Source: Sphingomonas sp. CCH9-E2
GTDB taxonomy: Bacteria > Pseudomonadota > Alphaproteobacteria > Sphingomonadales > Sphingomonadaceae
DNA: 35,606 nucleotides
Assembly: GCF_001557215.1 (NCBI RefSeq)
Contig: NZ_LSJM01000223.1
Coordinates: forward strand, 1-35,606
Direction of reading: 5' to 3'
Positions 1-35,606 of the stretch are shown here, piece after piece; position 1 is the first letter of the stretch; the number at the start of each line of letters is the position of its first letter. The notes under the pieces were generated by a model, which ran no database searches, was not told the DNA's origin, and worked only from the letters and a program-made list of their open reading frames with translations. The translations under genes and the position numbers were made by a program.

Positions 1-139
1 GGGTTCCTCCGCGCTCGACGCTGCGACGTGCAGCCTGGTGACCCGTCGTGGTCGCTACTCGCCCGCGCTCGACGCGGCCGGGAGCCCGGTCGCCGGCGGA
101 ACCAAGACGCTGCGCTTCCGGTGGCAGCTCGAAGACTGA
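1..139 (+). CDS. tonB: TonB C-terminal domain, energy transducer (3' end only)
   Basis: The reading frame is open from base 2 to the TGA at 137-139, so only the last 45 residues are present. The visible part contains the motif GSSALDAATC, then a basic stretch and the ending RFRWQLED. This resembles the TonB C-terminal domains of sphingomonads, in which a Cys follows an S-G-x3-L-D motif. TonB couples the inner-membrane proton motive force to outer-membrane TonB-dependent receptors by binding their Ton box in the periplasm. The exbB and two exbD genes that follow on the same strand support the call. The gap to exbB is 74 bp, so the genes are probably one operon. The N-terminal membrane anchor and proline-rich spacer lie outside the window. 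Confidence 0.82.
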   Translation, partial: GSSALDAATCSLVTRRGRYSPALDAAGSPVAGGTKTLRFRWQLED

Positions 140-213
140 TGGGCGGGCGTGTTCCGCACGCCTGATCCGGATACCGACATCACACTCGTTATTTCATAGG
201 GAAAGAACCGCAC

Positions 214-978
214 ATGTTCACCACCATCCTCGCCGGAGCCGCCGCTGCACCGGCCCCCGCCACGAACTTCGACATTCTGCACGCCATGAACGAAGGCGGC
301 GTGATCGCATGGGGCACCGCGACCATCCTGACCGTCATGCTCTTCTTCTCGCTCTACATCCTGTTCACTAAGGTGTTCGAGCAGCAGAAGGTGCTGAACC
401 AGTATAAGCGCGTCCGCGCCACCTTCTGGCAGGCTGGCAGCCTGCGCGAAGGCGCTGCGAAGCTCGAAAAGAATTCGGCCTATCGTCAGATCGTCGATGA
501 CGCTCTGCTCGCGCAGGACCAGTACAAGGAACTGACCGATCCGATCGAAGCGCATGACTGGCTGCATGGCTCGCTCAAGCGTTCGGAAGACGCGATCAAC
601 TCGCAGCTCAGCAGCGGTCTCGCCTTCCTCGCGACCGTCGGTTCGACCGCGCCGTTCATCGGTCTGTTCGGTACCGTCGTCGGCATCTTCCGCGCGCTGA
701 TCAAGATCGGTGCGGCGGGTGACGCGTCGATCGGCACCGTCGCCGGCCCGGTCGGTGAAGCACTGATCATGACCGCGCTCGGCCTGGTCGTGGCGGTTCC
801 GGCGGTGCTTGCCTACAACTGGCTGCAGGCCCGCAACAAGGCGATTGCCGAACAGCTCGGTGCGTTCTCGAACGACGTGCTTGGCAACCTGGCATCGGAC
901 GGCCGCGTCCGTCCGGCCGTGAAGGGTGCGAAGGCTGCGCCGAAGGCGCCGCCGGTCACCACCACCGCCAAGGCCTGA
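214..978 (+). CDS. exbB: ExbB, MotA/TolQ/ExbB proton channel subunit
   Basis: The protein has 254 residues. It works with ExbD as the inner-membrane proton channel that energises TonB. A short Ala/Pro-rich N-terminal stretch precedes the first membrane segment at about residues 28-52. A cytoplasmic loop carries charged helices, and two more hydrophobic segments follow at about 130-155 and 170-200. The core shows the family motifs STAPFIGLFGTVVGI and GEALIMTALGL. The C-terminus is a low-complexity Lys/Ala/Pro tail. The start at 214 is preceded by GGGAAAG at 199-205. It sits between tonB and two exbD genes. The family assignment is firm. TolQ is less likely because tonB lies directly upstream. 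Confidence 0.95.
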   Translation: MFTTILAGAAAAPAPATNFDILHAMNEGGVIAWGTATILTVMLFFSLYILFTKVFEQQKVLNQYKRVRATFWQAGSLREGAAKLEKNSAYRQIVDDALLAQDQYKELTDPIEAHDWLHGSLKRSEDAINSQLSSGLAFLATVGSTAPFIGLFGTVVGIFRALIKIGAAGDASIGTVAGPVGEALIMTALGLVVAVPAVLAYNWLQARNKAIAEQLGAFSNDVLGNLASDGRVRPAVKGAKAAPKAPPVTTTAKA

Positions 979-1081
979 AGCTTCGACTGATTGACCGTGC
1001 GGTGGCGGGCAGCCGCGCCGCACGGTCACCCGCCGGACCATCTGGGTCCGGGGACAGGATGCGAAAGATAGGATTGCGCCA

Positions 1082-1555
1082 ATGGCGATGAGTGTAGGCG
1101 GCGATGGCGCCGAAGAAAAACCGATGTCGGACATCAACACGACGCCCCTCGTGGACGTCATGCTGGTTCTGCTCATCATCTTCCTGATCGCGATTCCCGT
1201 CGCGATTCAGTCGGTCGAGCTGGAACTGCCCAAGGTGCAGTTCGAACCGACCGAAACCAAGCCGGAGAACGTGCTGCTCGCGGTGCGCGGCGATGCCAAT
1301 GGCAATTGTCAGGTGTTTTGGCAGATGACGCCGATCACCAGCACTGAACTGCTCAAGCGCGCCAGCGACAATCTGCAGGCTGTGGTTGACCGGATCGGCA
1401 AGGACAATCTCAAGCCGGACGATATCCCCGAAGTGCATATCCGCGGCGACGCCAACGCGCCGTACAAGTGCATCGGTGGCGTGGTCTACACGATGCAGAA
1501 TGCGGGCTTCGTTAAAGTCGGCTTCATCTCGCAGCCGCAGCTGGCCACCCAGTAA
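1082..1555 (+). CDS. exbD: ExbD, biopolymer transport protein (first copy)
   Basis: The protein has 157 residues. A cytoplasmic N-terminus precedes a single membrane helix beginning at the motif NTTPLVDVMLVLLIIF. Asp25 in that motif matches the essential proton-carrying Asp of ExbD and TolR. The periplasmic domain carries two Cys residues, at about positions 76 and 130, which could form a disulfide. The second exbD copy lacks them. A TAGGAT-like ribosome site ends about 8 bases before ATG 1082. A second in-frame ATG lies at 1088. The gene lies 103 bp after exbB and 24 bp before the second exbD, which indicates one transcript. Confidence 0.94.
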   Translation: MAMSVGGDGAEEKPMSDINTTPLVDVMLVLLIIFLIAIPVAIQSVELELPKVQFEPTETKPENVLLAVRGDANGNCQVFWQMTPITSTELLKRASDNLQAVVDRIGKDNLKPDDIPEVHIRGDANAPYKCIGGVVYTMQNAGFVKVGFISQPQLATQ

Positions 1556-1579
1556 GCCCGAAAGTCAGGAGTACACGTC

Positions 1580-2008
1580 ATGGGAATGAGCGCCGGTAAG
1601 TCAGATGGCGAGCCGATGATGGAGATGAACACGACGCCGTTGATCGACGTCATGCTCGTGCTCCTCATCATGCTGATCGTCACGATCCCGCCTCAGTCGC
1701 ACGCGGTGAAGGTCGACCTTCCGCAGAACACGGATCAGCCGCCGCAGAACCCGGTCGAGCCGCAGAAGAACAAGGTCACGATCGAGCCCGACGGCCGCGT
1801 CTATTGGAACGGCAGCGAGATCGATCTGGTGACGCTGCGCCAGTATCTCGACCAGAGCGTTCAGATCACGCCGGAGCCGGAGCTTCACTTCCAGCCCAAC
1901 CCCCAGGCGCGCTACGAGCGCGTTGACGAGGTCCTGGCCGTGATCAAGCGGTCGGCGGTCACGAAGCTCGGCTTCGTCGGCAATGAGCAGTACCGCAACG
2001 AGTTCTGA
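1580..2008 (+). CDS. exbD: ExbD, biopolymer transport protein (second copy)
   Basis: The protein has 142 residues with the same layout as the preceding exbD. The motif MNTTPLIDVMLVLLIM places the channel Asp at residue 23, followed by a Pro- and Asn-rich periplasmic domain. It ends with a conserved segment around VTKLGFVGNEQY. AGGAG at 1568-1572 is a clear ribosome site for ATG 1580. Two non-identical ExbD proteins next to one ExbB are common in sphingomonads and xanthomonads, where the second copy can serve particular receptors. That specialisation is family knowledge and is not visible here. The gene is the last of the operon and is followed by a strong terminator. Confidence 0.94.
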   Translation: MGMSAGKSDGEPMMEMNTTPLIDVMLVLLIMLIVTIPPQSHAVKVDLPQNTDQPPQNPVEPQKNKVTIEPDGRVYWNGSEIDLVTLRQYLDQSVQITPEPELHFQPNPQARYERVDEVLAVIKRSAVTKLGFVGNEQYRNEF

Positions 2009-2033
2009 TCGCTTCCGCGACTGGACGAACATC

Positions 2034-2062
2034 AAAGGGCGGCCTTCGGGTCGCCCTTTTTT
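2034..2062 (+). terminator. Rho-independent terminator of the tonB-exbBD operon
   Basis: The arms AAAGGGCG at 2034-2041 and CGCCCTTT at 2052-2059 pair fully. The inner bases extend the stem to a C(UUCG)G tetraloop at 2044-2049. A run of six T lies at 2057-2062. It begins 25 bases after the exbD stop. This is the clearest intrinsic terminator in the window. Confidence 0.93.
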
Positions 2063-2176
2063 GTTGCGCGATCAAGTGGCTGGCACCCGCGCTAACGATT
2101 GCAATCAACGCATTTGCTCCAATGAAACATTAGTGACACCTTTGTGTCATCGAAATGTAATATTGGAGAGAGTGCA

Positions 2177-2539
2177 ATGCAGAAGATCCTCGCGTCGATT
2201 GTCTTGGCTGCGCCGCTGGCGATGGCTCCGGCGGTGCAGGCCCAGTCCGTTGAACAACCCAACGCGCATCTCGCGATCGCAGCGGGCGATTATGATCTGG
2301 CCGAGCGTCAGCTGATCGCCGAACAGCGTATCTTTCCCGCCCGCCCCGAAGTGATGCTCAACCTTGCCGCCGTCTATGCCCGCACCGGCCGGGTGGCAGA
2401 GGCGCGCGCGCTCTATCACCGCGTCCTCGCGCTCAAGCCGGTGACGATGGATGTCGCCGACGGTCAGGTCGCCGCCTCGCACACCGTCGCGCAACGCGGC
2501 ATCCGCCTGCTCGATGCAGGGCAGATGGCCGGTCGGTAA
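2177..2539 (+). CDS. Small exported TPR-repeat protein
   Basis: From ATG 2177 the protein has 120 residues. I chose this start because GGAGAG at 2165-2170 is well placed and the product then begins with a typical signal peptide (MQKILASIVLAAPLAM, with an AQA-type cleavage site near residue 23). The mature part contains helical tetratricopeptide-like sequence. One repeat runs through AHLAIAAGDYDLAERQL and a clearer one through PEVMLNLAAVYARTGRVAEARALYHRVLAL. It is therefore probably a periplasmic protein-interaction module. It is preceded by an AT-richer 100-bp region after the exb terminator, so it likely has its own promoter. No specific function can be assigned. Confidence 0.85.
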   Translation: MQKILASIVLAAPLAMAPAVQAQSVEQPNAHLAIAAGDYDLAERQLIAEQRIFPARPEVMLNLAAVYARTGRVAEARALYHRVLALKPVTMDVADGQVAASHTVAQRGIRLLDAGQMAGR

Positions 2540-2563
2540 CGGCGCACCGCAATTTCAGTTCAT

Positions 2564-2711
2564 TCCCCTCCCTGAAAGGGAGGGGCTAGCGGAAGGTGCA
2601 GCGGTGGGCGGGGCTCGATGCCCCGCCCGTCGCTTCTTTCCAGCGGGTGAAAGTCCTTGAAGCGCGCAGACGCGCCCCCTCCCGCGGCCCCTCCCGTTCC
2701 GTGAGGGGGGC
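2564..2711. repeat. Pair of GC-rich palindromic repeats between convergent genes
   Basis: The first element, at 2564-2591, folds as CCCCTCCCT-GAA-AGGGAGGGG followed by CTAGCGG. A related element in the opposite orientation lies at about 2674-2711 (CCCTCCCGCGGCCCCTCC then TGAGGGGGG). The pair fills most of the 193-bp gap between the TPR gene and dcd, which converge here. It belongs to the same family as the elements at 6542-6645, 14811-14834 and 30629-30731. It may act as a bidirectional mRNA end, but no T run is present. Confidence 0.6.
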
Positions 2712-2732
2712 GTAATCGCTGCCAGCAACCCC

Positions 2733-3287
2733 TTACAGCCGCGGCAGCGTCACGCCGCGCTGGCCCATATACTTCCCGGCGCGGTCGGCATAGCTGGTCT
2801 CGCACGGCTCGTTCCCCTTGAGGAACAGGAACTGGCACGCGCCCTCATTGGCATAGATTTTCGCGGGCAGCGGCGTGGTGTTCGAAAACTCCAGCGTGAC
2901 ATGCCCCTCCCATTCGGGCTCCAGCGGGGTCACATTCACGATGATCCCGCACCGCGCGTAGGTCGATTTACCCAGGCAGATCACCAGCACGTCGCGCGGC
3001 ACCCGGAAATACTCGACCGTGCGCGCCAGCGCGAAGCTGTTGGGCGGGATGATGCAGACATCGGTCTGGCGATCGACGAAGCTGGTCGCCGCGAAATCCT
3101 TCGGATCCACCACCGCGCTGTCGATATTGGTAAAGATCTTGAACTCGTCCGCCACCCGCGCGTCATAGCCATAGGAGGACAGACCATAGGAGATACACCC
3201 CTCCCGCCGCTGCGCCTCGACAAACGGCTCGATCATGCCGTGCTTCTGTGCCTGTTCGCGAATCCAGATGTCGGAGAGGATGCTCAT
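2733..3287 (-). CDS. dcd: dCTP deaminase
   Basis: The protein has 184 residues and matches the full family length. It deaminates dCTP to dUTP, the precursor for thymidylate synthesis, in the cytoplasm as a homotrimer. The sequence shows the start [13 protein letters not shown], the [10 protein letters not shown] motif at about 35-44, [10 protein letters not shown] at 105-114, and [16 protein letters not shown], in which Glu133 corresponds to the catalytic Glu138 of the E. coli enzyme. It begins 38 bases after the cytidine deaminase stop on the same strand and is the last gene of that operon. The window therefore has two successive cytosine-deaminating enzymes, one acting on the nucleoside and one on the nucleotide. 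Confidence 0.96.
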
Positions 3288-3325
3288 ACGGTTGGTCTAG
3301 GCGAGCAAGCGGCGCAGCGGCAAGC

Positions 3326-3775
3326 TCATCCGATCCCCAAATCCCCCGGCCCGAAGGCGTGCGGCAACAACGCGCTCAGCCGATGCGTCTCATACGCCTC
3401 ACCCTCGGCCCCGGCGCAGAACACGGCGAGGTCGCGCCCGCCCAACTGCGCCGCCTCGTTCAGCACTTGGCGGCACCGGCCGCACGGGCGGATCGGGTCA
3501 CTCCCATGCGCCACCCCGTCGGTCATCATGCCCCCGATGATCCCGACCGCGACGACATCGCGCAGCCGTCCTTCGGCATTCGCGCGCGCCGTCGCCACCG
3601 TCTCGGCGCACAGCGACAGGCCGTAGCTCGCATTCTCGAAGTTGCAGCCGGTGACGATGCTGCCATCGGTCATCAGCAGCGCCGCGCCGACCGCAAAGTT
3701 CGAATAGGGCGCGTGCGCGTTGCGCGCGGCCTCCCGCGCGGCGGCGATCAGGGCGGGGGCGTCGATGTCACTCAT
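3326..3775 (-). CDS. cdd: Cytidine deaminase
   Basis: The protein has 149 residues. It converts cytidine and deoxycytidine to uridine and deoxyuridine in pyrimidine salvage. Zinc-site motifs of the small homotetrameric class are present: CAET gives the zinc ligand Cys56 and the proton-shuttling Glu58, and PCGRC supplies Cys98 and Cys101. Substrate-binding motifs APYSNFAVGA and GCNFENASYG are intact. The start ATG 3775 overlaps the stop of the upstream GH25-like gene in an ATGA tetranucleotide, indicating translational coupling. An upstream in-frame start at 3898 would lie well inside the neighbouring gene and is rejected. Confidence 0.95.
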   Translation of the reverse strand: MSDIDAPALIAAAREAARNAHAPYSNFAVGAALLMTDGSIVTGCNFENASYGLSLCAETVATARANAEGRLRDVVAVGIIGGMMTDGVAHGSDPIRPCGRCRQVLNEAAQLGGRDLAVFCAGAEGEAYETHRLSALLPHAFGPGDLGIG

Positions 3776-4446
3776 GGGGCGATCACGTTCCAGTTTACGG
3801 GGCGCTCGGCCCCTTCGATGCGGCGAATTGTGCTGGCCTGCCACAGCCGCCACGGGCGGGCCGAATAGGCCGGCGGAAAGAACATGCCGGTGCTCCACAG
3901 CGGCCGGTCGATCGCGCCGCTCACCTGATACTGCGCCTCGAAGTCCGGGCTGATGCGCAGGATCACCGGCTTGCCGCTATGCGTCTCGATCGTCGCGGCG
4001 AGCTGGCGCAGCTCGACCAGCAGCACATCGCGCTCGGGCCGGGCGGGGCAGTCGTCGCGGAACGACAGGTCGATTGCGACCGGCAGCGCATCGGCGTCGC
4101 GCGGCACCGTCGCGGTGAAATTGCCCGCCTGGTCGCTCGCCAGCTGGCACAGCGAAAAGGCGTGCAGCGCCCCGCGCCGGATCCCCGCCTCGTAAATCCC
4201 CGCCCAGTTTTCCGCGAACAGCGCGTCGCGCACATCGGCGCCCACGGTCGCGCGAGCGTAGGCGAAGTCGAGATTGCTGCTGCGCGCGGTGAACCAGTCG
4301 ATCTTCCCCGCCTCGTCCGACACGTCGATGCCCTGCTGCGCATAATCGCTGCGCGCGGGTGCCCAGGCGATCGCCCACATCCATGCGCACACGCCGACCA
4401 GCGCCAGCGCGAGGATGATCCCGGCGGAGATGCGCAGCGTCTTCAT
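3772..4446 (-). CDS. GH25-fold (lysozyme-like) membrane-anchored protein, probably lacking its catalytic Glu
   Basis: The protein has 224 residues. An uncleaved signal anchor at about 5-30 (ISAGIILALALVGVCAWMW) suggests it faces the periplasm. The rest follows glycoside hydrolase family 25: QGIDVSDEAGKIDWF at 38-52, an FAYARATVGAD strand, NWAGIYEAGIRRGALHAF, then LPVAIDLSF at 121-129. Active GH25 lysozymes have a D-x-E pair in this last strand. Here it reads D126-L127-S128, so the expected proton-donor Glu is Ser. It may be a non-catalytic glycan-binding or structural relative. It overlaps its neighbours on both sides by ATGA, and lies between UPF0262 and cdd. The fold call is moderately firm; loss of activity is inference. 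Confidence 0.72.
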   Translation of the reverse strand: MKTLRISAGIILALALVGVCAWMWAIAWAPARSDYAQQGIDVSDEAGKIDWFTARSSNLDFAYARATVGADVRDALFAENWAGIYEAGIRRGALHAFSLCQLASDQAGNFTATVPRDADALPVAIDLSFRDDCPARPERDVLLVELRQLAATIETHSGKPVILRISPDFEAQYQVSGAIDRPLWSTGMFFPPAYSARPWRLWQASTIRRIEGAERPVNWNVIAP

Positions 4447-4925
4447 GCCTTGATGTGCAGCACGCAGATCAGGGTGAACAGCCGTCGCGCGGTGGCGTGA
4501 TCGACCGCGATCTTGCCGTCGAGCCGCTCCATCAACAGCCGCGCCGCATCGTCATGGATGCCGCGCCGCGCCATGTCGATCGTCTCGATCTGCGCCGGAG
4601 TCGCGCTGCGGATCGCCTGGAAGTAACTGTCACAGATCGCGAAATAGTCGCGGATCGGGCGGCGGAATGCGGCGAGGCTCAGGATCAGCGTCTCCAGCGC
4701 GCTGTCATCCGCGCGCTTGATGTCGAGCTGCAGCCGCCCCTCCGGCACCGACAGCGCGATGCGGTACGGCCCGGCATAGCCATCGGGATAGGCACGCTGC
4801 GGTGCGAAGCTGTTCTCCTCGATCAGATCGAAGATCGCGATGCGCCGTTCCTGCTCGATATCCGCCGAGCGCCACAGGATCGTGCGCTCGTCCAGCGTGA
4901 CGTCGATGATCCGCGGGTCGGCCAT
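4443..4925 (-). CDS. UPF0262 family protein
   Basis: The protein has 160 residues and matches the alphaproteobacterial UPF0262 family in length and in the blocks RIIDVTLDERTILWRSADIE, ERRIAIFDLIEENSF and RLQLDIKRADD. It ends in a helical segment IHDDAARLLMERLDGK. The family has no established biochemical role, and no catalytic motif or membrane segment is visible. It is the first gene of the operon UPF0262, GH25-like, cdd, dcd. The start ATG 4925 faces dnaB across a 96-bp divergent gap that must hold promoters for both directions. Longer upstream reading on this strand is antisense to dnaB and is not coding. Confidence 0.9.
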   Translation of the reverse strand: MADPRIIDVTLDERTILWRSADIEQERRIAIFDLIEENSFAPQRAYPDGYAGPYRIALSVPEGRLQLDIKRADDSALETLILSLAAFRRPIRDYFAICDSYFQAIRSATPAQIETIDMARRGIHDDAARLLMERLDGKIAVDHATARRLFTLICVLHIKA

Positions 4926-5021
4926 GGTCCCGCCACTTACGGGGCGCGACCCGGTTTCGTCCACAGGATAAACAGGCCGTGGCGGGTTGAGCGATCGCGG
5001 CGGGAGTGGGAAAGGGGATGG

Positions 5022-6536
5022 ATGGCTACGATCGCAACGCTCACCCCCGCCCCGGCGGATGCCGCCCCGCGCCTGCCCCAGAATGTGGAGGCGGAGGCGG
5101 CGTTGCTCGGCGCGATGATGATCGACAACCGCCTGGCCGACGACATCGTCGAAGTGCTGCAGGACCAGCATTTCTTCGAGCCCGTTCACGGGCGCATCTT
5201 CCGCGCGATCAAAACGCTGCGCAAACAGGACATGCTGGCGACCCCGGTGACGCTCAAGCCCCTGTTCGAAAAGGACGAGGGGATGGCCCAGCTGGGCGGC
5301 CCCGGCTACCTCGCCCAGCTCACCGGATCGGGCGCAGGCCTGATCGGCGCGCGGCAATTCGCGCGCCAGATCTACGACCTCGCCCTGCTGCGGGAGCTGG
5401 TGACGGTCGGCCGCAACATGGTGGAAAAGGCGCTCGACACCAGCGAGGACGTCAACCCGCGCGAACAGATCGACCGCGCCGAAGAGGCATTGTTCAAGGT
5501 CGCCGCCGATGGCGGCACCGCCAACACCGTCAAGTCGTTCAACGAAGCGACCAAGATCGCGCTCGAAAACGCCAAGCGCGCCCAGAGCGCAGGCGGCGGC
5601 GTCGCGGGCGTCACCACCGGATTCGATTCGGTCAATGGCCGCATCGGCGGTCTGCACCACAGCGATCTCATCATCCTTGCCGGCCGCCCCGGCATGGGCA
5701 AGACCTCGCTCGCCACCAACATCGCCTACAACGCCGCGCGGCGGATGATGGACGATATCCGCCTCGGCATCAGCCCCAAGGAATCGATCGGCGCCAAGGT
5801 CGCGTTCTTCAGCCTCGAAATGTCGGCGGATCAGCTCGCGCTGCGTATCCTGTCGGAAAGCTCGCGCATCGCGTCCGAAGCGCTGCGCATGGGCAATATC
5901 AGCAAGGCGGAGTTCGCCCAGCTGGCGCAGGCCGCCGCGGACCTCGAACAGCTCCCGCTCTATATCGACGACACCGCCGGCCTGACGATCAGCGCGCTGC
6001 ACAGCCGCGTGCGCCGCCTCCAGTCCAAGCATGACGGCGAACTCGGCCTCGTCATCGTCGACTATCTCCAGCTGCTCCAGGGCAGCGGCAACAATCGCGA
6101 CGGCAACCGCGTCCAGGAAATCTCGGAAATCAGCCGCGGCTTGAAGACGCTGGCAAAGGACATCAACGTCCCCGTGATCGCCCTGTCGCAGCTGAGCCGC
6201 GCGGTCGAGAGCCGTGAGGACAAGCGCCCGATGCTGTCGGACCTGCGCGAATCGGGCTCGATCGAGCAGGACGCCGACATGGTCTGGTTCGTGTTCCGCG
6301 AGGATTATTACGTCGCCGCCCGCGAACCCAAGCGCCCGCGCGAAGGCGACGATCCCAAGACGTTCGAGGATCACGCCAAATGGGCGCTCGAAATGGAGCG
6401 CGTCTTCGGCCTCGCCGAACTGATCATCGCCAAGCAGCGCCACGGCGCGACCGGCAAGGTGCTGCTGAGCTTCGAATCGAGCTTCACGCGCTTCAGCGAT
6501 TACGCCGGCAACATGGTCGCCGAGCCGTACGAGTAA
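5022..6536 (+). CDS. dnaB: Replicative DNA helicase DnaB
   Basis: The protein has 504 residues. DnaB is the hexameric 5'-3' helicase of the replication fork and binds the primase DnaG. The N-terminal domain starts RLPQNVEAEAALLGAMMID at about 17-35. The RecA-like domain has Walker A GRPGMGKTS at about 221-229, FFSLEMS with VAF just before it, Walker B VIVDYLQLLQG near 343-353, SQLSRAVE, and the DADMVWFVFREDYY block. No intein interrupts it. ATG 5022 is preceded by GGGAGTGGGAAAGGGG. The open frame continues further upstream to 4455, but that part is antisense to UPF0262 and was excluded. A GC-rich repeat pair follows the stop. Confidence 0.97.
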   Translation: MATIATLTPAPADAAPRLPQNVEAEAALLGAMMIDNRLADDIVEVLQDQHFFEPVHGRIFRAIKTLRKQDMLATPVTLKPLFEKDEGMAQLGGPGYLAQLTGSGAGLIGARQFARQIYDLALLRELVTVGRNMVEKALDTSEDVNPREQIDRAEEALFKVAADGGTANTVKSFNEATKIALENAKRAQSAGGGVAGVTTGFDSVNGRIGGLHHSDLIILAGRPGMGKTSLATNIAYNAARRMMDDIRLGISPKESIGAKVAFFSLEMSADQLALRILSESSRIASEALRMGNISKAEFAQLAQAAADLEQLPLYIDDTAGLTISALHSRVRRLQSKHDGELGLVIVDYLQLLQGSGNNRDGNRVQEISEISRGLKTLAKDINVPVIALSQLSRAVESREDKRPMLSDLRESGSIEQDADMVWFVFREDYYVAAREPKRPREGDDPKTFEDHAKWALEMERVFGLAELIIAKQRHGATGKVLLSFESSFTRFSDYAGNMVAEPYE

Positions 6537-6541
6537 CCCAA

Positions 6542-6645
6542 GTCCCCCTCCCGCTCGCGGGAGGGGCTAGGGGAGGGGCGGTCCTCCCGGAGTGCAGCCT
6601 GAGCTGACCGGCCCTGCCCCGGCCCCTCCCGCAAGCGGGAGGGGA
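6542..6645. repeat. Inverted pair of GC-rich palindromic repeats after dnaB
   Basis: The first copy begins CCCCTCCCGCTCGCGGGAGG (about 6545-6564) and continues into GGCTAGGGGAGGGGCGG. The second, at about 6612-6644, has the opposite order: CCGGCCC then CCCCTCCCGCAAGCGGGAGG. Each copy folds by itself and the two can also pair with each other. They lie between convergent dnaB and cysH, so a role as a bidirectional transcription end or 3' RNA stabiliser is plausible. AGTTTATTG follows, but no proper T run. Confidence 0.7.
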
Positions 6646-6667
6646 GTTTATTGTCGGCTCGATTGCT

Positions 6668-7438
6668 TCAAAACACCGGCAGATCCGGGTCGCCATCCGC
6701 CACCGGCGTGTGGATCCCGCACTCGGTCTTGTCCCAGCCAGCCCAGCGCCCCGATCGCGGGTCTTCGCCGGGCTTCACCTTGCTGGTGCACGGCGCGCAG
6801 CCGATCGACAGGTATCCCTGCGCCTCCAGCGGATGGCGCGGCAGGTCGTGGGTCGCAAAATAGGCTTCGATATCCGCCTTGGTCCAGTCGGCGAGGGGAT
6901 TGACCTTCAGCTTGCCCGCGCTGTCCACCTCGAACCGGGGAAGGGCGTTGCGCGTGCTTGCCTGAAACGCCTTGCGCCCCGTGATGCTCGCGTCGAAGCC
7001 CGCCATCGCCGCGTCGAGCGGGAGTATCTTACGGATCTCGCAGCAGCCATCGGGATCGTACGACCAGCGCAACCCGCTGCCGTCCTTCTTCGCCAGCAGT
7101 TCGGGGTCGGGCGTCAGCACGCGTAGCCCGGTCAGCCCCAGCCGTTCGGCCAGCGTGTCACGATAGGCGAGCGTCTCGGGGAAATGCTTGCCCGTATCGA
7201 GGAACAGCACCGGGACCGACGGATCGATCGACGCCACCAGATGCAACAGCGCCGCGCTCTCCGCGCCGAACGACGAGACCAGAGCGACATCGCCGACCAT
7301 CGCTTCGGTCAATACGGTGCGCAGCATCTCCTCCGTCGGCACGCCGCGGAACAGGTTGTTCAGCCGGATCGCATCGCGCTCACCAAAGCGTGGCGTCAGG
7401 TCGATCCGGTCGATCTTGCGGGCAGCCACGTCAGCCAT
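6668..7438 (-). CDS. cysH: Phosphoadenylyl/adenylyl-sulfate reductase, 4Fe-4S type
   Basis: The protein has 256 residues. It reduces activated sulfate to sulfite with thioredoxin. Two Cys pairs, GCCEI near residue 132 and IGCAPC near 213-216, are the signature for the [4Fe-4S] cluster of the bacterial APS-reductase branch. The E. coli PAPS-specific enzyme lacks them. The catalytic Cys is in KTECGIH near the C-terminus. SSFGAESAALLHL and FLDTGKHFPET form the nucleotide site. I therefore infer that adenylyl sulfate is the likely substrate. The start overlaps the DUF934 gene by 8 bases. It is the last gene of the sulfite-reduction operon. Confidence 0.95.
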   Translation of the reverse strand: MADVAARKIDRIDLTPRFGERDAIRLNNLFRGVPTEEMLRTVLTEAMVGDVALVSSFGAESAALLHLVASIDPSVPVLFLDTGKHFPETLAYRDTLAERLGLTGLRVLTPDPELLAKKDGSGLRWSYDPDGCCEIRKILPLDAAMAGFDASITGRKAFQASTRNALPRFEVDSAGKLKVNPLADWTKADIEAYFATHDLPRHPLEAQGYLSIGCAPCTSKVKPGEDPRSGRWAGWDKTECGIHTPVADGDPDLPVF

Positions 7439-7856
7439 GCCGCCGTTTCCAGACGGGCACTGCCCCGTCCGCCGCGCTCTGATAGACCGCGTCATAGCGC
7501 GCCAGGCTCGCCGCGAGCACCGCTTCGTCGACCGGAGCTTCGGGCGCAAAACTGTCAAAGCCGCAGCGGCGCATCAGCGGGATCTGGTCGACCAGCACAT
7601 CGCCCTGCGCGCGCAATTCGCCGGTATAGCCCGCCTCGCGCAGGATACGGCCCGCGGAGTAGCCGCGCCCGTCGCGGAACTTGGGAAAGCTCACCTCGAC
7701 CAGCGATAGCCGATCCAGATGCGGGATCAACGCGCGCGCATCGTCGCTCGATTCGAGCCGGACGGCAGTGGCGTTGGACTGGCCGAGGAACGCGTCGAGC
7801 GTGACAGCGGGTTCGTCATGCGCCGCGTCGTCGCGGAAGCGGAGTGCATCAACCAT
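7431..7856 (-). CDS. DUF934 protein of sulfite reduction operon
   Basis: The protein has 141 residues. DUF934 proteins are nearly always encoded between cysI and cysH in alpha- and betaproteobacteria and are presumed to help sulfite reduction, but the biochemical role is unsettled. Visible blocks are LDRLSLVEVSFPKFRDGRGY, GRILREAGYTGELRAQGDVL and DQIPLMRRCGFDSF. No membrane segment or metal-binding cluster is present. ATG 7856 overlaps the end of cysI by 8 bases and the gene ends 8 bases inside cysH, so translation of the three genes is probably coupled. A long upstream extension on this frame is antisense-free but overlaps cysI and was rejected. Confidence 0.93.
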   Translation of the reverse strand: MVDALRFRDDAAHDEPAVTLDAFLGQSNATAVRLESSDDARALIPHLDRLSLVEVSFPKFRDGRGYSAGRILREAGYTGELRAQGDVLVDQIPLMRRCGFDSFAPEAPVDEAVLAASLARYDAVYQSAADGAVPVWKRRHG

Positions 7857-9480
7857 AGATCGCCTCCTTGAACGGGGCCATGCCGATGCGGCGATAGGTA
7901 TCGAGGAAGCGTTCGCCCTCCGCGCGCTCGCGCAGATAGACGTCGGTCGCGCGTTCGACCGCGTCGACCACGCCATCCTCGCTGAAGCCCGGGCCGGTGA
8001 TCTGGCCGAGCGACACGTCCTCCGCCCCCGATCCCCCGAGCGAGAGCTGGTAGTTTTCGACGCCCTTCTTGTCGACGCCCAGGATGCCGATATGCCCGGC
8101 ATGATGGTGGCCGCAGGCGTTGATGCAGCCGCTGATCTTCAGCTTCAATTCGCCCAGCTCGCGCTGCCGCCCGAGATCCGAAAAGCGCGTCGCGATCTTC
8201 TGCGCCACCGGAATCGACCGGGCGTTGGCAAGGCTGCAATAATCGAGGCCGGGGCAGGCGATGATGTCGCTGATCAGGTCGAGATTGGCATCGGCCAGCT
8301 CGGCTTCGACAAGGCGTTGCCACACCGCATACAGGTCCGCCTTGCGGACATGCGGCAGCACGATGTTCTGCGCATGGGTGACGCGCAGCTCGTCAAAGCT
8401 GTAGCGCTCGGCCAGGTCCGCCATCGCGTCGATCTGCGCCGATGACGCGTCGCCGGGAATGCCGCCGACCGGCTTCAGGCTGATGTTGACGATCGCATAG
8501 CCCGGCGCCTTGTGCGCGGCGACTTGTCTGTCGAGCCAGACCGCGAAGTCGGGATCGCTGCGGTCGAGATCGTCGCTCTGGCCGCTCTCGAACGCCGGGT
8601 CGGCGAAGTGCGCCGCGATCCGGTCGAACTCGGCCTTGGGCGGGTCGATCCCCAGCTTCTTGACCGCGACGAACTCGTCCTCGACCTGTGCGCGATAGCT
8701 GTCGGCGCCGATCTCATGGACCAGGATCTTGATCCGCGCCTTGTACATATTGTCGCGGCGGCCATAGCGATTGTACACGCGCAGGCACGCCTCGATATAA
8801 CTCAGCAGGTCTTCGAGCGGCACGAAGTCCTTGATCAGTGGCGCAATCATCGGGGTGCGCCCCATGCCGCCGCCGACATAGACCGCCGCGCCATGCACGC
8901 CGTCGCGCTCGACGATCTGGATGCCGATATCGTGCAGCCGCATCGCCGCGCGATCCTCATCCGCCGCGATCACCGCGATCTTGAACTTGCGCGGCAGATA
9001 GCTGAATTCGGGGTGGAAGGTGCTCCACTGGCGCAGCAATTCGGCCCAGGGGCGCGGGTCGGTCAGCTCGTCCGCCGCCGCCCCGGCCCATTGGTCGCTG
9101 CTGATGTTGCGGATGCAATTGCCGCTGGTCTGAATCGCATGCATCTCGACCGTCGCCAGCTCGGCAAGGATGTCGGGCGCGTCCTCCAGCTTGATCCAGT
9201 TATACTGGATGTTCTGGCGCGTGGTGAAATGGCCGTAATCGCGGTCGTATTTGCGCGCGATATGCGCCAGCATCCGCATCTGGCGGCTGTCCAGCGTGCC
9301 ATAGGGTACCGCGACGCGCAGCATATAGGCGTGCAGCTGCAGATACAGGCCGTTCATCAACCGGAGCGGCTTGAACTGGTCCTCGGTGATCTGCCCCGCA
9401 AGGCGGCGGTTCACCTGATCGCGAAACTCCTCGACGCGCGCTGCGACGATCGAGTGGTCATATTCGTCATATTTGTACAT
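7849..9480 (-). CDS. cysI: Assimilatory sulfite (nitrite/sulfite) reductase hemoprotein
   Basis: The protein has 543 residues. It reduces sulfite to sulfide using a siroheme coupled to a 4Fe-4S cluster. The cluster and siroheme ligands are seen in CPGLDYCSLANARS near residues 408-420 and SGCINACGHHHAGHIG near 450-465. The N-terminal half has the repeated fold with QLHAYMLRVAVPYGTL, HFTTRQNIQYNW and TSGNCIRNISSD. No flavoprotein partner (CysJ) is encoded here, so electrons may come from ferredoxin or another carrier; this is inference. ATG 9480 begins right after a repeat-filled 93-bp gap downstream of the DUF2849 gene. Confidence 0.96.
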   Translation of the reverse strand: MYKYDEYDHSIVAARVEEFRDQVNRRLAGQITEDQFKPLRLMNGLYLQLHAYMLRVAVPYGTLDSRQMRMLAHIARKYDRDYGHFTTRQNIQYNWIKLEDAPDILAELATVEMHAIQTSGNCIRNISSDQWAGAAADELTDPRPWAELLRQWSTFHPEFSYLPRKFKIAVIAADEDRAAMRLHDIGIQIVERDGVHGAAVYVGGGMGRTPMIAPLIKDFVPLEDLLSYIEACLRVYNRYGRRDNMYKARIKILVHEIGADSYRAQVEDEFVAVKKLGIDPPKAEFDRIAAHFADPAFESGQSDDLDRSDPDFAVWLDRQVAAHKAPGYAIVNISLKPVGGIPGDASSAQIDAMADLAERYSFDELRVTHAQNIVLPHVRKADLYAVWQRLVEAELADANLDLISDIIACPGLDYCSLANARSIPVAQKIATRFSDLGRQRELGELKLKISGCINACGHHHAGHIGILGVDKKGVENYQLSLGGSGAEDVSLGQITGPGFSEDGVVDAVERATDVYLRERAEGERFLDTYRRIGMAPFKEAIYG

Positions 9481-9490
9481 CGGATTACTC

Positions 9491-9565
9491 CGTCGCCCCG
9501 GCGAAGGCCGGGGCCGCTCCGTGGTGGCGCGAAACATGGCGGCCCCGGCCTGCGCCGGGGCGACG
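9491..9565. repeat. 27-bp inverted repeat pair between DUF2849 and cysI
   Basis: The left arm at 9491-9517 starts CGTCGCCCCGGCGAAGGCCG. The right arm at 9539-9565 is its reverse complement with one mismatch (GAA against GCA), and 21 bp separate them. Each arm also folds alone as CCCCGGC-GAAG-GCCGGGG. The pair takes up nearly the whole gap inside the operon. The transcript would carry a large hairpin just before the cysI ribosome site. Confidence 0.85.
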
Positions 9566-9573
9566 ATGGCAAC

Positions 9574-9870
9574 TCATATCACCCAGCTGCCGGCATTGGG
9601 ATCGGCGGGTTTGAGCGTCAGGTCCGGGCGCACGGTCGGGCCGAGCGCGCGGATGCGGTCCTTGATATGCGCCGGGCGGGGGCCGTCGGGCGTCGCGGTC
9701 GCGTCGATGACATAGGGGCCGTTGACGCGGCGCGCGCCTTCCTCGGCCTGCGCGATCGCCTCGCCCTGATCGGCCACGTCCGCCGCATCCTCGACATGGC
9801 GCGACCAGCCGCTGCCGGTCCACCAGGTCACGTCGCCGGTCGCCAGATCATTTCCGGTCAGTAATTTCAT
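9574..9870 (-). CDS. DUF2849 small protein
   Basis: The protein has 98 residues. DUF2849 is a small alphaproteobacterial family found typically between the siroheme methyltransferase and sulfite reductase genes, as here. The conserved start KLLTGNDLATGDVTWWTGSG and the block GPYVIDATATPDGPRPAHIKDRIRALGPTVRPDL are visible. No transmembrane segment or metal-binding motif is seen. ATG 9870 overlaps the cobA stop in an ATGA. By context it presumably supports sulfite reduction or siroheme delivery, but nothing in the sequence states how. Confidence 0.92.
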   Translation of the reverse strand: MKLLTGNDLATGDVTWWTGSGWSRHVEDAADVADQGEAIAQAEEGARRVNGPYVIDATATPDGPRPAHIKDRIRALGPTVRPDLTLKPADPNAGSWVI

Positions 9871-10652
9871 GCCAGCGCCTCCGCCGCTTTCGCCCAGCTG
9901 GCGAGCTTGTCCTGCGCATCCGACAGCGCGACCACTTCGCCGACCACAATGATCGCCGGGCTTTGCACCTTCTCACGCTCGACCATCGGGCCAAGATCGG
10001 CGAGCAGGGTGCGGATCGCGCGGCTGCCCGGCAGCGTCGCGCGCTCCAGCACCGCGACCGGCATGTCCGGGGCGACGCCATCGCCCATCAGCTTCTCCGC
10101 AATGTCGGGGCAGGTCGCGACGCCCATATAGATGACCAACGTGCGGCCCTTGCCCGCAAGGCCGGACCAGTCCTGATCCTTCAGCCCCTTGCACTGGCCA
10201 GCGACAAAGCTGACCGCGCTCGACCAGTCGCGATGCGTCAGCGGCAGCATCGCCTCGGCCGCGCCGCCCAGCGCCGCGCTGACGCCCGGAATGACCTCGA
10301 CCGGCAGGCCGGCGGCACGCACCGCCTCGACCTCTTCGCCGCCCCGGCCAAAGATGAACGGGTCGCCGCCCTTCAGCCGCACGACGATCGCGCCGGTCTT
10401 CACATGCGCGATGATCAGGGCGTTGATGCCATCCTGTGGCACGGTGTGCTTGGAGCGCTTCTTGGCGACGCAGATGCGGTGCGCGTGCGGAGCGAGGTCG
10501 AGCGCGCGTGGATCGACCAGCCCGTCATGGACCAGCACATCGGCGGACTTGAGCGCTTCGACCGCGCGGACGGTCAGCAGGCCCGGATCGCCGGGGCCAG
10601 CGCCGACCAGAATCACGCGGCCACGCGCGGTGGGATCGAGCAGGGAAACCAT
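9867..10652 (-). CDS. cobA: Uroporphyrinogen-III C-methyltransferase (siroheme synthesis)
   Basis: From ATG 10652 the protein has 261 residues. It transfers two methyl groups from S-adenosylmethionine to uroporphyrinogen III, giving precorrin-2 for the siroheme of CysI. Family motifs are VGAGPGDPGLLT near the start, VLVHDGLVDPRAL, VRLKGGDPFIFGRGGEE and PGVSAALGGAAEAMLPLTHR. Only the methyltransferase domain is present; the dehydrogenase/ferrochelatase part of E. coli CysG is absent. A second in-frame ATG at 10685 would add 11 residues and I cannot exclude it. It is the first gene of the run cobA, DUF2849, cysI, DUF934, cysH. Confidence 0.93.
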   Translation of the reverse strand: MVSLLDPTARGRVILVGAGPGDPGLLTVRAVEALKSADVLVHDGLVDPRALDLAPHAHRICVAKKRSKHTVPQDGINALIIAHVKTGAIVVRLKGGDPFIFGRGGEEVEAVRAAGLPVEVIPGVSAALGGAAEAMLPLTHRDWSSAVSFVAGQCKGLKDQDWSGLAGKGRTLVIYMGVATCPDIAEKLMGDGVAPDMPVAVLERATLPGSRAIRTLLADLGPMVEREKVQSPAIIVVGEVVALSDAQDKLASWAKAAEALA

Positions 10653-10718
10653 GCCACCCAAATGGATGCCGGGCGGAGAAGCCACAACCGAGGGTTGCTT
10701 GGGGACCGACTAGCGAAT

Positions 10719-10940
10719 CTATGCCTTGCTCAGTTCGCGGGCGCGTTGGGCGAGCTTCAGCGCCTCGTCGATCAGCGCCGCCGTGAACGCGACATCGCCA
10801 TGCCCGACCGCGATGGTCAGGCAGTTGCGGGCTTCCTGAGCCAGGCGCTGGGCACGGGGCGGGGCGGGTGAGTCAAGAACGATCGGTTTCACGGCGCGCT
10901 CAATACACCGGCGCTGCGCCTGTTCCGCAACTCGTCGCAT
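10719..10940 (-). CDS. Small hypothetical protein
   Basis: An open frame of 73 codons from ATG 10940, preceded by CAGGTGG, or about 57 codons from the GTG that starts VKPIVLDSP. The predicted product is charged and helical (PPRAQRLAQEARNCLTIAVG, then ALIDEALKLAQRARELSKA) with no membrane segment or recognised domain. Codon use resembles the neighbours and no stronger frame competes in the gap between astD and cobA. It lies 44 bp after astD on the same strand. I do not recognise the family. The shorter GTG form may be the real one, because the first 16 residues look poorly constrained. Confidence 0.55.
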   Translation of the reverse strand: MRRVAEQAQRRCIERAVKPIVLDSPAPPRAQRLAQEARNCLTIAVGHGDVAFTAALIDEALKLAQRARELSKA

Positions 10941-10984
10941 CCACCTGAAAAAAATGTGTGATTTTCCAACTCAACGGGCCGGAC

Positions 10985-12400
10985 TCAGCCCTCGCGCAGC
11001 CCGATCCCGATCGACACGCGCGCCTGTTCCGCTTCCGACGACACCACCGGATAGGCGCAATAATCGGCGGCGTAGAAGGCGCTCGGACGATGATTGCCCG
11101 ACCAGCCGATGCCGCCGAACGGTGCCGACGAACTGGCGCCGTTGGTCGGCTTGTTCCAGTTGACGATCCCCGCGCGGATATTGGCCCAGAACTGATCGTA
11201 CAGCTGGGGGTCCTGGCTCACCAAGCTCGCCGACAGGCCGTAACGGGTGTTGTTCGCCTCGGCGATCGCCTCTTCGAACGTCTTGACCCGGATAACCTGC
11301 AGAATCGGGCCGAACAGCTCGACATCGGGCTTTTCCTTCGCCCCGGTCATGTCGATCATCGCCGGGGTGACGAACGGCCGACCCTCGATCGGTCGCTCCA
11401 TATGCCGCAGCGGCTTGCCGCCCATGAAGGTCAGCTCGAGGAAGCTTTCGGTCAGCAAATCGGCGGTGTCATTGTCGATCACCGGTCCCATGAACGGCGC
11501 CGGGTCGGCATGCGGCTCGCCGATGATCAGCCGCCCGATCAACCGGTTGACCTCACCCACCAGCGGATCGAACAATTTCTCGTCGACGATCAGGCGGCGC
11601 GCGGCGGTGCAGCGCTGCCCCGCGCTGGTGAACGCCGACTGCACCACCAGCACCGCGGCGGAGTAAATGTCGGGCGTGTCCCACACCAGGATCGGGTTGT
11701 TGCCGCCCATCTCCAGCGCCAGGATCTTCTCGGGCTTGCTCGCAAAGGCGCGGTTGAGCGCGATGCCGGTACGGGCCGAGCCGGTGAACAACAGCCCGTC
11801 AATGCCGTCATGGCTGGCCAGCGCCTTGCCCTCGTCGGGCCCGCCGATCAGCAGGCGGATACACCCCTCGGGCACCCCGGCCGCATGGAAGCATTCGACC
11901 AGGAACGCGCCGGTCGCCGGGGTCTTTTCCGACGGCTTGAACACCACCGCATTGCCCGCCAGCAGCGCCGGGACGATATGGCCGTTGGGCAGATGCGCCG
12001 GGAAGTTGTACGGCCCCAGCACCGCCAGCACGCCATGCGGCTTGTGCCGCAGCGCGAGCCGCGTGTTCATCGCCGCATCGATCCGCCGCTGTCCGGTGCG
12101 CTCGGAAAAGGCAGCGATCGAGATATCGACCTTGGCGATCACCGTCTCGACCTCGGTCCGCGCCTCCCAGAGCGGCTTGCCGGTCTCGCGCGCGATCAGG
12201 TCGGTAAAGGCGTCGCTCTTCTGCCGCACGACATTGGCGAAGCGGCGCAGCGCCTCGATGCGAAAGGCAAGCGGACGCGCGGCCCATTCGGCCCAGCTCG
12301 CGCGGGCCTTGGCTACCTCTCCATCGACATCGCCGCTCATGCGGCGCCAAAGGACGGCGCCGGTGGCGGGTTCGGTCGAAATGATTTCCGTACCGGGCAT
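10985..12400 (-). CDS. astD: Succinylglutamate-semialdehyde dehydrogenase-like aldehyde dehydrogenase
   Basis: The protein has 471 residues. AstD oxidises N-succinylglutamate semialdehyde in the arginine succinyltransferase pathway. Aldehyde dehydrogenase catalytic residues are in place: Asn132 in GPYNFPAH, Glu230 in LEMGGNN and the nucleophile Cys264 in SAGQRCTAARR. AstD-like blocks include FKPSEKTPATG, LLFTGSARTG, and the ending NWNKPTNGASSSAPFGGIGWSGN. The other arginine-catabolism genes (astA, astB, astE) are not in the window, so substrate is assigned by family only. It lies 65 bp downstream of selO on the same strand. Confidence 0.88.
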   Translation of the reverse strand: MPGTEIISTEPATGAVLWRRMSGDVDGEVAKARASWAEWAARPLAFRIEALRRFANVVRQKSDAFTDLIARETGKPLWEARTEVETVIAKVDISIAAFSERTGQRRIDAAMNTRLALRHKPHGVLAVLGPYNFPAHLPNGHIVPALLAGNAVVFKPSEKTPATGAFLVECFHAAGVPEGCIRLLIGGPDEGKALASHDGIDGLLFTGSARTGIALNRAFASKPEKILALEMGGNNPILVWDTPDIYSAAVLVVQSAFTSAGQRCTAARRLIVDEKLFDPLVGEVNRLIGRLIIGEPHADPAPFMGPVIDNDTADLLTESFLELTFMGGKPLRHMERPIEGRPFVTPAMIDMTGAKEKPDVELFGPILQVIRVKTFEEAIAEANNTRYGLSASLVSQDPQLYDQFWANIRAGIVNWNKPTNGASSSAPFGGIGWSGNHRPSAFYAADYCAYPVVSSEAEQARVSIGIGLREG

Positions 12401-12465
12401 TGGTCTTTCTGTCTGTGGCCCTGAAGATGGGCTGTTCTCTAGCAGCTATTAAGCGTGATGCCACC

Positions 12466-13872
12466 TCACCCGTGACGTTCGCCGGCATACAGCGCCGCGC
12501 CCATCGCGCGAATCGCCGCCACTTTGGCGTGAAACGGCCCCCAATCGTCGTCACGGTCGATCGCGGCCCAGATTTCCTCGACTTCGTCGATCAGCATCGC
12601 ACAGGGAGCGCCCGCGAAATAGGGATGGTCCTGCCCGCCCGGAACCGGCGCATAGGGCTTCAGTGCCGCGCGCACCGCATCCCACTGCCCGCCATAGCGC
12701 TCGGGCAGGGTGCCGCCAAAGCCATCGAAGAAGAACCGGTCGATCGACTCCCCGGTCGCCATCAGCGCCCGCTCGACCGCGTCCTTGAGCGTCCAGCCCA
12801 GCTCGGTCGCGTCCGCTCCGTCCGGCGCAACGATCCCCAGCCGCCGCTGCAACAACGGGGCATAGGCGGCGCGAAACTGCGCCTCGAACCGCTCCAGCTG
12901 CGCGATCAATGGCGGCGCCTCGCTGAGGATCCGCAGCGATACCGCCAGCTGCGCGACATCCCACAGGATCGCGTCGGGCTGGCGGCCAAAGGCATACAGC
13001 CCCGCATGGTCGAAATAGGCGGCGGTAAAGCCCGGATCGAATGTCGCCGCGAACCGCCACGGCCCGTAATCGAAGCTCTCGCCCGTCACATTGATATTGT
13101 CGGTGTTCAGCACCCCATGCACGAACCCGGCGACCATATAGCTCGCCGCCAGCCGCGCGGTGCGATCGACCGCAAGCCCCAGCAGCTGCGCGACCGGATC
13201 CGCGTCCGCCGCCACGCCGAACAATTCGGCCAGGCACCAGTCGACCAGCCGCCGCATAGTCTCGGCATCGCCATGATAGGCGAGCCGCTGGAACGTCCCG
13301 ATGCGGATCTGCCCATGGCTCATCCGCACCAGCACGGCGGAGCGAGTGGGGGAGGGCTCGTCATTGCGCTCCAGCGCCTCGCCCGTTTCGATCAGCGAGA
13401 AGCTGCGCGAGGTGTTCACCCCCAGCGCCTGCAGCATCTCGGTCGCCAGCACCTCGCGCACGCCGCCCTTCAGCGTCAGCCGCCCGTCGCCGAACCGGCT
13501 CCACGGCGTCTGGCCCGAACCCTTGGTACCCAGCTCCATCAGCGCGCCGTCCGCCGCGCGCCGCATCTGGGCAAAGGTGAACCCGCGCCCGTCGCCCAGC
13601 TCGGGATTGTACACCCGGAACTGGTGGCCATGATACCGCATCGCCAGCGGCCGGGGTAAATTGCCCGACAACGGTGCGAACCGCCCGAAATGGTTCAGCC
13701 ACTGATCGTCGGACAGCGCGTCCAGCCCCACCTCCGCCGCCGCACGATCGTTGCGGAAGCGCAGGATGGTCTGCGGAAAGTTTGCCGCTTCCACCGGATC
13801 GTAGAATGAATCGCCCAGCTTCAGCACGGCAGGATCGGGGGTGTATTCGGGCGCTTGCGGGAAATCTGCCAT
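12466..13872 (-). CDS. selO: SelO/YdiU family protein adenylyltransferase
   Basis: The protein has 468 residues from ATG 13872. SelO is a pseudokinase-fold enzyme that transfers AMP to Ser, Thr and Tyr residues of proteins, in bacteria linked to redox stress. Conserved blocks are MRYHGHQFRVYNPELGDGRG, ELGTKGSGQTPWSRFGDGRL with the ATP-binding Lys, GVREVLATEMLQALGV, and the metal-binding motif HGVLNTDNINV followed by DYGPW. The length is close to the family norm. A longer frame to 13962 runs into the divergent hydrolase gene and is unlikely. Its start codon lies 18 bp from the start of that gene. Confidence 0.94.
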   Translation of the reverse strand: MADFPQAPEYTPDPAVLKLGDSFYDPVEAANFPQTILRFRNDRAAAEVGLDALSDDQWLNHFGRFAPLSGNLPRPLAMRYHGHQFRVYNPELGDGRGFTFAQMRRAADGALMELGTKGSGQTPWSRFGDGRLTLKGGVREVLATEMLQALGVNTSRSFSLIETGEALERNDEPSPTRSAVLVRMSHGQIRIGTFQRLAYHGDAETMRRLVDWCLAELFGVAADADPVAQLLGLAVDRTARLAASYMVAGFVHGVLNTDNINVTGESFDYGPWRFAATFDPGFTAAYFDHAGLYAFGRQPDAILWDVAQLAVSLRILSEAPPLIAQLERFEAQFRAAYAPLLQRRLGIVAPDGADATELGWTLKDAVERALMATGESIDRFFFDGFGGTLPERYGGQWDAVRAALKPYAPVPGGQDHPYFAGAPCAMLIDEVEEIWAAIDRDDDWGPFHAKVAAIRAMGAALYAGERHG

Positions 13873-13890
13873 GCGGCGATATGGGGGGCG

Positions 13891-14766
13891 ATGGCGACCG
13901 CGCGCAACCTGCCCAAATATTCCGATGGCTATTGGTGGTCCGGCGACGGACTGCGGCTGCATTATCGCGACTATCCCGGCCGCGCCGACCGCCCGCCCTT
14001 GGTCTGCATCCCCGGCTTGACCCGCAACGCGCGCGATTATGAAAAGCTGGCCGAGCGGCTGGCGGGCGAATGGCGCGTGATCGCGGTCGAACTGCGCGGG
14101 CGCGGCGAGAGCGGCTATGCCAAGGATCCGATGAGCTATGTCCCGCTCACCTATCTTCAGGATCTGGAGGCGCTCGTCGCACAGCTGAAACTCGACCGGT
14201 TCGTCGCGGTCGGCACCTCACTGGGCGGAATCCTGACCATGCTGATGGCCTCGACTCACCCCGAGCGGATCGCGGGCGCGGTGCTCAACGATGTCGGGCC
14301 GGAGATCGATCCGGCGGGCCTCGGGCGCATCCGCGGCTATGTCGGCAAGCCGAGCTGGCACCCGACCTGGATGCATGCCGCCCGCGCGGTGGCGGAGGCG
14401 AATGCGCATGTGTACCCCAATTGGGGCATCACCGAGTGGCTCGACATGGCCAAGCGCACGCACCGCCTGACCAGCGCGGGCCGGATCGTGCTCGACTATG
14501 ACATGAAGATCGCCGAACCCTTCCGCGTCCCCGGCAACGAAGCCGGCCCCGACATGTGGCGCGCGTTTGAGGGATTGAAGGACAAACCCTTGCTGATCGT
14601 CCGCGGCGGCACCTCCGACATCCTCCCCGCCGCCGTGGCGGATCGCATGCACGCCCAGGTCGCAGGCAGCGAATTGGTGACCATCCCCGACACCGGCCAC
14701 ACCCCAACCCTGACCGAACCCGATGCGGAAGCCGCAATCGACCGGTTGCTGGCGCGGGTGACTTAA
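13891..14766 (+). CDS. Alpha/beta-hydrolase fold enzyme
   Basis: The protein has 291 residues from ATG 13891, with GGGGGGCG directly before it. An oxyanion-hole region CIPGLTRNARDYEKLAERL, the ELRGRGESG turn, and the nucleophile elbow VAVGTSLGGIL with Ser110 are clear. An acidic residue in RGGTSDIL and His270 in PDTGHTPTL complete the triad. The family includes esterases, haloalkane dehalogenases, epoxide hydrolases and C-C hydrolases, and the substrate cannot be read from the sequence. No signal peptide is present, so it is cytoplasmic. An upstream ATG at 13855 would overlap selO and is less likely. Two perfect hairpins follow the stop. Confidence 0.9.
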   Translation: MATARNLPKYSDGYWWSGDGLRLHYRDYPGRADRPPLVCIPGLTRNARDYEKLAERLAGEWRVIAVELRGRGESGYAKDPMSYVPLTYLQDLEALVAQLKLDRFVAVGTSLGGILTMLMASTHPERIAGAVLNDVGPEIDPAGLGRIRGYVGKPSWHPTWMHAARAVAEANAHVYPNWGITEWLDMAKRTHRLTSAGRIVLDYDMKIAEPFRVPGNEAGPDMWRAFEGLKDKPLLIVRGGTSDILPAAVADRMHAQVAGSELVTIPDTGHTPTLTEPDAEAAIDRLLARVT

Positions 14767-14834
14767 AATCCTCCCCCGCCAGGGGGAGGATTAAGCAGAC
14801 CCTCACCCAACCCTCTCCCGCTAGCGGGAGAGGG
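14767..14834. repeat. Two perfect hairpins after the hydrolase gene
   Basis: Hairpin 1 directly follows the stop codon: AATCCTCCCCC at 14767-14777, a GCCA loop, and GGGGGAGGATT at 14782-14792, an 11-bp perfect stem. Hairpin 2 is a 24-bp perfect palindrome at 14811-14834 (CCCTCTCCCGCT and its complement). No T run follows either. They may end the hydrolase transcript with Rho or stabilise it. Between 14835 and 14938 I see nothing recognisable. Confidence 0.75.
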
Positions 14835-14938
14835 CTAAGAAGGCAGCCAAATCCCTTCCAATGTTGGATTTATTCTGATCTACCCTTGGGGTGAGCAGCA
14901 TCCTACTCCCCCTCCCGCAAATCACCCCGCCTGACACG

Positions 14939-15092
14939 GTCGCGCGCCCGTCGCTTGGCAGTCGCGCAGGTGTCGCGTTCCGGGCCTGCCACTGTTGTCA
15001 TCTTGTCGCGCGCGCGTCGCGCAACCGTCGCCCACCTGTCGCGCCCCAGTCCAAAACCCGTCGCGTCGCAGTCCCGTCGCAGTCGCGTCACC
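14939..15092. repeat. Degenerate 11-bp tandem array with GTCGC core
   Basis: Fourteen consecutive 11-bp units run from 14939 to 15092. The core GTCGC is exact at 14939, 14950, 14961, 14972, 15005, 15016, 15027, 15038, 15060 and 15082. The units at 14983, 14994, 15049 and 15071 keep the register but have altered cores (GGCCT, GTTGT, GTCCA, GTCCC). Two further GTCGC copies occur at offset 5, at 15065 and 15076. The six bases after the core are variable but often begin GC. The array ends 79 bp before the glycosyltransferase start. Period 11 is not a codon multiple, so I do not read it as coding. Confidence 0.85.
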
Positions 15093-15171
15093 CCAAAACC
15101 CCCGCATTTACGTCAGCTTCGTCGGACACCCCGGTTGACACCGCCCGGGAAATCAGGACTGCAAAGCGCCG

Positions 15172-16302
15172 ATGATGCTCAACATCCTGCACCTCCACTC
15201 CAGCTTCGACCTGGGCGGCAAGGAAGCCCGCGCCGTCCGCCTGATGAACGCATTCGGCGACCGGGCGAAGCATGTCATCGTCTCCGGGGTCGAGGGGGCC
15301 TATGGTGCCCGCGACGCGATTGCGAAGGGTATTCGCTACGAGATCGCGCAGAACCCGCCGCCGCTGACCGGCAAGCCCTCAGTGGCTCGCTATGAGGCGA
15401 TTGCCAAGTTCATGGCGCGCTTCGATCTCGTCCTCACCTACAATTGGGGCGCGATCGATGGGGTGATGGCGCGGCGGGTGTTCGGCAAGAACATGCCCCC
15501 GGTGATCCACCACGAAGACGGCTTCAACTCGGACGAGGCGCTCCGCCTCAACCGCGTCCGCAACATGTATCGCCGCATCGCGCTCACCGCGGCGCATGGC
15601 CTGGTCGTCCCGTCGCACCAGCTGGAGAGCATAGCCTACCATATCTGGAAGCAGCCCAAGGCGCGCCTCCACCGCATCTCGAACGGCATCGACGTCGCCG
15701 CCTATGGCCGCAAGCCCGATCCCAAGGCGATCCCCGGCTTCAAGCGCCTGCCCGGTCATGTCGTGGTCGGCACGCTCGCCGGGCTGCGGCCGGTCAAGGA
15801 TATCCCGATGCTGGTCCGCGCGGTCGGCGGCATGAAGACCAAGGCGCAGCTGGTGATCGTCGGCGAAGGCCCGGACCGCGAAGCGATCGAGGATACGATC
15901 GCCAACATGGGCATGGAAAAACAGGTGCTGCTCGCCGGCTTCCTGCCCGATCCGCACAAGTACATGGGCCTGTTCGACATCTTCGCGCTGTCGTCGAAGA
16001 GCGAGCAACAGCCGATCGCGGTGATGGAGGCGATGGCGGCGGGCCTTCCGATCGCATCGACCCCGGTCGGCGACGTCGCCAAGATGGTCCACCCCGACAA
16101 TGTCTCGACGATCAGCAAGGACTGGAACCCCGTCCATCTGCGCGACCGGATCGAGGTGCTCGCCGCCCATCCCGATGCGCGGCGGACGGTGGGCAAGGCG
16201 AACCAGCTGCGCGCCCGTGCGTTGTTCGACGAACAGGCGATGATCGCGTCCTATGCAAAGCTCTATTCAGAAGCGGTAGGTCGCCCCGGCGCGCTGGGGT
16301 GA
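15172..16302 (+). CDS. Family 4 (GT-B) glycosyltransferase
   Basis: The protein has 376 residues. The N-terminal half begins NILHLHSSFDLGGKEARAVRLM, typical of retaining GT-B enzymes. The C-terminal donor domain has VGTLAGLRPVKDIPMLVRAV, LVIVGEGPDREAIE, LLAGFLPDP and the E-x7-E motif in SEQQPIAVMEAMAAGLPI. It probably transfers a sugar from a nucleotide donor to a surface polysaccharide or lipid; acceptor and sugar are unknown. No other polysaccharide gene is adjacent. Adjacent ATG codons at 15172 and 15175 make the start uncertain by one residue. The upstream region carries the 11-bp array, which could influence its expression. Confidence 0.9.
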   Translation: MMLNILHLHSSFDLGGKEARAVRLMNAFGDRAKHVIVSGVEGAYGARDAIAKGIRYEIAQNPPPLTGKPSVARYEAIAKFMARFDLVLTYNWGAIDGVMARRVFGKNMPPVIHHEDGFNSDEALRLNRVRNMYRRIALTAAHGLVVPSHQLESIAYHIWKQPKARLHRISNGIDVAAYGRKPDPKAIPGFKRLPGHVVVGTLAGLRPVKDIPMLVRAVGGMKTKAQLVIVGEGPDREAIEDTIANMGMEKQVLLAGFLPDPHKYMGLFDIFALSSKSEQQPIAVMEAMAAGLPIASTPVGDVAKMVHPDNVSTISKDWNPVHLRDRIEVLAAHPDARRTVGKANQLRARALFDEQAMIASYAKLYSEAVGRPGALG

Positions 16303-16357
16303 TTCCCCTCGCCAAAATCAAGGATCGCGGCTAGGGTCGCGCGAAATTTTCTGGAGG

Positions 16358-17767
16358 ATGTCGTTGTTCAAGGGTTTGAAGCCGATCGTCTATAACGGCC
16401 ATGAAGTCTGGCCGCTGATAGAGGGCGGCAAGGGTGTCGCGGCGACCAACCACGCTTCGGCAGGGGCCTGGGCCGCAGCCGGCGGCATCGGCACGGTCAG
16501 CGCGGTCAACGCCGACAGCTATGACGCCGATGGCAAGATCATCCCCCAGATCTACAAGGCGCTGACCCGCCGCGAACGCCATGAAGAGCTGATCGCCTAC
16601 GCGATCGAAGGCGCGGTGCAGCAGGTTAAGCGCGCGTTCGAAATCTCGGGCGGCAAGGGCGCGATCAACATCAACGTGCTGTGGGAAATGGGCGGCGCCC
16701 AGCGCATCCTGCACGGCGTGCTGGAGCGGACCCGCGGCATGGTCGCCGGCGTCACCTGTGGTGCTGGCATGCCCTACAAGCTGTCGGAGATCACCGCCTC
16801 CTACGGCGTCAACTATCTCCCCATCGTCAGCTCCGGCCGCGCCTTCCGCGCGCTGTGGAAGCGCGCCTATTCCAAGGCGAGCGAATGGCTGGCGGCGGTG
16901 GTGTATGAGGATCCCTGGCTTGCTGGCGGGCATAACGGCCTGTCCAACGCCGAAGACCCGCGCGCCCCGCAAAATCCCTATCCGCGCGTCAAGGAACTGC
17001 GCGACGTGATGCGCGAAGGCGGCATTTCGGACGATGTGCCGATCGTGATGGCCGGCGGCGTCTGGTATCTGCGGGACTGGTCCGACTGGATCGACAATCC
17101 CGAACTCGGCGCCATCGCCTTCCAGTTCGGCACCCGTCCGCTGCTGACGCAGGAAAGCCCGATCCCCGAAGGGTGGAAGGCCAAGCTGATGGAGATCGAG
17201 GAGGGCGACGTGCTCCTCCACCGCTTCTCCCCGACCGGCTTCTATTCCTCGGCCGTCCGCAACCCGTTCCTGCGCAATCTCGAAGCGCGCTCGGAACGCC
17301 AGATCCCCTATTCAACCGAGCAGGCGGGCGACCACACCTTCCAGCTTGACGCCGGGGTGAAGGGCCGGAATTTCTGGGTCACCCGCAACGACCTGCTGCG
17401 CGCGCGCGAATGGGTTGGCCTGGGCTTTACCGATGCGCTCAAGACGCCGGACAACACGCTGATCTTCGTCGACCCGGTCGAAAAGCAGGCGATCCGCAAG
17501 GATCAGGCCGATTGCATGGGCTGCCTCAGCCAGTGCAGCTTCTCGAGCTGGGCGGACAGCGAAACCAACTCGACCGGCCGCCTCGCCGACCCGCGCAGCT
17601 TCTGCATCCAGAAGACGCTGCAGGACATCGCGCATGGCGGCCCGACCGACCAGAATCTGATGTTCGCCGGTCACGCCGCCTACAACTTCAAGCGCGACCC
17701 CTTCTATTCCAACGGCTTCGTGCCGACGGTGAAGCAGCTGGTCGATCGCATCCTGACCGGCGACTGA
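16358..17767 (+). CDS. Nitronate monooxygenase/YrpB-family flavin oxidoreductase with four-Cys tail
   Basis: The protein has 469 residues, longer than the usual 320-350 of nitronate monooxygenases. The TIM-barrel FMN-binding part includes NHASAGAWAAAGGIGTVSAVN, a GVTCGAGMPYKLSE strand and IVMAGGVWYLRDW then GAIAFQFGTRPLLT, the usual phosphate-binding region. The C-terminal extension contains Cys386, Cys389 and Cys393 (DCMGCLSQC) and Cys416 (SFCIQKT), a spacing of C-x2-C-x3-C-x22-C suggestive of a metal or Fe-S site. CTGGAGG precedes ATG 16358. It is followed after 3 bases by a glutamine amidotransferase. The flavoprotein family is firm; substrate and cofactor of the tail are unknown. Confidence 0.85.
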   Translation: MSLFKGLKPIVYNGHEVWPLIEGGKGVAATNHASAGAWAAAGGIGTVSAVNADSYDADGKIIPQIYKALTRRERHEELIAYAIEGAVQQVKRAFEISGGKGAININVLWEMGGAQRILHGVLERTRGMVAGVTCGAGMPYKLSEITASYGVNYLPIVSSGRAFRALWKRAYSKASEWLAAVVYEDPWLAGGHNGLSNAEDPRAPQNPYPRVKELRDVMREGGISDDVPIVMAGGVWYLRDWSDWIDNPELGAIAFQFGTRPLLTQESPIPEGWKAKLMEIEEGDVLLHRFSPTGFYSSAVRNPFLRNLEARSERQIPYSTEQAGDHTFQLDAGVKGRNFWVTRNDLLRAREWVGLGFTDALKTPDNTLIFVDPVEKQAIRKDQADCMGCLSQCSFSSWADSETNSTGRLADPRSFCIQKTLQDIAHGGPTDQNLMFAGHAAYNFKRDPFYSNGFVPTVKQLVDRILTGD

Positions 17768-17770
17768 GCT

Positions 17771-18463
17771 GTGCGGGCGCTCGTCATCCGGCACAAGCCC
17801 TATGAAGGGCTGGCCGGGTTTGCGGCACCAATTGCTGCGGCGGGCTATGCCATCGACACAGTGGATGTCGATGGCCCGGCTTTTGCCTCGCTGGATTTCG
17901 TGGCGCCGGACTTGCTGGTGGTGATGGGCGGGCCGATGGGCGTCTACGAGCGCGACGCCCATCCGTGGATCAAGGGTGAGGTCGACCGGCTCGCGGACCG
18001 CCTCGCCGCGAACAAGCCGACGCTCGGCGTGTGTCTCGGCGCGCAGCTGATCGCTGCGGCGCTGGGGGCGCAGGTGTTCGCCGGGCCGGTCAAGGAAGTC
18101 GGCTTCGCCCCGGTCGACCTGAACGACGCCGGGACAGGATCGCCGCTCCACCATCTGGATGGCGTGCCGGTGATGCACTGGCATGGCGATACGTTCGACC
18201 TGCCCGATGGCACCGAATTGCTCGCGTCGACCGCGGCCTATCGCAACCAGGCGTTCCGCTGCGGCACGCAGCTTCTGGCGCTGCAGTTTCATCCCGAAAT
18301 CGGGGACGATGCGCAGTTCGCAGAGTGGCTCAACGGATCGGACGAGTATGTGGCGCAAGCCGGACTGACCATCGCCGAGCTGCGCGACCAGCATGATCGA
18401 CTCGGCCCCGCAGCCGCTGCCGCGGGGCGGGCGATGCTCAGCGAGTGGCTCGCCGGGCTTTAG
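17771..18463 (+). CDS. Class I glutamine amidotransferase domain protein
   Basis: The protein has 230 residues from a GTG start, 3 bases after the preceding stop. It is a stand-alone glutaminase domain of the GMP-synthase type. VVMGGPMGVYE at about 51-60, the nucleophile Cys88 in LGVCLGAQLIAAALG, and His174-x-Glu176 in LQFHPEI form the catalytic triad. No synthetase or acceptor domain is present. Such stand-alone proteins may hydrolyse gamma-glutamyl compounds, but the natural substrate is not known here. Coupling to the flavoprotein gene suggests a shared pathway. The gene overlaps the convergent aldehyde dehydrogenase stop by 4 bases. Confidence 0.9.
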   Translation: MRALVIRHKPYEGLAGFAAPIAAAGYAIDTVDVDGPAFASLDFVAPDLLVVMGGPMGVYERDAHPWIKGEVDRLADRLAANKPTLGVCLGAQLIAAALGAQVFAGPVKEVGFAPVDLNDAGTGSPLHHLDGVPVMHWHGDTFDLPDGTELLASTAAYRNQAFRCGTQLLALQFHPEIGDDAQFAEWLNGSDEYVAQAGLTIAELRDQHDRLGPAAAAAGRAMLSEWLAGL

Positions 18464-19866
18464 CCGATCTGCCGCTTGATCGCGCTGTCGGTATTCTTGC
18501 CGTAAGGCGGCTTGAGCCCGCCGAGCTTGGCGACATCGAGCTTCGACTGTTTGAACACCGACTTGGCATGGCTGAAGGTGCGGAAGCCCGGCTCGCCATG
18601 ATAGGCGCCCATGCCCGACGGCCCGATCCCGCCGAACGGCAGCTCCTCCATCGAGACATGGAAGATCGTGTCGTCCAGGCTGACGCCGCCGGAGATCGTC
18701 CGGTCGAGCACCCGGCGTCGCTCGTCCTCGTCCGTCCCGAAATAATAAAGCGCCAGCGGACGATCGCGCCGATTCACCTCGGCAATCGCCCCGTCGATGC
18801 TGTCATACTTCCGCACCGGCAGGATCGGTCCGAAAATCTCTTCCTGCATCACGATCATGTCGTCGGTCGGGTTGCGCACGATATGCAGCGGCAGCTTGCG
18901 GCTGTTGGACGCGGCGAAATCTTCGTTCGCCGGGTTGACCTCGATCACCTCCGCCCCCTTGTCGCGCGCATCGGCAATGGCGGCGGTCAGGCGGGCATAG
19001 TGCCGGTCGTTGACGACCGACGTATAGTCGGGGTTGGACAGCAAGGTCGGGTACATCGCCGACGCTGCCGCGACGATGCCGTCGACCGCCGCCGCCTCCT
19101 GCTCCGCCGCGACCATCAGATAGTCGGGCGCGATGCAGATCTGCCCGGCGTTGAGCATCTTGCCCATCGCCACCCGCTCGCTCGCCTGCGCCAGATTGGC
19201 CGAACGCCCCAGGATCGCGGGCGACTTGCCGCCCAACTCCAGCGTCACCGGCGTCAGATTATCCGCGGCGGCGTGGAGGATGTGGCGGCCAACACCCGTC
19301 GCGCCGGTAAACAGCAGATGGTCGAAGGGCAGGGACGCGAACGCCTTGCCGACCTCCGGCCCGCCGCTGACGAACGCCAGTTCGGTCGGGTCGAAGTATG
19401 TGGGCGCCAGTTCCTCGAACAAAGCGGCAGTGACCGGGGTAAATTCGCTCGTCTTGACCATCGCGCGGTTACCGGCGGCGAACACGCCGGCGAGCGGGCT
19501 CATCACCAGATTGACCGGGAAATTCCACGGCGAGATGATCCCGACCACGCCCTTGGGCTGATATTCGACCCACGCCTTTGCACCGAGCAGGCCGAGCGGG
19601 AACATCACCGGCTTCTTCTCGCGCCGCGCCCAGCGGTCGAGCGACTTGCGCGCATGGTCGAGCGGGGAGACCGAAGCCGCGATGTCGGTGATCATCGATT
19701 GCTGGCGGCTGCGATGGCCGAAATCCTCGCTCAGCGCGTTGCAGAAGCGGGCGGCATTGTCGCGGATCATCGCCGCAGCGCGCTTGAGGCGGTCCTTGCG
19801 CACATCCAGCCCGACCGGCAGCTCCGCCATGAACGCTGCCCGCTGGGCATACAGAATCTCGCGCAT
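18460..19866 (-). CDS. Coniferyl-aldehyde-dehydrogenase-like enzyme
   Basis: The protein has 468 residues. It is a non-phosphorylating NAD-dependent aldehyde dehydrogenase; the closest family I recognise is coniferyl aldehyde dehydrogenase, which oxidises lignin-derived or long-chain aldehydes. Catalytic residues are Asn115 in SPWNFPVNL, Glu210 in TLELGGKSP and Cys244 in NAGQICIAPDY. Family-typical blocks include MEELPFGGIGPSGMGAYHG and FSHAKSVFKQS near the end. The start ATG 19866 lies 2 bases after the prepilin peptidase stop, so the two are likely co-transcribed. Its stop overlaps the convergent amidotransferase gene. The long upstream open frame on this strand overlaps the peptidase gene and is not coding. 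Confidence 0.88.
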   Translation of the reverse strand: MREILYAQRAAFMAELPVGLDVRKDRLKRAAAMIRDNAARFCNALSEDFGHRSRQQSMITDIAASVSPLDHARKSLDRWARREKKPVMFPLGLLGAKAWVEYQPKGVVGIISPWNFPVNLVMSPLAGVFAAGNRAMVKTSEFTPVTAALFEELAPTYFDPTELAFVSGGPEVGKAFASLPFDHLLFTGATGVGRHILHAAADNLTPVTLELGGKSPAILGRSANLAQASERVAMGKMLNAGQICIAPDYLMVAAEQEAAAVDGIVAAASAMYPTLLSNPDYTSVVNDRHYARLTAAIADARDKGAEVIEVNPANEDFAASNSRKLPLHIVRNPTDDMIVMQEEIFGPILPVRKYDSIDGAIAEVNRRDRPLALYYFGTDEDERRRVLDRTISGGVSLDDTIFHVSMEELPFGGIGPSGMGAYHGEPGFRTFSHAKSVFKQSKLDVAKLGGLKPPYGKNTDSAIKRQIG

Positions 19867-19868
19867 CG

Positions 19869-20612
19869 TCACACTCCAACCGAATAGAGCCACGCCGGGA
19901 ATGCGGCGATGGCAAGCAATGTGCCGAGTGGAAGCCGACTCGTCATCCCGATTTCGCGTCCCGACAGCTTCATCGCCGAGGCGACGGCCAGGCCGGTGAC
20001 GCTCGCGCCCAGCAGCACGGGGGCGAGCATCGATGCGCCGAGCCACAGGCCGATCGCCCCGAACAGCTTGGGATCGCCCCCGCCCAGCCCTTCCCGCTTG
20101 CGCACGTGGCGATAGGTGAACGCGACCAGGTAGAGGAGGCCGAAGCCGATCAGTCCGCCCAGGATGCGGTCGATCCATCCGGGTTCGAAGAAGAGTCCGT
20201 CCACTACGCCGGCGAGGGCGAGTGCACCGGTCAGCACATTGGGCAGCCAGAAGGCGGCAAGATCCAGCGCAGCCAGTGCCAGCAGCAGCCAGCCGAACAC
20301 CGCGCCTGCGACGCCTTCCCATCCCGGTGCAACCAGCCCCGCGGCGACGCCGATGGCAAGGCCCGCAGCTTCAGTCGCCGGGTGAGCAAGGTGGATGGCG
20401 TTCCCGCACGCTTGGCACCGCCCGCGCTGCAGCACGAAGCTGACCAGCGGGATCAATTCATGCGCCGCCAGCCCCTTGCCGCAGCCGTCACATGCCGACC
20501 GTCCCTGCAATGCGCTGCGCCCCTGCGGCCAGCGGATCGCGACCGTGGCGATGAAGCTGCCGAACACCGCACCGAGGATGCCGAGCAGGATCGGCCAATA
20601 GGGCTCAGGCAT
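19869..20612 (-). CDS. Prepilin peptidase (type IV leader peptidase, GspO/PilD family)
   Basis: The protein has 247 residues. It is a membrane aspartic protease that cleaves and N-methylates type IV pilin-like proteins. The N-terminal methyltransferase part has two CxxC pairs (CDGCGK and CQACG) that bind zinc. The catalytic Asp residues are in LDLAAFWLPN, where the family motif usually ends LPD, and in GLGGGDPKLFG. About seven hydrophobic segments are visible. No pilin or secretion genes are nearby in the window. It is followed directly by the aldehyde dehydrogenase. ATG 20612 is preceded by GGAACCTC on the coding strand, a weak ribosome site. Confidence 0.93.
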   Translation of the reverse strand: MPEPYWPILLGILGAVFGSFIATVAIRWPQGRSALQGRSACDGCGKGLAAHELIPLVSFVLQRGRCQACGNAIHLAHPATEAAGLAIGVAAGLVAPGWEGVAGAVFGWLLLALAALDLAAFWLPNVLTGALALAGVVDGLFFEPGWIDRILGGLIGFGLLYLVAFTYRHVRKREGLGGGDPKLFGAIGLWLGASMLAPVLLGASVTGLAVASAMKLSGREIGMTSRLPLGTLLAIAAFPAWLYSVGV

Positions 20613-20629
20613 GGAGGTTCCTCATGCGC

Positions 20630-20762
20630 GTCACCCCGGACTTGTTCCGGGGTCCACTCCTCGCCCAATCCCAAGCATCTCGGCACATGCGGAAACGATT
20701 CGGCAAATCCCTCATCTCTCGCGCCTGTTGTGAAGTGGACCCCGGAACAAGTCCGGGGTGAC
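20630..20762. repeat. Perfect 29-bp inverted repeat pair, REP-like
   Basis: The left copy at 20630-20658 starts GTCACCCCGGACTTGTTCCG. The right copy at 20734-20762 is its exact reverse complement, with 75 bp between. Each copy folds by itself as an 8-bp stem around a CTTGT loop. A diverged relative of the same element occurs at 33353-33441. The pair lies between the prepilin peptidase and the small membrane protein genes, both on the minus strand, so it would be transcribed if they form one unit. Confidence 0.9.
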
Positions 20763-20770
20763 AAACGCGC

Positions 20771-21025
20771 TCAGCCATCGACGGCCTTCTTGCGGATCAG
20801 ATAGCGATAAACCCCGAAGATATTGATCCCGAACAGCACCGCATTTTGCGACAACAGCGCTTCCTCGCCCTGGATCAACGCCCCGCTGATCCACGCGATG
20901 CTCGACGCGACGAACAGCGCAAAGCCCCATCCGGTCACGCGGCGGCCATTGTCGAGGCTGACCATGAACGCGGCGATGATGCCGCTGATCGAGGCGAACC
21001 ATTTGAGGATGTCGAGCAGTTCCAT
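20771..21025 (-). CDS. Small inner-membrane protein
   Basis: The protein has 84 residues from ATG 21025, with a purine-rich GGGAGCGACG just upstream on its strand. Three hydrophobic segments are visible: ILKWFASISGIIAAFMVSL, GWGFALFVASSIAWISGALI and NAVLFGINIFGVYRYLI, followed by a basic end RKKAVDG. Small transporters and PnuC-like fragments show similar spacing, but I cannot place it in a named family. It faces the thiolase gene across 72 bp and is followed by a 29-bp inverted repeat pair. Confidence 0.8.
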   Translation of the reverse strand: MELLDILKWFASISGIIAAFMVSLDNGRRVTGWGFALFVASSIAWISGALIQGEEALLSQNAVLFGINIFGVYRYLIRKKAVDG

Positions 21026-21097
21026 CGTCGCTCCCTTTTGCATTTGCCGGGGCGCAAGCCTAGATCGCCCGCAACGCAAACTCCCGGAGAGGCCAAC

Positions 21098-22285
21098 ATG
21101 TCCACCGATCCCGTCGTCATCGTCTCTTATGCCCGCACGCCGATGGGCAGCATGCAGGGCGCGCTGGCCGATGTGACCGCGACCGAGCTGGGCGCGACCG
21201 CGGTCGGCGCAGCGGTCGAGCGCGCTGGCCTGAAGGGGGAGGCGATCGAGCGCATCTATATGGGCTGCGTGCTTCCGGCAGGGCTGGGTCAGGCCCCAGC
21301 GCGCCAGGCGGCGATCCGCGCGGGCCTGCCGCAGCATATCGAGGCGACGACCGTCAACAAGATGTGCGGATCGGGCATGCAGGCGGCGATCATGGCGTCG
21401 GACGCGCTGGCGGCGGGATCGGCCGACCTGATCATCGCGGGCGGGCTGGAGAGCATGACCAACGCGCCGTATCTGTCGCTCAAGCACCGCAACGGCGCGC
21501 GGATCGGCCATGACCGGCTGTTCGACCACATGTTCCTCGACGGGCTTGAGGATGCCTATGAACCCGGTCGCGCGATGGGCACCTATGCCGAGGAGATCGC
21601 GACCGAGTATCAGTTCACGCGTGAGGCGCAGGACGACTATGCCATCGCCAGCCTGACCCGCGCGCAGGCGGCGCAGCGGTCGGGCGGCTTTGACCGGGAG
21701 ATCGTGCCCGTCGAGGTGAAGACCCGCAAGGGCGTGGTCACCGTCGCGCAGGATGAACAGCCGGCCAAGGGCGATCCCGCCAAGATTCCGACGCTCAAGC
21801 CCGCCTTTGCCAAGGACGGCACGGTGACCGCCGCGAATGCCTCGTCCATCTCGGACGGCGCCGCGGCACTCGTGATGACGCGCGCGTCGGTGGCGGAGCG
21901 GCTGGGCCTGACCCCGGTCGCGCGGCTGGTGGCGCATGCCGGTCACGCCCATGCCCCGGCCCGCTTCACCACCGCGCCGGTCTTCGCGATGCAGAAGGCG
22001 CTGGCCAAGGCGGGCTGGGGCGTCGGCGATGTCGACCTGTTCGAGGTGAATGAGGCATTCGCGGTGGTCGCGATGATCGCGATGCGCGACCTTTCGATCC
22101 CGCACGACGTGCTCAACATCAATGGCGGCGCGTGCGCGATGGGGCACCCGATCGGTGCGAGCGGCGCACGGATCATGGCGACGCTGATCGCCGCGCTGCA
22201 GAATAACGGGCAGAAGCGCGGGCTGGCATCGTTGTGCATCGGCGGCGGTGAGGCGACGGCGGTCGCGCTGGAACTGATCGACTGA
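21098..22285 (+). CDS. Acetyl-CoA C-acetyltransferase (thiolase)
   Basis: The protein has 395 residues, a standard thiolase length. It condenses two acetyl-CoA to acetoacetyl-CoA or the reverse in fatty acid or polyhydroxybutyrate metabolism. Cys90 in VNKMCGSGMQA is the acyl-carrying nucleophile. His350 in CAMGHPIGASGAR and Cys380 in LCIGGGEATA complete the site, with NEAFAVV between. A CGGAGAGG ribosome site precedes ATG 21098. No phaB or beta-oxidation partner is beside it, so whether it acts biosynthetically or degradatively cannot be decided. It stands alone between a divergent membrane protein and a convergent GGDEF-EAL gene, 25 bp apart. Confidence 0.95.
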   Translation: MSTDPVVIVSYARTPMGSMQGALADVTATELGATAVGAAVERAGLKGEAIERIYMGCVLPAGLGQAPARQAAIRAGLPQHIEATTVNKMCGSGMQAAIMASDALAAGSADLIIAGGLESMTNAPYLSLKHRNGARIGHDRLFDHMFLDGLEDAYEPGRAMGTYAEEIATEYQFTREAQDDYAIASLTRAQAAQRSGGFDREIVPVEVKTRKGVVTVAQDEQPAKGDPAKIPTLKPAFAKDGTVTAANASSISDGAAALVMTRASVAERLGLTPVARLVAHAGHAHAPARFTTAPVFAMQKALAKAGWGVGDVDLFEVNEAFAVVAMIAMRDLSIPHDVLNINGGACAMGHPIGASGARIMATLIAALQNNGQKRGLASLCIGGGEATAVALELID

Positions 22286-22310
22286 TCTGGCGAGGGTGCC
22301 GCGCGGGTCG

Positions 22311-24281
22311 TCAGATCGCGCGGCGCTTACTCCCGTCCGTGACCTCGCGCGATCCTTCCAGCAGGGCGAGCGCTCCGGCCTGACTGACCGGACGGCCAAA
22401 GAAATAGCCCTGACCCTCGGCGCAGCCGATCTCCTTGAGGATGTTCAGCACGCCGGCGCTCTCCACCCCCTCGGCCACCACCGTCAGGCCCAGGTTGAAG
22501 GCGAGGTGGATGATCGACACCGCCATGCGATGCGCCTCCGCGTCGTGCTCGATGCCGGTGATGAAAGAGCGGTCGATCTTCACATTGTCGAACGGCAGAA
22601 TGCGCAGATGCTGAATCGACGAATAGCCGGTCCCGAAATCGTCGAGCGCCAGCAGGACGCCCTGATTTTTCAGGCTTTCGACGACCAGCTTGGCATGGGC
22701 CGGTTCGGCGATCAGTGCATTTTCGGTGATTTCCAGCTTGAGCCGCTGGGGCGGTAGCCCGGCCTTGGTCAGGACGCGCAGGATCTTTTCGCTGAGCCAC
22801 CGGTCCTTGAGCTGGGTTGGCGAGACGTTGATCGACAGGGTGAGGCCCGGCCCCCAGGCCGTCGCGTCGATACACGCCTGTTCGAGCAGGTTGAGCATCA
22901 GCTCCCCGACCAGCCCGCATTCCTCCGCGATCGGGATGAATTCGCAAGGGCCGACGTCGGTGCCATCGTCGCGCTTCCACCGCGCCAGCATTTCGAACCC
23001 GGTGATCTCTTCGGATTCGAGGTGCACGATCGGCTGATAATGGGGCCGGAACGCGCCTTGTTCGAGATCGCGGCGAAACTCCTGTTCGAGCACCGAGCGG
23101 CGGACGATCGCAGCATCCATGGCGCGTTCGAACATGCGGAATTGCGATCGTCCGGCCGCCTTGGCCTGATACAGCGCGATGTCGGCGCGCCGCATCAGCG
23201 TGTCGCTGTCGGTGGCATCGCGCGGGTAGAGCGAAATCCCGATGCTCCCGCCGATATGGTGGACCAAGCCATCGATCCAGAACGGCGCGGCGAGCGTGCT
23301 CACGATGCGCTGCGCCAGCGTCTCAGGAGCGTCCGAATCGGCGCGGTCCAGGTCCAGCGTGATGGCGAACTCGTCGCCTCCCAGGCGATAGGCTGTTCCG
23401 CTATCCGCCACGATTTCGGTCAGGCACTCGGCGACGCGTTCGAGCAGTTCGTCGCCGGCATGGTGACCATGGACGTCGTTCACCGCCTTGAAATGGTCGA
23501 GGTCGAGCACGAGCAGCGCCAAGGCCCGTCCCGATGGCAGCAGGCGCAGGTCCGCAAGATGTTCGATCAGCGCGCGGCGGTTGGGAAGTTCGGTCAGCAC
23601 ATCGCGATAGGCCAGCTGCTGCGCCCTGCGCTCCGCGGTCTGCGCCCGCGCCTGCTCGGCCAGTATTTCCGAGCGGGAGTTGAGCATGTCCATATAGCCA
23701 TCGTGATAGCGGGACAGCATCTTGCCGATCAGCGCAGCGACCAGGATGAAGTTGATGCCGATCCCGAACAGATACCAGTCGTGCGACAGCAGCAGGCGGA
23801 CGGTAACCGGGGCCGCGCCGAGCAGCAGGACCATGCGTGCAGCAGCCGGAAGCGCTTGAAGACAATAGCAGCATCCGATCGCACCGACGAAGATGTAGAG
23901 CGCGATGGCGAGCATTTGTTCCGGGGTTGCGACGTTCATGAGGACCAGGCCCCAGCCGCCAAATGCGGTGCTGAGGATGGCCGCCACCACGACCGTGCCG
24001 CGGAGGTAGCGACGGATGTTTGCGTTGTCCTCGATGGCATCTGGACGCTTGAGCCAGACCAGCGCCCGGCACGTTGCCAGCACGGCAAGAAGGATGGGGG
24101 CCCCGATGCTGAGCGCCAGGGGCACGTCATGGAAGGTGGCTGCCGCAAGGAACGCGGTGTCGACGAGCATCAGCGCGTACATCAGCGGAATCTGGCTGCG
24201 CAGCGCGCGATATTGCGCAGCCACCAGGTCGGGCGAACTGCCGATGGCCCATAATCCATTCATCGCGCGATAAAACGTCAT
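22311..24281 (-). CDS. Membrane-bound GGDEF-EAL cyclic-di-GMP protein
   Basis: The protein has 656 residues. About five or six hydrophobic segments occupy residues 30-190, followed by a short linking helix at about 200-225. The diguanylate cyclase domain has an intact GGDEF at 301-305, but no RxxD inhibitory site five residues before it. The EAL phosphodiesterase domain has Glu430 in FEMLARW, Asn485, Glu517, the DDFGTG motif at 547-552, Lys568, Glu604 and Gln624, the residues needed for cyclic-di-GMP hydrolysis. It may therefore make, degrade, or switch between both. Starts at 24281 or 24263 are possible. It is not in an obvious operon. Confidence 0.93.
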   Translation of the reverse strand: MTFYRAMNGLWAIGSSPDLVAAQYRALRSQIPLMYALMLVDTAFLAAATFHDVPLALSIGAPILLAVLATCRALVWLKRPDAIEDNANIRRYLRGTVVVAAILSTAFGGWGLVLMNVATPEQMLAIALYIFVGAIGCCYCLQALPAAARMVLLLGAAPVTVRLLLSHDWYLFGIGINFILVAALIGKMLSRYHDGYMDMLNSRSEILAEQARAQTAERRAQQLAYRDVLTELPNRRALIEHLADLRLLPSGRALALLVLDLDHFKAVNDVHGHHAGDELLERVAECLTEIVADSGTAYRLGGDEFAITLDLDRADSDAPETLAQRIVSTLAAPFWIDGLVHHIGGSIGISLYPRDATDSDTLMRRADIALYQAKAAGRSQFRMFERAMDAAIVRRSVLEQEFRRDLEQGAFRPHYQPIVHLESEEITGFEMLARWKRDDGTDVGPCEFIPIAEECGLVGELMLNLLEQACIDATAWGPGLTLSINVSPTQLKDRWLSEKILRVLTKAGLPPQRLKLEITENALIAEPAHAKLVVESLKNQGVLLALDDFGTGYSSIQHLRILPFDNVKIDRSFITGIEHDAEAHRMAVSIIHLAFNLGLTVVAEGVESAGVLNILKEIGCAEGQGYFFGRPVSQAGALALLEGSREVTDGSKRRAI

Positions 24282-24440
24282 TCGGCGGCCTGCTTTGCCT
24301 CAATCCTCGTACAGGGCCGACACACGACCGGATGGAACGCCCCGCCGATCACAGTCGGCTGGAACTTTACATCTTAGCGGAGAGCCCAAGGATTCGGGCG
24401 GCGCGCACCGTGAATCGGCCAGCGCGGAGCATCCTGCGCA

Positions 24441-24466
24441 ACGTTGCTGTCGCAACAGAGCAACGT
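24441..24466 (-). terminator. Possible hairpin terminator after tRNA-Gln
   Basis: ACGTTG at 24441-24446 pairs with CAACGT at 24461-24466. CTGT at 24447-24450 and ACAG at 24455-24458 extend the stem around a CGCA loop with a 2-base bulge. It lies 24 bases past the CCA end of the tRNA on its strand. No T run follows, so this is a tentative call. The rest of 24282-24489 shows no gene. Confidence 0.35.
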
Positions 24467-24489
24467 GCCATCGGCGCTTATCGGAAAAT

Positions 24490-24563
24490 TGGATGCCCCG
24501 TGTGGATTCGAACCACAATTAACGGAGTCAGAGTCCGTGGTCTTACCATTAGACGACAGGGCA
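24490..24563 (-). tRNA. tRNA-Gln (anticodon CUG)
   Basis: A full cloverleaf of 74 bases is present, with the CCA end encoded at 24490-24492. The acceptor arms TGCCCTG and CGGGGCA pair with one G-U. The D-arm contains TAATGGTAAGA. The anticodon stem ACGGA/TCCGT encloses the loop CTCTGAC, which gives anticodon CUG. The T-arm has the standard GGTTCGAATCC. It reads CAG codons. The gene stands alone between the GGDEF-EAL and Ppx/GppA genes. Confidence 0.95.
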
Positions 24564-24721
24564 TCGCGCTCGGAGCGCGCGCATCTATGCGGGCTTGGCG
24601 TCCGGGTCAATAGGGTAACGTTGCGGAGGCCATCGGTCCGCCGCTTGCTTGCCCCAAGTCGTTGCGCTAGCTTGGCTCTCAAGCACCGGCGGCCTGTTCC
24701 GGCCGTGACGGAAGAACATAA

Positions 24722-25792
24722 GTGAGTAGTTGCATGGGGGATGGCTCCGCCAGGATGCCGCGCCCGCCGGCGAAGAAACCGGCCCGCCCGGCCCCAGACA
24801 TTGTCCCGAATGCGGGGCGTGCGCGCTGGCCCGAGGCGCGCCATTACGCCGCGCTGGATCTGGGCACCAATAATTGTCGTTTGCTGATCGCCCGACCCAC
24901 CGGGGGCGGCTTTACCGTGGTCGACGCATTTTCGCGGATCGTGCGCCTGGGGGAGGGGCTGGCATCGAGCGGGCGGCTATCCGACGCGGCGATCGAGCGG
25001 ACGATCGCGGCACTGCGCATCTGCGCCGACAAGCTGCGCCGTCGCAATGTCGCGCTGTCGCGCTCGGTCGCGACCGAAGCGTGTCGTCAGGCAGCGAACG
25101 GGCCGGAATTCATCCAGCGCGTCTATCGCGAGACGGGAATCGTGCTCGATATCATCACGGCGGAGGAAGAGGCGCGGCTGGCGGTGCTCGGCTGCCATGC
25201 GCTGCTGGAGCCCGGCGACGGGCCCGCGCTGGTATTCGACATCGGCGGGGGATCGACCGAGCTGGTACTGGTCGATTCGGCCGGGATTCATCCGCGCATC
25301 CTCGACTGGCACAGCGCCCCATGGGGCGTGGTGTCGCTGACCGAGGCGCGCGGGATTACCGGCGATCACGATGCGGAGACGCGCGCGACCTCCTACGCCC
25401 GCATGCGCGCGGCGGTGGAGGAAGCCTTTGCGCCATTCGTCGCGCGGTTGCCGACGGTGCGCGGCACCCCGCGACTGCTCGGGACCAGTGGCACGGTGAC
25501 CACGCTGGCCAGCGTGCATCTCGGCCTGCCGTCCTATGATCGCAATGCGGTCGACGGGCTGATCGTGCCGGCCGCGTCGATGCGCGCGGTCAGCCAGCGC
25601 ATCGCCGAACTTGACCTTGCGGGCCGGTCGGCGATCCCGTGCATCGGTGCGGAGCGTGCCGACCTGGTGGTCGCGGGCTGTGCGATATTGGAGACGATCA
25701 TGGACATCTGGCCCGCCGAACGGCTCGGCATCGCCGATCGCGGCATTCGCGAGGGCATCCTGCGCCGCCTGATCGACGGACGCACACTGTGA
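24722..25792 (+). CDS. Ppx/GppA exopolyphosphatase family protein
   Basis: The protein has 356 residues from GTG 24722, supported by GGAAG at 24710-24714. The ASKHA phosphatase fold is shown by [30 protein letters not shown] and [14 protein letters not shown]. The catalytic-type Glu lies in the [11 protein letters not shown] stretch. It hydrolyses polyphosphate or pppGpp; the two activities cannot be told apart here. The length is near that of the short form, lacking the C-terminal HD-like domain of E. coli Ppx. A basic, Pro-rich N-terminal 35 residues is probably disordered, and a later start at 24755 is possible. It overlaps rlmE by a GTGA tetranucleotide. Confidence 0.92.
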
Positions 25793-26475
25793 GCCGCGGC
25801 GGAACGCGCGGGCACACCCGCGTGCGTACCGGGCGCGGGCGCACCAGCCAGTCGATCCGCTGGCTCGAACGCCAGCTCAACGACCCCTATGTCAAGCGCG
25901 CCAAGGCGGAGGGCTATCGCAGCCGTGCGGCTTACAAGCTGATCGAGCTCGACGAAAAGTTCGACATGCTCAAGGGTGCCAAGCGGGTCGTCGATCTCGG
26001 CATCGCACCTGGCGGATGGGCGCAGGTGGTTCGCCGCAAGCTGCCCAAGGCGGCGGTGGTGGGCATCGACCTGCTCCCGGTCGACCCGATCGAGGGGGTG
26101 ACGATCTTTCAGATGGACTTCACCGACGATGCCGCCCCGGACAGGCTGGTCGAAGCATTGGGCGGTGCCCCCGACCTGGTCCTGTCGGACATGGCGGCGA
26201 ACACCGTCGGACACGCCCAGACCGATGCGCTGCGCACGATGGGACTGGTCGAGACCGCGCTCGACTTCGCGATCCGGAATCTCGCACCGGGCGGGGCGTT
26301 CGTGTCGAAGGTGTTTGCGGGCGGGGCTGACAGTGCGTTGGTTGCCGAAATGAAGCGCAACTTTACCAGCGTCAAACACGCCAAGCCGCCATCGAGCCGC
26401 AAGGGATCGGTCGAATGGTTCGTGGTTGCGCAGGGGTTCAAGGGGCGGGCGGAGACCCCGGTGGACGAGGCTTAA
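25789..26475 (+). CDS. rlmE: 23S rRNA (uridine-2'-O-)-methyltransferase RlmE (FtsJ/RrmJ)
   Basis: The protein has 228 residues from GTG 25789, overlapping the Ppx/GppA stop. It methylates the 2'-O of U2552 in 23S rRNA during 50S assembly. The S-adenosylmethionine motif DLGIAPGGW lies at 69-77. The catalytic K-D-K-E set appears as Lys50 (RAAYKL), Asp134 (LVLSDMAAN), Lys174 (FVSKVFAGG) and Glu209 (SVEWFV). The basic N-terminal 20 residues are typical for alphaproteobacterial members. The pair Ppx/GppA with RlmE recurs in alphaproteobacteria. The stop overlaps the convergent SH3-protein stop by 4 bases. Confidence 0.95.
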
Positions 26476-26960
26476 GGAACTTCCTCACCCGGTTCGGTGC
26501 CCCAGATGCGGTTCTGTTCGACATAGCCGCCGCGTCCGCGCACATCGAGCCAGCACCAGCCGCGGCGGCACTTGCTGATCTTGCCGACTACTCCGGGGGC
26601 CGCGCGCCAGTTGACCCGCGCGCCGAAGCGCGGCTCGTCGCGCATCTCCAGCACCGATCCGACGACGATCGCGGTGCGCTGGCTCGACAGCAACGAAACC
26701 AGCATCCAGCCCTGCGTGCCGTCCGGGTCTTCGACCTTGCGCCAGTCGTTATAGACTTCGATCACCTTGATCGGCAGGTCGGCGCGGACATAGAGCCAAC
26801 TGGAGGGATAGTTGCGGCCCGGCCCGGTGCGCATCCGTGCCTTGCTCGCCGCGATCGATGCGAAATAGGGCGGCTTGCGCTGCTGCGCCCAGGCGTCGCC
26901 GATCGCGCAAATCCCCAGTGCGACCGTCACCAGCGCGGCAAGAACCACCCGCAATTGCAT
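26472..26960 (-). CDS. Exported bacterial SH3-domain protein
   Basis: The protein has 162 residues. A signal peptide ([15 protein letters not shown], cleavage near AWAQQ) is followed by a bacterial SH3 domain with [43 protein letters not shown] second, weaker SH3-like unit follows ([17 protein letters not shown], then [20 protein letters not shown]), with two Cys that may pair. Such domains bind peptidoglycan or cell-wall peptides in the periplasm. No enzyme domain is attached. It lies between convergent rlmE and the divergent hydroxyacid dehydrogenase, 98 bp away. Confidence 0.9.
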
Positions 26961-27058
26961 TATTTCCCCCGCGAAGACGTGTTGCCCCTATCTTAGGGGC
27001 GGTCGGCTGTCCGCATCAACCGTTGACTGGCGCGCGCGGCGGGGCCAAGCGGACCGGC

Positions 27059-28054
27059 ATGGCACAGCCGCGCGTCTCCCGGCCCCGCGTGATCGTCACC
27101 CGCAAGCTCCCCGACGCGGTCGAGCAGCGGATGGTGGAGCTGTTCGACACGGTGCTCAACCCGGTCGAGGAGGGGATCGACCGCGCTGCGCTGATCGCGG
27201 CGGTGCAGGATTGCGACGTGCTGGTCCCCAGCGTCACCGACACGATCGATGCCGAGCTGATTGCGGCGGCGGGGGAGCGGCTGAAGCTGATCGCCAATTT
27301 CGGCGCGGGCGTGAACCATATCGATCTGCGCGCGGCCCGGGCGCGGGGCATCGTCGTGACCAATACCCCCGGCGTCCTGACCGAGGATACCGCCGACATG
27401 ACGATGGCGCTGATCCTCGCGGTGCCGCGCCGGCTGGCCGAGGGGGAAAAGCTGGTCCGGTCGGGCCAGTGGAAGGGCTGGTCGCCCGGCGGGATGCTGG
27501 GCCATCGCATCGGCGGAAAGAAGCTCGGCATCGTCGGCATGGGCCGGATTGGCCAAGCGGTGGCGCGGCGCGCACGGGCGTTCGGCCTGTCGATCCATTA
27601 TCACAACCGCCACCGTCTGCCCGAAGCGGTCGAGGCGGAACTGGGCGCGACCTTCCACCCCGATCTCGACGCGATGCTGGGCGAGATCGACATTCTGACG
27701 ATCCACACGCCGCTGAATGACCAGAGCCGCGACCTGATCGACGCGCGGCGGATCGGGCTGCTCGGGCGCCACGTCTATCTGATCAACGCATCGCGCGGCG
27801 GGATCGTCGATGAAGCGGCGCTCGTCGATGCGCTTGAGGGCGGGCGGCTTGCCGGGGCAGGGCTAGACGTGTGGCGGTTCGAACCGCAGATCGATCCGCG
27901 CTTGCTGGCCTTGCCCAATGTCGTGATGACGCCGCATATGGGCTCCGCGACCTTCGAGGGACGGCAGGCGACCGGCGAGAAGGTGATCGCCAATATTCGC
28001 TTCTGGGCTGACGGTCATCGTCCGCCCGATCAGGTGCTGGAAGGATGGATGTGA
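27059..28054 (+). CDS. D-2-hydroxyacid dehydrogenase (glyoxylate/hydroxypyruvate reductase type)
   Basis: The protein has 331 residues. It reduces 2-keto acids such as glyoxylate or hydroxypyruvate with NAD(P)H. The nucleotide-binding motif is [11 protein letters not shown] at about 156-166. The catalytic triad is Arg246 in [11 protein letters not shown], Glu275 in VWRFEP and His293 in [18 protein letters not shown] and [17 protein letters not shown] are typical of the glyoxylate reductase branch. ATG 27059 was chosen because the frame upstream is antisense to the SH3 gene. The stop is TGA at 28052-28054, shared with the next gene's start in TGATG. Exact substrate is not decidable. Confidence 0.92.
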
Positions 28055-28473
28055 TGACGATGCCGCGCTTTCACCTGGCAATTCCGGTCGACGACCTGGA
28101 GGCGGGACGCGCCTTTTACGGCGATCTGCTCGGCTGTCCGCAGGGGCGCGAGGATCCCGGCCACTGGATCGATTTCGACCTGCGCGGGCATCAGCTGGTG
28201 CTGCACAAGGGTGAGGGCGCCGGGGTACGGCTGCGCAACGCGGTCGACGGCGACGCGGTGCCGGTGCCGCATTTCGGGCTGGTGCTCGACTGGGACGAAT
28301 GGCACGCGCTGGCCGATCGGGTGAAGGCGGCGGGAACCGAGTTCGTGATCGAACCGCATATCCGCTTTGCAGGTCTGCCCGGCGAGCAGGCGACGATGTT
28401 CTTCTTCGACCCCGCCGGCAATGCGCTGGAGTTCAAGGCATTCAAGGATATCGGGCAGCTGTTCGCGGTCTAA
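28054..28473 (+). CDS. Glyoxalase/VOC superfamily protein
   Basis: The protein has 139 residues from ATG 28054, which overlaps the preceding stop by one base; AAGG at 28041 lies about 10 bases upstream. Two beta-alpha-beta-beta-beta units are visible. Metal ligand candidates are His7 (RFHLAIPV), a His in [10 protein letters not shown] and the Glu in NALEFKAF. The ending [17 protein letters not shown] is typical of the family. Members include glyoxalases, dioxygenases and resistance proteins, so the reaction cannot be specified. Alternative starts at 28045 and 28051 exist. The stop overlaps a convergent small gene. Confidence 0.88.
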
Positions 28474-28625
28474 TCCGCGCCGTCCGCTTCCTTCGCCTCG
28501 CGCCGCTTCTTGAGCGCGCGGGCAATCAGGATGCTGCCGAGGATGAACCCGCCGGGTGCGAGCAGCACCGTCGCTGCGATGGCGGCGTTGCGGGCGGTGT
28601 TCGACTTGGGGGCTTCGTCAGACAG
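28470..28625 (-). CDS. Small single-span membrane protein at the end of the SUF operon, apparent CTG start
   Basis: An open frame of about 51 codons ends at the TAG 28470-28472. The product reads [20 protein letters not shown], then a hydrophobic span [16 protein letters not shown] and a charged end [16 protein letters not shown]. This order (polar N-terminus, one helix, basic cytoplasmic tail) is what a real small membrane protein would show. No ATG, GTG or TTG starts the frame. The first plausible codon is CTG at 28625-28623, 8 bases inside sufA. An internal GTG would remove the first 19 residues and start inside the helix. The gene overlaps the VOC stop by 3-4 bases. I do not recognise the family. 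Confidence 0.6.
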
Positions 28626-28974
28626 TGAAGCTCTCGCCGCAGCCGCAGGCGCCTTTGGCGTTCGGATTGTTGAACACGAACCCGGCGGTGAAATCGTCCT
28701 CGACCCAGTCCATGGTCGATCCGATCAGGTACAGCACCGACCCGCCATCGACGAACAGGGTGCCGCCGGGCGTGTCGATCCGCTCGTCCATCGGGTTGGC
28801 GGCGGTGACGTAGTCGACCGAATAGGCTAGGCCCGAACAGCCGCGGCGCGGGGTCGAGAGCTTGACGCCGATCGCGCCTTCGGGTGCCTTTGCCATCAGT
28901 TCGGCGATGCGCGCTTCCGACGCCGGGGTCAGCAGGATCGCGGCAGGGCGGGCGCGGGTTTTGACTTCGGTCAT
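28618..28974 (-). CDS. sufA: HesB/IscA-type Fe-S carrier (SufA/ErpA-like)
   Basis: From ATG 28974 the protein has 118 residues. It is an A-type carrier that accepts clusters from the SufBCD scaffold and hands them to target proteins. The three conserved Cys are at about 46 (RRGCSGLAY) and 110 and 112 (GACGCGESF). The blocks LTPASEARIAELM and VFNNPNAKGACGC fit the family. A GTG at 28977 in the same frame overlaps the sufT stop as GTGA and is an alternative start. The position directly after sufT and sufS supports the SUF role. Confidence 0.93.
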   Translation of the reverse strand: MTEVKTRARPAAILLTPASEARIAELMAKAPEGAIGVKLSTPRRGCSGLAYSVDYVTAANPMDERIDTPGGTLFVDGGSVLYLIGSTMDWVEDDFTAGFVFNNPNAKGACGCGESFTV

Positions 28975-29438
28975 CACAGCATCCCCAGTTCGAGCCGGGC
29001 CTCGTCGCTCATCTTGGTCGAGTCCCAGGGCGGATCCCAGACCAGGTTGACTTCGGCATGGCCGACTCCCGGGACCGCGCCGACGCGCAGCTCGACCTCG
29101 CCCGGCATCGATTCGGCGACCGGGCAGTGCGGGGTGGTGAGCGTCATCGTCACCACGGCGTGGCCGGCATCGGTGACTTCGACGTTATAGATCAGGCCGA
29201 GGTCGTAGATGTTGACCGGGATTTCGGGGTCGTAAATGTCCTTCAAGGCGTCGATGATCGCGTCATAGGTCGCGCCGCCGGGTTCGCCATCGGGGACATT
29301 TGCGGGCTTCTGAGCGAGGAAGCCCTCGAGATAGTCGCGCTTGCGTTCGAAACTCCCCCGCGCATCTTCCACACGTGCGCGCGGCGGCGGCGCGACCGCG
29401 TCCACTTCCTCGACTTCGATCCTGCGTTCTTCGTTCAT
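28974..29438 (-). CDS. sufT: SUF-associated DUF59 (MIP18/SufT-like) protein
   Basis: The protein has 154 residues. DUF59 proteins assist Fe-S cluster maturation; SufT-type members recur in SUF operons. An acidic, Pro- and Arg-containing N-terminal extension of about 55 residues precedes the domain. The domain has IYDPEIPVNIYDLGLIYNV, a VVTMTLTTPHCPVAESMPGEVE block with the conserved Cys, and VNLVWDPPWDSTKMSDEAR. It overlaps sufS by ATGA and is coupled to sufA. The in-family role is established for homologues in Staphylococcus and others; here it is inferred. Confidence 0.93.
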   Translation of the reverse strand: MNEERRIEVEEVDAVAPPPRARVEDARGSFERKRDYLEGFLAQKPANVPDGEPGGATYDAIIDALKDIYDPEIPVNIYDLGLIYNVEVTDAGHAVVTMTLTTPHCPVAESMPGEVELRVGAVPGVGHAEVNLVWDPPWDSTKMSDEARLELGML

Positions 29439-30688
29439 GCGAAGATCCTCGTCACTCGCTCGATTCCCTTGATCAGCGCGGCGATGTCGCTCGCGCTATT
29501 ATAGACGCCGAAACTGGCGCGTGCGGTTGCCGGCAGCCCGAGGCTGTCCATCAGCGGCTGGGCGCAGTGATGCCCGGCGCGGATCGCAACATTGCCTTCG
29601 TCCAAGATGGTGGCGACGTCGTGCGGATGCACCCCCTCCACGACGAAACTGACGATTCCGGCACTGTCGTCAGGGCCGAGCAGCCGCACGCTGTTGAGGC
29701 CCGAGAGCGCGTCGCGGGCCTGTTTGACCAGCGCGCTTTCATGTGCGTGGATACGCTCGAGGCCGATGCCGTCGACATAGTCGATCGCGGCGTGCAGCCC
29801 GGTGACGCCGATGATGTGCGGGGTCCCCGCCTCGAACCGCCCTGGCGCGGGGGCGTAGGTCGTCTTCTCGAACGTCACCCGGTCGATCATCGCCCCGCCG
29901 CCCTGCCACGGCGGCATCGCGTCGAGCAGGGCGTGGCGGCCCCACAGCACGCCAATGCCGGTCGGGCCGTAGAGCTTGTGGCCGGAGAAGACGTAGAAGT
30001 CGCATCCCAGCTCGGCGACGTTGACCGGGAGGCGAGGCACCGCCTGACACCCGTCGATCAGAATCTTTGCGCCGACCGAGTGCGCCAGCTGCGTGGCGCG
30101 CTGCACGTCGAGGATCGAGCCCATGACGTTGGAGACATGCGCCAGCGCGAGGAGCTTGTGGCGCTCGGTCAGCATCGCGGCCATCGCGTCGAGGTCGATG
30201 CGGTGGTCGTGCGTCAGCGGCACCACGTCGATGACTGCGCCGGTGCGCTCCGCCGCCAGCTGCCACGGCACGATGTTGCTGTGATGCTCGAGCTGGCTCA
30301 GCAGGATGCGGTCGCCGGGCTGAAGGTTCGGGATCGCCCAGCTCTGCGCGACAAGGTTGATCCCCTCGGTCGCGCCGCGCACGAACACCACCTCGTCCTC
30401 GCGCCCGCCGATGAAGGTGGCGACGCGGCGGCGGGCGGCTTCAAAGGCCAGCGTCATGTCCGCGGAGCGCTGATAGACGCCGCGATGCACGGTGGCATAG
30501 TCCTGCGCGTAGCCGCGCGTGATCGCGTCGATCACGGGGCGTGGCTTTTGCGAGGTCGCGGCGGTGTCGAGATAGGCCCAGCCCGCCGGGATCGCCGGGA
30601 AATCGGTGATGACGTCGAGGGGGCGCATCTCCCCTCCCGCTTGGCGGTTAGGCCGGGGGAGGGCCTGTTCGATCGGGTGGACGGTCAT
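29435..30688 (-). CDS. sufS: Cysteine desulfurase SufS
   Basis: From ATG 30688 the protein has 417 residues, from ATG 30628 it has 397. It is a pyridoxal-phosphate enzyme that extracts sulfur from cysteine for cluster assembly. The PLP Lys is in FSGHKLYGPTG, the cofactor site includes LEHHSNIVPW and DGCQAVPRLPV, and the active-site Cys is in RAGHHCAQPL. The family homology begins near MRPLDVITDF at residue 21. The first start forms an ATGA with sufD, like the other joints of this operon. The second follows a GGGAGGGGAG stretch that belongs to a repeat. Residues 9-20 would be repeat-encoded. No sufE gene is visible. Confidence 0.95.
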   Translation of the reverse strand: MTVHPIEQALPRPNRQAGGEMRPLDVITDFPAIPAGWAYLDTAATSQKPRPVIDAITRGYAQDYATVHRGVYQRSADMTLAFEAARRRVATFIGGREDEVVFVRGATEGINLVAQSWAIPNLQPGDRILLSQLEHHSNIVPWQLAAERTGAVIDVVPLTHDHRIDLDAMAAMLTERHKLLALAHVSNVMGSILDVQRATQLAHSVGAKILIDGCQAVPRLPVNVAELGCDFYVFSGHKLYGPTGIGVLWGRHALLDAMPPWQGGGAMIDRVTFEKTTYAPAPGRFEAGTPHIIGVTGLHAAIDYVDGIGLERIHAHESALVKQARDALSGLNSVRLLGPDDSAGIVSFVVEGVHPHDVATILDEGNVAIRAGHHCAQPLMDSLGLPATARASFGVYNSASDIAALIKGIERVTRIFA

Positions 30689-30731
30689 GCGGACATGCCC
30701 TCCCCTAACCCCTCCCGCAAGCGGGAGGAGG
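30629..30731. repeat. Two GC-rich repeats spanning the sufD-sufS joint, partly coding
   Basis: Element one, at about 30629-30664, reads CTCCCCTCCCGCTTGGCGGT and on to GGGGGAGGGCC. Element two, at about 30697-30731, contains CCCCTCCCGCAAGCGGGAGG. Both belong to the family seen at 2564, 6542 and 14811 and are arranged around the ATGA of sufD and sufS. Element two encodes the last residues of SufD (SSSRLREGLGEG). Element one lies between the two possible sufS starts. Confidence 0.7.
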
Positions 30732-31830
30732 ACTGAAGCGCCGCCTCCAGCCAGGCATCCGCGTCCGCCGCGAACGCATCGCGCACCGCTTCGTCGCCGA
30801 TCCGGTCGATTGCGTCGGCGACGAAGGCGCGGGTGAGCAGCGCCTTGGCCTGTGCCTCCGCGATGCCGCGCGACTGCATGTAGAACAAAGCCTTGGCGTC
30901 GAGTTCGCCCACGGTCGCGCCGTGCGCGCACTTCACGTCATCCGCGAAGATTTCGAGCTCGGGCTTCAAATTCACCGTCGCGGTGCGCTTGAGCAGCAGG
31001 CCGCGCAGCGATTGTTCGCCATCGGTCTTCTGCGCATCGCGGCGGACCTCGGCGCGCGAGGCGATGCTGGCGGTCGAGGTGTCGGCGGCGACCGCGCGCC
31101 AGATCTGGCGGCTGGTCCCCTCGGGCGCGGCATGATCGGCGACGGTCGCGGAATCGGCCTTCTCGCCGCAGCGCGTCAGGAGCGCGCCCCCCGCTTCGCC
31201 AAAGGCGCCTTCACCCGTCAGCGTCATCCGCGCTTCGACCCGCGCGGTGCGGCATCCGGTGACGAGCGCAGTGCTGACAAAGCTGCCCGCCGCGCCGATG
31301 GTGGCATCGGCATAATCGGTGTGCGCGCCGTCATCCTTGAGCACGCGCACCGCGCGCATCAACCGTGCGCCTTCGCCGAGTTCGACCCACAGATTGGCGT
31401 TGCTCCAGCCGGGGCCGATATGGGTTTCGACCAGTGAAGCGACCGCATCGGCCTGCATCACGATCTTGTTCGACAGGTGCGCGACGCCGCCGGTGGTGGC
31501 ATGGATCACCTGGATCGGGCCGTCGAGCGCGGCTTGCGATTTAAGGTAGAGGACATAGCCGGCGGTTGCGTCTGCGCACGCCGCTTCCGAATAGGGATTG
31601 GCGCGGGTCATGATCGGCGCGGCGGAAATCTCGACCGTGCCGGGGGCGCTCGCTTCGGCGACGAATGCACCATCGACGAACAACAGGCGCGGCCCGGGCA
31701 GGTCGATCCACAGATGTGCGACATCGGGGGCGGCGGCACGCGGCGTTGCCGCCAGCGCGTCGAGCGGCGCGGCGTCGAACCAGCGCCAATCCTCCGCAAT
31801 GGGAGCGTCGAGGACGAGTCCGTGGGTCAC
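30685..31830 (-). CDS. sufD: SufD, subunit of the SufBCD Fe-S scaffold
   Basis: The protein has 381 residues from a GTG start that overlaps the preceding stop as GTGA. SufD pairs with SufB and the ATPase SufC to build Fe-S clusters. The beta-helix core is recognised by LSNKIVMQADAVASLVETH, SLRGLLLKRTATVNLKPELEIFADDVKCAHGATVGELD, where the His near residue 311 corresponds to the conserved functional His of SufD. The helical C-terminus QSRGIAEAQAKALLTRAF follows. The final 14 residues (SSSRLREGLGEGMSA) come from a repeat element and are unlikely to be part of the ancestral domain. Confidence 0.93.
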   Translation of the reverse strand: MTHGLVLDAPIAEDWRWFDAAPLDALAATPRAAAPDVAHLWIDLPGPRLLFVDGAFVAEASAPGTVEISAAPIMTRANPYSEAACADATAGYVLYLKSQAALDGPIQVIHATTGGVAHLSNKIVMQADAVASLVETHIGPGWSNANLWVELGEGARLMRAVRVLKDDGAHTDYADATIGAAGSFVSTALVTGCRTARVEARMTLTGEGAFGEAGGALLTRCGEKADSATVADHAAPEGTSRQIWRAVAADTSTASIASRAEVRRDAQKTDGEQSLRGLLLKRTATVNLKPELEIFADDVKCAHGATVGELDAKALFYMQSRGIAEAQAKALLTRAFVADAIDRIGDEAVRDAFAADADAWLEAALQSSSRLREGLGEGMSA

Positions 31831-32210
31831 TTCAATTTCTCCGCCACGCGGGCATCGGCCAGTTCGGCGATGGCCGCCTCACGCCGCGCCATCACGAAGG
31901 TGCCGAGTTCCGTGTTGAGCGCCGCGCGCTGCGTCTTGCGAGCGGCGGCAGTCACACCCTTTGCGCGCGTCGCTTCGAAGCGGGCGGCGACGTCGGGCCA
32001 GCATTGCTCCATCGCGGCGCAGCCGATCCGGTCGATCGCGGCGTCGCCGGTCGAAACCTTGACCGTGCATTCCGTGCCCTTCTTTCCGAAGCGGATCGTT
32101 GCGCGCCAAGCCTTCATCTTTTCGCCGATCACGACGATTTCCTCCGCGACCGCATCGGCGGGCGGCGGTGCGGCGGTCTGGAGCGCGAGTGCGAGGACGA
32201 GTGGGCTCAT
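31827..32210 (-). CDS. Unknown exported protein A of the SUF operon, C-x15-C-x5-C motif
   Basis: The protein has 127 residues. It starts with a signal-peptide-like stretch (MSPLVLALALQTAAPPPADA) and then AEEIVVIGEK, which resembles the Ton box at the N-terminus of mature TonB-dependent receptors. Three Cys at 48, 64 and 70 lie in a pattern C-T-V-x2-S-x-G-x3-I-D-x3-C-x5-C. The remaining half is Ala/Arg/Glu-rich helix (RFEATRAKGVTAAARKTQRA). The same pattern occurs in protein B at 33466-33954. It overlaps its neighbours by ATGA and GTGA. I cannot assign a function. Export is inferred from the N-terminus and not proven. Confidence 0.8.
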   Translation of the reverse strand: MSPLVLALALQTAAPPPADAVAEEIVVIGEKMKAWRATIRFGKKGTECTVKVSTGDAAIDRIGCAAMEQCWPDVAARFEATRAKGVTAAARKTQRAALNTELGTFVMARREAAIAELADARVAEKLK

Positions 32211-32581
32211 CGCTTGCGCTCCGTTACCAGTGCGATCAGCAGCCCGGCACCGCCGGCCCACATGATGAAGGCGGCGCCAGCCTGGCTGGCGAAGCTGCGC
32301 CCGGCATAGACATCGGGCACAAAGGCGAAGCCGATCCCGTCGAGCAGCAGGGCGACACCGGTCCCCAGCGCCATCATCGCGATCAGCGGAGCGCCGGACG
32401 CGCTACCGAGGCGGCGTGCCATTTCGACCGTGATCAGGCTGGTAATGACGCCGACCCCGAACATCGCTGCGGTTTTCAGGCCGCCGTCAAACAGGAAGGG
32501 GAAGAAGTGGACGATGGCCGCGCCACACGCCCACAGGCTGGTGCCGAGCAGCGCCGCGATCCCGCCTTGCCGGGATGTCAT
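32207..32581 (-). CDS. Small multi-span membrane protein of the SUF operon
   Basis: The protein has 124 residues from ATG 32581 (or 125 from GTG 32584). Four hydrophobic segments are visible: IAALLGTSLWACGAAIVHFF, TAAMFGVGVITSLITVEMA, PLIAMMALGTGVALLLDGIGFAF and AGAAFIMWAGGAGLLIALV, with a basic end TERKR. It resembles small uncharacterised membrane proteins with a paired helix repeat. It starts in a TGATG with the sufC stop and overlaps gene A by ATGA, so it is translated with the Fe-S genes. No known SUF component looks like this, and I do not recognise the family. Confidence 0.85.
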   Translation of the reverse strand: MTSRQGGIAALLGTSLWACGAAIVHFFPFLFDGGLKTAAMFGVGVITSLITVEMARRLGSASGAPLIAMMALGTGVALLLDGIGFAFVPDVYAGRSFASQAGAAFIMWAGGAGLLIALVTERKR

Positions 32582-33324
32582 CACGCCGCCACCTGCGCAT
32601 AGCCCTCACGCTCCAGTTCGAGCGCGAGTTCGGGGCCGCCGGTCTTCACGATGCGGCCATCGGCGAGGATGTGGACGAAGTCCGGCTTCACATAATCGAG
32701 CAGGCGCTGATAGTGCGTGATCAGCAGAACCGCCTTGTCGGGTGCGCGCATGATGCGGTTGATGCCTTCGCCGACGATGCGCAGCGCGTCGATGTCGAGG
32801 CCGGAATCGGTCTCGTCGAGAATCGCGAGGCTGGGGTTCAGGATCCCCATCTGGACCATCTCGTTGCGCTTCTTCTCGCCGCCGGAAAAGCCGACATTGA
32901 CCGGGCGCTTGAGCATCTCCGCGTCCATCTCCAGCGCGGCGGCCTGGGCGCGGGCGAGCTTCAGGAACTCGGCGCCCGACAGCGGGGCCTCGTCGCGCGC
33001 GCGGCGCTGGCTGTTCAGGCTTTCGCGCAGGAACTGGACGTTCGACACGCCGGGAATTTCGACCGGGTACTGGAAGCCCAGGAACAGGCCGGCCGCGGCG
33101 CGCTCATGCGGTTCGAGTTCGAGCAGGTCGGTGCCGTTGAAGGTCACGCTCCCCTTGGTCACTTCGTAGCCCGGGCGGCCGCCGAGGACATAGCCGAGCG
33201 TGGACTTGCCCGCGCCGTTGGGGCCCATGATCGCATGAACCTCACCCGCGTTGAGGCTGAGGGTCAGGCCCTTGAGGATCGGCTTGCCGTCGATTTCGGC
33301 GTGGAGGTTATTGATGTGGAGCAT
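32581..33324 (-). CDS. sufC: SufC, ATPase of the SufBCD Fe-S scaffold
   Basis: The protein has 247 residues from ATG 33324, preceded by AGGATAAC. SufC is an ABC-type ATPase that drives shape changes in SufB-SufD. Walker A GPNGAGKST lies at 34-42. The Q-loop region FLGFQYPVEIPGV, signature FSGGEKKRNE, Walker B and D-loop LAILDETDSGLD and the switch His in LLITHYQRLLDY are intact. A start at 33357 lies inside a repeat and would add 11 residues unlike the family. A 28-bp inverted repeat pair separates it from the upstream gene. Confidence 0.96.
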   Translation of the reverse strand: MLHINNLHAEIDGKPILKGLTLSLNAGEVHAIMGPNGAGKSTLGYVLGGRPGYEVTKGSVTFNGTDLLELEPHERAAAGLFLGFQYPVEIPGVSNVQFLRESLNSQRRARDEAPLSGAEFLKLARAQAAALEMDAEMLKRPVNVGFSGGEKKRNEMVQMGILNPSLAILDETDSGLDIDALRIVGEGINRIMRAPDKAVLLITHYQRLLDYVKPDFVHILADGRIVKTGGPELALELEREGYAQVAA

Positions 33325-33352
33325 GTTATCCTGCGTGCGAAATCTGAAGTTC

Positions 33353-33441
33353 GTCACCCTGAACTTGTTTCAGGGTCCACCCTACCACTCGCGACTGAGC
33401 CGCTAGAGGCGCGGTGGATGCTGAAACAAGTTCAGTATGAC
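33353..33441. repeat. Diverged REP-like inverted repeat pair upstream of sufC
   Basis: The left copy at 33353-33380 starts GTCACCCTGAACTTGTTTCA. The right copy at 33414-33441 (GTGGATGCTGAAACAAGTTC onwards) matches its reverse complement at 24 of 28 positions. It is the same family as the 29-bp pair at 20630-20762. Differences between the copies keep the stem paired. The pair fills the gap inside the SUF operon between unknown gene B and sufC. Confidence 0.85.
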
Positions 33442-33465
33442 GGAAGAAGGGAGATGGCGTGAGGA

Positions 33466-33950
33466 TCACCGCGGCTCCTCCTGCGGTTTCATTCCGCCGA
33501 GCGTGATCGCGGGGGTGCCGCTTTCGTCCTTGGGCGGGGGCGGGAGTTTGCCGAGGCGGTTGGGGTCTTCGTCCTTGGTGCCGCCGACCACCGGGCCGAC
33601 CGCGGGGACTTTCGGCGCTTCGGGCTTGAGCGAGACGCCAAGGCCGAGCTTGGGCTCCGTCGTCAGAATCTTCGGCGCGGTCGCGGTCAGGCCTGCGCCG
33701 GTGCCGCCGCAATATTCCTGTCCCTTGGTCGAGGTGACGCAATCGGGCAGCGCGGTGCAGGCGGCGTCGTCGATCCGCTTGGTGCCTGAGGATTTGAATA
33801 CGCGGCAATTGATCAGGCGGCCATCGGGCGCGCGGTCGAACACCAGCGCGACGCGGCCGACGCGGGCGGTGATGACCACTTCCTCATATTCGGGTTCGGG
33901 CGCGGCGGTCGCGTCCTGCGGCACGACGGCCAGAAGGGCGAGCGCGGTGA

Positions 33951-33954
<4 letters not shown>
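33466..33954 (-). CDS. Unknown exported protein B of the SUF operon, C-x15-C-x5-C motif
   Basis: The protein has 162 residues from GTG 33954, overlapping the sufB stop as GTGA. A hydrophobic start ([17 protein letters not shown]) suggests export. Then comes [13 protein letters not shown], a Ton-box-like segment, and a motif with Cys50, Cys66 and Cys72 in [20 protein letters not shown] and on to TALPDC. Cys82 follows in QEYCGG. The last 70 residues are Pro/Lys/Gly-rich ([25 protein letters not shown]) and look disordered. The motif spacing is identical to that of unknown A at 31827-32210. No function is recognised. The repeats after its stop separate it from sufC. Confidence 0.8.
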
Positions 33955-35413
<1,459 letters not shown>

Positions 35414-35414
<1 letters not shown>

Positions 35415-35606
35415 TATGCGGGTACCGACTGGGAGGAGAGGGAGGCGAGGGTGACGTTCGCAAGTGCGCCGCGGACCGATGCGTTGACGCTGTTCCAGTG
35501 CGGCTTCACGCGGCAGTCGCTTTGGATCGCGCAATCATGCTTGCCCGTTTCGACGCAGGCGGTGAGCGCGATCGGGCCTTCGATCGCCTCGACGATATCG
35601 GCGAGG
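35414..35606 (-). CDS. Rrf2/IscR-type SUF regulator, C-terminal part
   Basis: Only the last 63 residues lie in the window, in the frame that begins [17 protein letters not shown]. The Cys in [11 protein letters not shown], and [10 protein letters not shown], form a three-Cys pattern (C-x7-C-x5-C) of the kind that binds a [2Fe-2S] cluster in Rrf2 regulators. Then come [14 protein letters not shown] and ANVTLASL, the dimerisation helix region. Its TAA overlaps the sufB ATG. It presumably senses cluster status and controls this operon, by analogy with SufR/IscR relatives. The DNA-binding half and the promoter lie beyond the right edge. Confidence 0.88.

Follow-up and report, generated by a model that had tools for sequence, protein, structure and literature searches.

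In the genome of Sphingomonas sp. CCH9-E2, a row of evenly spaced GTCGC pentamers lies between an alpha/beta hydrolase gene (positions 13855 to 14766, forward strand) and a glycosyltransferase gene with family 1/4 domains (15172 to 16302, forward strand), raising the questions of whether so regular an array is real, whether it belongs to the gene downstream, and what might read it. The window, i.e., the whole stretch of DNA that was analyzed, comprises 35,606 nucleotides of contig NZ_LSJM01000223.1. The array occupies positions 14939 to 15092 of the forward strand and consists of fourteen 11-bp units, ten of which begin with an exact GTCGC (at 14939, 14950, 14961, 14972, 15005, 15016, 15027, 15038, 15060, and 15082) and four with GGCCT, GTTGT, GTCCA, and GTCCC; two further GTCGC pentamers, at 15065 and 15076, are out of register. 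The 5-mer most often found in register between positions 14861 and 15170 occurs 10 times at period 11 and 2 to 3 times at periods 8 to 10 and 12 to 15. The in-register maximum was 3 in 1000 dinucleotide shuffles of the array region, against the 10 observed, and 4 in 20 shuffles of the whole window. A three-unit pattern allowing one mismatch gave six matches in the window versus at most two in 100 shuffles. The array noted in the preliminary description is therefore real, and shuffled sequence of the same composition does not produce comparable periodic arrays.

That description had also supposed that the core is kept while the rest of the unit drifts, and this was borne out in five sets of orthologous arrays from loci other than that of the window. 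The register was assigned manually, one poor pair was omitted, and the ThrDH set is visibly partly out of register; on this basis, 135 of 1350 core sites differ (10.0%), compared with 436 of 1620 spacer sites (26.9%). GTCGC is the least-differing of the 11 circular 5-bp windows in this comparison. Across 905 units, each core position is 88 to 99% one base, a figure that is biased because the units were found by their cores. A simple tandem repeat was rejected, since the units are not alike over their whole length, the core being conserved and the spacer variable.

A scan of genome contigs for the glycosyltransferase gene found 15 loci. Only L001, L002, and L005 (94, 94, and 97% identity) have the array upstream, with differing unit numbers and conserved flanks (G and L numbers denote genomes and loci). 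The array is absent at the other 12 of the 15 loci, including L003 and L015 (80–82% protein identity; L003, 82%), and is thus not needed for the glycosyltransferase gene. A tie to this gene is not supported: copies of the array elsewhere adjoin unrelated housekeeping genes, and control of the glycosyltransferase gene by the array is unsupported. In the window, REP-like inverted repeats (CCTCCCCCGCCAGGGGGAGG and CTCTCCCGCTAGCGGGAGAG) lie between the hydrolase gene and the element, at 14770 to 14840, and similar repeats are present at other loci. The gap between hydrolase and element contains a small DUF559-type-like endonuclease gene (identified by eye) in L001 (2876–3241) and L002 (3242–3604), which is absent from the window. 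Locus L009 (RPSH01000008.1), titled Bacillus sp. 2B10, has the Sphingomonas glycosyltransferase locus and is likely mislabeled or contaminated.

The boundaries given earlier (14939 to 15092) hold for the array but not for the whole element, which spans about 14853 to 15127, all on the forward strand. It starts with a 5′ module, CCCTTCCAATGTTGGATTTATTCTGATCTACCCTTGGGGTG (14853 to 14895), whose promoter-like role is inferred and which contains the palindrome TCCAATGTTGGA at 14857 to 14868. This module is nearly identical upstream of the same gene in L001, L002, and L005, and modules of the same kind precede arrays, S genes, and L genes (see below) elsewhere. A spacer (14896 to 14938) ending in CGCCTGACACG leads to the array, and CCTGACAC ahead of the first unit recurs in many copies. 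The array is followed by a link, CCAAAACCCCCGCATTTAC (15093 to 15111), similar to the sequence joining array and 3′ motif in many copies, and by the 3′ motif itself, GTCAGCTTCGTCGGAC (15112 to 15127), a 9-bp direct repeat belonging to a genome-specific motif family and the proposed site of the protein L.

The window array is one copy of a dispersed intergenic Sphingomonas element. Among 13 whole genomes, three-unit matches numbered 21 in G001, 14 in G002, 26 in G005, and 52 in G013, with none or one in each of the other nine; the reversed pattern gave one match each in two genomes. G005 is the environmental strain Sphingomonas sp. R647, and G013 is S. tagetis MG17. Of 201 Sphingomonas genomes sampled, 19 have strict four-unit arrays, compared with a single match to the reversed pattern, in one genome; among the 19, G062 is counted through a simple repeat, its true array adjoining its S gene. 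A family-wide sample yielded strict arrays in 2 of 249 genomes, G013 and G145, both Sphingomonas and both already in the genus sample. Comparison of the surroundings of 32 and then a further 47 arrays gave the usual layout of an element of about 270 bp: a 5′ module (CTTCCAATGTTGGATTT...TCTGATCTA or CTTTCCTACANNCCCC...), a variable array, the link, and the direct repeat. The 3′ motif is missing from some array copies, such as the ispDF copies L053, L211, and L229, and copies with the 5′ module and motif but no array occur in L254, L256, and once in L272. A long 5′ module that contains a hairpin and GCTCTTTGA, which we take to be boxA-like, is common to about 20 copies in G099 (L206–L210, L259, L261–L272). 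The element had no match in plasmid and phage collections. A pattern scan of IMG/VR gave at least 120 stretches, and most of those that chain five or more units are simple repeats; one putative viral contig, L124 (IMGVR_UViG_3300036444_000001), carries what looks like a genuine array near the contig end. We found no account of the element among the open-access articles searched.

Neighbors of the array, named by eye, include thiD, ispDF, hppA, uvrB, cspA, valS, and ileS. Among 37 copies, in which orthologous loci are counted more than once and L075 and L076 are omitted, 26 have a right-hand gene that reads away from the array and 11 have one that reads towards it. The idea that arrays precede certain genes or a class of genes is not supported, the neighbors being unrelated and 11 of 37 facing the array. 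That arrays are always intergenic holds for 84 of 86 chained arrays, which lie outside genes called by codon score, so that a coding repeat was rejected; it does not hold for L075 and L076, three-unit matches within genes, which we attributed to chance and also excluded when motifs were compared.

Two families of helix-turn-helix (HTH) proteins, read in Sphingomonas genomes other than that of the window, accompany the element. The gene of the shorter protein, S, has about 100 codons and sits between the 5′ module and the array, with the array and then the 3′ motif following it. Of 24 such loci, 23 were parsed (L288 of G099 was left out), and the 5′ module was seen by eye ahead of the S start codon in 22 of the 23 printed, the exception being G186. 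In 19 of the 23 parsed loci, the in-register GNCGC cores after S beat all but at most 5 of 500 shuffles; G189, G056, G202, and G187 fell short of that line. At E ≤ 1e-20, S occurs in 24 of 201 genomes, namely 17 of the 19 with strict arrays and 7 of the 182 others (Fisher p = 2.7e-17, uncorrected for relatedness). Each of those seven has a non-strict array beside S that none of 500 shuffles equaled. G142 has an S match at only 6.6e-8, and G067 has an array with neither S nor L found.

The best profile match of S is PHROG 4044, terminase small subunit (6e-6, 6.8e-6, and 2.8e-5 for three members); against Pfam, both S and L matched HTH families only, below the cut-off. A search of 5.8 billion proteins found 289 relatives of S at E 1e-5, and existing names for the protein include LysR or AraC-like protein. 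The structure of S predicted from 70 sequences had a mean pLDDT of 76.8. Among the first 10 viral fold matches of this model, four are named terminase small subunit (probability 1.00) and six have uninformative names, with a best E of 0.035; against the PDB, nothing was found at E 0.001.

The longer protein, L, is encoded by a second gene similar to that of the terminase small subunit TerS (PHROG 4044 at 1.8e-5) and carries its own genome's 3′ motif inside its coding sequence. It was found in 20 of 24 tested genomes and in 76 of the 201 genus genomes, but not in G202. Of the 19 array-bearing genomes 17 have it, as do 59 of the other 182. TCCTACA of the 5′ module precedes the L start in 16 of 18 printed genomes, the exceptions being G039 and G062. 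Of 33 L genes fetched, 31 remained after those of G187 and G048, which could not be parsed, were dropped. The variable linker of L that precedes PVWW contains a direct repeat resembling the genome's own motif, and a perfect 6-mer repeat at lag 9 occurs in 12 of 19 linkers, compared with a mean of 1.9 and a maximum of 6 in 200 shuffles. When element motifs were matched to L linkers across 18 genomes, the observed score was 235.3 against a permuted mean of 214.2 (sd 2.7), and none of 20000 permutations was as high, although the test is not free of kinship because close relatives share both sides. The genome's own linker ranked first or tied in 10 of the 18, with G016, whose linker missed its motif in this test, counted as a poor match. 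In G111, 24 bp are common to the element and L. Some relatives of L (P0171, P0173, and others) have a DUF3597 domain (PF12200).

The 3′ motif itself changes from genome to genome, with some variation among copies: GTCAACTTCGTCAAC in G013, GTCAAYTTAGTCAAC in G099, GTCAGCTTCGTCGGA in G005, G028, and G039, GTCCGCTTCGTCCGG in G001 and G002, nTGAACTTCGCGAAC in G056, CTCCACTTTCTCCAC in G111 and G202, and CTAAACTTCCTCAAC in G145. The change is visible even at a single locus: at thiD, where the 5′ modules are alike, the motif is GTCAGCATCGTCCGG in G001, CATGAACTTTGCCACC in G056, and GTCAAAACTGTCAAC in G189. The pattern TCAAYTTMSTCAAC matched 16 sites in G013, 26 in G099, two in G007, and none in G145, G003, and G012.

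The L system extends beyond the arrays, as judged from genomes in which the motif was predicted from L. G086, G112, and G117 have a TTCAA-type repeat in L but no strict arrays. The motif derived from L, TCAAGNGATTCAAGATTT (at most two mismatches), matched 10, 12, and 9 sites in these genomes, three of the G112 matches having two mismatches and possibly being chance; it matched once each in G132 and G173, nowhere in 11 other genomes, and nowhere when reversed. One match per genome is L itself, which leaves 28 further sites in the three genomes. When 28 sites were re-read, 14 had a 5′ module of the strict pattern within 300 bp, six lay in called genes (three of these being L), and none had more than two GTCGC upstream. 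The pattern TTTCCTACANNCCC matched 8 sites in G005, 8 in G013, 10 in G039, 10 in G189, 4 in G056, 1 in G099, 3 each in G007 and G008, 1 in G012, and 0 in G003, with 0 to 1 when reversed. At the 30 loci fetched, it lies ahead of L, further TerS-like genes, or solo elements, and in two cases within a gene.

If these proteins read these sites, residues of their recognition helices should track the bases of the sites. For L, with half-site bases assigned by eye from the linkers, the first base of the first half-site is G in 23 of 23 genomes in which the helix residue is R, K, or T; of the eight genomes with P, E, A, V, or Q, only G056 has G, and the other seven have C or T. In a tree from which the helix was left out, the residue class changes seven times, at least five of the changes being forced. 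G018 goes against the rule, its L gene having C and its element at the S locus G. The second half-site also departs from expectation in G132, G117, G196, and G104. In S, 11 loci have A or G right after SSAH, with T at core base 2 in 56 to 100% of units, and 12 loci have R there, with T in 10 to 58% of units (Mann-Whitney p = 4.6e-5, uncorrected for relatedness). On an EgtB tree the A/G class of S changes four times, at least two of them forced, and the R class at least once. Direct contacts would produce such covariation, which is nonetheless a correlation only; the divergence of the species seems to have been accompanied by matching changes in sites and proteins. S is an unlikely reader of the 3′ motif, because its SRSSAH segment is nearly constant (exceptions G187, G109, and G145) while the motif varies. 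For the array, the earlier suggestion of a row of sites for one protein is well supported by the kept core, the co-occurrence with S (17 of 19 versus 7 of 182 genomes), and the helix covariation, S being the probable reader.

The best reading, by analogy with phage terS and its pac site, is that of a tandem operator of S together with a site of L. We consider it probable, at about 0.6, that the elements of about 270 bp are chromosomal sites of a TerS-like DNA-binding pair, S and L. The computed part of this argument comprises the dispersal, the shared modules, the linkage of genes and sites, the genome-wide change of the motif, and the covariation of motif and helix. From these we infer binding, the multimer, the promoter, a roadblock effect, and any benefit to the cell. 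S, of about 100 amino acids, would form a multimer on the GTCGC cores, placing an HTH at every helical turn along the same face of the DNA, and L would occupy the direct repeat that makes up the 3′ motif. The two genes would each travel with their own site, as phage terS does with pac, and copies such as that in the window, in which the fourteen-unit array is a proposed tandem operator of S, would be solo elements without an S gene. The likeliest direct effect would be that transcription from the 5′ module is blocked or marked, because the sites lie downstream of that module in one orientation. Weighing against this reading are the departures in G067, G202, and G142, the array copies that lack the 3′ motif, viral fold matches no better than E 0.035, the exceptions to the helix rule, and the motif in EgtB (see below).

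Rows of 11-bp direct repeats are known from other systems. In the parC site of plasmid R1, a multimer of ParR, a ribbon-helix-helix protein with an actin-like partner, binds a row of roughly ten 11-bp direct repeats. The element shares the row of 11-bp repeats and the proposed multimer binding but differs in its HTH proteins and its many chromosomal copies. The dispersed, modular BOX elements of Streptococcus pneumoniae, whose middle units vary in number according to passages in PMC3049150, resemble the Sphingomonas element in all three respects; here, however, there are 11-bp units with a conserved core, a genome-specific 3′ motif, and a tie to two HTH gene families. The comparison suggests an alternative that we regard as unlikely, although the best placed of those considered: the element would be a BOX- or MITE-like mobile repeat, non-autonomous and itself functionless, with S and L as passengers or remains of a parent element and the arrays simply inherited. 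Its modular layout, variable middle units, dispersal, and patchy presence (19 of 201 genus genomes) would fit, as would the position of 11 of the 37 arrays opposite a gene's 3′ end, a placement reported for BOX in passages of PMC3049150. Recent amplification, suggested by the more than 20 copies in G099 that are nearly identical, also fits. Against such a repeat stand a core differing by 10% against 27% for the spacer between orthologous arrays, a 3′ motif that depends on the genome even at thiD, and S and L helices that covary with the sites; in addition, the two ends of the element, compared by eye, do not resemble inverted repeats. No alignable empty site was found; thiD in G013 and G003 lacks the element, and the flanks there are too diverged.

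The element also resembles phage packaging systems, since here too a site putatively lies beside (S) or inside (L) the gene of an HTH protein. The pac site of SPP1 contains direct repeats and extends over promoters and the start of the small terminase gene (passages in PMC4737164), and in P22-like phages, pac lies inside gene 3 (passages in PMC8022706). The system described here differs in being chromosomal and in having a long 11-bp array, a genome-dependent site, and, where these were counted, 16 (G013) and 26 (G099) motif sites per genome; the stretches examined around S and L revealed no obvious packaging genes. According to passages in PMC4737164, the isolated HTH domain of SF6 TerS binds pac DNA without sequence preference, which counts against the reading of the elements as sites of S and L. 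A second alternative, that arrays and motifs are pac-like signals through which a phage or gene transfer agent packages chromosomal DNA, and which spread by favoring their own transfer, appears improbable. The TerS-like proteins with sites beside or inside their genes, as in SPP1 (PMC4737164) and P22-like phages (PMC8022706), and the spacing of about one turn speak for it. Against it, the elements are mostly at stable orthologous loci, and the short stretches around S and L, read by eye, contain no noticed packaging genes. GTA_TIM was absent from all 24 genomes, one of 14 control genomes, Caulobacter, being positive, which weakens an RcGTA-type agent in particular. Apart from the phage-like layout nothing supports a role in packaging, and control of transcription is likelier, judging from sites that follow a promoter-like 5′ module.

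Response regulators of the OmpR/PhoB type also have operators of 11-bp direct repeats, and in the Pho box and other OmpR-family operators these stand at about one per helical turn, a few units before the genes of one regulon. An operator of such an unrelated regulator would suit the 11-bp direct repeats and the short, conserved core; nevertheless, up to 16 units beside unrelated genes with no regulon, strict arrays that track S, and a core that tracks the S helix make it very improbable. Least probable is an element acting as RNA, in which a small transcript from the 5′ module would bind a protein or RNA through its GUCGC repeats and 3′ motif, an idea drawn from the promoter-like module, the single orientation throughout an element, and the hairpins and boxA-like GCTCTTTGA of some copies, since the eight Rfam matches up to E 5 all lie far below gathering scores and the helix–base covariation of HTH proteins points to DNA.

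Returning to the reading of the elements as sites of S and L, a more far-reaching form of it is tentative and in our estimate unlikely to hold in full. It sees a self-referring recognition system derived from terminase, in which the L gene holds its own site, the sites, 9 to 26 per genome where counted, follow changes in the helix, S and arrays are added in some lineages, and the dispersed sites act as signals for chromosome marking or packaging. Were it true, a code could be read from genomes alone (first base G with R, K, or T, C with E, V, A, or P, and T with Q). Should the reading of the elements as sites of S and L be right, a single step would reveal a chromosomal site family and two HTH protein families that have received little study, together with the way they evolved jointly. 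A change of specificity followed by many chromosomal sites would be directly testable with the 31 natural protein–site pairs read here, and bacteria would be seen to keep recognition parts of phage packaging machines for some chromosomal task.

One feature lies outside the model of terminase-like sites. G013 and G099 each have two motif sites inside coding sequence, one in L and the other in EgtB (L257, position 2391, in G013; L260, position 2522, in G099). The EgtB linker before FAFDCE.PRH contains the genome-type motif in frame in G013, G099, G189, G119, and G187, i.e., in 5 of 18 readable genomes, all of the GTCAA type; it is absent from the other 13, and the linker was unreadable in G003, G186, G153, and G056. 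Further TerS-like HTH genes stand right behind a TTTCCTACA module in G005 (L398, L402), G039 (L380, L394), and G007 (L385, L392), and those behind TTTCCTACA form a larger family with shared leaders. In G008, which has no strict arrays, L377 and L391 contain elements of the form TTTCCTACA - GCTCTTTGA - GTGAACTTCGTGAACTTTGG.
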